64,000 nucleotides of DNA. Source: Hyphococcus sp. Lineage in GTDB: Bacteria; Pseudomonadota; Alphaproteobacteria; Caulobacterales; Parvularculaceae. The stretch covers positions 1 to 64,000 of the forward strand of contig JAJFGA010000043.1 in NCBI GenBank assembly GCA_021776375.1, in the 5' to 3' direction. The translations under genes and the position numbers were made by a program. The notes below the pieces were generated by a model. It had not been told where the DNA came from. It ran no database searches and was given only the letters and a program-made list of their open reading frames with translations. Below, piece by piece: positions 1 to 64,000 of the stretch. Numbering within the stretch: the stretch's first letter is position 1; every line of letters begins with the position of its first letter.

Positions 1-180
1 GACTTCATCGCGGACTTCGTCTTCGACTTCATCCTCAACTTCATCTTCGACTTCGTCTTCAACTTCATCGCGGACTTCGTCTTCGACTTCATCCTCAACT
101 TCATCTTCGACTTCGTCTTCAACTTCATCGTGGACTTCGTCTTCGATTTCATCCTCGACTTCGTCATCTAGATCATCTTC
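1..180. repeat. 60-bp tandem repeat, three units (1-60 and 61-120 differ at one base; 121-180 diverged)
   Basis: Direct comparison of the three sequence lines; encodes the 20-residue unit EDEVEDEVEDEVEDEVRDEV on the minus strand. Confidence 0.95.
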
Positions 181-540
181 AAGCGCATCCTCCGCAGCGT
201 CTTTTGCTGCTTCGCGCGCTTCTTCAGCGGCATCCTTGGCTTCCTCGCGGGCGTCTTCCGCCGCATCCTTGGCTTCCTCGCGGGCGTCTTCCGCCGCATC
301 TTTGGCTTCCTCGCGGGCGTCTTCCGCCGCGTCTTTGGCTTCCTCGCGAGCATCTTCCGCAGCGTCAGCCACATCATCATCGGCAACGTCGTCACTGACC
401 AGGTCGACACTTTGCAGCATCATAGCAATATTTGTGGCGTAGCCTGCTGCGGGTACATCTGCCGAAGCTGGCCCAAAACCTTGAAAACTCAGCGCAGCCG
501 CTAGCGCCACTGTAGACGTACATGATTTCCAATTACGCAT
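1..540 (-). CDS. Secreted repetitive protein, 3' end outside window: signal peptide, 11-residue AEDAREEAKDA repeats, then (EDEV)n acidic repeats
   Basis: Reverse-complement translation from ATG at 540 is open for 180 codons to the window edge: MRNWKSCTSTVALAAALSFQGFGPASADVPAAGYATNIAMMLQSVDLVSDDVADDDVADAAEDAREEAKDA...EDEVEDEVRDEV. AAGGGAG lies upstream of the ATG. Not in the ORF track because no stop falls in the window. Confidence 0.85.
   Translation of the reverse strand, partial: MRNWKSCTSTVALAAALSFQGFGPASADVPAAGYATNIAMMLQSVDLVSDDVADDDVADAAEDAREEAKDAAEDAREEAKDAAEDAREEAKDAAEDAREEAKDAAEEAREAAKDAAEDALEDDLDDEVEDEIEDEVHDEVEDEVEDEVEDEVEDEVRDEVEDEVEDEVEDEVEDEVRDEV
205..369. repeat. 33-bp tandem repeat, about 5 units
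   Basis: ggcttcctcgcgggcgtcttccgccgcatcctt at 238-270, 271-303, 304-336, with variants at 337-369 and 205-237; encodes an 11-residue repeat. Confidence 0.95.
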
Positions 541-745
541 ACTATTATCTCCCTTAGGGTGTGTGTCTCATGGGGTAACGGTTGGCGCGCTGATATTATT
601 CCCAAAATTACAAAAATAATGTGAAATTGAGCTGATGATCTGCCCATCACGGCTGAAGGGCTGCGAACCTCGAAGACTTTATGAACAAGCTGTCATCTTT
701 GAGGGGATGGCGCGATGATTTGCCCCTCAAGCCGAACGGTTTTTT

Positions 746-1588
746 TTAATTGGGCTGCATGATCCGGGCGGTCCCAGAAACCCTGATTGAGCTGCCCGGC
801 TCGTTTGGGATTTCAGCTTTCAAGACAGACCGCACGCCCATATCCTCACCTTGAATAATGTCAATTACGCCATTGTGCGGCCAATCAATGGAGCGAAGGC
901 AGCCAGCTAACGCCGCCGCAGCAGCGCCCGTTGCCGGGTCTTCATAAACGCCGCCCGAGGCAAACGGGTTTCGCACATGGAACAACTGATCGGTTTCTGC
1001 AAAAACCAAGGCTACCGTAACCAGGCTTCTGGAATTCATATACTCCCGGCCTTTAGCGAGGTCATAGGCCATTGCAGACAGGCGTGCGCGGGACTTGAGT
1101 GCTAACAGTAAGTGCGTCGCTCCGGCGTTGATAATGGCGGGCGTGATCCTCGGGTCGAGGTCATCAAAATCATAACCAAATAGATCTAATGCTTCTTGTA
1201 CGATTTTCTCATCGGCCGGACCGCTGCTGGTTTGAGGGGACTGCAGGGCCGCGGTGATCAGGGAACCCGTTCGGCGGCCTTCAACGGTGATGGACGCTTC
1301 TTTTAGATTCAAATGAAACAAACCATCCCCTTCTTGCAGGGTTAAAGCCGCACCCATCCCGATGGTTGCGTGACCGCAAAATGGAACCTCTGTTTCCGGA
1401 GAAAAATAACGGACCCTCCAGCTATCGCCGTCCGGCGCCGCGAATGCCGTTTCAGAAAACCCAACCTCGGCGGCAACGGCTTGCATTTCTGCGTGAGAGG
1501 GCAGTGTGTTTGCGATAACGACACCTGCGGGGTTGCCGCCCATCTCACCATCTGAAAATGCTGCAATTTTTAAAACGTCCACGTTCAA
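746..1588 (-). CDS. PhzF family isomerase/epimerase-like protein
   Basis: GGNPAGVV near the N-terminus, FCGHATIG and DPATGAAAAAL motifs typical of PhzF. Confidence 0.88.
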   Translation of the reverse strand: MNVDVLKIAAFSDGEMGGNPAGVVIANTLPSHAEMQAVAAEVGFSETAFAAPDGDSWRVRYFSPETEVPFCGHATIGMGAALTLQEGDGLFHLNLKEASITVEGRRTGSLITAALQSPQTSSGPADEKIVQEALDLFGYDFDDLDPRITPAIINAGATHLLLALKSRARLSAMAYDLAKGREYMNSRSLVTVALVFAETDQLFHVRNPFASGGVYEDPATGAAAAALAGCLRSIDWPHNGVIDIIQGEDMGVRSVLKAEIPNEPGSSIRVSGTARIMQPN

Positions 1589-1608
1589 GTCACCCGCAAG
1601 TTAGAACT

Positions 1609-2403
1609 CTATTTCTTGGATACGAAGTCGCGGCGGACTTGCATCTGGATCGGGCCTTCGGCGCGTCCGTGGACGAATTGATCGACCATTGGGTTGCCGG
1701 AATTTTCAACTTCATCAGGCTTGCCGCGCCAGATGATATGGCCCTGATATAGCATGGCGATCTCATCGGCGATCTTGCGCGCCGAGGCCATGTCATGGGT
1801 GATCGAAATGGTTGTCGCGCCGAGCGCCTTCACGCGCTCAACAATAAGATTATTGATAATGTCGGCCATGATCGGATCAAGCCCGGTCGTCGGCTCGTCG
1901 AAGAACAAAATCTCCGGGTCTGAGGCGATGGCGCGCGCCAGTCCGACGCGTTTTTGCATGCCGCCGGAAAGTTCCGCCGGCGCCAGATCGCCGACCTCCG
2001 GCGCCAGGCCAACTTGAGCGAGGCAGTCAATCGCTTTTTCCCGCGCGTGTTTGCGGGATTTTTTCTCCGCGTAAATCAGGCGGAAGGCGACATTTTCCCA
2101 TACATTTAAACTGTCAAACAACGCCGAGCTCTGAAACAGCATGCCCGATTGCCGCGCCATCAGCCGGCGGTCGCCGCCGGTCTGGCGGGCTATGTTGACG
2201 CCGTCGATTTCTATGACGCCTTCGTCTGCTTTTAACAGGCCAAGGAGGCACTTTATAAGAACGGATTTGCCGGTGCCGGAACCGCCGATAACGACGAGCG
2301 ATTGACCTTTGGCGACATCGAGATTGACGCCGCGGAGCACCTGATTGTCGCCAAACGCTTTTTCGAGCTTGCGAATAGAAACTTTCACGGGGGTACTGGT
2401 CAT
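1609..2403 (-). CDS. mlaF: ABC transporter ATP-binding protein, Mla lipid transport type
   Basis: Walker A GGSGTGKS, signature LSGGMQKR, Walker B ILFFDEPTTGLDP; next to MlaE-like permease. Confidence 0.88.
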   Translation of the reverse strand: MTSTPVKVSIRKLEKAFGDNQVLRGVNLDVAKGQSLVVIGGSGTGKSVLIKCLLGLLKADEGVIEIDGVNIARQTGGDRRLMARQSGMLFQSSALFDSLNVWENVAFRLIYAEKKSRKHAREKAIDCLAQVGLAPEVGDLAPAELSGGMQKRVGLARAIASDPEILFFDEPTTGLDPIMADIINNLIVERVKALGATTISITHDMASARKIADEIAMLYQGHIIWRGKPDEVENSGNPMVDQFVHGRAEGPIQMQVRRDFVSKK

Positions 2404-2410
2404 GAGGGCT

Positions 2411-3202
2411 TTAAACCTCCACCAGCAGAGAGGTCATCAGATAGTTGGACGCCAGCACCGAGACCGCTGCGGCGACAACGGCGGTGCGTGTCGCTGAGCC
2501 AACACCGCCAGCGCCGCCGCGGCTTTTATAGCCGTAATAACAGCCCATAACAGAGATTAAAAAGCCGAACACCGCCGCCTTAAGCAGGCCGCTAGTAACA
2601 TCGTCTACGCTTAGGAAATCAACCAGGTTAGTGACATAATGCGTCGGCTCAAAGCCAAGTGCGTAGACTGACACAAGATACCCTCCGTATACGCCAATAA
2701 TGTCTGCGATAAGAACGAGTAGCGGCAAGGCGAGGGTGGTCGCAAGAATGCGCGGCGCAATTAGATATTTAAACGGGTCAACCGAGAGCGTGGAGAGCGC
2801 GTCTATCTGCTCGGTAACGCGCATGGTTCCGATCTCCGCCGCCATCGCCGACGAGCACCGGCCCGCTACCATGAGTGCGGCAAGCACCGGTCCCAGCTCG
2901 CGGACAATCGAAACGCCTAGAATTTGCGGCAGGAACGCCTCGACATTAAACAAGGCGCCTTCATAGATGTTCAGCGCCAGTGCGGCGCCAGTGAAAATCG
3001 CTGTCAGCCCAACGACGGGCAGAGAGGCGTATCCGATACGCGCGAGCGCGCCCCCAAAAGCACGCCAGTAAAAAGGGCCGAGAAACCACGCGGTCCCGCC
3101 GCGCGCCGCGAAGTTGGCGATCCGGCCAATTTCGCCGATGGCGTCAAGCGTCAGACGTCCGGTAGCGGCGGCGACATTCATGGTCAGATCCCCTGCTTGC
3201 AC
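2411..3202 (-). CDS. mlaE: MlaE family ABC transporter permease
   Basis: RELGPVLAALMVAGRCSSAMAAEIGTMRVTEQIDAL motif of MlaE family. Confidence 0.9.
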   Translation of the reverse strand: MQAGDLTMNVAAATGRLTLDAIGEIGRIANFAARGGTAWFLGPFYWRAFGGALARIGYASLPVVGLTAIFTGAALALNIYEGALFNVEAFLPQILGVSIVRELGPVLAALMVAGRCSSAMAAEIGTMRVTEQIDALSTLSVDPFKYLIAPRILATTLALPLLVLIADIIGVYGGYLVSVYALGFEPTHYVTNLVDFLSVDDVTSGLLKAAVFGFLISVMGCYYGYKSRGGAGGVGSATRTAVVAAAVSVLASNYLMTSLLVEV

Positions 3203-3207
3203 GATGG

Positions 3208-4299
3208 TTAGAGGTAACGGCGATCCACTCTGCCGCCAAGCCCTGTGAGCAACTCATACGCATTTGTGTTGCACGATTTGGCGGTTTCAAAAAGGCTGAC
3301 CTCTTCGCCGAAGAATGTGGCTATATCGCCTGTTTTTATTGGGTTTTTACAATTGGTAATATCGAGAGAAATCAAATCCATAGAAATCCGTCCCGCTACG
3401 CGCGCGTGCGCGCCAGCGATCATAGCCTGGACGCGGCCGGAGCCGCTGGTCGGCATTCCGTCGCCATAGCCGAGCGCGACGGTGGCAAGCCTGGTCGGCG
3501 CGGTCGCCTTGAAGCTGGCATTATATCCGACCGTCTCACCGGGTGCGATATCGCGCAGTTGAACCACCGGCGCACGCAGCGCGGCGACTGGTTTGAGGCG
3601 TCGTTCGTCAACATCGAACGGGCTGCCGCCATAAAGCGCAATACCGGGTCGGATAAGATCAAAATGAAAACGCGCATCCATCAAGGCGCCGCCGGATGCA
3701 GAAAGACTGGCGCGCGCATGCGGGAAATCTTTTGCGACATTGGCAAACAGAATGCGTTGTTCTTCGTTCTTGGGGTGCGCCGGGTCGGACGCGCAGGCGA
3801 GGTGGCTCATCACCAGGTCGATATTCAAACCGCCGAGCGAAGCAATCGCATCGACTTCGCTGAGCGGTGCGCCAAGCCGGTTCATGCCGGTGTCGATATG
3901 CAGCGCGACGGGCGCGCCATCGCAATGCGTCGTCCATTGGGTCGCTTGTTCAAGGCTGTTGAGTACCGGCTTCAGCTTTGCACTTTGAAACAACGGCATG
4001 GTGTGTGGCAGCGGTCCGTTAAAAACATAGATTGTCGCATCAGCGTTGAGTGACTGTAAAACCGTACGCAAGTCGGCGCCTTCTTCCGGATAGGCGACGA
4101 AAAACGTCTTGCAGTTCAGTCCGGCGAGCTTTGTCGCCACCGCGGCAAGGCCGAGCCCGTAAGCGTTGCATTTTACAACCGCCGCCATCTCCGCGTCGGG
4201 CGCTGCCGCGCACAATGTCGCGTAATTGGCGGCAACCGCGCCAAGGTTGATATCGACCCAGGGGCCGGAGGTCTTATCGGATTGTGAATTGCCGCTCAT
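3208..4299 (-). CDS. alr: Alanine racemase
   Basis: VVKCNAYGLG PLP-lysine motif; HIDTGMNRLG; GYGDGMP. Confidence 0.93.
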   Translation of the reverse strand: MSGNSQSDKTSGPWVDINLGAVAANYATLCAAAPDAEMAAVVKCNAYGLGLAAVATKLAGLNCKTFFVAYPEEGADLRTVLQSLNADATIYVFNGPLPHTMPLFQSAKLKPVLNSLEQATQWTTHCDGAPVALHIDTGMNRLGAPLSEVDAIASLGGLNIDLVMSHLACASDPAHPKNEEQRILFANVAKDFPHARASLSASGGALMDARFHFDLIRPGIALYGGSPFDVDERRLKPVAALRAPVVQLRDIAPGETVGYNASFKATAPTRLATVALGYGDGMPTSGSGRVQAMIAGAHARVAGRISMDLISLDITNCKNPIKTGDIATFFGEEVSLFETAKSCNTNAYELLTGLGGRVDRRYL

Positions 4300-4343
4300 G
4301 GGCGAGTTTTAGGGCGGTTTTGCCGCCAGGCAAAGCAACTAGC

Positions 4344-5822
4344 CTAATGATTGCTATATTGGTCTTGAGCGAGGTTGGAGAATTTGGTGAATTTCGCTTC
4401 AAAATGAAGATCGACTTTGCCAATCGGGCCGTGGCGTTGTTTGCCAATAATGACCTCGGCGGTGTCGCCGACTTCATCAAGGCGCGCCATCCACTTTGCA
4501 TGGTCCTCGGTGCCCTCGCGCGGCTCTGACCGGCTGAGGTAATATTTTTCACGATAGACAAACATAACAACATCCGCGTCCTGCTCGATCGAGCCGGACT
4601 CACGAAGGTCAGCCAATTGCGGTCGCTTATCGTCGCGCGATTCCACCTGACGTGAAAGTTGCGACAAAGCCATGATCGGCACGTTCAGCTCTTTCGCAAG
4701 CGCTTTCAGCCCCTGACTGATTTCGGTAATTTCCTGAACCCGGCCATCATTGCGGCGCCCGGAACCGGTCAGCAATTGCAGATAGTCAACGACCAGGAGA
4801 CCCAACCCATGCTGGCGTTTGAGCCGGCGCGCCCTTGCCGCAAGCTGGGCGATGGAAATCCCGCCTGTATCGTCGATATAGAGCGGCAGTTTTTCGAGCT
4901 CACGCGCGGCATGATAGATGCGGTCAAATTCTTCCTGATCGACATCGCCGCGACGGATGCGCTCGGATGGGACTTGGGCGAATTCGGAGATGATGCGGGT
5001 GGCGATTTGTTCAGACGCCATTTCCAACGAAAACAGACCGACAACCGCGCCCTCAATGGTTTTCATGGAGCCATCGGGCTGTTTTTCAGCACGGAAACTC
5101 TTGGCCGCGTTAATGGCAATATTCGTTGCAAGTGCGGTTTTACCCATCGATGGGCGGCCGGCGAGAATGATGAGGTCTGAGGGGTGCATGCCGCCGAGCA
5201 TTCGGTCGAGATCGCGCAGTTCTGTGGCGACGCCGGCAAGACCGCCGTCACGTTTAACTGCGGCATTGGCCAATTCGATGGCCTCGGTAATAGCGGAGCG
5301 AAACGTTTTAAACCCGCCGCCATATTTACCGGTCTCAGCGAGCTTATAGAGCAGTTGCTCGGCGTCTTCGAGTTGGCTCGAGGGGTGGTCTTCAAGGCTG
5401 GAGGTCTTTGCGCGATCGACCATTTCCGAGCCGATCGACATCAGCCCGCGACACACCGATAAATCAAAGACGATTTTTGCGTAATCCACTGCGCCGGTGG
5501 TTGAGGGAACATTGGCGGCCAGTTGCTCAAGATACTTTTTGCCGCCGGCCTCAATATATCCGGACGAACTGGCGAGATATGTATCGAGCGCCACCGGGGA
5601 GGCGAGGCGACCTGAATTGATCAGCTCGCCGCAAGCTTCAAAAATCAACTGGTGTACAGGGTCGTGGAAATGCTCGCCTTTTAAAAATGCAGCAGCACGA
5701 AAAAATATTTCATTATCAAACAGGACCGCGCCTAAAATCGCCTGTTCAGAATCGATGCTGACGGGGATTTTATCCTCCGCCCCCGGACTAAAATCGTCTG
5801 CTGTGTTCGCCCCATCCGCCAT
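4344..5822 (-). CDS. dnaB: Replicative DNA helicase DnaB
   Basis: SEQAILGAVL N-terminus; GRPSMGKTALA Walker A; no intein. Confidence 0.97.
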   Translation of the reverse strand: MADGANTADDFSPGAEDKIPVSIDSEQAILGAVLFDNEIFFRAAAFLKGEHFHDPVHQLIFEACGELINSGRLASPVALDTYLASSSGYIEAGGKKYLEQLAANVPSTTGAVDYAKIVFDLSVCRGLMSIGSEMVDRAKTSSLEDHPSSQLEDAEQLLYKLAETGKYGGGFKTFRSAITEAIELANAAVKRDGGLAGVATELRDLDRMLGGMHPSDLIILAGRPSMGKTALATNIAINAAKSFRAEKQPDGSMKTIEGAVVGLFSLEMASEQIATRIISEFAQVPSERIRRGDVDQEEFDRIYHAARELEKLPLYIDDTGGISIAQLAARARRLKRQHGLGLLVVDYLQLLTGSGRRNDGRVQEITEISQGLKALAKELNVPIMALSQLSRQVESRDDKRPQLADLRESGSIEQDADVVMFVYREKYYLSRSEPREGTEDHAKWMARLDEVGDTAEVIIGKQRHGPIGKVDLHFEAKFTKFSNLAQDQYSNH

Positions 5823-5836
5823 GGTGATGTTAGATC

Positions 5837-5871
5837 AAAAAAAGCGCCGGCTGGAAAGCCAGCCGGCGCTT
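5837..5871 (-). terminator. Rho-independent terminator downstream of rplI
   Basis: Minus strand AAGCGCCGGCTGG-CTTT-CCAGCCGGCGCTT followed by T run; perfect 13-bp stem between rplI stop and dnaB start. Confidence 0.85.
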
Positions 5872-5919
5872 GTATTTTTCCCCCACATTTAAATAATGTG
5901 GTGTACTATTTTATTACAG

Positions 5920-6540
5920 TCAGGCATCTTCCGTGTTTGCGTCTTCGCCTTGTGCGTCTTCAGCAATTGCAGTTTGTGCTTCCTCGTCGAAGAACTCCGC
6001 CTTGGTGTCAGTGGCAGCTTCGGTTTCTGCCTCATCATCGTGATCGTCGCGCGTGTCGAGGACGTTTTCGCCGCGCGCCTGGCGCTCGGCTTCATCGTCA
6101 GAACGGGCGATGTTGATATCGATAGAGGCGTCGACTTCCGGATGGAGGACGATACGAACCGAAAAAACGCCGAGCGATTTGAGCGGCTTAGGCAGTCGTA
6201 CCTGGCCGCGTTCGATTTTCACACCATCGGCAGTCGCCGCATCTGCAATATCGCGTGTTGAAACCGAGCCATATAGACCACCGGTCTCTGATGCTTGGCG
6301 AATGACAACGAAAGCGCTGCCGTTGATTTTCTTGGCGGCGGCTTCTGCTTCGCTCTTGCGTTCGAGATTGTGCGCTTCAAGGTCGGCGCGCTGGGTTTCG
6401 AACGCTTTTTTGTTCATTTCGTTTGCGCGCAGGGCTTTTTTCTGGGGAAGCAGAAAGTTGCGTGCAAAGCCGGGCTTTACGTTGACGACGTCGCCCATCT
6501 GGCCGAGATTTTCGACGCGTTCCAGGAGAATGACTTCCAT
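5920..6540 (-). CDS. rplI: 50S ribosomal protein L9 with acidic C-terminal extension
   Basis: [36 protein letters not shown]. Confidence 0.96.
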
Positions 6541-6545
6541 TGGTC

Positions 6546-6770
6546 CTACTCCGATGCGTAAGGAAGCAGCGCCAGAAAACGAGCACGCTTGATAGCGCGC
6601 GCAAGTTCGCGTTGCTTCTTGTGAGAGACGGCGGAAATCCGCGACGGCACAATCTTGCCGCGCTCGGATACAAATCGCTGCAAAAGCTTGGGATCTTTAT
6701 AATCGATCACCGGCGCGTTGTCGCTTGAGAACGGGCAGGTTTTGCGGCGTCTGAAGAAGGGTTTACCCAT
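6546..6770 (-). CDS. rpsR: 30S ribosomal protein S18
   Basis: [11 protein letters not shown]...[50 protein letters not shown]. Confidence 0.97.
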
Positions 6771-6788
6771 GATTATGTTCCTTTTCCG

Positions 6789-7157
6789 CTAGCGGCGTTT
6801 ATCGCGGTCGCCGCGATCATTACGATCGCTGCGGTCACGGCGGCTTAATACTGGTGAGGGCTCGGCGTTGAGCTCTTCCACGCGGATGGTCATCGCCCGC
6901 AACACATCTTCATTAATGCGTTCCTGGCGCTCAAGTTCCTGCACGGCGCCGGCCGGCCCTTCGATATTGAACAGGCTGTAATGACCTTTGCGGTTCTTGG
7001 CGATTTTATATTGCAGGCTGCGAAGGCCCCAATATTCAGATTTTTCGATCTTGCCGCCATTGTCAGTGACAATTTTGGCAAGGGTTTCGGTAAGGCCTTC
7101 CACTTGCGCAGGGGAGATATCCTGACGCGCAATGAAGACGTGCTCGTATAACGGCAT
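6789..7157 (-). CDS. rpsF: 30S ribosomal protein S6
   Basis: [22 protein letters not shown]; start set at ATG 7157 rather than the upstream ORF-track start at 7301. Confidence 0.94.
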
Positions 7158-7404
7158 AAGCCAGCCCTTTATCTGGCGATGGAGACCGGAATGACGCCAG
7201 CTGGGCGCTTCACTCGGCCTTTGGCTCACAAAAGCAAGGGGACTATCCCCTGAACCCGGCAAACCGGGCGCTTCTCGACCATCGCTCGCGAAGGCGGGCA
7301 ATTAGAACAATATCCAGGCTAGCGCAAGGGCCTTACAGCCTGCCGGTTTGTTTACAATCAGCTGGAAAACGACTACCCGGCGGGGACGGTAAAAATCTTC
7401 GGCT

Positions 7405-8109
7405 ATGCTCAATCGTTATTTTAAGCGCATTTATATCATAAACCTGAAATCGCGCGGCGACCGGCGGCGCGAAATGGCCCATGAATTAACGCGCGCCGGA
7501 ATGTCTTTTGACGACAGTGCGGTGCGTTTGTTTTCTGCCGTGAAACCTGATGACGCCGGTGAATTTCCAAGTATCGGCGCACGTGGTTGTTTTCTAAGCC
7601 ATTTGGGCATTTTAACCGATGCAGAACAAAGTGATGTCGGACCGATCGCGATATTGGAAGATGACCTTGAATTGGTCGAGGATTTCACAATTCGCGCACC
7701 GGCGATTCTCGATACGCTTGGCGAGAAATCCTGGTCGATATTCTATGGCGGGCATGAGGCCGGGTCGTTTGATGTCAAAGGGTTAAACCTCGTTCCGCCC
7801 AATATGGGCCTGCGAACAACGCATTTTATCTGTTTCAACGGGCCTGCGATCGCTGAGGCCAAGAGATATCTGGAGGCGATAATGACCCGCCCTGCCGGTG
7901 ACGCGCAGGGCGGCCCAATGCACGTCGATGGCGCTTATAGCTGGCTGCGCAAGGACAATCCGGAAATGGAGAGCTATGCCGCCTGGCCGCCGCTTGGCAA
8001 TCAGAGACCTTCGCGTTCGGACGTTGCCGGTTCGCGCTGGTACGACCGCACGCCCGGCCTTAACAAAGCGGCGACTTTCGCCCGGCGAATATTGCGGTCG
8101 CGGCGCTAG
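7405..8109 (+). CDS. Glycosyltransferase family 25 protein
   Basis: IYIINLKSRGDRR, GCFLSHLGIL, ILEDDLEL motifs. Confidence 0.85.
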   Translation: MLNRYFKRIYIINLKSRGDRRREMAHELTRAGMSFDDSAVRLFSAVKPDDAGEFPSIGARGCFLSHLGILTDAEQSDVGPIAILEDDLELVEDFTIRAPAILDTLGEKSWSIFYGGHEAGSFDVKGLNLVPPNMGLRTTHFICFNGPAIAEAKRYLEAIMTRPAGDAQGGPMHVDGAYSWLRKDNPEMESYAAWPPLGNQRPSRSDVAGSRWYDRTPGLNKAATFARRILRSRR

Positions 8110-8190
8110 TCGTTGTGCACCATTGCTTCCGCTATGCGGGAGCGTTAGGCAGCAAGAAGTTTCTTGCAAGAAAAGAAGGAATAATTGGGT

Positions 8191-9126
8191 ATGGCGCGCA
8201 GCTTTGTATTTCCAGGTCAAGGTAGCCAGACGGTAGGCATGGGTGCGGCTCTCGCCGACGCGTTTCCTGCGGCGCGCGAGGTCTTTGACGAGGTCGACGA
8301 TGCGCTTGGCCAAAACCTGTCAAAATTGATGCGCGAGGGGCCGATGGAGGAATTGACCCTGACCGCCAACGCGCAGCCGGCGCTGATGGCGCATTCGATG
8401 GCGGCGATGCGGGTGCTTGAACGCGAAGCCGGGGCCGATATCGCCAATGCCATGTTTGTCGCCGGACACTCCCTCGGGGAATATTCAGCCCTTTGCGCCG
8501 CCGGCGCGATCTCGCTTGCCGATACCGCCAAGCTCCTGCGGATCCGCGGCGAGGCGATGCAGGCGGCGGCCCCGGTTGGCGAGGGGGCGATGGCGGTGCT
8601 GATTGGTGTCGATCTTGAAGGCGCGCAAAAGGCGATTGATGCGGCGGCCGGCGACGGGATATGCGAGATTGCAAACGACAATGCGCCCGGCCAGGTGGTC
8701 ATCTCCGGGGCCAAATTGCGGGTTGAAGCGGTCTGCAGCGGCGCCAAAGAATTCGGCGCTAAGGTTGCGAAATTATTGCCAGTTTCGGCCCCATTTCACT
8801 CATCATTGATGGCGCCGGCTGCTGCGCGCATGATGGATGCGCTCGGCGAGACGACCATCACGGCGCCAGTGACGACATTGGTGGCGAATGTTACCGCAGG
8901 CGAGACTATGCGCCCGGATGATATTCGCGACCTTCTCGTTAGCCAGGTCACTGGCCGTGTCCGCTGGACCGAAAGCATCGGCTATATGATTGAGCAGGGA
9001 TGCGATAGCTTTATCGAGGTGGGTTCGGGCAAGGTGCTATGCGGCTTAATCAGGCGGATCAATCGCGACGCGAAAACACTCAATGTCGGCGAGCCTGGCG
9101 ACATTGACGGGTTTTCAAAACTTTAG
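8191..9126 (+). CDS. fabD: Malonyl-CoA-ACP transacylase
   Basis: FVFPGQGSQTVGMG, GHSLGEYSAL; AAGAAGGA RBS upstream of ATG 8191. Confidence 0.96.
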   Translation: MARSFVFPGQGSQTVGMGAALADAFPAAREVFDEVDDALGQNLSKLMREGPMEELTLTANAQPALMAHSMAAMRVLEREAGADIANAMFVAGHSLGEYSALCAAGAISLADTAKLLRIRGEAMQAAAPVGEGAMAVLIGVDLEGAQKAIDAAAGDGICEIANDNAPGQVVISGAKLRVEAVCSGAKEFGAKVAKLLPVSAPFHSSLMAPAAARMMDALGETTITAPVTTLVANVTAGETMRPDDIRDLLVSQVTGRVRWTESIGYMIEQGCDSFIEVGSGKVLCGLIRRINRDAKTLNVGEPGDIDGFSKL

Positions 9127-9153
9127 TCGGAACACTCAAAGAAAGAGATGTGA

Positions 9154-9891
9154 ATGTTTGATTTAACAGGAAAACGCGCATTGGTGACCGGTGCGAGCGG
9201 GGGAATTGGCGGGGCCATTGCAAAGGCGCTGCATGACCAGGGCGCCAGCGTTGCAATTTCCGGAACGCGTGCAGAAAAACTGGAAGCCTTGGCGGGTGAA
9301 TTAAAAGACCGTGTCTACGTTACGCCTTGCAACCTGTCGGATCTGGATGCTGTGGATGCGCTCCCCAAACAGGCGAGCGAGGCAATGGGTGGGCTTGATA
9401 TACTTGTCGCTAATGCCGGCGTCACCCGCGATACGCTGATGATGATGATGAAACCGGACAAGTGGGACGAGGTGATCAAGATTAATCTCACTGCCTATTT
9501 CCGGCTGACGAAAGCGGTGTTGCGCGGCATGACCAAACAACGCTTTGGACGCATTATCGGCGTCACGTCGGTTGTCGGCGTTACCGGCAATGCCGGGCAA
9601 GCAAACTACGCCGCCTCAAAAGCCGGTATGATCGGTATGACGAAGTCACTGGCGCAGGAAGTGGCCCGCCGAAATGTAACAGTGAACTGTGTTGCGCCCG
9701 GATTTATTGCGACCGCCATGACCGAGGGTCTGAACGAGCAACAATGTGAGGCGATTTTAGGAAAAATTCCCGCCGGGGCCATGGGTACAGCCGACGATAT
9801 CGCCGCCGCTACGGTCTATCTGGCCTCCGATGAGGCCAATTATATGACCGGCCAGACGTTACATGTGAACGGCGGTATGGCAATGATATGA
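9154..9891 (+). CDS. fabG: 3-oxoacyl-ACP reductase
   Basis: TGASGGIGGAIA, NAGVTRDTLMMMM, YAASKAG. Confidence 0.96.
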   Translation: MFDLTGKRALVTGASGGIGGAIAKALHDQGASVAISGTRAEKLEALAGELKDRVYVTPCNLSDLDAVDALPKQASEAMGGLDILVANAGVTRDTLMMMMKPDKWDEVIKINLTAYFRLTKAVLRGMTKQRFGRIIGVTSVVGVTGNAGQANYAASKAGMIGMTKSLAQEVARRNVTVNCVAPGFIATAMTEGLNEQQCEAILGKIPAGAMGTADDIAAATVYLASDEANYMTGQTLHVNGGMAMI

Positions 9892-10029
9892 TAGGCCCCT
9901 TATATGGGGCCGACCCTTTTGGCGTTGCAACGTGGGGCGATTTGCCTTAATTCGCCGAAAACCATGCTTTACCGGCTTATCGAGCTGATCGCAGTAGTAT
10001 TCTAAAATAGACGATTTAAGGAGCCTTGG

Positions 10030-10266
10030 ATGTCTGATCTTGCAGAACGCGTTAAGAAAATTGTCGTTGAACATCTCGATGCCGATCCGGCAAAAGTTGA
10101 GCCGAAAGCGAGCTTTATCGATGATCTCGGCGCCGATAGCCTTGATATCGTCGAACTTGTTATGGCGTTCGAAGAAGAGTTTGACGTTGAGATTCCAGAT
10201 GATGCGGCTGAAACCATTCAGTCCGTCGGGGACGCGATCAAGTTCATTGAAGAGCAAAAAAAATAG
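10030..10266 (+). CDS. acpP: Acyl carrier protein
   Basis: [28 protein letters not shown]. Confidence 0.98.
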
Positions 10267-10398
10267 TCTGTTTTTTGCGTTTTAACTCGCTCCACATGAA
10301 GGGGCGGGCGCTGCCTTTCGCCGGCACTCGTTTCTAGCAGCATGGTGTGCGCCCCCCGCGTCTGTCGCGAGGGGCGCGCGCATTTGGAGGCTGATAAT

Positions 10399-11685
10399 AT
10401 GCGGCGTGTTGTCGTGACAGGAATGGGCATTGTATCGCCTCTCGGCTTCGGCATCGAAGCGGTGTGGCGGCGGTTGATAGATGGCCAATCCGGCGCCGGG
10501 CGGATTGAAAAATTCGACACCTCGAAAATGGCCTGTCAGATCGCTGCCGAAGTGCCGCGCGCGAATGGGTATGGCGGCGGCGCGGCGGCTGGCGATGCGG
10601 CGTTCAACTCAGATGACTGGGTTGAACCGCGTGAGCAGCGCCGAATGGGCGATTTTATCATCTATGGCATCGCCGCTGCGCAAATGGCCTATGAGGATTC
10701 CGGCCTCGATATAAAAACCGACGAAGAACGCGAACGCATCGGCGTTATGACCGGCTCCGGTATTGGCGGGCTTCAGGGCATAGAATCGGAAGTCCTTGTT
10801 CTCAATGAGAAAGGACCGCGCAGGGTCTCGCCATTTTTTATTACCGGCAATTTGATCAATCTTGTTTCCGGCCAGATTTCTATTCGCCTGGGTCTGAAGG
10901 GCCCCAATCATGCGGTGGTCACAGCTTGCTCATCGGGCGCCCATGCGATTGGCGATGCTGCACGAATGATAGCGCTCGATGACGCCGATGTAATGCTTGC
11001 CGGCGGCGCCGAGGCGACGGTATGCCCGATTGGGATTACCGGCTTTACCGCGTGCCGGGCGCTAACAACTCATTTTAACGACACGCCGGAAAAGGCTTCG
11101 CGACCATATGACAAAGACCGCGACGGCTTTTTAATGGGGGAAGGGTCGGGCTTTCTCGTGCTGGAGGAATTTGAACACGCCAAGGCGCGTGGCGCAAAAA
11201 TCTATGGCGAAGTGATCGGCTACGGCCTGTCTGGCGACGCCTATCATATTACTGCGCCGGCTGAAGATGGCGATGGCGGGTTTCGCTCTATGGGCATGGC
11301 GTTGAAGCGCGCCGGGCTTGAACCGAAAGATATCGATTACGTCAATGCGCATGGCACATCGACGCCGCGCGGGGATGAGATTGAACTTGGCGCCGTGGAA
11401 CGTCTGTTCGGTGATGCAGCCGGGGGGATGGTGATGTCATCGACGAAATCCTCCATCGGTCATCTTCTCGGCGCAGCCGGTGCGGTGGAGGCGATTTTCT
11501 GTCTATTGGCGATGCGCGATGGGGTCGCGCCGCCGACCATCAACCTCGATAATCCGTCCGTTGAGACCCCGATAAACCTTGCCGCCAATAAGGCTGTGGA
11601 AAAACAGATTAATGTAGTGCTTTCAAATTCCTTTGGTTTTGGCGGCACCAACGCTTCTCTGGTGATGCGCCGGATAGACGGGTAA
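10399..11685 (+). CDS. fabF: Beta-ketoacyl-ACP synthase II
   Basis: MRRVVVTGMGIVSPLG; VVTACSSGAHAIGDA; NSFGFGGTNASLV. Start chosen at ATG 10399 downstream of GGAGG. Confidence 0.96.
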   Translation: MRRVVVTGMGIVSPLGFGIEAVWRRLIDGQSGAGRIEKFDTSKMACQIAAEVPRANGYGGGAAAGDAAFNSDDWVEPREQRRMGDFIIYGIAAAQMAYEDSGLDIKTDEERERIGVMTGSGIGGLQGIESEVLVLNEKGPRRVSPFFITGNLINLVSGQISIRLGLKGPNHAVVTACSSGAHAIGDAARMIALDDADVMLAGGAEATVCPIGITGFTACRALTTHFNDTPEKASRPYDKDRDGFLMGEGSGFLVLEEFEHAKARGAKIYGEVIGYGLSGDAYHITAPAEDGDGGFRSMGMALKRAGLEPKDIDYVNAHGTSTPRGDEIELGAVERLFGDAAGGMVMSSTKSSIGHLLGAAGAVEAIFCLLAMRDGVAPPTINLDNPSVETPINLAANKAVEKQINVVLSNSFGFGGTNASLVMRRIDG

Positions 11686-11730
11686 GCTGTTTGCCGAGCG
11701 AGGCGTCCTCGCAAACGGGCTGGAGGCAAG

Positions 11731-12768
11731 ATGCGGGCGAAAGACGAATTAGATCCAACAACGGAGCGGCGGCGCGGTGGCGTCAGGTCGTTTTTGTTTC
11801 TATTGGCCGGGCTCGGACTTCTGGCGAGCGCTGTGCTTGGCGTCGGCGGATATCTCGGCTACCGCGAAGCAAAAAGCCCCGGTCCCGCGGTCACGGCGAC
11901 GATAGTGCTTTTAGAACCTGGTAGCGCGGTGTCGACTATCGCCTACAAACTTCAAGACGCCGGGGTTATTCGCAATGCTGAATTTTTTACCGCTGTAGTC
12001 CGCATGCGCAGAGCGCAGAGTGGTCTGAAGGCCGGCGAATATGAAGTCCCCGCACGTGCGAGCCTTATGGACATCATCGACCTGTTGATCGAAGGCAAAA
12101 GTATTCTGCATTATTTCACCGCTCCGGAAGGCCTGACGTCGGCGCAAATTTTGCGGTTGATTGCAGCGGACCAAACACTCGTCACCGAAATCACGCTTGA
12201 GCCGCCGGAAGGCGAATTGCTGCCCGAGACCTATGCGTTTACGCGCGGCGAGACGCGGGACGAAATCATCCGCCGGATGATGAAATCGCAAGATGCGTTG
12301 ATCGATGAGATCTGGGATGGGCGGGCGATGGAGTTGCCATTTTCAACACCGGCCGAGGCGATTATTCTTGCGTCGATTGTTGAAAAAGAAACAGGCGTTG
12401 CTGATGAACGCACGCGAATTGCTGCGGTCTTTGTCAATCGTTTGAAGCGCAATATGCGCCTTGAGTCCGATCCGACGATTATTTATGGGCTGACAAAGGG
12501 GGAACCGCTGGGCAGAGGGTTGCGCCAAAGCGAGCTGCGCAGACATACGCCTTTCAACACCTATGTCATAAGGGGGCTGCCGCCGACACCGATTGGCAAT
12601 CCCGGCCGCGCGGCGATTGAAGCGGTTCTGCATCCCGCGGAGACCAATGAATTGTTCTTTGTTGCCGATGGCTCTGGTGGACATGTCTTCTCGTCAACCA
12701 ATCGCGAGCATGAACGCAATGTCGCGCAATGGCGACGCGTTGAACGCGAACGCCGCCAGGGCGGATAA
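11731..12768 (+). CDS. mltG: Endolytic murein transglycosylase MltG
   Basis: IILASIVEKETG, RLKRNMRLESDPTIIYG, NTYVIRGLPPTPIGNPG. Confidence 0.95.
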   Translation: MRAKDELDPTTERRRGGVRSFLFLLAGLGLLASAVLGVGGYLGYREAKSPGPAVTATIVLLEPGSAVSTIAYKLQDAGVIRNAEFFTAVVRMRRAQSGLKAGEYEVPARASLMDIIDLLIEGKSILHYFTAPEGLTSAQILRLIAADQTLVTEITLEPPEGELLPETYAFTRGETRDEIIRRMMKSQDALIDEIWDGRAMELPFSTPAEAIILASIVEKETGVADERTRIAAVFVNRLKRNMRLESDPTIIYGLTKGEPLGRGLRQSELRRHTPFNTYVIRGLPPTPIGNPGRAAIEAVLHPAETNELFFVADGSGGHVFSSTNREHERNVAQWRRVERERRQGG

Positions 12769-12777
12769 GGGCGGCTA

Positions 12778-13668
12778 GTGGCATTTCCGATTTCTTCGAT
12801 GACCGGGTTTGCGCGCTGTGACGGCGCGTATGAACAATGGCGCTGGACGTGGGAAATAAAAAGCGTCAACGGCCGCGGTCTCGAAATACGGGTGCGAATG
12901 CCGCAAGGGTTTGATGATGTTGAGCCAGATTTGCGCGGCCTGACGCGAGCGCGCCTCAATCGCGGCTCGGTCAATATCAATTTGACGCTGCAATCGGAAA
13001 CGGCTGATGCGCGCTACCGTATCAACCAGGTAGTGCTTGATGATGTCTTGTCGATGATCAAGCAAATCAGCGCTGATGTTCAATGCGACCCACCCCGCGC
13101 CGAGGCCATTCTCGCTTTGCGCGGCGTGATTGAAGCGGCGGACGAAGTGCAAAGTGAAGCCGCGCGCAAGGAGCTTATCAAGGCGCTGTTGGTGAGTTTT
13201 AAAAAGGCGGTTGACGGTCTTGTCGCAGCGCGCGCCAGCGAAGGCGCGGCTATGGGTGCGGTTTTGTCGGGTTTATTCGATGAGGCCGAGCGACTAACGA
13301 AGGCCGCAGCCGCCCTTGGCGCCGCCGCGCCTGAAGCTTTACGGGCCAAGCTCCACGCGCAAATCAGCGAGCTTCTTGTCGGATCGCAAATCCCTGAAGA
13401 TCGCCTTGCGCAGGAAGCGGCGCTGCTGGCCGTTAAAGCCGATATTCGAGAAGAGCTTGACCGGCTGCATTCTCATATCGCCGCAGGACGCGCACTGCTT
13501 GGCGAGCGCGGGCCGGTAGGGCGCCAGCTTGATTTCCTGACCCAGGAGTTTAACCGTGAGGCGAATACCTTGTGCTCTAAAGCGCATGATATGACCCTGA
13601 AACGTATCGGCCTCGACCTCAAGAAAACCATCGATCAACTCCGCGAACAGGTGCAGAATATTGAATAG
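12778..13668 (+). CDS. YicC family protein
   Basis: SSMTGFARCDG start and C-terminal GRQLDFLTQEFNREANTLCSKAHD; GTG start. Confidence 0.93.
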   Translation: MAFPISSMTGFARCDGAYEQWRWTWEIKSVNGRGLEIRVRMPQGFDDVEPDLRGLTRARLNRGSVNINLTLQSETADARYRINQVVLDDVLSMIKQISADVQCDPPRAEAILALRGVIEAADEVQSEAARKELIKALLVSFKKAVDGLVAARASEGAAMGAVLSGLFDEAERLTKAAAALGAAAPEALRAKLHAQISELLVGSQIPEDRLAQEAALLAVKADIREELDRLHSHIAAGRALLGERGPVGRQLDFLTQEFNREANTLCSKAHDMTLKRIGLDLKKTIDQLREQVQNIE

Positions 13669-13677
13669 AGAAATGCG

Positions 13678-14322
13678 ATGATCGGCGGTGATCTGAAAGT
13701 TGCCCGCAGGGGCCTGATGTTTATTTTGTCGAGCCCGTCCGGCGCCGGCAAGACGACGCTGGCTGGCCGCATCCTTGGAAAAGAAGACCAGATGGTGTTG
13801 TCAGTATCGGTGACAACACGAGAGCGGCGGGCCGGCGAGGTTCACGGCAAGGATTATTACTTCGTATCGGAAGAAGAATTCTTCCGCATGCGCGACCATG
13901 GCGAGTTGCTCGAATGGGCAAATGTCTTTGGCAATTTCTACGGTACGCCGCGCTCGCTGGTTGAAGATACGCTGCGTCAGGGTAGGGACGTTCTGTTTGA
14001 TATCGACTGGCAGGGCGCGCAACAGCTTGATGAAGTTGCGGGCGAAGATGTCGTAAAAGTCTTTATTCTGCCGCCATCGCGCAAGGAACTGGAAGCGCGA
14101 CTTCGCAGGCGCGCGCAAGACTCAGAAGAGGTTGTCCAGAAACGGATGGCGAAAGCGGATGCGGAAATGTCGCATTGGGCTGAATATGACTATGTCATCG
14201 TCAACTATCAGCTCGACGAATCCGAGGAGCTGTTACGGTCAATCCTGTTTGGCGAACGTTTGAAGCGTCGCCGACAAATTGGCCTGGCCTCGATTGTCAA
14301 AGAGATGACCGGCGACGGTTAA
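13678..14322 (+). CDS. gmk: Guanylate kinase
   Basis: LSSPSGAGKTTLAGR; VSVTTRERRAGEVHGKDYYFVS. Confidence 0.96.
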   Translation: MIGGDLKVARRGLMFILSSPSGAGKTTLAGRILGKEDQMVLSVSVTTRERRAGEVHGKDYYFVSEEEFFRMRDHGELLEWANVFGNFYGTPRSLVEDTLRQGRDVLFDIDWQGAQQLDEVAGEDVVKVFILPPSRKELEARLRRRAQDSEEVVQKRMAKADAEMSHWAEYDYVIVNYQLDESEELLRSILFGERLKRRRQIGLASIVKEMTGDG

Positions 14323-14378
14323 GCGCGGCGGCGCGTCGCTTAGTGTTTTGAATATTCTACCGACCAAGGCGTGGCCAA

Positions 14379-14488
14379 TCCTTCCCGGCGCCGTTCTTCG
14401 AACGGCTCCTCAGGATGAGGTTTTTATCTTTTGCTACTATCACAACCTCATCCTGAGGAGCGAACCGATAGGTTCGCGTCGCGAAGGA
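14379..14488. repeat. Palindromic dispersed repeat, copy 1 (CTCCTCAGGATGAGG...CCTCATCCTGAGGAG)
   Basis: Long imperfect inverted repeat between convergent gmk and greA; core shared with 33469-33590. Confidence 0.85.
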
Positions 14489-14526
14489 CGAGGCGTGTTG
14501 TGATTTAAAGTATGGTCAAGATGCGC

Positions 14527-15000
14527 TTAGCGGAACACTACTTTCGCAATTTCGAAAGTGCGCGCGCCGCCTGGTGCGACGACTTCCACGCTTTCGCCTT
14601 TGGCTTTACCGATGACGGCTCTGGCGATCGGCGAGGAGACTGATATTTTCCGCTCTTTTACATCGGCCTCAAGATCACCGACAATTTGCCAGACTTTTTT
14701 GTCTTCGGTGTCTTCATCAATCAACGTGACTGTGGCGCCAAACTTGACGGTATTGCCCGTCAGTTTCGTCACATCGATAACCTCGGCGCGGGTGAATTTG
14801 TCTTCGAGGTCGAGAATCTGACCTTCAATCCAGCCCTGACGGTCTTTTGCGGTGTGATATTCTGCATTCTCAGACAGGTCGCCATGGGCGCGCGCTTCGG
14901 CGATCGCCTGGATGACGGCGGGCCGGTCTTCATTCTTGAGTTTTTTCAGATCCGATTCCAGTTGTTTATAACCGTCTATCGTCATCGGGAACTTATCCAT
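14527..15000 (-). CDS. greA: Transcription elongation factor GreA
   Basis: [55 protein letters not shown]. Confidence 0.97.
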
Positions 15001-15267
15001 GTCGTGCGCTTTCTATTCTGTCCGAGCCTTGCGTCTGAAATTTGGCGCCTGAAATTTGAGTGAAAAAAATAGCGCGGCCGGGCTGGCAAGCCGCGACCGT
15101 CGCTTCAGGCAGGGGTTATAATAATAGCGGGCGGCGTCAATTTCAAGACCGGAGCGTGAAAGTTTGGCCTTTTGAAAGCGTAAAATTCTTTGAAAACAGT
15201 ACATTAAGACCCATAAGCAATGTGGTCCGCTAGGCTCGCAATGTCCTTTGGGTCGTTTCGAGGGCGG

Positions 15268-18200
15268 CTATTTTGCAAAATAGGACTGCAAGGACGCGAC
15301 CTCTACGCCGCCGGCGCGCAGCGCTTCAATGGCCTGAACGGCTGCGCGCGCGCCTGCCGCGGTGGTGATGCAGGGTATTTTCTGCGCCAGCGCAGTGATC
15401 CGGATTGAGCGCGAGTCCTTGACCGCCTGGGCCCCCTCCGTGGTGTTGAAGATCAGATCCACCGCGCCGTTCTTCAACGTGTCGACAATATGCGGGCGGC
15501 CTTCGAGCACCTTATTGACGCGCTCAACGTCAAGCCCTTGCGCGCGGAGGTAGTCGGCGGTCCCACCCGTGGCGATGATGGTAAAGCCCATATCCAGGAG
15601 CCGGCTGGCGGCGCCGGCCATTTCCGGCTTGTCGTCGTCTTTCAATGAGATAAAGACGCAGCCCGTCTCCGGCATGCGCGCGCCGACCCCGATCAGGCTT
15701 TTTGCGCGCGCCTTGGCGAAATTCACATCGATCCCCATGACCTCGCCAGTGGAGCGCATTTCCGGGCCAAGCACGGTGTCGACGCCGGGAAAACGCGAGA
15801 ATGGAAACACCACCTCTTTAACTGACATGTGAGACAACACTGGCGCCGCCAGCCCAAGCGTGGAGATTTTTTCGCCCGCCATCACCTTTGCTGCGATACG
15901 TGCAATCGGCAGGCCGGTGGCTTTTGCAACAAATGGCGCCGTGCGCGATGCGCGCGGGTTTACTTCCAGAAGGAAAATGACGCCGTCTTTAATCGCATAC
16001 TGAACATTCATCAGGCCAATAACGCCAAGCGCCAGGCCGAGTTGGCTGGTCTGGCTTTCAAGTTCCGCAATCACTTCCGCGGGTAGCGTATAAGGCGGCA
16101 GGGAGCAGGCGCTATCGCCGGAGTGTACGCCAGCTTCCTCGATATGTTCCATGATCGCCGCGATGAATACCTCTTCGCCATCACAGATCGCATCGACATC
16201 GACCTCGACAGCGTTCTGCAGATATTGATCGAGCAGAAGCGGCTCGTCTTCGGTTATTTCAATCTGCGCGGTCGCAAGATATTGCTTGAGGCCGGCGTCG
16301 TCATGAACGATTTCCATCGCCCGCCCGCCGAGCACATAGGATGGGCGCGTCACCAGCGGGTAGCCAACCTGTTCGGCGATTTGGGCGGCTTCCTCGCGCG
16401 ATGCGGCGGTCGCGTTTTTAGGCTGCAACAGGCCCAGCTGCATCACCAGCTTTTGAAAGCGCTTACGGTCTTCTGCAAGGTCGATGGAATCGTAGGGCGT
16501 GCCGAGGATCGGGACGCCCTCGCGTTCAAGCGTTTCGGCTAGCTTGAGCGGCGTTTGGCCGCCATATTGGACGATGACGCCAAGCAACGCGCCAGAGGCT
16601 TTTTCCTTCTCAATGATCTCCAGAACGTCTTCCGCGGTCAGGGGTTCAAAATAAAGCCGGTCCGAAGTGTCGTAATCAGTTGAGACGGTTTCCGGATTGC
16701 AATTGACCATAATCGATTCAACGCCGATATCGGCGAGCGCAAAAGCTGCATGACAACAACAATAGTCAAACTCTATGCCCTGGCCGATCCGGTTCGGACC
16801 GCCGCCAAGGATGATCACCTTTTTGCGGTCGCTGGGACGTGACTCACAGACTGCGGCGTCATTGAAGGTTGGTTCGTATGCAGAATACATATAAGGCGTC
16901 TTTGCTGCAAATTCCGCCGCACAACTGTCGATACGTTTATAGATCGGCCGCACGCCGCGCGCATGGCGCAAAGTGCGCACATCTTTCTCAGCACCGCCGC
17001 AAAGCTGGGCGAGACGTTTGTCGGAAAAGCCCATCGATTTAAGCATCCGCAACCGCCGAGGGTTATCCGGGAGGCCGTCGCGGGCGACAGTTTTTTCCGC
17101 GACAACAATCTCGTCGATGCGGTCGAGGATCCACGGATCATAGCGCGTGATGGCGCGCACCTGTTCAATCGGCAGCCCGTGACGCAGCGCCTCGGCGGCA
17201 ACCCGCAACCGGTCCGGCGTTGGCGCCGCCAGCGCCGCACGAAAGGCGTTGACGTCGTCGCCTTCGTCGAGGCCGGGAACATCAATCGGATCAAGCCCGC
17301 AAAGCCCGGTTTCCAGCGACCGCAACGCTTTTTGCAGCGATTCATGAAACGTCCGGCCAATCGCCATAGCTTCGCCAACCGATTTCATCGCCGTTGAGAG
17401 CATGGCCTCGGCGCCGGGAAATTTCTCAAACGCAAAGCGAGGTATTTTGGTGACGACATAGTCGATGCTCGGCTCGAACGAGGCCGGTGTTGCGCCGGTA
17501 ATGTCGTTGTCCAGTTCGTCGAGCGTGTAGCCGATGGCGAGCTTTGCCGCGATTCTGGCAATCGGAAAGCCGGTCGCCTTTGACGCCAGCGCCGATGAGC
17601 GCGACACGCGCGGGTTCATTTCAATGACGACAAGGCGGCCCGTGTCCGGGTTGATTGCGAATTGAACATTGGAGCCGCCGGTCTCCACCCCGATCTCGCG
17701 CATCACCGCGATCGAGGCGTTGCGCATGATCTGCAGTTCCTTATCCGTCAGCGTCAGCGCCGGAGCGATGGTAATGGAATCGCCGGTGTGAACGCCCATG
17801 GGATCGACGTTTTCAATCGAGCAGACGATGATGCAATTATCCGCCTTGTCGCGGACAACCTCCATCTCAAATTCTTTCCAGCCGATCAGGCTTTCATCGA
17901 TCAACACCTGTCCAACCGGGGAGGCGTCAATGCCCGAACGCACGAAGTGTTCAAACTCTTCGCGATTGTAAGCAACGCCGCCGCCGGCGCCGCCAAGCGT
18001 AAAGGCCGGGCGGATAATCACCGGCAGGCCGATGTCATCTATAGAGCGAAGCGCAGCAGCGACGCCGGCGGCGCGGTCATAGCCGATGGTGTCGCCGCTC
18101 TCATCATTGATCGGGGGCGAGGCGGCGATAACCGAGCGCGGATTTTCAAGGCCGATCTTTTCCATCGCCGCGCGGAATTTTTTACGGTCTTCTGCTTTTT

Positions 18201-18570
18201 CGATTACTTCGGCGCGCGCGCCGATCATTTCAACGCCGTATTTCTCCAACACGCCGGTACGCTCAAGATCAAGGGCGCAATTGAGCGCCGTCTGTCCGCC
18301 CATGGTCGGCAACACCGCATCGGGGCGTTCGCGCGCAATCACCATTTCGACAAATTCCGGCGTTACCGGCTCGATATAGGTGGCGTCGGCAAGCTCCGGA
18401 TCGGTCATGATGGTCGCCGGATTGGAATTCACCAAGATCACCCGGTAGCCTTCTTCTTTCAGCGCCTTAACCGCCTGCACGCCGGAATAGTCGAATTCGC
18501 AAGCCTGACCGATGACGATAGGCCCGGCGCCGATAATTAAAATTGAAGCTATGTCACTGCGTTTCGGCAT
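15268..18570 (-). CDS. carB: Carbamoyl-phosphate synthase large subunit
   Basis: [30 protein letters not shown]; full length 1100 aa. Confidence 0.98.
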
Positions 18571-18796
18571 GTTTACTCGCGCGCAAGTCCGTTCCCGTGA
18601 TGAAGGCCGGCGGGCGGCCTTGCATTACGGGGTGCGGAATCAGATGTCGGTTAAAGCGGTGTTTTATGGGATGCGGGGCAAAAGGGAAAGCCGCTGAAGC
18701 CGTGAAAGTTGCTTTTTGGCGCCAGAAATCCTTAAACAAATAGTTGTATTTGAACGTCATAAAACACTCAGACCAGCAGCCTAGGGGAGTTTTGAT

Positions 18797-20137
18797 TTGG
18801 CGTATGGCGAAAAATGCGGTTCTTTAGCAATTGTTGCAGGCGCAGGGATCGGCGGCCTGGCGGCTGCGGCGGCTTTAGCGCCCCGGTTTGACCGGGTTGT
18901 CATATTAGAAAAAGACCGACAGTTAGGCGACTGCGTCCGCAGGGGGGCGGGTCAAGGCGCCCATATCCACACCTTGCTTCACGGCGGGGAGCTAGGGCTA
19001 GAGCGGCTGATGCCGGGCTTACGCAACGCATTTTTGAGCGCCGGAGCGGTCGAAATAGACGTTGGCAAGAATTTCCATGTTTATGATTTTGACAGCTGGT
19101 ATGTCAGCAGGCCGCTCGGCTTTTCTACTTTGCAGATGAGCCGCCCGGCTTACGAAGCTGTTATTCGCAAACGGGTTTTGGATTTTGGTAATGTGTCGAT
19201 CCAAACCGGGGCGTGCATGACCGGATTATCCATTGAAAAGGGTTGCGTGCGCGGCGTGCGCATATCGGAGGGTTCCGGCGAGCGGGAGCTGATTGCTGAT
19301 TTCGTAGTCGACGCGCGCGGTCGCGGGGGCGCCTTGCCGAGAGACCTCGCCAAAAACGGCTTTGGCGAAACGCCTGAATCGGTGATCGGCATTGCAATGT
19401 CTTATGTGAGTGGTCGTTTCAAGCGAAAAGCGACAGCGAACGAAGAAGCCGAAGCGATGATGATTCGCCCGAGGCTTCCGGACCGGCGCTACGGGCTTGT
19501 CTGTCCGACTGAGAATGATGAGTGTGTCATTTCCCTCGGCGGTCGTGGCGATATTGTACCGCCAACGGATCTTGATGGCTTTTTTGACTATGCTCGCATG
19601 CTGGGGGCGCCTGAATTTTATGAGTTTATTGAGGGTGCTGAGCTGATAGGCGAGTTACGCAGCTATAAAAAACCCACATCTAACTGGCGCCACTACGATA
19701 AAATGCCGTCCTTTCCAATAGGGTTGGCGCCGCTCGGTGATACGATTACGAGTGTCAATCCGGCTTTCGGTCAGGGAATGTCGGCTGCGGTATTTCACGC
19801 ACTCAGCCTTGCATCCGCTCTGGACAAGCACGGGCTCAACAATAGTGATTTGCATCAAGACTATCTTGAAGCTGCAATGAACACGAGCGCCGGTGCATGG
19901 TATCTTGCCGCTTTTGCTGATTTGGAATTTCCTGAAGTTACGGGTGAGCGGCCGGAGAATTTCGATCAGATCAGAGCCTTTTCAAGAGGCCTTAAACTTC
20001 TAAGCGATGATGATCCGGAAATTCACCGCCTGGGTGTTGAAATTGCGCATATGATGCATCCGGCGGAGCTTTTGCAAAGCGAAGAAATCATTGGGCGCGT
20101 CATGAAGAAATTGTTCGAAGCCCAATCAGCGGCTTAA
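18797..20137 (+). CDS. FAD-dependent oxidoreductase/monooxygenase-like protein
   Basis: VAGAGIGGLAAAAALAPRFDRVVILEKD dinucleotide-binding fold; TTG start. Confidence 0.75.
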   Translation: MAYGEKCGSLAIVAGAGIGGLAAAAALAPRFDRVVILEKDRQLGDCVRRGAGQGAHIHTLLHGGELGLERLMPGLRNAFLSAGAVEIDVGKNFHVYDFDSWYVSRPLGFSTLQMSRPAYEAVIRKRVLDFGNVSIQTGACMTGLSIEKGCVRGVRISEGSGERELIADFVVDARGRGGALPRDLAKNGFGETPESVIGIAMSYVSGRFKRKATANEEAEAMMIRPRLPDRRYGLVCPTENDECVISLGGRGDIVPPTDLDGFFDYARMLGAPEFYEFIEGAELIGELRSYKKPTSNWRHYDKMPSFPIGLAPLGDTITSVNPAFGQGMSAAVFHALSLASALDKHGLNNSDLHQDYLEAAMNTSAGAWYLAAFADLEFPEVTGERPENFDQIRAFSRGLKLLSDDDPEIHRLGVEIAHMMHPAELLQSEEIIGRVMKKLFEAQSAA

Positions 20138-20171
20138 TTTGGGCGTAGCTTAAATTTTCCGAACTTTTCAT

Positions 20172-20217
20172 TTGACATGATACCAAAAGGTTCCTTATAA
20201 CGTGAAACCATAAGGTT
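20172..20217 (+). promoter_or_regulatory. Predicted sigma70-type promoter with two ArsR-family operator-like sites
   Basis: TTGACA (20172-20177), 17-bp spacer, TTATAA (20195-20200); ACCAAAAGGTT at 20182-20192 and ACCATAAGGTT at 20207-20217. Confidence 0.6.
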
Positions 20218-20224
20218 TTATGTT

Positions 20225-20548
20225 ATGAACGAATCTGCACCCGCCCAACCCGTCTTCAGAGCGCTCGCCGACCCGACCCGGCGCGAGATCATATCGATGC
20301 TCGCCGCCGGCGCGCGGCCTGTCGGCGATATTGCCGCTGCGTTCGAGATTACCCGTCCGGCGATCGCAAAGCATTTGCGCATTCTAGAAGAAGGCGGATT
20401 GGTCAGTGTTGAAGTAAAAGGCCGTGAGCGGATCAACCGGCTCAACCCGCAAGCTCTAAAAACCGCTTCGGACTGGCTCAACTATTTTGAGGCTTTCTGG
20501 GATGAACGCCTTGCTAAACTCAAAACTGTCGTGGAGGACAAAAAATGA
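20225..20548 (+). CDS. ArsR-family transcriptional regulator
   Basis: FRALADPTRREIISMLAAGARPVGDIAAAFEITRPAIAKHLRILEEGGLV. Confidence 0.93.
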   Translation: MNESAPAQPVFRALADPTRREIISMLAAGARPVGDIAAAFEITRPAIAKHLRILEEGGLVSVEVKGRERINRLNPQALKTASDWLNYFEAFWDERLAKLKTVVEDKK

Positions 20549-20967
20549 GTGGAATGAAAATCGTAAAGACATTGTTTTTGAAGGCGCCGCAGGAACATGT
20601 GTGGAAATTTCTGACCGACCCGGACCGACTTGCGGAATGGTTTCACCGCGGCGGCGGCGACCTTACTGAGGGCGGCGATTATGTTTTGCAAACCAACTCA
20701 TATGGCAAAGAGGGCGAAAAGATTTGCTGGGGAAAGGTGCTGGAAATGAAAAAGCCCGAACGGCTCGTACACACATTCACGCATAATTTTCTACAAAATG
20801 TCGAAACAACCTGCACCTGGACGTTGGAGAAAGTCATGGGCGGCACGATTTTAACGCTCGTCCATGAGGGTTGGGACAAGGTCGAGGACGACGCATTCGC
20901 CATGGCCGCAAACCATGACACTGGCTGGGATGAGCATTTTGCACGGCTGCGCAAGGTTGTAAGCTGA
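20545..20967 (+). CDS. SRPBCC (AHSA1-like) domain protein
   Basis: VKTLFLKAPQEHVWKFLTDPDRLAEWF; ATGA overlap with ArsR gene. Confidence 0.88.
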   Translation: MSGMKIVKTLFLKAPQEHVWKFLTDPDRLAEWFHRGGGDLTEGGDYVLQTNSYGKEGEKICWGKVLEMKKPERLVHTFTHNFLQNVETTCTWTLEKVMGGTILTLVHEGWDKVEDDAFAMAANHDTGWDEHFARLRKVVS

Positions 20968-20995
20968 ACCGTCCGCTCACAAGAGGAGATATCAC

Positions 20996-21700
20996 ATGAA
21001 AACTGGTCAGGTTGTGACTGCGGATGAATGGCTTAAGGCGCGTGTCGATTTGCTTCGCCTGGAAAAGGAACACTCGCGTGCTCGGGACGCGTTAGTTCGC
21101 AAGCGAATGGCGATGCCCTGGGTAGAGATTGAAAAGGAATATGTCTTTGATGATCCGTCCGGCTCTGTCAGCTTGAAAGAGCTATTCGACGGTAAAGACC
21201 AGCTGATCATCTATCATTTCATGTTCAATCCGGAATGGGAGGCAGGATGCAAATCCTGCTCTTTCATTGCCGATCACATTGATCCAGCCGCCGTTCATAT
21301 CGCTGAACGCGATGTCGCGCTTGCCATCGTTTCCAAGGCGCCGATCGACAAACTTCAATCGTTCAAACAGCGAATGGGTTGGCGCTTCAGTTGGGTCTCT
21401 TCAGCAAGTTCTGAATTCAATCGAGACTTTCATGTCTCTTTCACGGATGAAGAACTGAACGGCAAGGGGTATTATAATTTCCGCGAGCAGGGGTTTCCCA
21501 ACCGCGAAGCGCCGGGCATAAGCGTGTTCGCAAAAGGCGATGACGGTGTGATTTATCATACCTATTCAGCCTATGCGCGTGGGCTGGAAGATTATATTTG
21601 CGCCTATCGTCTTCTCGATATTGCGCCCAAGGGGCGCAATGAGGGCGATCTTTCTTACGGCATGGAGTGGCTGCGTCTGAAAGACGAGTATGATCTATAG
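20996..21700 (+). CDS. DUF899 family (thioredoxin-like) protein
   Basis: YHFMFNPEWEAGCKSCSFIADHID, FKQRMGWRFSWVSS. Confidence 0.88.
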   Translation: MKTGQVVTADEWLKARVDLLRLEKEHSRARDALVRKRMAMPWVEIEKEYVFDDPSGSVSLKELFDGKDQLIIYHFMFNPEWEAGCKSCSFIADHIDPAAVHIAERDVALAIVSKAPIDKLQSFKQRMGWRFSWVSSASSEFNRDFHVSFTDEELNGKGYYNFREQGFPNREAPGISVFAKGDDGVIYHTYSAYARGLEDYICAYRLLDIAPKGRNEGDLSYGMEWLRLKDEYDL

Positions 21701-21837
21701 GCGACATTTTCCACGGTATGTAGCCGTCTAATAAAATTTTTAGCCTGATGTTTGTGACCTTCCTCTTGTGGCGCATGCAATCTGAATATGCTTTGTGTTA
21801 AGCTACATTGCAGATGCAATTAGATTGGGAGGTCATG

Positions 21838-22851
21838 ACCATGAGAGCTTTGGCGTTAATTGGCTTGGCGGCAGGCGTTATTGCGTCCGCTGCGACGGCG
21901 CAGGAAACCGTCGATATTCGCGAATGGGAAGTGCCGTTTGAGAATTCACGTCCGCGCGACCCGTTTGCTGAAAGTGCGAACTCGGTCTGGTTTGTTGGTC
22001 AACGCACGGGATACCTTGCTAATCTACAGGCGGATACTGGCGAGATTTCAAAATTTGATCTCAAACAAGGCTCCGGGCCGCACAATCTGATTGTCGGGTC
22101 CGACGGCATAGTCTGGTATGCCGGAAACAAGCATGGGCTTATCGGCCGATATGACCCAGAAACGGATACGGTCGAAGAAATTCCGATGCCTCGTTCAGCC
22201 GCCCGCGATCCGCACACTCTGGTTTTTGATGCGGGTGAGGAAAATATCTGGTTCACAGTCCAGGGCGGCAACATGGTTGGTCGGCTGAACATTGCTTCGC
22301 GCAAGGTTGACCTTATTGCCTCCAAAACTGAACGGTCGCGGCCTTATGGCATTAAGATGGCCGGCGACGGTTCTGTTTGGGTGGTTCTGTTCGGAACCAA
22401 TAAACTTGCACATATTGACGCTGAGACGCTTGCGCTAACCGAAATTGATTTGCCCCGGAAAGAGGCGCGGCCACGGCGGCTAGAAATTAGCGAGGAGGGC
22501 GCCGTTTGGTATGTTGATTACGCCAAAGGCATGCTTGGTAGATATAATCCCGAAACGGATAAATTTAAGGAATGGCCAATGCCGCAAGGCGAGAGCGCAC
22601 GTCCCTATGGCACGGCGATGGATAGCAAGGGCCGGATCTGGATCGCGGCGAGCGGCGTCAAACCCAATATATTTATGGGATTTAACCCAAAAGACGAGAA
22701 ATTCTTTGCTTTGACGCCAGTGCCGTCCGGCGGCGGTACGATCCGGCATATGCATTATCATGAGCCTTCGGGTGCGGTATGGTTTGGAACCGACACGAAT
22801 TATGTGGGGCGCGCTATTATAGAGCCTGTTAAGGCGGAGAGCGAAGGGTGA
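21838..22851 (+). CDS. Exported beta-propeller protein, virginiamycin B lyase/streptogramin-lyase-like
   Basis: Signal peptide MRALALIGLAAGVIASAATAQ and repeated WYAGNKHGLIGRYDPET / VWYVDYAKGMLGRYNPETD blades. Start approximate. Confidence 0.8.
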   Translation, partial: TMRALALIGLAAGVIASAATAQETVDIREWEVPFENSRPRDPFAESANSVWFVGQRTGYLANLQADTGEISKFDLKQGSGPHNLIVGSDGIVWYAGNKHGLIGRYDPETDTVEEIPMPRSAARDPHTLVFDAGEENIWFTVQGGNMVGRLNIASRKVDLIASKTERSRPYGIKMAGDGSVWVVLFGTNKLAHIDAETLALTEIDLPRKEARPRRLEISEEGAVWYVDYAKGMLGRYNPETDKFKEWPMPQGESARPYGTAMDSKGRIWIAASGVKPNIFMGFNPKDEKFFALTPVPSGGGTIRHMHYHEPSGAVWFGTDTNYVGRAIIEPVKAESEG

Positions 22852-23366
22852 ATCGAAGCGTCGCTGCAATCGGTTTGGTATTGACCGCATTAGCTCCTTT
22901 ACCGCTTGCAGCTTATCCTGATGGCGCCCCTTGGGAATCAGCAGACCCGAAAGCCGCTCAAAACTGTGCGTCGTGTCATTATTCTGAAAACCCGGTCGAG
23001 ACTTCGGAAGATATTCTGGTCACCGGGCTGCCCAGTGTAATCGAACGTGGAAAAACCTATTCGCTCAATTTAGCGCTGGTTCACTCAAGCCACGCGTCCA
23101 TGGGTTTTTTGGTATCTGCAAGCCGCGGGACCTTCTCCGGAATTGAAGACGAGACTATTGAAGTTCTGGGCGGAATGGCGCGATCAACGGCGCCGAAAAG
23201 CGCGGCGGATGAGGTCGGTTATTGGATGTTGGAATGGGCGGCGCCATTTGGCCTAAATCCGGGCGAAGTGGTGTCACTCTATATCGCCATCAATGCAGCC
23301 AACGATGACATGTCGCCGTTCGGCGACGTGATTCACTACCGAACAATCGTAATGACAGTTAAATAA
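22848..23366 (+). CDS. Exported protein with single CXXCH haem motif and a beta-sandwich-like domain
   Basis: Signal peptide then NCASCHYSENP; GTG start overlapping upstream TGA. Confidence 0.65.
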   Translation: MNRSVAAIGLVLTALAPLPLAAYPDGAPWESADPKAAQNCASCHYSENPVETSEDILVTGLPSVIERGKTYSLNLALVHSSHASMGFLVSASRGTFSGIEDETIEVLGGMARSTAPKSAADEVGYWMLEWAAPFGLNPGEVVSLYIAINAANDDMSPFGDVIHYRTIVMTVK

Positions 23367-23375
23367 TGCAAGAGC

Positions 23376-24110
23376 TTATTGCCAGCGCTTCGACGTTTTC
23401 TGATCGACCTCATTCGCCGGTTTTTGTTCCGTACCCTGATAGCCGGTAACGCTGTCGCCGACAAAGGGGTTGCTCTGGCGCTCAGCCCCGAATGTTGATG
23501 TTGGCCCGTGCCCGGGGACGAACTGCATATCGGGCCCGAGCGGCCACAGCTTTTGAGTAATCGAATTGATCAGGCTCTGGTGGTCGCTCTGGGGAAAGTC
23601 GGTGCGCCCGATCGATCCGGCAAACAGGACGTCGCCGACAAAGGCGATTTTGACGCCTTGATGATAGATGACGACATGCCCCGGCGTATGGCCGGGCGTC
23701 GCGACGACGTCGAATTCGATACCGTCGAGGTCAAGCGTGTCGCCGTCTTTCAGCCATTTGTCAGGCGCACAATTCTCGCCCATGCCGGGATGGCCATATT
23801 GCGCCCATTGCGATGCGATTTCGTCGAGCCAGAAGGTGTCGGCCTTGTGCGGGCCGATGATCGGCGCGCCGGTTTTGCGTTTGAGATCCTCCGCGCCGCC
23901 AGCGTGATCGAGATGGCCATGGGTCAGCCAGATCTGCTCGATCGTTGCGCCAAACTCTTCAGCGGCCTTCAAAATTTTATCCGCCTCGCCGCCGGGATCG
24001 ACCACCACGGCTTTGCCGGACGGCGCCTTGATGATTGAGCAATTCTGTTGCAACGGCGTCACCGGGACGACGCGAATTTGAAATGGCGGTTGAGCTTGGC
24101 TTTCTGTCAT
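23376..24110 (-). CDS. MBL-fold metallo-hydrolase (glyoxalase II-like)
   Basis: LTHGHLDHAGG motif; TPGHTPGHV; FVPGHGPTS. Confidence 0.92.
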   Translation of the reverse strand: MTESQAQPPFQIRVVPVTPLQQNCSIIKAPSGKAVVVDPGGEADKILKAAEEFGATIEQIWLTHGHLDHAGGAEDLKRKTGAPIIGPHKADTFWLDEIASQWAQYGHPGMGENCAPDKWLKDGDTLDLDGIEFDVVATPGHTPGHVVIYHQGVKIAFVGDVLFAGSIGRTDFPQSDHQSLINSITQKLWPLGPDMQFVPGHGPTSTFGAERQSNPFVGDSVTGYQGTEQKPANEVDQKTSKRWQ

Positions 24111-24155
24111 AGGCTTTGGCTAACGCTCGTTCGCAAGGGCGTCAACCGAAGCCCG

Positions 24156-24593
24156 TCAGGCCCCGATATTAACGGCTCTCAGCGTGACGAGTGCGGTAGC
24201 ACACAAAGTGCGCTCATCCCCGCTCTCGCCATAGACATTCACTTGAATGACGCCAATTGTGCCGCCCGCTGAGACGACGGTAGCCTCCGCTGCGAGCGTC
24301 TCGCCTTGTGCCGGTTTTAGAAAATTGATTTTCAACTCTATCGTCATGCAAGACCGGCCGCCCGCAAGCACTGATGCGTAAGCTGCGCCCGCAGCATGGT
24401 CAGCAAGGCCCGTTACGACGCCAGCATGAACATAGCCGAGAAATTGCGTCAGCTCTTCTTTCGGCGCGACCTCAAGGGTCACTTTGCCCTCTTCAAAATC
24501 GCGGATCTTAAAGCCGGACGCGCCGGTGAAGCCCTTATCGGTGATTTTCTGAAATAGATCTTGGAGGTTTTGATTTGTCATAGGGGGAGGCAT
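24156..24593 (-). CDS. PaaI family hotdog thioesterase
   Basis: GYVHAGVVTGLADHAAGAAY; KINFLKPAQGE. Confidence 0.87.
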   Translation of the reverse strand: MPPPMTNQNLQDLFQKITDKGFTGASGFKIRDFEEGKVTLEVAPKEELTQFLGYVHAGVVTGLADHAAGAAYASVLAGGRSCMTIELKINFLKPAQGETLAAEATVVSAGGTIGVIQVNVYGESGDERTLCATALVTLRAVNIGA

Positions 24594-24688
24594 AAGGCTT
24601 TGCAGGCGACATGAAAATGACTTTTGGCAGTTCGCCTGCCAGTGTTATGTTTATTGCTTGATCAAAGTTCCGGAAGCTTGCTCGAACA

Positions 24689-25870
24689 GTGACCCTGAAA
24701 ATCTCAAATCGCGAAGCGCGCCGATTATGGCTGGACCGTCAAGGCTTGCTGGAGACGCCCACAGGTCAGCTCGACCAGCAGGGGCTTGCCGCGATCATCG
24801 AGCGGCTGGGCTTTGTGCAACTCGATACGATCCGGATCATCGCCCGCGCTCATGATCATATTTTGTGGTCGCGCAATCAGAATTACCGCGAACCGATGCT
24901 CGATCAGTTGATGCGGGACCGCATGGTGTTTGAGCATTTCACGCACGACGCCTCGGTGTTACCGATGAAATCTTATCCATACTGGCGGCGGCAGTTTGAG
25001 CGCATGCGCGCGCGCGTAGAGGACAGCAGATGGTATGAATTGATGCCGTCGAAACGTGAGCGCGAAAAGATTTTGAAACGGGTGGAAGAAGAGGGGCCCT
25101 TATCGACGCGCGATTTCGAGGCGAGGGCGAAACCGAAATCCAAACATGCCTGGGCGCGCCCGCCGCACAAGATTGCGCTTGATTTTTACTGGTATGCGGG
25201 CGTCCTTGCGACCTGCCACCGCAAGAATTTCATCAAGCATTATAATGTGAGCGAGAAAGTCATCCCCGGCGAACACCGGGACCGATCAATTACCGACGCC
25301 AAACAGCTCGACTGGCTTTGCTCAAACGGCCTTGAGCGGCTCGGCTTCGCAACCGAAGGCGACCTTCAGCGGTTCTGGGACGCCGCTGATCTAGGTGAAG
25401 TCAAAGGCTGGACAAAGAAGAACCGGAAGCGGCTCGTGGATGTCGAAATCGAAGGCGCGGATGGCGGGGCATACAAAGCGTTGGCGCCAGCCGATATTGA
25501 AGAACGGCTGAAGGCGTTGAGCCCTGCGACCAGCCGCCTACGTCTCCTCAACCCATTTGATCCGGTCATTCGCGACCGCCGCCGCCTCGAGCGGTTATTC
25601 GGTTTCGATTATCGCGTGGAAATGTTCACCCCCGCCGCAAAACGTCAGTATGGCTATTATGTCTACCCGATGCTGGAAGGCGAACGCTTTGTCGGCCGCA
25701 TCGAAGCCAAGGCCGACCGCAAGAAGGGAACGCTTTCCATCGACAATATCTGGTGGGAGAAGGGTGTGAAGGCAACCAACGCGCGCCGGCGTAAACTCGA
25801 GGCGGAACTGGAGCGCATCGGCCGGTTTGTTGGGGCGAAGGATGTGGATTGGAAGTGTAAGGCGGTTTAA
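24689..25870 (+). CDS. YcaQ-like winged-helix protein
   Basis: LGFVQLDTIRIIARAHDHILWSRNQNY, RLLNPFDPVIRDRRRLERLFGFDYRVEMFTP. Confidence 0.88.
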   Translation: MTLKISNREARRLWLDRQGLLETPTGQLDQQGLAAIIERLGFVQLDTIRIIARAHDHILWSRNQNYREPMLDQLMRDRMVFEHFTHDASVLPMKSYPYWRRQFERMRARVEDSRWYELMPSKREREKILKRVEEEGPLSTRDFEARAKPKSKHAWARPPHKIALDFYWYAGVLATCHRKNFIKHYNVSEKVIPGEHRDRSITDAKQLDWLCSNGLERLGFATEGDLQRFWDAADLGEVKGWTKKNRKRLVDVEIEGADGGAYKALAPADIEERLKALSPATSRLRLLNPFDPVIRDRRRLERLFGFDYRVEMFTPAAKRQYGYYVYPMLEGERFVGRIEAKADRKKGTLSIDNIWWEKGVKATNARRRKLEAELERIGRFVGAKDVDWKCKAV

Positions 25871-25905
25871 GTCGGCTTATTTCGCGCCTGTTTTGCTGTC
25901 CAAAG

Positions 25906-26045
25906 CCCCCCCTTCGACCGCTTCGCGGCCGTCAAAAGTATACTTTTGACTCCCCGCAAGCGGGGGAAGAAGAAACAAGCTGCAAACTCAGAGTTATTCC
26001 TCCCCCGTTCTACGGGGGATGTGTCGCCAAAGGCGACGGAGGGGG
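25906..26045. repeat. Palindromic intergenic repeat element of nested inverted repeats
   Basis: Outer CCCCC...GGGGG arms, GTCAAAAGTATACTTTTGAC perfect palindrome at 25931-25950, CCCCGCAAGCGGGG and CCCCCGTTCTACGGGGG stem-loops. Confidence 0.75.
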
Positions 26046-27215
26046 TTAAGCCGCCTTTAAACCTTCAACAAACCTTCTGAAAATATAAAAACTATCCTCC
26101 GGCCCGGGTGAAGCTTCCGGGTGGTGCTGCACGGAAATCGCGGGTGCGTCTTTCAGCGCCAGGCCGGAATTTGAGCCGTCAAAGAGCGAGACATGGGTCT
26201 CGACAACATTGTCGGGCAGGCTACCGCTATCGACGGTAAAGCCGTGGTTCATAGAGACGATCTCGACCTTGCCGGTGGCGAGGTCTTTGACCGGATGATT
26301 GGCGCCGTGATGGCCCTGTGCCATCTTTATTGTCTTGGCGCCGGCGGCGAGCGCTAAAATCTGGTGACCAAGACAGATGCCGAGGATCGGCACTTTGTTT
26401 TCTATCAGCTTACGGATGACGGGCGCTGCATATTGCGCGGTCGCCGCCGGGTCGCCCGGCCCGTTGGAAAGGACAACGCCGTCGGGTTTGTCTTGCATGA
26501 TATCGTCATAGCTCGCCGTCGCCGTCACAACTTTAACGCGGCAGCCTTCGCTGGCGAGGCGGCGTAAAATATTTCGTTTGACGCCGTAATCGATGACGAC
26601 AATTTTCGGGCCGGGGCCTTCTTGCACACCATATCCGTCCGGCCATATCCAGCCGGTCTCGCTATAGCTGTAGGATTGCGGCGTCGTCACCTCTTTGGCG
26701 AGGTCGCGCCCATCGAGACCGGGCCAGGCTTTGGCGCGCGCGGCCAACGCCTCGACATCGAAGACGCCCGCCGGGTTATGGGCGATCACGCCCTGGGGCA
26801 TGCCTTGCTCGCGAATCAAGGCGGTGAGGGCGCGTGTGTCGATGCCGGCGATAGCGATAATGCCGCGACGGCGCAGCCATGCGCCAAGGTCGAGTTGCGC
26901 ACGGTAGCTCGACGGGCTGGTGACGCTGGCGCGAAAGACGGCGCCGCGCGCTGCGGTTGCGGCAGCGGGCGATGCATTTTCAACGTCATCTGGGTTGACG
27001 CCGACATTGCCAATATGCGGGAAGGTGAAGGTGATGATCTGGGCCGCATAAGACGGGTCGGTCAAAATTTCCTGATAACCGGTCATTGCGGTATTGAAAC
27101 AAACCTCGCCGACAGCCTCGCCAACGGCCCCCAGCCCTTCGCCGTAAAGCGCTGTTCCGTCAGCCAAAATCAGTGCGGCGGTGGGGTTTGGCAGGGGTGC
27201 TTGACTAATTTTCAC
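26046..27215 (-). CDS. carA: Carbamoyl-phosphate synthase small subunit
   Basis: MTGYQEILTDPSYAAQIITFTFPHIGNVG; ILGICLGHQ; VQHHPEASPGPED. Confidence 0.97.
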   Translation of the reverse strand: MKISQAPLPNPTAALILADGTALYGEGLGAVGEAVGEVCFNTAMTGYQEILTDPSYAAQIITFTFPHIGNVGVNPDDVENASPAAATAARGAVFRASVTSPSSYRAQLDLGAWLRRRGIIAIAGIDTRALTALIREQGMPQGVIAHNPAGVFDVEALAARAKAWPGLDGRDLAKEVTTPQSYSYSETGWIWPDGYGVQEGPGPKIVVIDYGVKRNILRRLASEGCRVKVVTATASYDDIMQDKPDGVVLSNGPGDPAATAQYAAPVIRKLIENKVPILGICLGHQILALAAGAKTIKMAQGHHGANHPVKDLATGKVEIVSMNHGFTVDSGSLPDNVVETHVSLFDGSNSGLALKDAPAISVQHHPEASPGPEDSFYIFRRFVEGLKAA

Positions 27216-27441
27216 GAAGGCATATCTCTTTTTAGTTCTGGCGCCATATGCCAGCAGCGCGGCGGGACTGGCGATTGCGGTTTTAGCCGGCGCAAATTGG
27301 CGCGAAGCTATGCGAGCGCGCCGTTTGGGTCAACAACACACGAGACGGAATTTACCCAACCAAAACAATCTTATAGATTTAAACTCCTGCTGGTGGCGCA
27401 AGTTTTGAATTGCGCGCGCAAAAGCTTTTGGAGAATTACCG

Positions 27442-27900
27442 ATGCTCAGAGAGCAAATCGACACCGCCCTTAAAACGGCCATGAAAGCCAGAGACGACAA
27501 GCTTCGCGTGGCGACGCTGCGGCTCATCAATGCGGCGATTAAAGACCGCGACATTGCTGCGCGCGGAGAAGACCGCTGCAACGGCGCGACGCAGGAAGAA
27601 ATTCTCTCGATCCTCGCCAAGATGGTGAAGCAGCGCGAGGAAAGCGCGGCCGCCTTTGAAAAGGGGTGCCGCCCCGAGCTTGCCGAACAGGAGCGCAACG
27701 AAATTGTTGTAGTGCGCGAGTTTTTGCCGCGTCAGTTATCCGACGACGAGATCAAAACTGCAGTTGCGGGGGTGATCAAGGAATTTGAAGCGGCGAGCCT
27801 TAAGGATATGGGCAAATGCATGGCCGCACTGAAAGAGCGCCATACCGGTGAAATGGATTTCGGCCGCGCCGGGAAGCTGGTGAAGGAAGCACTGCAATAG
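27442..27900 (+). CDS. GatB/YqeY domain protein
   Basis: RDDKLRVATLRLINAAIKDRDIAAR; EFLPRQLSDDEI. Confidence 0.93.
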   Translation: MLREQIDTALKTAMKARDDKLRVATLRLINAAIKDRDIAARGEDRCNGATQEEILSILAKMVKQREESAAAFEKGCRPELAEQERNEIVVVREFLPRQLSDDEIKTAVAGVIKEFEAASLKDMGKCMAALKERHTGEMDFGRAGKLVKEALQ

Positions 27901-27979
27901 GCTTTCTTCAGCACACGAGCAATTTTATCTAACTGGCTACAGTCGAAATTCGGTCGCGATAGCGCCGGCTTCCGGGAAT
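27866..27979. repeat. 114-bp direct repeat, copy A (yqeY 3' end + LytTR-1 3' end)
   Basis: 110/114 identical by eye to 29840-29953. Confidence 0.95.
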
Positions 27980-28804
27980 AACCGAACCGTCGGCGAGGCT
28001 GATATCGACGCCGCCATCGCCAGTCGGTTTGATCCCGACAATATGATTGCGATTGACCAGATGCGAGCGGTGCACCCGAATATGCTCCTCGCCTGACTGC
28101 GCCAGTAAATTTTCGAGCGCGGTCATGGTCATGCGGGCGAGGAATGATTTGTCATGGGTGCGCACATCGACATAATTGCCGGCCGCTTGCGCTGTGATAA
28201 TTTCGGGAGCGCTGACAATGAAAGACACGCCGCCAGATTTTAACGTGATACGATGCGTGATGCGCGCCTGGCCGACGGCCGCTGCCGCCTCAAGCCGGCG
28301 TTGTTCCATGGCGCGAAAAGCAACGAACGTAAACATTAACACCGCATAGGTGAGGCCGTCCTTTTGCATTTCATATATGATGTGATGCGGCGCCAATAAA
28401 TTAACGTCGTAACTTCGCCCGACAAGCGGCGGAAACAGGATGAGGCGTAATGCATACATTATGTTCACGTGAAGCAAGGTGAACAGAGCGAACGCGCCGG
28501 CATGGATCGGTGCTGACCAGCGCCAGGCGAGCATCGATATTGGCGCCCGGTTGAGGGCAAGGGGAAACAATATCGACAGCGCGAATATAGTGGCATGGGA
28601 CGAGATTTCGAGCGTCCAGGTGTGACGCCACGAGATTTGAAGCCCAGCCTGGGCGATTTCGGTTCGCTGTGTTGCGATCTGCATGGTCACTGAGGCGGCG
28701 ATCATCAGGGCGATGAAGGCAAGTGCGCGCCGATCAGCGCGCCGGTCAGCGGCATGTTCTGGATTTGGGACGCGCCCTTGTTGCTCCACACCGCGGTTCA
28801 ACAC
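27929..28804 (-). CDS. Membrane LytTR DNA-binding domain protein (paralog 1)
   Basis: TM N-terminus, C-terminal LytTR: AAGNYVDVRTHDKSFLARMTMTALENLL...IRVHRSHLVNRNHIVGI...GSRRYRDRI. Confidence 0.88.
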   Translation of the reverse strand: MLNRGVEQQGRVPNPEHAADRRADRRALAFIALMIAASVTMQIATQRTEIAQAGLQISWRHTWTLEISSHATIFALSILFPLALNRAPISMLAWRWSAPIHAGAFALFTLLHVNIMYALRLILFPPLVGRSYDVNLLAPHHIIYEMQKDGLTYAVLMFTFVAFRAMEQRRLEAAAAVGQARITHRITLKSGGVSFIVSAPEIITAQAAGNYVDVRTHDKSFLARMTMTALENLLAQSGEEHIRVHRSHLVNRNHIVGIKPTGDGGVDISLADGSVIPGSRRYRDRISTVAS

Positions 28805-28971
28805 TTACATCCCCCGTTTTTCGTCCCTGATGGCCGCATTTCGTCACCGGTAATCATGGTCGTCCCCCGTTTCTGCATCCTGACCCATTCGTGATGACGC
28901 CGCCGCCAGTCCGCAACATAAAGCCCTTGTGGCTGGATTTATTCAATATCTCAACGCATAGGAAACTAAAA

Positions 28972-29637
28972 ATGCGGATTGCAAAAACTACTCAAGGCGT
29001 TATCGGCGCTGGCGTGCTCTTATCAGTGCTTTGCTCTATGCCGGCCCTCGCCATCGAAGGACCCGCAGTTATCGTTGGCGCTGAGGGCAAGGTCTTTGAC
29101 GGGCTTTATGGCGGCGTAGATTTCAGTCGACAAAACGTCATCGCCGGCTCGCTTGTGGGCGGGGTCGATATTCTTCAGGAAGACAACAAATTCGTCGCGT
29201 CATTTCTCGGCGGGTATCGGAAACAATTCGGCTCAATCGTGATTGGCGTCGAGGGGGGGTACGGTCGATATGACGGCGACTTGCAGTTTTCCGATCCGTC
29301 GCAGCAACTTGCTATCGCCTATGACAGTAACAGCCAGACCCATTATGGCGCCATCTTAGGCTATACGTTTGGGGCAGAACAAGATGCGCTCGCCTTCGGT
29401 TATGTTTCCGAAGTCAGCCGAAAATTCGATGTCGCAATTGTGAGCGCCGGTCAGTCTTTCGTCCAGCGTGATCGGCAGGGAATTTTGCGTTTCGGCGCCG
29501 GGTTGGAAAAGCGCATTTCAGGACCGCTCCACGGTCGGTTGACTGCGGGCGCTTCGCGAGCTGACTTTGATCAAGTGACGAATATTGACCCAGGTGTTGA
29601 GTTCGAAATCGGCGCTGCATTCATTTTTCAATTTTAA
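28972..29637 (+). CDS. Predicted outer-membrane beta-barrel protein
   Basis: Signal peptide (start at ATG 28972), GVEGGYGRYDGDLQF, terminal aromatic FIFQF. Confidence 0.65.
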   Translation: MRIAKTTQGVIGAGVLLSVLCSMPALAIEGPAVIVGAEGKVFDGLYGGVDFSRQNVIAGSLVGGVDILQEDNKFVASFLGGYRKQFGSIVIGVEGGYGRYDGDLQFSDPSQQLAIAYDSNSQTHYGAILGYTFGAEQDALAFGYVSEVSRKFDVAIVSAGQSFVQRDRQGILRFGAGLEKRISGPLHGRLTAGASRADFDQVTNIDPGVEFEIGAAFIFQF

Positions 29638-29839
29638 GGGGTGACTGCGAGCTTGCAACGAGGCCCTTGGTGGCGTCAAAGCGGAATTCATCAATGACCC
29701 TCGCCGATAGCTTTTCCACCCAAGTATAACCGGACGTGCGCCGCCGCTACGATCTCGATTGGCGTCACCGTTCGCTTCGCCACAGACAAGGCAACCTCAA
29801 ATAGCGGTTTTCAGCATCCAATCTTTGGCAATACTTGCT

Positions 29840-29875
29840 GCGCCGGGAAGCTGGTGAAGGAAGCGCTTCAATAGG
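29840..29875 (+). pseudogene. Duplicated 3'-terminal fragment of yqeY (AGKLVKEALQ*)
   Basis: Frame gcc ggg aag ctg gtg aag gaa gcg ctt caa tag matches the end of 27442-27900; no body of the gene upstream. Confidence 0.8.
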
Positions 29876-29953
29876 CTTTCTTCCGCACACGAGCAATTTT
29901 ATCTAACTGGCTTCAGTCGAAATTCGGTCGCGATAGCGCCGGCTTCCGGGAAT
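29840..29953. repeat. 114-bp direct repeat, copy B
   Basis: See copy A at 27866-27979; offset 1974 bp. Confidence 0.95.
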
Positions 29954-30766
29954 GGTTTGGCCGTCGTTCATTGCAATTTTTACGTCGCCTTCGCCGGTCG
30001 GGCGGATTTCCTGAATATGATCGGTATTCACGATATATGACCGGTGGACGCGTACAGCGTTGACGCCGGCATCGGCGAGTTGCCTCTCTATGGCCGCAAG
30101 GGTTGCGCGCGCCAGATGCGTTTTGCCATTGGCGACGACTTCGACATAGTTTGACGCCGACTTCACCCAATGCACATCTTTAGCATCGACCCAGATTGAT
30201 CGTCCGCCGCATTTTAAGGTCAGTCTCTTTGACCGCTTTGCGTCTTCGCGCGCGGCGGCAATCTCCCTTCGTTGCTGCGCTAATTGTCTACCGAAGGTGA
30301 TGAAAAATACGAACAGCGCATAGGTCAGAACATCTTTTCGATATTCGTAAACCAGATCGCGCATTAGATGGTCGGAAAAGGTGTAAGAGGTCGAAAAAAA
30401 CAGCATGAATGCAAGTTTCCTGAACGCCACCATCAGCCCGACATGGATAAGCGAATAGATGATACTTGCGACCCCATGGACGCCGATAACGTATGACCAT
30501 TGATGTTGCCCCGGGGTTGCGCGGCTGGTGAGCCAAGCGACGGCCGGGAAGAGCGCAAATAATACGACAACGCTCGTTACCTCGTAGATCGCGAAATAAG
30601 TCGGTTCTGAGCCGCCGCCGTCGCGCCCGTATTCGGTGAGATTTGACAGAATATCGACCGCGAGGAAGGACGTCATGAACCCGGCCAGCCACAGGAAACT
30701 CAGACGGTCGGCGTCATCATCGTCCTGGTGTGGTGCGCGATTCGTTTTTGGGGAGGCTGTATTCAT
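29903..30766 (-). CDS. Membrane LytTR DNA-binding domain protein (paralog 2)
   Basis: TM N-terminus, SASNYVEVVANGKTHLARATLAAIERQL...VRVHRSYIVNTDHIQEIRPTGEG...GSRRYRDRISTEAS. Confidence 0.88.
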   Translation of the reverse strand: MNTASPKTNRAPHQDDDDADRLSFLWLAGFMTSFLAVDILSNLTEYGRDGGGSEPTYFAIYEVTSVVVLFALFPAVAWLTSRATPGQHQWSYVIGVHGVASIIYSLIHVGLMVAFRKLAFMLFFSTSYTFSDHLMRDLVYEYRKDVLTYALFVFFITFGRQLAQQRREIAAAREDAKRSKRLTLKCGGRSIWVDAKDVHWVKSASNYVEVVANGKTHLARATLAAIERQLADAGVNAVRVHRSYIVNTDHIQEIRPTGEGDVKIAMNDGQTIPGSRRYRDRISTEAS

Positions 30767-30961
30767 CTGGTGCTTTTTGGGCGCTCAGCCGTATTTTCGC
30801 AACCACTATGCGCCGACGGCTTAAGCTTTCGTCACCGACGAGCCGCCGTTTATCCCACGAGCACCGGTTTTTCCGCAGTTTGCAACACGCAGCCGCCGCG
30901 CCGCCCTTCGCGCTGGCGGTATGGACGTTCTTTGGCCAGCTTGTCTGCAGGTATTCAAGGA

Positions 30962-32200
30962 ATGAACAAGATGGCGATTGCTGACACGATGAGCTCCGAT
31001 GGCAATGGGTTTTCTACGCCAATGGGTCGCCGATATGACCTCGACTGGTTGCGGGTGATCGCCTTCGGGCTGTTGATATTCTACCATGTGGGCATGTTTT
31101 ACGTGACCTGGGGTTGGCACGTAAAAAGCGCCTATGCAGGGCCGACGGGCGAAGCGTTAATGTTGCTGGTCAATCCGTGGCGGCTGACGCTTCTATTTTT
31201 CATTTCCGGCGTTGCGATTCGCTTCGCGTCGGACAAGGCGGGGTCAAAAAGGCGATTTGCCGCCTCCCGCCTGTTCCGGCTGGGGTTGCCGATCCTGGCC
31301 GGGATGATCGTTATCGTCACCCCGCAAGCCTATTTTCAGCTCCGTTACAGCGGCGAGATTGAGCCCGGTTACTTTTCGTTTTGGGCGGATTATTTGAAGT
31401 TGGAACAGGTCTTCTCTATCACAACGCCGACCTGGAACCATCTTTGGTATGTTGTCTATTTGCTTGCGTATATTTTACTCATTACGCCTCTCTTACCTTT
31501 GATGCGCCGCTTCGCGGAAGGCATGGGCGATAACTTTATGGCTCAGGCTCTCGGCGGGCCGGTGCGCCTTCTTCTGTTCGTTCCTATCCCCTTTATTGCG
31601 TATCAATTTTTCCTGGAGCCATATTTTCCGACAACGCATGATCTCGTAAATGACTGGGCCAATCACGCGCACCGGTTGACGATCTTCCTCTTGGGTTATT
31701 TTGCAGCCAAGAACGGACGGTTCTGGTTGAGCGTCGATCGTGCTCTGCCTTGGGCGGTTGGGCTTGTCATCATTATCGGCGGCGGACGATTGACCTTACG
31801 CGCATCCGATTGGGACCTTTATATATCGATATTGGAGAGCCCGTTTGGCGTTATGGTTATTACACTTTACGCTTGGAGCTTCATCGCAACGCTCTTGGGG
31901 ATTGGGCAGCGCTATCTCAATCGGCCGTCGCGCGCGCTGACATATCTCACCGGCGCAGTCTTTTGTTATTATATTTTGCATCAGACAATCATTGTGGTTG
32001 CTGGCTATTATCTTACACAACTGCAGCTTGGCGCATGGCCGGAGTTTATGCTCGTTACGGGCATGACAGTTCTTGGATGCGCCGCCGGCTATGAGTGTTT
32101 CAGGCGCATTCCGCTTTTGCGCATTTTCCTGGGCATCAAAACCGCGCCGCAACGTAAAATGGCGCGCGGTCGTGATCACGAGGTCACGGCCGCTGCGTGA
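30962..32200 (+). CDS. Acyltransferase 3 / OpgC-like membrane protein
   Basis: RRYDLDWLRVIAFGLLIFYHVGMFY and multiple TM segments; start at ATG 30962 avoids overlap with divergent LytTR. Confidence 0.85.
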   Translation: MNKMAIADTMSSDGNGFSTPMGRRYDLDWLRVIAFGLLIFYHVGMFYVTWGWHVKSAYAGPTGEALMLLVNPWRLTLLFFISGVAIRFASDKAGSKRRFAASRLFRLGLPILAGMIVIVTPQAYFQLRYSGEIEPGYFSFWADYLKLEQVFSITTPTWNHLWYVVYLLAYILLITPLLPLMRRFAEGMGDNFMAQALGGPVRLLLFVPIPFIAYQFFLEPYFPTTHDLVNDWANHAHRLTIFLLGYFAAKNGRFWLSVDRALPWAVGLVIIIGGGRLTLRASDWDLYISILESPFGVMVITLYAWSFIATLLGIGQRYLNRPSRALTYLTGAVFCYYILHQTIIVVAGYYLTQLQLGAWPEFMLVTGMTVLGCAAGYECFRRIPLLRIFLGIKTAPQRKMARGRDHEVTAAA

Positions 32201-32264
32201 TGTGGTCTGGACGCGGGGTTTGAAATCAGGCGATATCTGCTTCGGCTGATTGATCAGGGGCGTC

Positions 32265-33509
32265 ATGGATATTGCAATCGCGGGGGCGGGGATCGCAGGA
32301 TTGGCGGCGGCGTCTTTCCTGCGACGGTACGGTCATCGCGTTGTTATCTATGACCAGCTGGACAAGCCGGCGCCTGTCGGCTCCGGGCTTATCATACAGC
32401 CTACCGGCCAGGCGGTCTTGTCTGCGCTTGGGCTGGGCGAGGCGTTGTCGCGCCGCGGGGCGCGCATTAACCGACTTTTCGGCAAGGTCGCCAAAAGCGG
32501 GCGCACTGCGCTCGATGTGCGGTTTGATGCGGGAGGCGGTGAGACATTCGGCATTGGCGTTCACCGCGCCGCCTTGTTTGAACTTCTGTTTTCTGCGGCC
32601 ATGAAATCCGGCGCCGAGTTTGAGCCGTTACATGAAGTTACTGGCGTCGCCGCGTGCGCCGGTGGGAAAGCGGTCTTGGAATTTGCAAACAGCCGGCACT
32701 CTCCGCCCTATGATTTGATTGTCGATGCTCTTGGCTTGCGCTCGCCTTTGATCGAGCGCGAAAATGCATTCCTCGACTATGGCGCGCTCTGGGCGAATAT
32801 ACCGCTTACGGAAAATACAGCGTTTATGAAAAATACGCTGGAACAGCGATATGAAGGCGCGCGTAAAACCGCTGGCCTCATGCCCATTGGATCAATCGGC
32901 GGATATAACGGAGACGGGGCGCCTCTGGCGGCGTTCTTCTGGAGCTTGCGTCAGGATCAATATGTGCGGTGGCAAGTGGATGGGCTTGATGCGTGGAAGG
33001 GCGATGTTCTGGCGCTGTGGCCGGCGCTGGAGACGCATCTGGAGACCCTTCAAAACCCGGAGCAATTGGTGTTTGCGCGCTATGCGCACCATACAAACCG
33101 CACCCCGGTGGAAGATCGCCTTGTTCATATCGGCGATAGCTGGCATGCGGCGAGCCCGCAATTAGGGCAGGGCGCCAATATGGCGCTGCTTGACGCCTAT
33201 GGGCTCGCACAATCAATTGACGAAACGGCGGATATTGGCGACGCGTTGGCAACATACAAACAGCTGCGCCAGCGCCATATCTGGCTTTACCAAATCATCA
33301 GCCAGCTTTTCACGCCGTTTTACCAGTCGGATTCCAGGCTGTTGCCATGGCTGCGCGACACTATCGCCGCGCCATTGTCGCAACTTCCACCTGTAGCGGC
33401 TGTCCTATCGTCGATGGTGGCGGGAACGCTGGGCGCGCCGTTGGGGTTGATGGATAGACGCGTTGCTGATCCTTCGCGACGCGATGCTGTGCAGCGCTCC
33501 TCAGGATGA
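32265..33509 (+). CDS. FAD-dependent monooxygenase (UbiH/salicylate hydroxylase-like)
   Basis: MDIAIAGAGIAGLAAASFLRRYGHRVVIYDQ; VHIGDSWHAASPQLGQGANMALLDAYGLA. Confidence 0.88.
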   Translation: MDIAIAGAGIAGLAAASFLRRYGHRVVIYDQLDKPAPVGSGLIIQPTGQAVLSALGLGEALSRRGARINRLFGKVAKSGRTALDVRFDAGGGETFGIGVHRAALFELLFSAAMKSGAEFEPLHEVTGVAACAGGKAVLEFANSRHSPPYDLIVDALGLRSPLIERENAFLDYGALWANIPLTENTAFMKNTLEQRYEGARKTAGLMPIGSIGGYNGDGAPLAAFFWSLRQDQYVRWQVDGLDAWKGDVLALWPALETHLETLQNPEQLVFARYAHHTNRTPVEDRLVHIGDSWHAASPQLGQGANMALLDAYGLAQSIDETADIGDALATYKQLRQRHIWLYQIISQLFTPFYQSDSRLLPWLRDTIAAPLSQLPPVAAVLSSMVAGTLGAPLGLMDRRVADPSRRDAVQRSSG

Positions 33510-33590
33510 GGGTGGTTATATGCTGCGTGGGTAGCAAAAAGTAATTCCCTCATCCTGAGGAGCAGACCGAAGGTCTGTGTCGCGAAGGAT
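33469..33590. repeat. Palindromic dispersed repeat, copy 2
   Basis: ATCCTTCGCGAC...CTCCTCAGGATGAGGG / CCCTCATCCTGAGGAG...GTCGCGAAGGAT; overlaps 3' end of 32265-33509. Confidence 0.88.
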
Positions 33591-33621
33591 AGAGCTACAT
33601 CTGGCATTTAGCGTATTCGCG

Positions 33622-34218
33622 TTACTTCGAGACGCGTGCGCCAAACAGACAGTCTCCAATAGTGGAGATTACAACATCGACGGCAGGCCCAAAAAGACGG
33701 TCGCCAAAGAAACCCCTTTGTAGACTGAGCATCATTAGCAAAGTTATGCGTGCAGCGACGGCATCGCGTTTAGGCGGCGATTTTTTCATATTCCAGCGCG
33801 TGATCAGCGCGTCCAGAAACTGCTGATCTTGCGTCTGGTGGGCGAGCAATCTTTTGGGTGGGACTCTGTTTGTAATGGCGATGCGCTCAGCCTCCCGGCC
33901 CATAATCTGGACCAAGGGGTCGTCGCAGATTTGTGCAAATAATGCTCGCAATCGTTTTTCAAACGCTCCGCGGGACCGGGCTGTTCCTGTTAGTAGGGGC
34001 GCCCGGATACGATTTTGCGCGTCTTCAAGCAGCTCAAAATATAAAAGTTCTTTCGTGTCATAGAATTTATAGAACGATCCTTTAGCGATACCGGCGCGGG
34101 TCGCGAGGTGTTCAACGCTGGTTTTGATTACGCCAGTTTCAGCGAAAAGACGCGCGCCCTCATCGCGCAGCCGCGCACGAATAGCGGTGAGTTCATTGTC
34201 GTTAAAGGCGCGCGGCAT
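33622..34218 (-). CDS. TetR-family transcriptional regulator
   Basis: GARLFAETGVIKTSVEHLATRAGIAKGSFYKFYDTKELLYFELLED. Confidence 0.9.
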   Translation of the reverse strand: MPRAFNDNELTAIRARLRDEGARLFAETGVIKTSVEHLATRAGIAKGSFYKFYDTKELLYFELLEDAQNRIRAPLLTGTARSRGAFEKRLRALFAQICDDPLVQIMGREAERIAITNRVPPKRLLAHQTQDQQFLDALITRWNMKKSPPKRDAVAARITLLMMLSLQRGFFGDRLFGPAVDVVISTIGDCLFGARVSK

Positions 34219-34237
34219 GGTGTTTCCTGTGACTGTT

Positions 34238-34260
34238 TGACTAATATCATTAAATAGTCA
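34238..34260. promoter_or_regulatory. Putative operator, inverted repeat TGACTA-N11-TAGTCA
   Basis: In the intergenic region between the TetR gene and the divergent membrane protein gene. Confidence 0.4.
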
Positions 34261-34294
34261 TATTGTATATATTGAAAAACCCATAGGTGGCGCT

Positions 34295-34696
34295 ATGTCG
34301 AAATTAAAACCGCTGATGCTGCTGATTGGCGCAATGGCCGGGCTGACATTTGCAGGCCTCACAATCGTTGCAGCGATACATGGCGGCGAGCATATGGTTG
34401 GGTTGTCAATGATTGTCGGTATTGCACTTCTTGCGGTGGTCGTAGCGCCAGACGCCCCAAAACGAAATGCTTTTGCGAGCGGCTTTCTTATGGCGCTAGT
34501 CGCAGTTCTAACGCAAGCGGCGTTCCTGCCAATCTATTTTGACAATAACCCGTCCTACCAGTTGATTGAAATTCCCTTCGGCTTAAGCGCGCGCAGTTAC
34601 ATAATTTTGTTCGCGCCGATCGGTGCAGTAGTCGCCGGCGTTGTTACTGCAATTTTCGCGTGGGCGGCGGCGGTGATTTTTCTGCGCAAAAAATAA
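34295..34696 (+). CDS. Small multi-pass membrane protein of unknown function
   Basis: 133 aa, about four hydrophobic segments. Confidence 0.6.
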   Translation: MSKLKPLMLLIGAMAGLTFAGLTIVAAIHGGEHMVGLSMIVGIALLAVVVAPDAPKRNAFASGFLMALVAVLTQAAFLPIYFDNNPSYQLIEIPFGLSARSYIILFAPIGAVVAGVVTAIFAWAAAVIFLRKK

Positions 34697-34711
34697 AGTC
34701 TGGAACATGCA

Positions 34712-35101
34712 ATGACATTGGATCTTTGGGCGCTGGTCGCAACACTGGGACTGGCGATGGTGCAAGTGGGCATGCAAAGCATTGCAACATTGCGCCAGCT
34801 AGGACCGGGTTGGGTGCTTAGCCCGCGTGATGAAACGAAAGCTGTAACGGGCTTGAGCGGACGTATTGTCCGGGCCCATCATAATCTGTTGGATATATTT
34901 CCGCAATTTGCAGCGGCGTTATTCGTTGTCCATATGGCTGGCGTGAATGGACAATATACGATCATCGGCGCTTGGCTGTTTTTCGTAGCGCGCGTCATTT
35001 ATGTGCCGGCCTATATTTTTGGACCGACGGGGCTGCGACCGCTGTGCTGGACGGCAGGGCAAATGGCGATCCTGGTTATTTTATGGGACATCGTTAGGTA
35101 G
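34712..35101 (+). CDS. MAPEG family protein
   Basis: LSGRIVRAHHNLLDIFPQFAAALFVVHMAG...FFVARVIYVPAYIFG. Confidence 0.85.
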   Translation: MTLDLWALVATLGLAMVQVGMQSIATLRQLGPGWVLSPRDETKAVTGLSGRIVRAHHNLLDIFPQFAAALFVVHMAGVNGQYTIIGAWLFFVARVIYVPAYIFGPTGLRPLCWTAGQMAILVILWDIVR

Positions 35102-35157
35102 GGAGAGGCGGGAGCCGCAAATTCCGTCTTTCCGGACGGAACTGTTGGTTTCGGCTC

Positions 35158-37017
35158 TTAATCCGCCTGATTTTCGGCCTTCGCACGGCGTTTTCTCAAA
35201 TGCGGTTTTAACGCAATTTTCCGCAATCGGATGGATTTTGGCGTGACTTCGACCAACTCGTCATCGTCAATATAGGAAATAGCCTGTTCCAGCGTCAGTC
35301 GCTTTGGCGGGGTGAGGCGAACGGCCTCGTCCTTGCCGGCGGCGCGGATATTGGTGAGCTGCTTGGCTTTTAGGGGGTTAACATCAAGATCATTGGGCTT
35401 GGCGTTCTCGCCGACAATCATGCCTTCATAGACTTTGTCGCCGGGCGAAATAAACATCACGCCCCGTTCTTCCAGGTTCCAGATCGCGAACGGCACAGCT
35501 GCGCCGTCTCCATTGGAGATGAGGACGCCATTGCGCCGCCCTTCGATGGCGCCTTTATGGGGGGCATGTTCGAGATAGGAACGGTTCATGACGCCGGTGC
35601 CGCGCGTGTCGGTGAGGAAATCGCCATGATAGCCGATCAGCGAACGCGCCGGCGCATGCATGGTGAGGCGGGTCTTGCCGGCGCCTGCCGGCTTCATCTC
35701 CACCAGCTCGGCTTTGCGCTGCGAGAGTTTTTCGATGACAACGCCGGAATAGTCATCATCGACGTCAATCACCACTTCTTCAATCGGTTCCAGCAGCGTT
35801 CCATCATCGTCTGTGCGGGTAACGACGCGCGGGCGCGAGACGGCGACTTCAAAGTCTTCCCGGCGCATATTCTCAATCAGAACGCCAAGTTGTAATTCGC
35901 CGCGCCCGGCAACTTCAAAGGCGTCGCTGTCCGCGGTCTCGCTCACGGAAATTGCGACATCGCCTTCGGCCTGGCGCAACAGCCGCTCGCGGATGACGCG
36001 GGACTGCACCTTGGAGCCTTCACGTCCGGCAAGCGGTGAGTCATTGGCAGAGATTGTAACCGATAGCGTCGGCGGATCGATCGGCTGTGCAGGCAGGGCC
36101 TCGGTTACGGTGAGGTCACAAAGCGTGTCGGAGACCGAGGCTTGGGAAAATCCGGCAATTGCGACAATGTCGCCGGGCAGGGCTTCATCAACCGGCTGGC
36201 GTTTTAGCCCGCGAAAGGCGAGCACTTTTGTGACCCGCGCCTGTTCAATTTTTTTGCCGTCCCGCGACAGCGCTTTCATTGTAACGCCCGGCTTGGCGCG
36301 TCCGGAAACAACCCGTCCCGTGAGTAGACGACCAAGATAGGGATCGGCTTCCAACGTCGTCGCCAACATACGGAACGGCGCGTTGTCGCCGTCGGATTCG
36401 ACTGACGGCGCCGGTACATGGCGTACGACGATCTCAAACAAAGGCTGCAAATTCTCGCGCGCGTTATCCAGCGTTAGCGCCGCCCAGCCGTCGCGGCCTG
36501 CGGCGTAAAGCACGGGGAAGTCGAGCTGTTCGTCATTGGCGCCAAGGGCTGCAAACAGATCGAAGGTCGCATCAAGCGCCTTGTCCGGTTCCGCCGACGG
36601 TCGGTCGACTTTGTTGAGAACGACAATCGGCCGGAGGCCAAGCGCTAAGGCTTTTGATAATACGAATTTGGTTTGCGGCATCGGCCCTTCGGCGGCGTCA
36701 ATCAGGAGCAGGCAGCCATCGACCATCGACAGGATACGCTCGACTTCGCCGCCAAAGTCGGCGTGACCCGGCGTGTCGACGATGTTGATGCGCACCGGGG
36801 TATTATCCTTTTCCCAGAGGACGCTAGTGCACTTGGCGAGAATGGTGATCCCGCGTTCGCGTTCAATGTCATTGGAGTCCATGGCGCGCTCGGCCATTTC
36901 CGAGCCTTTGCGCACGGCGCCGGACTGGCGCAGCATCTCATCGACGAGCGTTGTCTTGCCATGATCCACATGAGCGATGATGGCGATATTGCGGAGCGAT
37001 ATTGTGCGTTGCGTCAT
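35158..37017 (-). CDS. typA: Translational GTPase TypA/BipA
   Basis: [39 protein letters not shown]; full length. Confidence 0.97.
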
Positions 37018-37164
37018 GAGGCGCGACGTGCGCTATTTTCAGCCAATAGGCAAGGGTTTCAACCGATTTCTGTGCAAATGAATATGATTTGCTCTATAGG
37101 TCGTTGCGGACACAGGGCTGGGCTGTGACTTTGATTACACCCGGCCTGCTGCGGGCTGGAAAAA

Positions 37165-39156
37165 ATGGCGCATCTGTTCATTAGCTATTCGCGGGCTGAT
37201 CGAGACGCGATTGAGAAGCTGGCCGCCACATTGGAGGCGGCGGGCCACTCGGTGTGGTGGGATCGCCATATTCGCGGCGGGGCGTCCTTCGCCAAGGATA
37301 TCGAGGCTCAACTTGTTAAAGCGGATGCCATCATCGTCGCCTGGTCGCCCGACGCCAACCAATCTGACTGGGTCAAAGACGAGGCTGTCTTCGCCCGTGA
37401 CAAGGGGATATTGATCCCGATCTGCCTGTCGCATTGCGAAGCGCCGCTGGGGTTTCGCCAATATCAAATGATCGACTTCCAGAAATGGAAGGGCGATCAG
37501 GCAGGGCCGGAGATGCGATCAGTTCTGAATGCGGTCGCCGAACTCACGGGCGGGTCTGCGCCCGCGCTTGAAGCCGCGACGCCGAAATCCCTGATTGCAA
37601 AACTCAAAACCGAGCCGGCATACATGGCAGGGGCTGCTGCGGCGTTGGCGCTTGCCGCGTTGATTTATGTATTCGTCATCCATCCCGCTTTCGAGCCTGA
37701 TGGGGAATTGACTGTTACTGAGGTGCTGGGCCCCCTGCCGGCGCCAGCAGAAATTTCAATCGCCGTCCTGCCTTTTGCCGACATGTCGCCGGAAGGCGAT
37801 CAGGAATATTTCGCAGACGGATTATCGGAAGAGCTCCTCAATGTGCTGGTGCATGTGGACGGGCTCAAGGTTGCCTCGCGCACCTCGGCCTTCGCCCTCA
37901 AAGGCGAAGCGCTCAGCGTGGGCGATATTGCCGAGCGCTTGCAAGTCAATCATGTCCTGGAGGGCAGTGTCCGTAAGATGGGCGCCACCGTTAAAATTAC
38001 GGCTCAGCTTATCGATGCCCGCGATGACCGGCATTTGTGGTCTGAAACCTATGACCGACAGTTATCGGACCTGTTTCGTATCCAGGAAGAAATAGCGACA
38101 GCCGTTGTCGTTGAGTTGCGCAACCAGCTTGGCATGAAGGAAAGCGCGCCGGTCCATATCAAAACCGCCACCCACAATATGAGCGCCTATGACACCTATT
38201 TAAAAGCACGCGAATTATTCGCCGCGCGCGGCAAAGCCAATGTGAAAGAAAGCCTGCGCTTGTTTGAACAAGCCGTTGATATGGACCCGAGCTTTGCGAA
38301 AGGGTGGGAAGGACTTGCCGCCGTTTATGGTGTTGCGACGAGCTATAGCATTATGGATCGCGATTACTCCGCGCTGGCGCTTGCCGCCAACAAAAAAGCG
38401 CTTGAGCTGGATCCGGACCTATCGATGCCCTACGCCGTCATTGGTTTGACGTATCGGGGGCATTACCCGACGCCTTGGGCTGAATCTTTCGACAATCTGA
38501 ATAAGGCGGTGGAGCGCGATCCTAAAAATGTCAGCGCCTGGCAGTGGCTCGGCATGAACTATATCGCCGTCGGCGCGCGGGAAGACGCCATAAGCGCTTT
38601 TCGGACTTGCCTTGAGCTGGATGAGGCGAGGCAGTTGTGCCGACGCTACCATTCTGTAGTCAATATTATGCTCGGTAATATCGACGAAGCCATGAAGGAT
38701 GCCAGCATGAATGCGGAGGCCAACTATTTTGGCGGCTTTGACGCTTACCTCCCTGTTCTTCTCGAGCGCGACGAGCGCATGATGGCGTTTGCGGCGTCGC
38801 GAATGATTAACTGGCGGGCAGGCTTTCCGCATAAAGAATATATAAGCGCGCTGGAGAGCCCGGCGGACCAGCCGCCAGATCAGCTAGAAATTTTTACGGC
38901 CTGGGGTGCGGATGCGAAAGTTAATGTGGCTCGTAAAACCAATGTCATGCTGGCCTTGCGGGCGTATGACAAGATCAACGTTGGTACATTTGGCAATGAT
39001 TATCCGGATTTGTGGCTGCCGCAGTTCGCCCACTATCGTCGCTCGCCGCAGTTTAAGCAGTTGGCGGAAGATCTCGGTTTAACAGACTATTGGCGCACGC
39101 ACGGGTTTCCGCCGCAGTGCCACGCTGTTTCAGAGACTGACTTTGAGTGCAGCTAA
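37165..39156 (+). CDS. TIR domain - TM - TolB/FlgO-like domain - TPR protein
   Basis: MAHLFISYSRADRDAIEKLAATLEAAGHSVWWD...SPDANQSDWVKDEAVFA; TM AGAAAALALAALIYVFVIHP; AVLPFADMSPEGDQEYFADGLSEELLNVL; TPR-like C-terminus. Confidence 0.88.
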   Translation: MAHLFISYSRADRDAIEKLAATLEAAGHSVWWDRHIRGGASFAKDIEAQLVKADAIIVAWSPDANQSDWVKDEAVFARDKGILIPICLSHCEAPLGFRQYQMIDFQKWKGDQAGPEMRSVLNAVAELTGGSAPALEAATPKSLIAKLKTEPAYMAGAAAALALAALIYVFVIHPAFEPDGELTVTEVLGPLPAPAEISIAVLPFADMSPEGDQEYFADGLSEELLNVLVHVDGLKVASRTSAFALKGEALSVGDIAERLQVNHVLEGSVRKMGATVKITAQLIDARDDRHLWSETYDRQLSDLFRIQEEIATAVVVELRNQLGMKESAPVHIKTATHNMSAYDTYLKARELFAARGKANVKESLRLFEQAVDMDPSFAKGWEGLAAVYGVATSYSIMDRDYSALALAANKKALELDPDLSMPYAVIGLTYRGHYPTPWAESFDNLNKAVERDPKNVSAWQWLGMNYIAVGAREDAISAFRTCLELDEARQLCRRYHSVVNIMLGNIDEAMKDASMNAEANYFGGFDAYLPVLLERDERMMAFAASRMINWRAGFPHKEYISALESPADQPPDQLEIFTAWGADAKVNVARKTNVMLALRAYDKINVGTFGNDYPDLWLPQFAHYRRSPQFKQLAEDLGLTDYWRTHGFPPQCHAVSETDFECS

Positions 39157-41324
39157 CCGGCTTTGCGTGTCCGTCGGCTGAAGTTGCGCAAGATTGTCGC
39201 CCGCCAAATCCACCGCAACAGGGCAAATATCGTCGCCGGCACAAAGGCCAGTGTCAGCCACAGGGCGAGGGCCTCAGCCGGTAGCGCTGAAGCGATCAAC
39301 AAACCAACATAGGCGGAGACGGCAAACAGCACTGTCACCACGACCAGGCGGGCGGGCGCATGGGCTTTGACTACCCACAATATGCCTTTGACGATGAGCG
39401 CCGCCAGCAACAAAGCGGCGGCGATTAAAACGCCCTTGCCCAGGAGATTGCCCGCCTCTCTCGGGTGTTTTTTGAAATCAACCGGGACAGGCGCTTGCGA
39501 GGAGACAAACACCGGCGGCGTGTCGATCGCCATGGGCAGATCAATCGCTGATTTGATATGACCCATGGTGACCAGTTCCTCGCCGGTCACCCCATCCCAT
39601 ATGCGCGCGGTGTTATCACGCGAGCCACTGACGATGATTTTCCCGTCGCTGGAGGAATCCAAGGCGCGAGTGGCGTCGCGATGGCCTTCAAGCTCAGCGA
39701 TCAGCGTCTGGTCGGCGATGTTCCATAAGCGGATGACCGGGTCGATGCCGCTGGTCGCCAGAGTCTTGTCGTTATTGGCGAATGCGACGCCGAAGGCTTT
39801 GGCGGCGCCGTGATTAAATGTAGCCAGACGCTGCCGGCCCTCGGTGCGCCAGATGCGAATGCGGCCATTGTCGGCGGCTGCGGCGAACATCGATCCATCA
39901 TTGGAAAAGGCCACATCGTTGCCTTCGCCGCCAATGGAAAGCGTTGAAATGCGCCCTCCGCTGCGCCAATTCCACAAGCGGACATTGCCGTCTCTGGAAG
40001 CGGAGACGAGCTTTTCTCCGTCGGGGCTGAAGTCAATCGCCGCGACGCGGTCCGTGTGTCCGGTCAACGTTCGCACCACTTCACCGGTGTCAGGGTCCCA
40101 GATAATGATCGTATTGTCATTGCTGGACGTTGCGATGGCCGAACCGTCAGGCGACCAGGCCGCGTCGCGAACACTGGAGCTGTGGCCTTTAAGCTGGCGA
40201 ATGAGCTTGGCGTTCGATGTCGACCAGATGTCGGCGCTTAGGTCGCGCGAGGCGGAGACCGCGAGTTTTCCGTCTGGCGAAAAGTCTGCATCCCAGACCC
40301 AGTTTTCGTGTTGTTTAAATTCCGCCAGCTCAACCCCGGTGGTCGCGTCCCACAGTTTTACCGTGGAATCATCGGACGAGGTGAGGAGGCGCTTGCCCGC
40401 GGTGTCGAGGGTGACGCCGTTAATGTCGGCCCCTTCGATGCCTTTGACCTGAACACCTTCGAGCGCTGCGGCGTAGATCCGGCCCTCAAGGATGAGCGGG
40501 GCGCTGGCGATCAGGGAGAACAGGATCAGCGCCATATAAGAGCGCGGCAAGAGCGCAAGCGAGGCGGCGCCGGCGGCGCGGTCGGCCTCCAATGTTCCGT
40601 AGCGGGATAAAAACGCCAGAATGCCCATGGCGCCAACGAAAAACGGCCGGTAGGCGGCGAAAACAAAATCTGACGTATAAGCGAGCGCGCCGAAGGCGGC
40701 GGCGATCAGCGCGGCCATAAAGATTGCCTGCGCAAACAACGCCAGACGACGTTTGGAGCCGGTAGTCGTATAAGCGCTTTTTTGCGCCCTGGGTTGTTTG
40801 GCGCGTTTGGGCGGTTTTGGTTTCTTTTGTTTTTTGGGCCGCTCCTTGGCAGTCGGCTCTGGGGTTGATGGTTCTGGTGCTGCGGGCGCAGGCGCCGGTT
40901 GCGGCCGGCGATCGGGCGCGCCACGTGCGTTCGCGGCGCCGTCGCTGACGGCGCCGATAAAGGCTTTGAACGCGTTGTCGTTGAGATTGCCGCGCCAATG
41001 CGTCAGGTCGGCGGTTTGGATCTGCCGAAAGCCGAGCGGGATATCGACATTGTCGATCAGGGCAGGGAACAAGATGTCGCGCGCCGCACCTTCGTCGGCT
41101 TCATCGGCGACGAAGCGCGAGGCCACCGAATAGCGTGACCACATGACAATGACCGACCGCGTCGAGTTGAGCGCTTCGCCAATTTCCTGACGGAACCCGG
41201 CGCCGGTTTTGATTTCCGGATCCCACCACACGCGCAATCCGCGCTGCGAGAGCGCGTGGGCGATTTTCTCTACCTTCGGGCGATCCTCGCGCGAATAGGA
41301 AATAAATACGTCATGGTTCGCCAA
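39153..41324 (-). CDS. TIR domain - TM bundle - WD40 repeats - TM bundle protein
   Basis: HDVFISYSREDRPKVEKIAHALSQRGLRVWWD; repeated SPDGKLAVSASRD/LWDATTG blades; hydrophobic segments either side. Start uncertain (TTG 41324, or up to 41444). Confidence 0.87.
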   Translation of the reverse strand: MANHDVFISYSREDRPKVEKIAHALSQRGLRVWWDPEIKTGAGFRQEIGEALNSTRSVIVMWSRYSVASRFVADEADEGAARDILFPALIDNVDIPLGFRQIQTADLTHWRGNLNDNAFKAFIGAVSDGAANARGAPDRRPQPAPAPAAPEPSTPEPTAKERPKKQKKPKPPKRAKQPRAQKSAYTTTGSKRRLALFAQAIFMAALIAAAFGALAYTSDFVFAAYRPFFVGAMGILAFLSRYGTLEADRAAGAASLALLPRSYMALILFSLIASAPLILEGRIYAAALEGVQVKGIEGADINGVTLDTAGKRLLTSSDDSTVKLWDATTGVELAEFKQHENWVWDADFSPDGKLAVSASRDLSADIWSTSNAKLIRQLKGHSSSVRDAAWSPDGSAIATSSNDNTIIIWDPDTGEVVRTLTGHTDRVAAIDFSPDGEKLVSASRDGNVRLWNWRSGGRISTLSIGGEGNDVAFSNDGSMFAAAADNGRIRIWRTEGRQRLATFNHGAAKAFGVAFANNDKTLATSGIDPVIRLWNIADQTLIAELEGHRDATRALDSSSDGKIIVSGSRDNTARIWDGVTGEELVTMGHIKSAIDLPMAIDTPPVFVSSQAPVPVDFKKHPREAGNLLGKGVLIAAALLLAALIVKGILWVVKAHAPARLVVVTVLFAVSAYVGLLIASALPAEALALWLTLAFVPATIFALLRWIWRATILRNFSRRTRKAG

Positions 41325-41599
41325 AGCGCCGCCCCTCTCGTGCTCTGTCTTCTTGCCCGCAATCTCACCCTCAGAAGATGCGGTTTTCTCCCCCGCTCCC
41401 CCTGCTGACCTGTGAAAACTAGCAAAAACGTCGCATCGGGACAATCGCCTGATTTGTCAGATATTTGACTGGGGATAAATTTCTTTGGGCGCCGGCTTCA
41501 AAATCTGGATTTATTGTCGTTCTGGCCTGCAAACCCCCTTTGAGCTTCCGCCTTTGCGGCATATTGAAGGGCTTATTATTTTGGAGGCCTCTGCGCCAG

Positions 41600-43582
41600 A
41601 TGGCTCGCTTCACACCAGACTTTCTAGATGAGCTAAAGGCCCGGCTGCGGCCTTCAGATGTCATCGGGCGTTATGTGAAGCTAAAGAAGCAAGGCAATGA
41701 ATGGGCTGGACTTTCTCCATTTACGAAAGAAAAAACGCCGTCCTTTTTCGTCAATGATCAAAAGGGTTTCTACCACTGTTTTTCGTCCGGAAAGCATGGC
41801 GACGTCATCTCGTTTTTGCAGGAAACCCAGCGGCTGACATTTCATGAGGCGGTCGAACAGCTTGCGGAAGAGGCGGGTTTACCGTTGCCGGCGGAAACCC
41901 CCGGGGACGCCGCCAGGGCTCAGCGGGCGCAAGGTCTGGCGGAAGCCTGCGCCGGCGCTGCGCAATATTTCGCCGCGATGTTGCAGCGCAGTGACGGCCG
42001 TCAGGCGATGGACTATTTGCGCGGACGCGAGGTCAGCGACGAGCAGATCAAACAATTCAATATTGGCTACGCGCCGTCAGGGCGCGGCGGGCTCAAGGAT
42101 TTTTTGATCAATAAAAGTTTTGCGGAAGATGTTCTGATTGAGGCCGGGTTGATCATCAAACCGGAAGACGGCTCGGCGAGTTTTGATCGTTTCCGTAATC
42201 GGATCATGTTTCCAATTACCGGCGCGCGCGACCGGGTGATCGCATTTGGCGGCCGCGCCCTCGACCCGGAGGCGCGTGCAAAATATCTCAACTCGCCGGC
42301 GACGCCGCTGTTTCACAAGGGCTCGGTGCTTTATAATTTCAACGCTGCACGCATGGCGGCGGCGGACGCCAAGGCGCCGCTGATGGTTTGCGAAGGCTAT
42401 ATGGATGTCATCGCGCTGTGGGGGGCGGGGTTTAAGCATGGCGTTGCGCCGCTGGGCACAGCGCTTACGGAAGATCAGCTCACGTTGTTATGGCGCGCAT
42501 CGGACGAGCCGGTTTTGTGCTTTGACGGCGACAAGGCTGGCGTCGCCGCAGCGCATCGCGCAATTGATCGCGCCCTGCCGTTGATTAAACCCGGCAAGTC
42601 TCTGTCTTTCGCCTTTTTGCCAGAAGGTCAGGATCCGGACGATGTCGTCCGGTCCGAGGGCGCGGCGGCGTTTGGCAAAATTTTGAACGAGACCCAGCCG
42701 CTGGTTGATGTGTTGTGGGACCGGGAAATTCAGGCGCGCCCGCTCGACACGCCTGAACGCCGCGCTGCGCTGAAGGCGCATTTGCGCGAGCTGGTTAAGA
42801 CCATTGTCGACAACGATGTGCGCGGCGCCTACGGGACAGAGTTTGCGCGCCGGCTTGATGAGCGCTTCGCGCCGCCGTCGCGCGCAGGCGGGCAGCGTTC
42901 CGGCGGTGGATGGCGGGGAGGCAAAGGTGCGGGCGGGCAGGGGGGAGCCCGCAACTGGGGTGCGAATCAGCGCGGCCAGGGCTTCCGTTTTGCCGAACCC
43001 GCACGCCCGAGCCCCGGCCTAAAGCGCCGCGGCGCGCCCTCGCAATGGAGCCGTGAGGCGGCGCTGATCCTCGCGGCGATCAACCATCCGGCGCTGATAG
43101 AACGCCAGGAAACGGCGTTTTTTGACCTCGAACTTGCCGATCCGGGCTTAAAAGGTCTTCTAAGCGAGGTTTTATCGGCAATTTCGTTGGATACCGGCCT
43201 TGACAGCGCCGGGCTGAGGAGCCATCTCAGCGGAACCGGCGCGGCAGGTTCTATGGAGCGGGTTTTGAATGACCCTGAGCTCTCGAAACACCGATTCCTC
43301 CGCCCCGACACTGGGATTGACGAAGCAGAGCAAGGATTTAGAAATGCTCTGGCCCTTCACCTGTTTGATTCCACCCTCAAACAGGAGGTTGTGCGTTCGG
43401 CGTCTCAGATATTCACAGATGGCGACGAGAGCTGGAAAGCGGCCGCCGCGGCGCGAGAAGAATTGGTCAATACGAATAAAGCTAGCGAACAAAATGTGCT
43501 GGACAATGGCGATTCGCCCAAGCGCTTTGATGACGCGCTGGAGCGCATGAAACAAAGCGTTGATAAAAAGTTCAACCGGTAA
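41600..43582 (+). CDS. dnaG: DNA primase DnaG
   Basis: [61 protein letters not shown]. Start set at ATG 41600. Confidence 0.96.
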
Positions 43583-43596
43583 GGGTTTACAAAGAC

Positions 43597-45561
43597 ATGG
43601 CGAAAAAAGCAGCGGCGAAAAAACAGACGGAAACGGTAGAGCAGGGCGATGGCCCGATCCTCGATCTCACCGACGCCCATGTCAAAAAGCTGCTCAAGTC
43701 AGCTAAAGCCCGCGGCTATGTCACCTATGACGAGTTGAATAAGGTCTTGCCGTCCGAAGAAGTCTCTTCGGAAAAAATTGAAGACATCATGGCCCAGCTT
43801 TCGGAGATGGGCATCAATGTCGTTGAGAATGAAGACGACGAAGACGAGGCCCCAGAGGCGGCCGCCCCGAAAACAAAAGCGCTGGCTACCAAAGACGCGA
43901 AGAAAACGGGCGTCATCACCACCAACACCAGTTCGTCCGCCGACCGCACCGACGATCCGGTGCGGATGTATCTGCGCGAAATGGGAACGGTCGAGTTGTT
44001 GTCGCGCGAGGGCGAGATTGCGATTGCAAAGCGCATCGAGGCCGGCCGCGAGACGATGATCCGCGCTTTGTGCGAAAGCTCCCTGACCTTTGAGGCGATC
44101 ACGGTTTGGCGCGATGAGCTGACCGAGGGCCGGGTCTTGTTGCGCGATATTATCGACCTTGACGCAACCTATGGCGGCGGGCCGGAATCACGCCCTGACA
44201 TGACCCAGCCCGAGGTCGCCGAGCGCGTCCACAAGGAAGAGGCCGAAAAGGCCGAAACCGCTGACGACGATGAGGATGATTTCGACGAAGGCGCGCTGTC
44301 GCTGTCGGCGATGGAGGCGGAACTGCGCGATGGCGTGATGATGACCTTTGACGACATCTCGTCTGATTACAAAAAACTCCGCCGGCTCCAGGACATTATG
44401 ATCGAGGAGCAACTGAAGGGTGATGACCTCACCGCATCGCAGACGCGGCGGTTTAAAAAGCTCCAGCGTGATATTGTCGACCGGGTGCGCTCGGTGCGGC
44501 TCAATAATCAACGTATCGAGGCGCTGGTCGAACAGATTTACGACATCAACCGGCGACTGATGGCGCTTGAGGGCAAGCTGGTGCGGCTCGGCGACAGCTA
44601 TGGCGTTAACCGTCGCGAGTTTTTGGCCGACTATATCGGCGCCGAACTCGATCCTGACTGGTTTGACCGGATTTCGAAAAAAACCGGCAAGGGCTGGCAG
44701 AACTTTGTCACCAAGGCCGGCAAACAGGTTTTGATGATCCGCGAAGAGATCGGCAATCTGGCGACCGAGACCGGCCTAACCGTGCAGGACTTCCGGCGTA
44801 TTGTCTCGACCGTGCAAAAAGGCGAGCGCGAGGCGCGCATCGCCAAGAAGGAAATGGTCGAGGCTAATCTCCGCCTAGTGATTTCCATCGCCAAGAAATA
44901 CACCAATCGCGGCTTGCAGTTTCTCGACCTCATTCAGGAAGGCAATATCGGCCTGATGAAGGCGGTCGATAAGTTTGAGTATCGCCGCGGCTACAAATTC
45001 TCGACCTATGCGACCTGGTGGATCCGCCAGGCGATCACCCGCTCGATCGCTGATCAGGCGCGCACCATCCGTATTCCGGTCCACATGATTGAGACGATCA
45101 ACAAGATTGTGCGCACCTCGCGTCAGATGCTGCATGAGATTGGCCGCGAGCCGACGCCGGAAGAATTGGCCGAAAAGCTCTCCATGCCGCTGGAGAAAGT
45201 CCGTAAGGTGATGAAAATCGCCAAAGAGCCGATTTCGCTCGAAACGCCGATTGGCGATGAAGAGGATTCACATCTCGGCGACTTTATTGAGGACAAAAAC
45301 ACCATCCTGCCGATCGATGCGGCGATCCAGTCAAACCTGCGCGAGACAACAACGCGAGTTCTGGCGAGCCTGACGCCGCGCGAAGAACGCGTGCTGCGCA
45401 TGCGCTTCGGCATCGGCATGAACACCGACCACACGCTAGAAGAAGTCGGCCAGCAGTTCTCGGTGACGCGTGAACGCATCCGTCAGATTGAGGCGAAGGC
45501 GCTCAGGAAGCTTAAGCATCCGAGCCGGTCGCGGAAGCTGCGGAGCTTTTTGGATAACTGA
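43597..45561 (+). CDS. rpoD: RNA polymerase sigma factor RpoD
   Basis: [72 protein letters not shown]. Confidence 0.98.
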
Positions 45562-45720
45562 TCCAAGCTCGGCTTGAATGACTTCAATTCGCCGCTTTTT
45601 GCCGCTGATAATCCGCACCAAAATGTCCGTTTTTTCAGCGGATATAAGACATTCGTAATTGTCTAACTTATCTCGGTTTTTGCACCGCTCTAGACAGCGG
45701 AACTTGGTATGAAGTAGTGG

Positions 45721-46959
45721 CTACTTTGCGCTAAGAGCCGTTCGCATTTGCTTTAACCGCATATAGATTTGCTTCATGTCGGCAGATGGTTCCGGGTTTG
45801 ATTCGATTAGATTTACTGCAATGTCGACTTGTTCAAGGGCCGCCACACGATTTCCGCCGGATGCGTATGCGTTTGCCAGCAGGAAATATGGAAACGGAGA
45901 ATCCGGATACTGATCGACATAGACCTTTGCCATCGCGATGCCGGAAGCGACATCGCCGCTTTGTAATAAGCGCTGGATTTCCCCGAAAAACCCCTCATGA
46001 TTATATCGCGCCTCAGTGCCGTATTTTTTTGACAATCCATCAATATGCGCTTTGATATTCCCAGATTTAGCGGCTTGCGCGAGTGGCCAGTCTTGTCCAA
46101 AATTTTGCTCTAGGGCGCGATAGATACCGATAAGACGTGTTTGCATATGCGACCTGCCATCTTGTCGTTCAGCATTCCATTGAAAAGCGACGGGTGCATT
46201 GTCCTTCAGTGCTGATGTCATTTTCACAAACCCTGCTTCCAAATTTGGTTCATCGCCAAGGGTGATGAAGTACGAGCTTTGCAAATCGGGATTTTCTTTC
46301 ATCAAGGTTGTCATACGCTCAACAAACGACGCACTAATTCGTGCGTTGAAGAAAGGGCTTTGGGCGAAATAGCCTTGGAATAGGGTTGGTTTTTCGATCA
46401 ACGCAAACGTAGAAAACAGACCACCCAGCGAGTGACCCGAAAGCATGTGGTAGGATGTGGTCCGGTAAGTTTGGTCGATAAATGGCAGCAATTCCATATC
46501 GATATATTTCAAAAATTGCGTTGCCTCGCCAGGCACTGTGCCTGCGGGTGCATTTTCTGTAACGAATTCCGGCGAATAATCGGCGCCACGGGTTTCGCCA
46601 GCATGTAAGCCAACAATAATAAGCTCCGGTATCTGGCCATCATCTGACATGAATTTTGCAACAATGTTGGTGAACTCAAGATTGTTTTCCCCGTCTAAGA
46701 TATACAAAACGGGAAACCGTTGATCCGGGCGCTCAAAATATCCTGTTGGTAATTGCACTGTAATATGACGCTCTTGCTCGGAAAATTGCGACGTCATCGC
46801 GTGTTCATTGATGGAAGTCTTTGTTTGGGAAACTTCATTTTGTTGTAGGTTTGGAATTTGTGCGCTTTTTGTCTCACATGATATTGTCGTCGATATAATC
46901 GCAACGATGAACACCGATCTAATGAAGGCCCGCACCGGTATTGTGTTAAAAGTGATCAT
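45721..46959 (-). CDS. Lipoprotein with Fes/esterase-like alpha/beta-hydrolase domain and C-terminal TPR-like region
   Basis: FPVLYILDGENN, SGHSLGGLFS; lipobox-like TTISC. Confidence 0.78.
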   Translation of the reverse strand: MITFNTIPVRAFIRSVFIVAIISTTISCETKSAQIPNLQQNEVSQTKTSINEHAMTSQFSEQERHITVQLPTGYFERPDQRFPVLYILDGENNLEFTNIVAKFMSDDGQIPELIIVGLHAGETRGADYSPEFVTENAPAGTVPGEATQFLKYIDMELLPFIDQTYRTTSYHMLSGHSLGGLFSTFALIEKPTLFQGYFAQSPFFNARISASFVERMTTLMKENPDLQSSYFITLGDEPNLEAGFVKMTSALKDNAPVAFQWNAERQDGRSHMQTRLIGIYRALEQNFGQDWPLAQAAKSGNIKAHIDGLSKKYGTEARYNHEGFFGEIQRLLQSGDVASGIAMAKVYVDQYPDSPFPYFLLANAYASGGNRVAALEQVDIAVNLIESNPEPSADMKQIYMRLKQMRTALSAK

Positions 46960-47291
46960 TGGTTTTTCTTTCTAGCTTTGGGTGCTGATTAGAAGATGGG
47001 CGTCAGGCTGATCTGGATCTATCACGCAAACTCTTAAGGATAATGGAAACAAGTTCACGCGCTTCCCCTCAAGTCGGGCGTTATGACTGACTGGATATGA
47101 CCCTATCGGCATTCAAATCTCGATTATAGAACGATTGTGCATTCCGTTTTCGGATAGGTAGCGGAAAGCAGATTGCAAGCGACCGGCAAGAATGGGCCAA
47201 TTCGCGATATTCCGGTTGAAACAAAATACCTAAAAGGTGTAATTGCGAATCGCATGACAAAGTCGCGAACGTATCTAAGGAATCCCCACCC

Positions 47292-47582
47292 ATGACTGCG
47301 CCCACAGGATCAAAAGCCAACCCGTCCCAGTTTGATTGTTATAGCGATCTCGGCGAGGACGAGCCCTATTTCGTTATTCGCGCGGATGATCCTTTGTCGG
47401 ATTCTCTGGTTGAGCTTCACGCCTATATTGGCGCCGGTCAGTCGGGGGTTGCCCATAACAAGCTTGCCGAAATCATGTCGCTTGTGGCGGACCGTCCGCC
47501 GCGCCCTTCGGACTCGCCAAAATACCGAGAGACCTTCACCATCTCGCAGGCCATGGAGGTTTGGCGGCGGAACAATCGTTAG
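47292..47582 (+). CDS. Hypothetical protein
   Basis: 96-aa ORF with ATG; no strong family recognised. Confidence 0.5.
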   Translation: MTAPTGSKANPSQFDCYSDLGEDEPYFVIRADDPLSDSLVELHAYIGAGQSGVAHNKLAEIMSLVADRPPRPSDSPKYRETFTISQAMEVWRRNNR

Positions 47583-47764
47583 CGCAGAATGCGCCGCAAT
47601 GCGGCTCCGCGCGTCATGATTTTAGGGCCGCTGTATCAGCATTTTGGAACAACCGGCGCCGTCAAAGCATCTGCACCCAACCCTTGCGCCAAGGCCCGCA
47701 ATCGCTAAGGTCTGCCCGGAATTTTACCAGCCATCCCATGCATGGGACTGAACAGGAGAAACTG

Positions 47765-48061
47765 ATGGCAGTCGACGGCAAATGGAACCTTACGATCAAA
47801 ACGCCGATGGGCGACCAGACCGGCGTTTTAACCCTCAAGCAGGAAGGCGACGCGCTGACTGGTGATATGTCAGGCCCGCAGGGCGCCGCACCGATTGAGA
47901 ATGGCGCTGTTGAGGGCGACGTTTTGAAATGGCATGCGAAAGTGACTTCGCCAATGCCGATTACGCTCGAATTTGAAGGCAAAGAAGACGGCGGCAATCT
48001 TTCAGGCTCCGTCAAGCTCGGCGCGTTCGGTTCGTCGACCTTTTCCGGCACACCGGCTTAA
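47765..48061 (+). CDS. Small beta-rich hypothetical protein
   Basis: MAVDGKWNLTIKTPMGDQTGVLTLKQEGDALTGDMSGPQG; AGGAGA before ATG. Confidence 0.7.
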   Translation: MAVDGKWNLTIKTPMGDQTGVLTLKQEGDALTGDMSGPQGAAPIENGAVEGDVLKWHAKVTSPMPITLEFEGKEDGGNLSGSVKLGAFGSSTFSGTPA

Positions 48062-48071
48062 GGGTTGATCG

Positions 48072-49409
48072 ATGAAATACCTCGCCGCCGCCGTCGCCAG
48101 TTTTCTGCTCGCGGCCTGCGGCGGCGAGACTGATCTTGCGCCTTCACCAGCGCATGAAGTCAAGACGGACAACGCCCCAGAAAATCCAGACGCAACCGCC
48201 GCCCTTCATGAGATAGGGGAGGCATTTGTTAAGCTATCACTGGCGATCGGCGTTCTCGACCCTGCCTTTGTCGACGCCTATCACGGCCCTGAAGAATGGG
48301 CTGACGCTGCAGCGAGCCAAACACAATCTTATGACGCGCTCGCCGCCGATGCAGAGGCGTTGTTGATCAAAGTCTCCAGAGCCAATGCAGATGCGCCGAG
48401 CTTGCGCGGTGCGATGCTCGAAAAGCTGGTCCGCGCCAGCGTTGCGCGCATCGAAATAGCGCAAGGGCAGTTTTATCCATTCGATGAAGAAACGCGGCTC
48501 TTATATGACGCCGTCGCGCCGCAATATGATGTAAACGAATTTTATGCAGTGCTTGCTGAAATCGACGTGCTGCTGCCGGGCGATGCGCCGCTCTATGAAC
48601 GTGTTGATGCATTTCGCAACTCACTAGCGATTGCAGAAGATAAATTACTGCCGGTTTTTAATGCTGCCATCGCCGAGTGCCGCAAACGGACGCTGGCGCA
48701 TTACAAACTACCGGACAATGAGCGCTTTCGCCTGGAATTCGTGACCGACAAACCCTGGAGTGGTTACAACTGGTATCAGGGCGATTATGAAAGCCTGATC
48801 CAGGTCAATACCGATTTTCCGATCATCATTGATCGCGCGGTCGATCTGGGTTGCCATGAAGGCTATCCGGGGCACCACACATGGAATGTGATGCTTGAGC
48901 GTGATATTCTAAACGGTAAGGGGTGGATCGAATATTCTGTCTATCCGCTGTTTGCACCGCTGTCCGTGACGGCGGAGGGTTCGGCCAATTACGGCATTGA
49001 GCTGGCTTTTCCCGATGATGAGAAAATCACCTTTGAGCGTGACGTCTTGTTTCCGCTGGCGGGCCTGAACCCGGAGGACGCGGAAAAGCTGGACCGGCTG
49101 AACAAGGCGCGCCGCAAACTCTCCCATTCGCGCAACCATATCGCGCGCGCCTATCTTGACGGCGATATTGATCGTGAAGAAGCGGTGAGGGTGTCAATGG
49201 AGTTCGGGCTTCAGTCGCGCGAGCGGGCCGAACAAGGCATACGGTTCATCGAGACCTATCGTGGTTACGTTATCAATTATAATCTTGGTCGCGATCTGGT
49301 AGAAAATTACGTGCATCGTAAAGTCGATGGGGGCGAGGATCGTTGGGACGCGTTTCGCACGCTGCTGACTACGCCGCTGGCCGCTTCCGATATTGAGGCG
49401 GCGCAGTGA
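48072..49409 (+). CDS. DUF885 family lipoprotein (putative metallopeptidase)
   Basis: MKYLAAAVASFLLAACGG lipobox; CHEGYPGHHTWNV motif. Confidence 0.8.
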   Translation: MKYLAAAVASFLLAACGGETDLAPSPAHEVKTDNAPENPDATAALHEIGEAFVKLSLAIGVLDPAFVDAYHGPEEWADAAASQTQSYDALAADAEALLIKVSRANADAPSLRGAMLEKLVRASVARIEIAQGQFYPFDEETRLLYDAVAPQYDVNEFYAVLAEIDVLLPGDAPLYERVDAFRNSLAIAEDKLLPVFNAAIAECRKRTLAHYKLPDNERFRLEFVTDKPWSGYNWYQGDYESLIQVNTDFPIIIDRAVDLGCHEGYPGHHTWNVMLERDILNGKGWIEYSVYPLFAPLSVTAEGSANYGIELAFPDDEKITFERDVLFPLAGLNPEDAEKLDRLNKARRKLSHSRNHIARAYLDGDIDREEAVRVSMEFGLQSRERAEQGIRFIETYRGYVINYNLGRDLVENYVHRKVDGGEDRWDAFRTLLTTPLAASDIEAAQ

Positions 49410-50137
49410 CATTCGCAAAAATTGTTCAGCGGATTCATCTTTGGGCGGGGCTGTTGCTTGGCGTTCAGGTGATTATCTGGATGCTGAGCGGCGTTGTGAT
49501 GAGCTGGTTTCATCTCGATCTGGTGCGCGGCGAACGCTCCGCTTTTTCCGCACCGGCGCCGGAGCTTGAAGCCAAAGGCTACGCCTCGCCCGGCGGCGTG
49601 ATTGCGCAGATGGATGGTGCGATTACGATTTCGTTGCGTTATTTCCTCGGTCGCGTGGTTTATGAAGCTGAGGGTGTCAATGAGCGCGCATTATTTGATG
49701 CATCGACAGGAGAACGCATTACCCCGATTGAAGAAAAATCGGCGCGTAAAGTGGCGAATACTGATTATGTCGGCGCGGGTGAAATTAAACAGCTAAGGCT
49801 GATGAGCGATGCGCCCCATGAATATCGCGGCAAACAACCCGTATGGCGCGCCGATTTTGATGATCGATTGCATACGCGGCTTTATATCTCACCAGAGAAC
49901 GGCCGCGTCGTTTCCCGCCGCAACGACATCTGGCGGGTCTACGATTTCTTCTGGATGCTGCATATTATGGATTATGTCGATCGAAAGGATTTCAACAATC
50001 CGCTGATCAAGGCGTTCTCCGCTGGCGGCCTGTTATTTTCTTTTTCCGGCATGATTTTGGTGGTGCTGAAAAAGGGTAGAAACCAAATCGCAAGGGATCT
50101 GCAATTCATCGTCGGGCGCCGGCGCCGCTCAACATAA
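49406..50137 (+). CDS. PepSY-domain membrane protein
   Basis: IHLWAGLLLGVQVIIWMLSGVVMSWFH; RLYISPENGRVVSRRNDIWRVYDFFWMLHIMDY. Confidence 0.82.
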   Translation: MTFAKIVQRIHLWAGLLLGVQVIIWMLSGVVMSWFHLDLVRGERSAFSAPAPELEAKGYASPGGVIAQMDGAITISLRYFLGRVVYEAEGVNERALFDASTGERITPIEEKSARKVANTDYVGAGEIKQLRLMSDAPHEYRGKQPVWRADFDDRLHTRLYISPENGRVVSRRNDIWRVYDFFWMLHIMDYVDRKDFNNPLIKAFSAGGLLFSFSGMILVVLKKGRNQIARDLQFIVGRRRRST

Positions 50138-50166
50138 AAATCGCGCCGCAAGATTATCGCGGCGCG
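50136..50166 (-). terminator. Terminator-like hairpin after 50194-50532
   Basis: CGCGCCGC / GCGGCGCG stem with T run on the minus strand, between convergent genes. Confidence 0.6.
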
Positions 50167-50193
50167 CTCATATTCGTTGGGGATGTCGAAAGT

Positions 50194-50532
50194 TTAAAAG
50201 CCGAAATAGATCGGTTCCGGGCCAGCCTGCTTGAATTTCTCAGATTTGTCGTCTTCGGTCTCATTTGCGTCTTTGCCCGCATTACATTCATCATTTGATG
50301 AGTGTGAGCCTCGATCGTCAGCCTTGTCGGTCGAATATCCTACCGAACCGGCTATTGCGGTGACTGAGACAGAAAGCTGGTCAACGAAATAAGCAAGCAC
50401 GCCTTTGCTTTCGCGCTTTACCGTCTCGTCGGCAGATTGGCTCGCCGTCATAGACCCGCCTAGCGGGCCAGCCGCCGCGCCGCTAATACATAGCGCGCCA
50501 GCAACGATCGCAGCGGTTGCAAATTTCATCAT
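50194..50532 (-). CDS. Small exported hypothetical protein
   Basis: Signal peptide MMKFATAAIVAGALCISGAAAGP; hydrophilic C-terminus. Confidence 0.55.
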   Translation of the reverse strand: MMKFATAAIVAGALCISGAAAGPLGGSMTASQSADETVKRESKGVLAYFVDQLSVSVTAIAGSVGYSTDKADDRGSHSSNDECNAGKDANETEDDKSEKFKQAGPEPIYFGF

Positions 50533-50721
50533 TGTTCGTGTCTCCTCACGCCTTTATGCACGCGATTGCAGTATAATAGCAACTATCCAGCCCCTCTCCG
50601 ATAGGCCTGAAACTCTTACCATGACGTAACAATTAAGGCATTTTCGGCATTCAGATGGGTGTTCACGCAGATTTTACAATCTTGCAGCGCACAAAATCTG
50701 CGTGACGGCATGCGTCAGCGC

Positions 50722-51834
50722 TCATGAGAGCGCGTCAGCAGCTGCCGTAAAGGGTACATTGAGCGCCTCGGCGACGGCCTGATAGGTGACCATCCCGCGG
50801 TGAATATTGAGGCCATTGCGCAAGTGCGGGTCGTCTCTCATGGCGTCCAGCCCCTTATTGGCGAGGCGCAAGCCATATTGCAGGGTTGCATTGTTCAGCG
50901 CGTGAGATGAGGTCAGCGGCACTGCGCCCGGCATATTCGCGACGCAATAATGCAATACCCCATCGACCACATAGGTCGGATCTTCGTGGGTGGTCGCTTT
51001 TGAGGTTTCAAAACACCCGCCCTGGTCAATCGCAACATCGACGAGGACGGCGCCTTCTTTCATGCTTTTCAGCATGTCGCGGGTCACCAGCTTTGGTGCG
51101 CTGGCGCCGGGAATTAACACCGCGCCAACGACGACGTCGGCGCCTTTGGTTTCGTCTTCCAGCGCTTCAAAGGTTGAGTAACGTGTTTTGGCGCGGCCCT
51201 CGAAGAGATCGTCAAGCTCGGTCAGCCGGCGATGGCTGCGCTCCAGAATGGTTACGTCCGCGCCAAGCCCGACGGCCATGCGCGCCGCATGCGTGCCGAC
51301 AACGCCGCCGCCGATCACGACGACTTTCGCCGGCAAAACGCCGGGAACGCCGCCCATCAAAAGTCCACGTCCGCCCTGATGCGCTGTGAGCGCATAGGCC
51401 CCGGCCTGCACAGAAAGCCGGCCGGCCACTTCGCTCATGGGCGCCAGCAAGGGCAGGCCGCCAAAAGCGTCGGTTACGGTTTCATAGGCAACCGCCGTCA
51501 CGCCAGACTCAATCAGACCACGGGCCTGGTCCGGATCCGGCGCCAGGTGAAGATAGGTATAAAGAATTTGTCCCTCACGCAGCTGCGCCCATTCGCTCGG
51601 CTGCGGTTCTTTTACCTTCACGATCATCTCGCTGTTTGCAAAAACCGTCTTGGCGTCGGGCGCGATCTTTGCGCCGACGGCCTGATAATCACTGTCGCTG
51701 ACTTTAATGCCCGCGCCCGCGCCGGTCTCGACCAGGACGTCATGACCATTGGCGACATATTCGCGAACGCTGCCCGGCACCAGGCCGACGCGAAATTCCG
51801 AGTTTTTGATTTCCTTAGGTACGCCCACCTGCAT
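50722..51834 (-). CDS. ald: Alanine dehydrogenase
   Basis: [51 protein letters not shown]. Confidence 0.96.
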
Positions 51835-51924
51835 GATCTTCTCCTTAAGACGATTTCAGGCGCATTCTATTCTCTTATCTAAGGATATTTTTGATAATTT
51901 ATCGGAATTATGAGATAGTGAAGG

Positions 51925-52422
51925 ATGCTATCCCCAAGTGAGTTGAAATCGAGAACAGGATTCGAAATTATGGATGAGTTTGATGCGGCGATCTTGAACG
52001 TCCTTCAGGAAGATGGACAAACGCCTTTTACCGAACTGGGCGAACAAGTGGGGCTTTCGCCGTCGGCCTGCCACAAGCGCGTCAAGGAGCTGCGCCGGTC
52101 GGGCGTAATCGCGCAACAGGTCGCTATTGTTGATGAGCGCAAGCTGGGGATGGAAACATCCGTATTTATCCAGGCGACATTAAAAAACCAGCGACAGGCG
52201 ACGCTGTCCGCCTTTGAAAAAGCGGTGGCGCTTCATCGTGAGATTATGGAGTGTTATCTGATGGCGGGTCTTTCAGATTACTTGCTGCGCATTCTTTGTC
52301 GCGACGGCGCTGATTATGAACGTATCCACGCCGATATCCTTACCCGGCTTCCGGGCGTCGACCGGGTGATTACCAATTTTTCGATCCGCAAAGTTCTGCG
52401 CCGAACCGCAGTGCGGCTATGA
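51925..52422 (+). CDS. Lrp/AsnC family regulator, divergent from ald
   Basis: MDEFDAAILNVLQEDGQTPFTELGEQVGLSPSACHKRVKELRRSGVI. Start may be ATG 51970. Confidence 0.92.
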   Translation: MLSPSELKSRTGFEIMDEFDAAILNVLQEDGQTPFTELGEQVGLSPSACHKRVKELRRSGVIAQQVAIVDERKLGMETSVFIQATLKNQRQATLSAFEKAVALHREIMECYLMAGLSDYLLRILCRDGADYERIHADILTRLPGVDRVITNFSIRKVLRRTAVRL

Positions 52423-52567
52423 CCCTATATGAGTTGGCGTTCATTAAGACTTGGATAGGGCGGGGTTTTGACAGGGCTGGGCGGCAAAGCCCCGAAAATA
52501 CGATTCAATTTGACCTGTAAAGCTTAAGGCGACGGCAAACCCTCCAGCGCAGTCTTTTTTCTGCCCG

Positions 52568-53311
52568 TTGATGTTGGAGTTGAAAATAATGTTGTCGACT
52601 GCTCGTGTTGCTATCCCCGTTCCCGTCGCCGTACGGCTTAAAACCGACGCTGCATTTTTCGATAATGTAAATGATTATGCGCGCGATGATTTAATCGGTT
52701 TTAAGCGACCGATTGCTGCGGCGTTTGCGTTGATTGCGCCGGTGTCGATGGCGTTTGTTTATCAGGGCGAGGGGGCCATGTCAGCGCTGCAGATTGCGGC
52801 TATGATTATCGCCATTGTCGGCGCCGGGCTCTATTTTGTCGGCAAGCAGGAATGGCCGAACATTGTCGCCGAATTCCAAACGCTCGCGCGTGCTAAAAAG
52901 CACGCCATTGCCGATCTGCGTTGCGGGTTTGGCGAATCGTCCTTTCTCAGCAATGGTCGCAGCCCGCGGTTTTTCGAATATGATCACGGCGTCATCGCGA
53001 TGGCCGATGCGGGTGATCTAAAGACGTTATTCTTCGACATCACCAATGACGGCGCCGATCCGCGCTGGACGCTTTATTGCGATGGCGAGCTGCACCGCCG
53101 GGTCTGGCGGTGGCTGCGCCTGCCGGTCTCGCGCGAGGTGGTCAAATTCACCACCGAGGGCTCAAAACTCGCCAGCACCGGCGCACCCCCCGTAATCGAT
53201 TCGATTGAAGCCTGGGAAGCGGTCAATGTCGCGCTCGGAGAGCCGCTCGATGGATCGCTCATCCACCGGCCCTTCGACGAGCTGGTGGAAATGGTTGAGC
53301 GCCTGGTTTAG
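52568..53311 (+). CDS. Membrane protein of unknown function
   Basis: 247-aa ORF with two central TM segments. Confidence 0.6.
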   Translation: MMLELKIMLSTARVAIPVPVAVRLKTDAAFFDNVNDYARDDLIGFKRPIAAAFALIAPVSMAFVYQGEGAMSALQIAAMIIAIVGAGLYFVGKQEWPNIVAEFQTLARAKKHAIADLRCGFGESSFLSNGRSPRFFEYDHGVIAMADAGDLKTLFFDITNDGADPRWTLYCDGELHRRVWRWLRLPVSREVVKFTTEGSKLASTGAPPVIDSIEAWEAVNVALGEPLDGSLIHRPFDELVEMVERLV

Positions 53312-53372
53312 TCGCTTTCGGGGTGATTTCAGCCCCTTACATTCGCCAGGGCCCGCTGCTACATGACGGTGC

Positions 53373-54326
53373 ATGGCGACCCTGATCGACAACCCCAATG
53401 GCGGCCCGAAACGTCCGCGTCACCCGGAAAAGCAAGCGCGCGCCGACAGCCCGGTTTTGCGCAAGCCGGACTGGATTCGCGTCAAGGCGCCGGTCTCAAA
53501 AGGCTATGCCGCTACGCGTGAGATTGTCCGCTCGCGAGGCCTGCATACAGTTTGTGAAGAGGCGTCGTGTCCGAATATCGGCGAATGCTGGGACAAAAAA
53601 CACGCAACCATGATGATCATGGGCGATACCTGCACAAGAGCGTGTGCGTTCTGCAATGTGAAGACTGGCTTGCCGGGACCGCTTGATGCATCCGAGCCTG
53701 AACACGTCGCGGAAGCTGTCGCTGAAATGGGCTTGAAGCATGTGGTCATCACATCGGTTGATCGCGACGATCTCGCCGATGGCGGTGCGGAACATTTCGC
53801 CAAAGTAGTACGCGCGATCCGTGCCGGCTCGCCTGAAACCACGATCGAAATTTTAACGCCGGACTTTCTGCGCAAGGACGGCGCGGCCGAAGTGGTCATC
53901 GATTCCAAGCCCGATGTCTTCAATCACAATCTTGAAACCGCGCCACGGCTTTATCTCACGATCCGTCCGGGTGCGCGCTATTTTCATTCGTTGCGGTTGT
54001 TAGAAAAGGTCAAGGAGCGCGACCCGCAGATGTTCACAAAGTCCGGCATCATGGTTGGCCTTGGCGAAGACCGAAATGAGGTGATGCAGGTGATGGACGA
54101 CATGCGCTCGGCCGGCATCGATTTCATCACCATCGGCCAATATCTCCAACCGACGCGCAAACATGCGCCGGTCGACCGGTTCGTACATCCCGATGAGTTC
54201 AAGTCTTACGAGACCATGGCGCGCGCAAAAGGTTTCCTTATGGTTTCCGCATCGCCGCTGACGCGCTCATCGCATCACGCCGGCGAGGACTTTGCCAAGC
54301 TGAAAGCCGCGCGCGCGGCGCTTTAA
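53373..54326 (+). CDS. lipA: Lipoyl synthase
   Basis: [13 protein letters not shown] and [13 protein letters not shown] cluster motifs. Confidence 0.98.
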
Positions 54327-54333
54327 TTAGGCT

Positions 54334-54972
54334 CTATGGCTGTCGGCACCGGCGGTCGAGCAAGTTTGCCGCGTCGCCACATAAAATCAGTATATCCTGA
54401 TCTGCAATGTCATCGCCGACCTGCACGTCATTGGTTTGGCGCTGGTCGTTTGTCTGCGAGACGGTGGTCTGGACATTGACCTTGGCGGCCGGGTGTTTTT
54501 GTTTATGGCCAGCGAGTTTCTTGTCGTAGTTGCGTTCAATGTCGCGCAGTCGTTCAGCCAAATCTGAAAAGCGCCGTTCCGCGTCTTTGCGGTCGCTCGC
54601 CGCCATATAGCAACCGGCCTCATCGTAGAGTTTGACTTCCAGGCAGTGTGTATGGGTTTTGCAACGCATAACGACGGCATTGTAACTGGCGTTGATTTCA
54701 GCGCGAAACCGCTCAAGCGACACTCCGGTAATGTCCGGATAGGCGGCGGTCTTGGAAATGATGGACTGGACGGCGGACAGATAGTTTTGCCGGTCATATT
54801 CAAATTGCACTTCGCAGGTTTCAGCGGCGACTTTTTTACGGTCTTCAAGCGTCGGGTGTTGCGGTCCGCCGATGCGTTGATTGCGCACTACAATGTCGTC
54901 AACGGCGACTTTATGGCTGCAGGCCGTGGCGCTTAACGCAGCAATTGAAAGGATAAAGGTTCTGGCGTTCAT
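54334..54972 (-). CDS. Lipoprotein of unknown function
   Basis: MNARTFILSIAALSATACSHK lipobox; start set at ATG 54972. Confidence 0.65.
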   Translation of the reverse strand: MNARTFILSIAALSATACSHKVAVDDIVVRNQRIGGPQHPTLEDRKKVAAETCEVQFEYDRQNYLSAVQSIISKTAAYPDITGVSLERFRAEINASYNAVVMRCKTHTHCLEVKLYDEAGCYMAASDRKDAERRFSDLAERLRDIERNYDKKLAGHKQKHPAAKVNVQTTVSQTNDQRQTNDVQVGDDIADQDILILCGDAANLLDRRCRQP

Positions 54973-55030
54973 GGTTGCCTCCCGCGGCATTCGAAAATTA
55001 TTTGTGGTGAGTTTGGCTGGGATGCGTTCG

Positions 55031-55294
55031 TTAATGCTTTGTCCCTTGCAACTCGAAATCGAAGTTGAGTTCCAAAACACCGAAACAACACACGTAGTGC
55101 GGCGCTGAAAAATACCCCGCCCGAACACCGGCGGCGTACCCAATGCCGAGCACGACGAGTGTTCCCAAGATCGCAATCACGATATGTAAAAACCGATTGC
55201 TCGATGGTTTGGGCGATGCATTGCCGCCGCTTTTTCCGACCTTGACGATGGTAATGTCGTCAAAACTCTGTTTGTCTCCATGCAGCATTGCCAC
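55031..55294 (-). CDS. Small single-TM hypothetical protein
   Basis: HIVIAILGTLVVLGIGYAAGV TM segment. Confidence 0.45.
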   Translation of the reverse strand: MAMLHGDKQSFDDITIVKVGKSGGNASPKPSSNRFLHIVIAILGTLVVLGIGYAAGVRAGYFSAPHYVCCFGVLELNFDFELQGTKH

Positions 55295-55518
55295 CCCTCA
55301 ATATTACTGGTTGTGATATTATTATTAACACAACTATAGGTTATGTTGGCTTTTGCCGTGCGAAGCGCAAAGCTCTATTTTTCCACAAGGCCGGCATGCG
55401 ACAAAGGTTGCAGGCGCTATTCTAGGGCGGCTCACGCATTGAGCTTGTTGTCTTAATCGCTTAAGAATCGGTCGAAATTTAGCATTTCGGGCTTCTGTTT
55501 CTCACATTTGAAAGCGCT

Positions 55519-55590
55519 ATGAGCTTGCTGAAATTATACGATCCTGCCTTGGCCAAATATGGCGTGCTGTCAGCAAAGGCAGCCCGGTGA
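55519..55590 (+). CDS. Possible 23-aa upstream peptide MSLLKLYDPALAKYGVLSAKAAR
   Basis: ATG to TGA; its TGA overlaps the GTG start of the RatA-like gene (GTGA). Confidence 0.35.
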   Translation: MSLLKLYDPALAKYGVLSAKAAR

Positions 55591-56042
55591 CGTCACGGAC
55601 CACCTTGACCGATGTCCCCTATAGCGCAGCGCAGATGTTTGATCTGGTCGCTGATGTTGAGAGGTATCCGGAGTTTTTGCCCTGGTGCATTGCGCTGCGT
55701 GTTCTCAATAAGGATCTGTCTGAAGCGGGGGGAAAGCTGTGCGCTGAGATGATCGTCTCCTATAAGGTTTTTCGCGAACAGTTTAAAAGCGACGTCGCTT
55801 TAGACGTCGCGGACAAAAAGGTTGACGTTTATTATATCGACGGCCCGTTCCGGCGGCTGCACAATCGGTGGCGGTTTGAAGATAATACCCATGGCGGATC
55901 GACCATTCATTTTTTCATCGAGTTTGAATTTCGCAACATCCTCTTGCAATCGACGGCGCGCGCTGTTTTTGAAAAAGCGTTCGCGCGTATGAGTGAGGCG
56001 TTTGTCGCCCGCGCCGACGATCTTTATGGGCGCCCCCGTTGA
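55587..56042 (+). CDS. RatA/COQ10-type SRPBCC protein
   Basis: YSAAQMFDLVADVERYPEFLPWC; IDGPFRRLHNRWRF; FVARADDLYG. Confidence 0.92.
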   Translation: MTSRTTLTDVPYSAAQMFDLVADVERYPEFLPWCIALRVLNKDLSEAGGKLCAEMIVSYKVFREQFKSDVALDVADKKVDVYYIDGPFRRLHNRWRFEDNTHGGSTIHFFIEFEFRNILLQSTARAVFEKAFARMSEAFVARADDLYGRPR

Positions 56043-56074
56043 AGGCGCCGCAGTTTGTAAAAAGGAAGGCGTCG

Positions 56075-56923
56075 ATGAAGTATCGCCATCGCATTTGTGG
56101 ATTGTTGGGTGCGCTTCTCGGCGTCTCTTCGTTGCCGGCGCTGGCTCTTGGTGGTGAGCTGTTTGAAGCACGCCAGATTGCCAAGAGCTGTAAAAGCGCC
56201 GCGTCTGTATCGCTCGCTTCGTTTAAAGAGCGTGATGTGTTGTGCTTGCGAGGCGAGATCGACAAGCGGATGGAAGAGGAAATCACGCGGCGCCTCAGGC
56301 TTCGTCCCCGAAATCTGGCGGTGGTGGTCGACAGCGCTGGCGGTTCGGTTGCTCGCGCGATCAACATTGCGGATCTATTATCGCCGCATGGCTTTGACCT
56401 GATTGTCGCCAAAGCGTGCTATTCGAGCTGCGCCAATTATCTCTTCGTCGCCGCCGGCCGGAAATTCCTGTTAGAGGGCGCCGACATTGGCTGGCACGGC
56501 TCGACCGCGCCGCGCAGTTTTGATCGCTATATCGATATCTTCTTCGCTAAGGACAAACCGCTTGGCGCGTCGGCGCGACAAAAATTACGTAAACGCTATG
56601 AAGCGTCGAAACGTGCGCAGGAAGACTTCGTTCGGAAGTATAAAATTTCCGAGGATATCTATTTTGTGCACTGGAACGCCTACGCCTGCGCCGCTGGCGC
56701 GCCAACCTGGAACAATTATCGCGGCGCGCAAGGCCAGCGCGTCTTTAGCGTGCGCTGGCGGCCGTCCTTGTCGAGCATGGAAAATCGATTTGGGATAGCA
56801 AATGTCACGGCGACGACGCCGGGCAATTATGCAGACAATTTTGTTTCGGTGACGCTGGATGACGGCAAACGAGAGTTGGTCAGCGTATCTGATCGATGCC
56901 TGTTCAAGCCGCAGCCGCGTTGA
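56075..56923 (+). CDS. Exported ClpP-like serine protease-fold protein
   Basis: VVVDSAGGSVARAINIADLL...ACYSSCANYLFVAAGRKFLLEGADIGWHGS; signal peptide from ATG 56075. Confidence 0.75.
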   Translation: MKYRHRICGLLGALLGVSSLPALALGGELFEARQIAKSCKSAASVSLASFKERDVLCLRGEIDKRMEEEITRRLRLRPRNLAVVVDSAGGSVARAINIADLLSPHGFDLIVAKACYSSCANYLFVAAGRKFLLEGADIGWHGSTAPRSFDRYIDIFFAKDKPLGASARQKLRKRYEASKRAQEDFVRKYKISEDIYFVHWNAYACAAGAPTWNNYRGAQGQRVFSVRWRPSLSSMENRFGIANVTATTPGNYADNFVSVTLDDGKRELVSVSDRCLFKPQPR

Positions 56924-56946
56924 AACCCCGCTAGCCAAGGCTTAGA

Positions 56947-57429
56947 TCATCGCCCGATGATCTCGTCGAGCGCGCGGAGGATAAGCTGTAAGGCTTTTTG
57001 AGCGGCCTCGGTCCTGACGAAATCACGCGACCTGGCCTCGAAGATATGGTTCTCGGTTTGAACGCCGTCCCCGCGCCGGGCGAGGCCGAACCACACCAGA
57101 CCAACCGGCTTTGAAGCGCCGCCGCCAGTTGGCCCGGCGATGCCGGTGACGGAAACCGCGATGTCGGCGCGCGAGTGTTGCAGCGCGCCGGCGGCCATGG
57201 CGCCAGCGACTTCCTCGCTGACTGCGCCGTGCTCATCGATCAGCGCCATCGCTACGCCAAGCATCTCGTGTTTGGCCTCGTTGGTGTAGGTGACAAAGCC
57301 GCGATCAACGACAGCCGAAGAGCCGGCAATATCGGTGAGCGCTGCGGTGATCATACCGCCGGTGCAGGATTCCGCTGTAGCGACCATGAAGCCGTTGGCG
57401 CTTGCCTTGTCGATAATGGCTTGCGCCAA
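56947..57429 (-). CDS. pncC: CinA family nicotinamide-nucleotide amidohydrolase
   Basis: VATAESCTGGMITAALTDIAGSSAVVDRGFVTYTNEAK; SVTGIAGPTGG. Confidence 0.93.
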   Translation of the reverse strand: MAQAIIDKASANGFMVATAESCTGGMITAALTDIAGSSAVVDRGFVTYTNEAKHEMLGVAMALIDEHGAVSEEVAGAMAAGALQHSRADIAVSVTGIAGPTGGGASKPVGLVWFGLARRGDGVQTENHIFEARSRDFVRTEAAQKALQLILRALDEIIGR

Positions 57430-57490
57430 TGAGAGTATGTGTTGGTCTGTGGCTATTTTTTGAATCTCCGTTACGGCGCGCTAGTGTCGG

Positions 57491-58210
57491 TTACTGATCT
57501 TGAAAAGTAATAACAAAACTATCGAGCGATCGCTTCGTTACACTATCGGAGAAAAGTTCATATTTTTCAGTCAGCGGATCGCCATCAGGAAAATCCGCAA
57601 GCGTCCAGCCATGATCAGCCACCGGCTCTATATAAAAAATAATCAACTCATGGCGCCGCTCGTCGCCAAGGGCTGTTCCAAAACGTGACATGATGAGTTC
57701 GCCATCAATCGCATAGCCTTTGTCTGCAAACATGTTCAGCGTTGCCGCTGCTTCAAGACCGGGATTGTCGCGGGCCGACGCCGCATTGTCGAAGGCCCAA
57801 GTGTTGTGGACAAAACTTTTGCCGCCAAGGTCAATCCGTTTCGGTGAAAATTTGTAATTGGCGCCGGATAAATTCGCCCCGGGGAGGGCGATATTATACT
57901 GGCCGTCGGCGTCGTCGAGAAACCCCTCGAACTGCACGATGATCAACTTTGTAACACGCCCTTCGTGTGCAACCACCCAATGGTGGCGCTCTGCTAATGC
58001 GATGCCTTTGACAGTCAGCGTTACGGAACCAACATACTCAAATGCGTCATCGGGCTTAAACCGCATAGCTGGGTTGGTTGATGAAACCAGGGCGCCATCT
58101 TGCAGCGTGCGTAATTTCTCAGCGGTTTGCTCGGCGACTTCTGTGCGTTCGCACGCAAATGTGAAAGACGCCAATAAGATGACTGCCGCAACCAATGTTA
58201 ATTTCTTCAT
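57491..58210 (-). CDS. Lipoprotein-like hypothetical protein
   Basis: LLASFTFAC lipobox; 239 aa; 4-bp overlap with ispDF end. Confidence 0.6.
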   Translation of the reverse strand: MKKLTLVAAVILLASFTFACERTEVAEQTAEKLRTLQDGALVSSTNPAMRFKPDDAFEYVGSVTLTVKGIALAERHHWVVAHEGRVTKLIIVQFEGFLDDADGQYNIALPGANLSGANYKFSPKRIDLGGKSFVHNTWAFDNAASARDNPGLEAAATLNMFADKGYAIDGELIMSRFGTALGDERRHELIIFYIEPVADHGWTLADFPDGDPLTEKYELFSDSVTKRSLDSFVITFQDQ

Positions 58211-59415
58211 TGTTTTATCTCCGATTGGGGAAGCGCAACCGTTGCCGTCGCCATCGCGGCAATGCCTTCACGCCTGCCGGTAAAGCCCAATTGTTCCGTG
58301 GTCGTTGCTTTGACAGAAATCCGCGCTGTTTCAATTTTCAAAATTTCGCCCAGCGCCGCACGCATTTTCTCTCGATGGGGCCCGATCTTCGGCGCTTCGC
58401 AAATCAGCGTCACGTCGCAATGGCTAATGCGGCCTGTATGTGCGGCGACCAGATCGCGCGCCTTGGCCAGGAAAACGTTTGACGCAACGCCCTTCCATTG
58501 TGGGTCACTCGGTGGGAAATGATCGCCGATATCGCCTTCGCCGATAGCGCCAAGAATGGCGTCGGTGAGCGCGTGCATGCCGGCATCGGCGTCGGAATGG
58601 CCTTTGAGCTTTTTGTCATGGGGGATTTCAACACCGCAAAGAATGACGGCGTCGCCATCTTCAAAGGCGTGAACGTCAAAGCCGTGACCGGTGCGGTATT
58701 CCATCTCGTCTACTTTCCGTCGCAGCAGAATTTCGGCCATGCCAAAATCTTCCGCCTGGGTGATTTTCATATTGTCTGGCGAACCGGCGACCAGCGCGAC
58801 GCGCATTTGCGCGGCTTCCGCAACTGCGGCGTCGTCGGTCAGCACCTCGCCTTGGGCCGCGCGATGGGCGCTGAGGATTTTATCATAGCCAAAGCCTTGC
58901 GGCGTTTGCGCCCGCCACAACCCGTCGCGCGGCACAGTTGCGTCAATCAATGCGCCGGCGCTCGCGCGCTTAATCGTGTCGTGCATGGGCAGGGCGGCGA
59001 TTGCCCCGTCATGGGTTTGCAACGCGGCGATGACGCGGGTGATGGTCGGCGCATCGATAAACGGTCTTGCCGCATCGTGGATGAGAACATGAGCGGGCGC
59101 GTTCGCCTCAAGGCTTTCAATACCGATGCGCACCGAGTCCTGGCGCTGGGCGCCGCCATCGACCGGCGGCATAAGTTTAGGGTGCGCCAGCAGCCCGGCC
59201 ATCGCTTCTTCATAAACATCGTGATCATCGCGATGAATGATGATGCGCACAGCATCGATATCGCGGTGGTTAAGAAAAGCCTCCGCCGTCCAGGCGATTA
59301 CCGCCCGCTGCCCAAGCGTGCGATATTGCTTCGGCCCGCCAGCGCCAGCCCGCGCGCCGCGCCCGGCGGCGACAATGATGGCGATAGTGTCCGGCTTTTC
59401 CATGTGCAAACTCAT
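58207..59415 (-). CDS. ispDF: Bifunctional IspD/IspF
   Basis: IspD: IIVAAGRGARAGAGGPKQY, HDAARPFI; IspF: RTGHGFDVHAFEDGD, GHSDADAGMHALTDAILGA. Confidence 0.97.
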   Translation of the reverse strand: MSLHMEKPDTIAIIVAAGRGARAGAGGPKQYRTLGQRAVIAWTAEAFLNHRDIDAVRIIIHRDDHDVYEEAMAGLLAHPKLMPPVDGGAQRQDSVRIGIESLEANAPAHVLIHDAARPFIDAPTITRVIAALQTHDGAIAALPMHDTIKRASAGALIDATVPRDGLWRAQTPQGFGYDKILSAHRAAQGEVLTDDAAVAEAAQMRVALVAGSPDNMKITQAEDFGMAEILLRRKVDEMEYRTGHGFDVHAFEDGDAVILCGVEIPHDKKLKGHSDADAGMHALTDAILGAIGEGDIGDHFPPSDPQWKGVASNVFLAKARDLVAAHTGRISHCDVTLICEAPKIGPHREKMRAALGEILKIETARISVKATTTEQLGFTGRREGIAAMATATVALPQSEIKQ

Positions 59416-59472
59416 TTGTAAGCTGTTGGTTTAACGGCTAAACACCCTCGTAGCCAAGGACGCTTAAGAAGA

Positions 59473-60483
59473 ATGTTTTCAATCAACGGCATAAACCTTT
59501 CCAACGCGGTGATCGCAGCGCCGATGTCCGGCATCAGCGATTTACCGTTCCGGCGGGCGGCGGCGCGCCTCGGTGCGGGGATGGTTGTTTCGGAAATGGT
59601 CGCCAGCATTGAACTGGCGCGGGCGCGGCCGGATGTGGTGCGCCGGACGGCTAGTGACGGGGCCATCTTCCCATTGGTGATCCAGCTTGCCGGGCGCGAA
59701 GCGCAGTGGATGGCGCAAGGCGCAAGGCTTGCCGAGGCTGCCGGCGCCGACATCATCGATATCAATATGGGCTGTCCGTCGCGGCAGGTGACCGGCGCGG
59801 CGTCCGGTTCGGCGTTGATGCGCGATCTGGACCACGCCTTGCGGCTGATTGAGGCAAGCGTGGCGGCGACGTCAAAGCCGGTGTCGCTGAAAATGCGTCT
59901 TGGCTGGGACCATGATTGCCTCAATGCGGCTGAGCTTGCAGCAAGGGCGCAAAGCGCCGGCGTGCAGATGATTACTGTCCATGGCCGCACACGCTGCCAG
60001 TTTTTTACCGGCAAGGCCGACTGGTCCGCCCTGCGCGCGGTAAAGGAGGCGGTCGAAATACCCATTATCGTTAACGGCGATATCGTCGATGATGCGACTG
60101 CGCGCGACGCCTTGTCCCAGTCCGGCGCTGACGGCGTGATGATCGGGCGGGCGATGATCGGCCGGCCATGGCTCGCCGGCGTTGTGGCGAGGGCGTTGGC
60201 GACTGGCGAGGCGATGACGCCGCCGTCGCTGGACGCCCAGAAAGACGCAGCGCTGGTGCATTATGCTGAGACTATCGCCCATTATGGCGCGCCGCTCGGT
60301 GTCAGGATGGCGCGAAAACACCTTGCCGCTTATGTCGATCATGCGCCGATTGATATTGATCCGGCGTTGCGCCGGGCGTTCCGGGCGGCCATCTGCCGGA
60401 TCGCGGCGCCGGAACGGGCTGCGGAAGCCTTGAGCGCCTTTTTTGAGCGTGATGACGCCACACTTGAATGCTTCGCCGCCTGA
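59473..60483 (+). CDS. dusB: tRNA-dihydrouridine synthase (NifR3/DusB)
   Basis: APMSGISDLPFRR; DINMGCPSRQVTG; VHGRTRCQFFTGKADW. Confidence 0.96.
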   Translation: MFSINGINLSNAVIAAPMSGISDLPFRRAAARLGAGMVVSEMVASIELARARPDVVRRTASDGAIFPLVIQLAGREAQWMAQGARLAEAAGADIIDINMGCPSRQVTGAASGSALMRDLDHALRLIEASVAATSKPVSLKMRLGWDHDCLNAAELAARAQSAGVQMITVHGRTRCQFFTGKADWSALRAVKEAVEIPIIVNGDIVDDATARDALSQSGADGVMIGRAMIGRPWLAGVVARALATGEAMTPPSLDAQKDAALVHYAETIAHYGAPLGVRMARKHLAAYVDHAPIDIDPALRRAFRAAICRIAAPERAAEALSAFFERDDATLECFAA

Positions 60484-60668
60484 TCGTCACACGACGTATT
60501 ACCGACTGTTTCATTTTAGCCACATTTGTGTTGATTTCTTGCAACAATCGACGCAGCATCACCCGTGGTTCGTGGCTTGCACTGGTTTGCAGCTTGCAGG
60601 CGGCTAATCAGCCACGGCTCCGGCGTGGGCGACTTTGCTAGCGCACACAACCGGAGGGACGAGAATAT

Positions 60669-62984
60669 TTGAGATCCGCAGGACGGCGTGAGTTGGGTTT
60701 AGAAGATCATATCGAGGGCAAGGCAGGCGGCGCAGAGGCTGGTGCGCGCGGCGCCGCGCGTTTCCTGCCGCAATGGGCGTTGTCGAATACAACGGCGGCG
60801 GCGGCTTTGTTCGGCGCGGGCGGCGTTGCCTTCCTGACGACCTGGTTTTTGATGTCGCCGCTGGTCGAGCGCGTCGACCGCGCCTTCCTGACGTGGATGG
60901 TGGTTGGCAATATTGTCATTGCTGCAGGCTTTGCGATTCTGATCGGCGTGCGGCTGTGGCATGTGTTGTCGGAGCGCCGCGATCAGCTTGCCGGCTCGCG
61001 CACCCACCTTCAGCTTGTCGGCATCTTCTCCGCGCTTGCAGTAGTCCCGGCAATTATTGCGTTTTTGTTTGCATTCACCATTTTGCGCACCAGCCTCAAT
61101 GATGTCTTCAGTGAGCGGATTGATAATTATCAAAATACGGCACGCGACCTAGCCAATGGCATCGTCGATATGCGCAGGGTCGAGCATGAACAGACCATGC
61201 GCGAAATTGCCTTCGACATTAGTCGTCAGGAAGAGGCCGGCCTTGGGTTTACAGAAACGCCGATCAGTTTCCGGCGCTACCTTTTTGCGCAAGCGCAGGT
61301 GCGCGGGCTTTCAGCGCTCTATCTGATCGACGGTGATATGCGCATCATGGTCCGCACCGAGGTTGAGCCCGGCAGTTACAATCTGCCATCGGCGGAAAAT
61401 CTTGAAAAAGTCCAGTCCGCAAACCTACCCGGCGAGGTGTTTTTCTTCGGCGTGAATGACGCCGCAACATTCGATACATTTGTTGGTGCGTTGGGGCTTG
61501 CCTATTATGATGGCGGCACGCTGATCGCCTATCGCTCGATTGACGCCCAGACCGCAGGGCGCCTGGTCGCCACGCGCAGCGTTGTCGCCGATTGGGAGGA
61601 TGCAAAGCTCGGCCGCTCACGGCTCGAGCGAGTGTTCCTGCTTGGCTATATCGTGCTGGCGGTGATTATCCTTTTTGGGGCCATTTGGCTCGCGCTGTGG
61701 GCGGCGACACGTCTGGTTCAGCCGATCACGCGGCTTGTCGATATGGCCGGACGGGTCTCCGGCGGCGCGCTCGATGCGCGTGTTGAAGTGCACCAGAACG
61801 ACGGTGAACTTGGCGTTCTCGCTCGCTCCATGAACCATATGACCGCCCAGTTGCAGACCCAGCGTGACGACCTCATCGACACCAACAGGCAGTTTGATGA
61901 ACGTCGGCGATTTACCGAGGCGGTCTTGTCCGGCGTATCGGCGGGCGTCATCGGTCTTGCTGAAGGGGGCCGGATTACGATTGCAAACAAGTCTGCGGCC
62001 GAACTTCTCAGCGAAGATGCCGGCCGGATCACAGGCCAGAATATCAAAACCGTGATGCCGGAATTATGCGCCCTTCTTGAGGCGTCTTCGGCCTCGTCCT
62101 TCGCTGAGGTTGGCGATCAGATCAATTTGACGCGCCATGGCCGCATGCAGACGCTAAATGTCCGTATCGTGAAGGACATCGTCGATGGGCGCAAACGCTT
62201 CGTTGCGACATTTGACGATATAACCCAACTGATTTCCGCCCAGCGCAACGCTGCCTGGGGCGATGTTGCGCGCCGTATCGCGCATGAAATTAAAAACCCG
62301 CTCACCCCGATCCAGCTGTCGGCCGAAAGATTGCGGCGGAAATATCTGAACGAAGTCACATCGACGCCGGAAGTGTTTGACAAATGTACCGAAACAATCA
62401 TCCGCCAGGTCAACGACATTGGCCGCATGGTCGACGAATTCTCTTCCTTTGCGCGGATGCCCAAGCCGGTGATCGGCAGGGAAGACTTGCGCGAACTGGT
62501 GAAAGCGGCGGTTTTCCCGCAGAAAGTGACCTTTCCTGAGATTGAATTCATTATTGAAGCGCCGGATGCGCCGGTGGTTGCCGAATGTGACGGCCGGTTG
62601 CTGGTGCAGGCGTTTTCCAATCTGTTGAAGAATGCGGGTGAGGCCGTTACCGCGCGGCTTGCCGATACGGATGATGCAACGCCCGGCAAGATCAAAGTGG
62701 AAATCACTGTCGATGACGGCATTTCCAAAATTCATTTTATCGACAATGGCGTTGGACTGCCCGAGGCGGAACGCCACCGCCTTACCGAGCCCTATATGAC
62801 GACGCGAACCAAAGGCACCGGCCTTGGTCTTGCGATCGTTAAAAAGGTCGCCGAAGATCATGGCGGCGCATTAGATTTTTCAGATGACAGATCATTAGGA
62901 AGCAAAGGCGCGCGGATCACGATGACGTTGCCGTGCGCAGAAGAAGAAATGGCGGTCGCAAGTAGTCCCGCGGCGGCTGAGTAG
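60669..62984 (+). CDS. ntrY: Nitrogen regulation sensor histidine kinase NtrY
   Basis: TM N-terminus, HAMP, RRIAHEIKNPLTPIQLSAERLRRKY, GTGLGLAIVKKVAEDHGG; TTG start. Confidence 0.95.
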   Translation: MRSAGRRELGLEDHIEGKAGGAEAGARGAARFLPQWALSNTTAAAALFGAGGVAFLTTWFLMSPLVERVDRAFLTWMVVGNIVIAAGFAILIGVRLWHVLSERRDQLAGSRTHLQLVGIFSALAVVPAIIAFLFAFTILRTSLNDVFSERIDNYQNTARDLANGIVDMRRVEHEQTMREIAFDISRQEEAGLGFTETPISFRRYLFAQAQVRGLSALYLIDGDMRIMVRTEVEPGSYNLPSAENLEKVQSANLPGEVFFFGVNDAATFDTFVGALGLAYYDGGTLIAYRSIDAQTAGRLVATRSVVADWEDAKLGRSRLERVFLLGYIVLAVIILFGAIWLALWAATRLVQPITRLVDMAGRVSGGALDARVEVHQNDGELGVLARSMNHMTAQLQTQRDDLIDTNRQFDERRRFTEAVLSGVSAGVIGLAEGGRITIANKSAAELLSEDAGRITGQNIKTVMPELCALLEASSASSFAEVGDQINLTRHGRMQTLNVRIVKDIVDGRKRFVATFDDITQLISAQRNAAWGDVARRIAHEIKNPLTPIQLSAERLRRKYLNEVTSTPEVFDKCTETIIRQVNDIGRMVDEFSSFARMPKPVIGREDLRELVKAAVFPQKVTFPEIEFIIEAPDAPVVAECDGRLLVQAFSNLLKNAGEAVTARLADTDDATPGKIKVEITVDDGISKIHFIDNGVGLPEAERHRLTEPYMTTRTKGTGLGLAIVKKVAEDHGGALDFSDDRSLGSKGARITMTLPCAEEEMAVASSPAAAE

Positions 62985-63007
62985 AAAAGTGAAAAGAGCG
63001 TATACAG

Positions 63008-64000
63008 ATGAGCATTGATATTCTTGTAGTTGACGACGAGGAAGATATTCGCGAACTGGTCTCGGGCATCCTTGAAGATGAGGGCTTTAGTCCACGATCG
63101 GCTGCGGACGCGACATCGGCGCTATCAGCGGTGCGCGACCGGCTGCCGGCGCTGGTCATTTTGGATGTCTGGCTACAAAACTCGACCATGGATGGCATTG
63201 AGATTTTGGAGGAGTTGAAGAGAATTCATCCCGACCTCCCGGTTGTCATAATTTCCGGACACGGAACGATTGAAACAGCGGTCGCGGCTATCAAGAAGGG
63301 CGCATATGATTTTGTCGAAAAGCCGTTCAATGCGGACCGGCTTATTTTGGTGGTCAACCGGGCGCTTGAGGCGGCGCGGCTACAGCGCGAGAATACTGAA
63401 TTGCGCGCCCGCGCGGCGGATTGGGGCCTCATCGGGTCGTCATCGGCGGTAACGGCGCTTCGCGGGATCATTGAGCGGGTCGCCGATGCGCGTTCGCGGG
63501 TCCTGATCGCCGGACCGCCGGGCTCGGGCAAAGAAATGATTGCGCGGCTGGTCCATACCTCATCGGGCCGCGCCGACATGGCGTTTGTGGTCGCCAGCGC
63601 GGCGTCGATTGCGCCTGATCGGATGGAGCAGGAATTATTCGGCATCGAGGGCGAGGACGGCGCGCCGCGGATGACCGGGCTCATGGAAAAGGCCCATGGC
63701 GGCACTTTGATGTTCGACGAGATCGGCGACATGCCGCTGGAGACACAGGGCAAAATTCTACGGGTTCTGGTCGACCAGCGCTTCAAGCGCGTCGGGGGCG
63801 AGAACTCGGTGTCGGTCGATGTGCGCATCATCTCCACCTCGTCCAAAGACCTCTTGGAGGAGGCCTCGAACGGACGGTTCCGGGAAGATCTTTTCCACCG
63901 CCTCAACGTCGTTTCCGTTACGGCGCCCGGGCTTGACGAACGGCGCGAGGATGTGCCGGCGCTTGCGGTTTACTTTGTCGATCGGATTGCCCGCACCTCC
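63008..64000 (+). CDS. ntrX: Nitrogen regulation response regulator NtrX, 3' end outside window
   Basis: ATG 63008 opens MSIDILVVDDEEDIRELVSGILEDEGF...LVILDVWLQNSTMDG...AGPPGSGKEMIAR; open to the edge, hence not in the ORF track. Confidence 0.93.
   Translation, partial: MSIDILVVDDEEDIRELVSGILEDEGFSPRSAADATSALSAVRDRLPALVILDVWLQNSTMDGIEILEELKRIHPDLPVVIISGHGTIETAVAAIKKGAYDFVEKPFNADRLILVVNRALEAARLQRENTELRARAADWGLIGSSSAVTALRGIIERVADARSRVLIAGPPGSGKEMIARLVHTSSGRADMAFVVASAASIAPDRMEQELFGIEGEDGAPRMTGLMEKAHGGTLMFDEIGDMPLETQGKILRVLVDQRFKRVGGENSVSVDVRIISTSSKDLLEEASNGRFREDLFHRLNVVSVTAPGLDERREDVPALAVYFVDRIARTS

Follow-up and report, generated by a model that had tools for sequence, protein, structure and literature searches.

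The window analysed here, the first 64,000 nucleotides of contig JAJFGA010000043.1 of a Hyphococcus sp. (Parvularculaceae), opens inside a gene for a putative exported acidic repeat protein, read on the minus strand (Table 1). The open reading frame begins at position 540 with the N-terminal sequence MRNWKSCTSTVALAAALSFQGFGPASA|D and is still open at the window edge. An earlier note on this DNA had proposed an ORF at this position, with a signal peptide and about five 11-residue units, and both elements were found. The signal peptide was recognized by eye and has no lipobox, and residues 61-115 consist of four exact copies of AEDAREEAKDA and one variant, AEEAREAAKDA. In the DNA, these units form a 33-bp tandem repeat at positions 191-360 with 5.2 copies and 89% matches. 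The end of the feature, which had been placed near position 181, had to be moved: the reading frame continues to base 1 across a 60-bp repeat coding for 20 amino acids made of VEDE/VRDE tetrads. Sequence to the left of the window edge, the recovery of which had been proposed, is available in the same genome on contig C82, which opens with the same 60-bp repeat (98% identity) and holds the end of the gene, coding for ...VEDEVEDETDGDS and a stop codon, followed by a G+C hairpin and a T-run. The assembly break falls inside the 60-bp repeat. Asp and Glu make up about 50% of the mature protein.

Table 1. Features of the repeat-protein gene and its promoter at the left end of the window
Feature	Positions	Strand	Remarks
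Gene for exported acidic repeat protein	1-540	-	3' end beyond window; continues on contig C82, L007:1-219 +
Signal peptide, residues 1-27 (ASA|D), type I, no lipobox	460-540	-	sequence inspection
Mature N-terminus, non-repetitive (ATNIAMMLQSVDLVSDDVA)	382-438	-	resembles paralogue GLQLAMLLQSSADPSDDD on C21
Five 11-residue units AEDAREEAKDA (33-bp repeat), predicted amphipathic helix	196-360	-	
Acidic tetrad repeat VEDE/VRDE, 20-residue (60-bp) super-repeats, hydrophobic period ~4.0	1-168	-	
ECF26-type promoter GGAATA-N16-CGTTA	576-602	-	-35 element starts 62 nt upstream of start codon

Comparison with two other species indicates that the gene is real and not a chance reading frame, because its orthologues are highly conserved and synonymous changes outnumber nonsynonymous ones. 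The orthologue in genome G007, whose contig also ends inside the repeat, is 98% identical, with 7 synonymous versus 2 nonsynonymous codon changes. For a third species (G027) the identity over the matched segments is 84-86%, and the N-terminal part of its orthologue differs by 35 synonymous versus 13 nonsynonymous changes.

The 11-residue units had been compared with the group 3 LEA consensus in the register AREEAKDAAED, fitting about 9 of 11 positions. The fit stands and the register does not: the best one is AAEDAREEAKD, which agrees at 10 of 11 positions if R counts as equivalent to K, a score equalled by 1.2% of unit shuffles. The proposed 11/3 amphipathic helix in an exported protein agrees with an AlphaFold2 model of the complete G027 orthologue, in which the 11-mers form a confident helix (pLDDT ~92) and the tetrad part a low-confidence one (pLDDT ~58), and with a hydrophobic period of 3.66-3.68 in several relatives. 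Kinship with LEA proteins or apolipoproteins, on the other hand, was not upheld by the Pfam scans, in which LEA_4 was absent at both E<=1 and E<=10 and the Apolipoprotein profile (PF01442) scored 16.1 bits against a gathering cut-off of 90. Profiles for PIN_8, V-ATPase subunit E, Ag473, GvpQ and YtxH were also considered and scored far below their cut-offs; such sub-threshold scores are typical of acidic or alanine-rich low-complexity sequence. The repeat protein thus shares with group 3 LEA proteins (LEA_4, PF02987) the tandem 11-residue amphipathic units rich in Ala, Glu and Lys, but differs in lacking the profile match, in being exported and in having period-4 acidic tetrads after the 11-mers. 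With the 11-mers of apolipoproteins A1/A4/E it has in common the 11/3 helical pattern and a weak profile score, but not the Pro-punctuated 22-mers.

A further difference from the LEA proteins is that the 11-mers are not kept among orthologues. They are fewer and diverged in G027; long EEAKEAA arrays are found in the repeat genes of contig C21 of the source genome and of G032; and the proteins of G021, L060 and L061 are composed almost only of tetrads with a hydrophobic residue at every fourth position (xxxV/xxxI). Those of G003 and Amphiplicatus consist mainly of tetrads with little acid, the acidity of these two loci being ~20% with the period-4 pattern retained. Judged from these orthologues, the 11-mer is not the conserved feature of the protein. 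Membership in group 3 LEA was not supported: the motif fits, but there is no LEA_4 profile match and the 11-mers vary or vanish in close relatives. A role in desiccation was put aside for want of support, the locus context pointing instead to an ECF26-type envelope regulon that includes a subtilase.

This context is a conserved set of five genes found in relatives, coding for the repeat protein, a 14-stranded outer-membrane barrel, a subtilase, an ECF sigma factor and a membrane anti-sigma factor. The repeat gene is followed by the barrel gene, which is convergent with the subtilase gene, and the latter is divergent from the sigma and anti-sigma genes. The subtilase has intact catalytic D, H and S motifs, and its N-terminus is an acidic period-4 repeat domain of ~100-200 residues. 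A protein search of 60 relatives found the repeat-protein orthologues adjoining a subtilase with a similar acidic N-terminus. The source genome (G000) carries the full set on contig C21 (L008), where the repeat and barrel genes are inverted, and the gene of the window is, on well-supported comparative grounds, a duplicate of the repeat-protein gene of the five-gene locus. Downstream of the C21 set (L008 9088-11694) are genes for a DUF4956 membrane protein, a SdiA-regulated-domain protein and a 351-aa exported protein, none of which adjoined the locus in the further relatives inspected. No paper describing a locus with a subtilase, an ECF sigma, an anti-sigma and an acidic repeat was found in the literature.

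The barrel protein (311 aa) was modeled by AlphaFold2 with 14 strands and a pLDDT of 84, and its nearest solved folds are those of the passive porins CymA and OmpG. It matches the BBP2_2/OMP_b-brl profiles and also scores with the EpsL/TIGR03016 families; unlike the barrels of these families it is found outside PEP-CTERM or exopolysaccharide loci, is shorter, with 14 strands, and is linked to an ECF26 sigma and a subtilase. The barrel family is present in 18 of 63 genomes of the Parvularculaceae. Among GTDB representative genomes it accounts for 22 loci, mostly in Parvularculaceae MAGs, several of them named Marinicaulis, a genus that is also among those of the biofilm MAGs from an Oslofjord subsea tunnel (PMC11442690). 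The barrel also occurs in some MAGs of gammaproteobacteria and in the isolates Amphiplicatus metriothermophilus and Sphingomicrobium lutaoense. Plasmid records contained neither the barrel nor the repeat protein of the window.

The subtilase gene adjoins the barrel gene in 18 of the 22 loci, 16 of which also have the sigma gene, and in several of the loci without one or the other the contig ends within the locus. In 13 loci the repeat gene immediately precedes the barrel gene. In about 8 of the 22 no free repeat gene was recognised next to the barrel gene, so that the free repeat protein can be dispensed with. At least 10 of 12 loci have a strong hairpin in the gap that separates the repeat gene from the barrel gene. 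With a hairpin between two genes, the product of the first is usually made in larger amounts, and the position of this one 3' of the repeat gene, before the barrel gene, makes it likely that the repeat protein is a bulk component.

Several variants of this arrangement were observed. In Sphingomicrobium lutaoense DSM 24194 (L070 9279-10828) a gene for an exported protein with acidic/alanine repeats is directly upstream of the barrel gene, in a neighbourhood that has no sigma, anti-sigma or subtilase gene; this cultured strain has the set in a minimal form of two genes. In a Robiginitomaculum MAG (L067 10001-11368) the barrel gene is followed by one for an exported EEDEP-repeat protein that runs off the contig end. 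In G013 (L042/L065, contig C16) a member of the barrel family lies beside a CHASE2-type protein and a FecR-domain-like protein, domain names being assigned by inspection. The C-terminus of this FecR-domain-like protein is a period-4 acidic repeat (DDINDDIRDEIS), and the pairing of the barrel with such repeats is therefore not confined to the ECF26 locus.

The sequence GGAATA-N16-CGTYA, or close variants, precedes sigma, protease and repeat genes of the Parvularculaceae, and some loci have no exact match. The distance to the start codon is 36-39 nt for most sigma genes that have the site and 58-64 nt for repeat genes, a range that includes the 62 nt of the window gene. When a PWM was built from 17 promoters of sigma and repeat genes, none from the subfamily of the window gene, positions 578-602 (minus strand) ranked first in the window with 20.4 bits, the next score being 11.6; an equal or better score occurs once per 8 million random positions. 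The genome has 12 exact sites for the pattern versus 4 in a reversed control. Those before the sigma gene, the subtilase gene, the C21 repeat gene and the window repeat gene are the only ones at genes of the set, and the remaining ones look like background.

HMMs derived from the locus matched three proteins of the Sinorhizobium meliloti plasmid pSymA: the sigma factor RpoE6 (2.6e-49), the anti-sigma factor EcfR6 (1.2e-34) and the protease SMa0142 (6.9e-83), the matches being tied to these names by position and published arrangement. The sigma factor of the locus is, by this profile comparison, homologous to RpoE6, which is classed in ECF26 with the consensus -35 GGAATA and -10 GT and has SMa0142 as a target; the divergent serine protease is widely conserved in this group (PMC6180224). 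The window gene's promoter has the -35 GGAATA and a -10 element containing GT. The serine protease gene is divergent from the sigma gene on C21 and in most relatives, and is absent from the window gene's own position, where it was deleted. The two systems share, besides the homologous sigma, anti-sigma and S8 protease and the GGAATA promoter, the divergent arrangement, a cysteine pair in the anti-sigma and an acidic stretch after the signal peptide of the protease. In SMa0142, however, this stretch is a short Asp run only, as it is in rhizobial and Paracoccus homologues, in contrast to the long period-4 domain of the Parvularculaceae subtilases, and no acidic repeat protein was seen in a 20-kb stretch of pSymA. 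The anti-sigma protein scores just below the cut-off for Pfam RseA_N/zf-HC2, aligns with EcfR6 and has a cytoplasmic anti-sigma domain, a transmembrane segment recognized by inspection and a periplasmic domain. The cysteine pair of the latter is invariant in all 15 sequences, EcfR6 included, and could be a redox or thiol sensor. The ECF26 members RpoE1 and RpoE4 respond to sulfite and, according to preliminary data, RpoE6 does not (PMC3511301).

On plasmids of Agrobacterium, Paracoccus and Rhizobium (L101 6072-6326, L102 and L103) there are ECF26-type-linked S8 proteases with Asp runs directly after the signal peptide; a small exported Asp-rich protein adjoins the protease in Agrobacterium, and genes for a SLC13 permease and a glycerate kinase are near the protease in all three.

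No intact sigma, subtilase or barrel gene was found in the window or on C82. Contig C82 does include two pieces of such a locus: nucleotides 200-307 match the end of the G027 repeat gene, the hairpin and the start of the barrel gene, and nucleotides 387-560 are what is left of an anti-sigma gene, a decayed 3' end with 76% identity to its G027 counterpart. Both are collinear with the locus of G027 except that ~4.3 kb is missing, and this remnant was seen in G000 only, the G007 contig stopping within the repeat. Because of this collinearity, the view that the window gene survives from a second, G027-type copy of the locus, which would have lost the barrel, the protease, the sigma and most of the anti-sigma genes, is well supported. 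Since the ORF is intact and the regulon promoter has been kept, the window gene is most likely transcribed under the sigma of the complete locus on C21. We consider it highly probable that the gene has this origin and belongs to an ECF26-type regulon. It could instead be nothing more than a leftover of the deleted copy, an orphan with unstable repeats and no role, as the adjoining remnant and the lack of a barrel or protease gene in the window and on C82 would allow. Against such a relic are the ORF and promoter, intact in two species, and the excess of synonymous over nonsynonymous changes, and we regard it as unlikely, even if the orphan copy may be on its way to loss.

Across 12 loci the acidic fraction of the repeat protein and that of the subtilase N-terminus are correlated (r=0.92), and the correlation is r=0.75 when the two low-acid loci are left out. 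A Mantel test on composition gave 0.67, and the partial Mantel value after accounting for barrel distance was 0.63 (p=0.0002). In this sample of 12 related loci the co-variation could be partly a matter of lineage composition; it is supportive of a functional pairing of the two proteins, not conclusive.

We lean, with moderate confidence, towards an exported acidic helical-repeat protein of an ECF26/RpoE6-type envelope regulon that would work with the co-regulated protease through matching repeats. An envelope signal would act on the two-cysteine periplasmic domain of the anti-sigma, and the freed sigma would induce the protease and the repeat protein, the latter probably made in excess of the barrel because of the conserved hairpin 3' of its gene. 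Beyond the inner membrane, the free protein and the protease N-terminus might co-assemble through their polyanionic repeats, or these repeats might bind a common partner, either the barrel or cationic or unfolded ligands, and the protease would thereby be held in a polyanionic surface or periplasmic layer. That the protein serves the protease as a polyanionic partner in the envelope is an inference from the sequences, and co-assembly itself is put forward tentatively, as something possible rather than probable. A bolder version, in which the xxxV/xxxI tetrads, common to both proteins and co-varying, are a new type of repeat assembly and the two exported proteins polymerise or co-wind by way of matching tetrads under ECF26 control to anchor the protease in a surface layer, appears improbable. 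No role was found for the RpoE6 branch in earlier work (PMC6180224). Two visible parts are new in the Parvularculaceae version, an outer-membrane barrel and an acidic repeat protein that is presumably a bulk component, and its protease has matching repeats; this opens the role of the protease to testing in Amphiplicatus metriothermophilus, a cultured organism that carries the complete locus.

The same features can be read in other ways. The two proteins could be a chaperone and a protease that act against envelope stress: cationic peptides or unfolded proteins would be captured by the acidic repeats and handed over to the co-regulated protease, whose own repeats of the same acidic kind would serve to bind the same ligands. 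The acidic amphipathic repeats common to both proteins and co-varying between them, the intact catalytic motifs and the ECF regulation agree with this; in G003 and Amphiplicatus, however, the acidity falls and the period-4 pattern is kept, so that selection cannot have acted on negative charge alone, and we find this proposal rather doubtful. If the barrel were an exporter, it could carry the repeat protein, and with it the repeat-bearing protease, to the surface, the repeats serving as transport signal or stalk. The adjacency of the repeat and barrel genes in over half of the loci, the 14 strands of the barrel and the period-4 acidic repeats of its FecR-domain neighbour in G013 would suit such a pair. 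The barrel, however, resembles passive porins most closely, has no POTRA or TPR region, and scored 19 bits against the SLAM (SlipAM) exporters, below the cut-off of 22, with no N-terminal TPR domain in its 311 aa; we give this reading little weight.

Least probable of all appears a protectant of the envelope similar to LEA proteins or hydrophilins, with 11-mers that are disordered in water, fold on drying or on membranes and shield envelope proteins and lipids. The fit to the group 3 LEA motif, the confident helix prediction, the export and a plausibly abundant expression speak for it. They have to be set against the missing LEA_4 match, the poor conservation of the 11-mers, a promoter of the ECF26 type and not of a general stress type, and the co-occurrence of the gene with those of the protease and the barrel.

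Elsewhere in the window, an acidic stretch of ~50 residues extends the C-terminus of ribosomal protein L9 (positions 5920-6540, minus strand).
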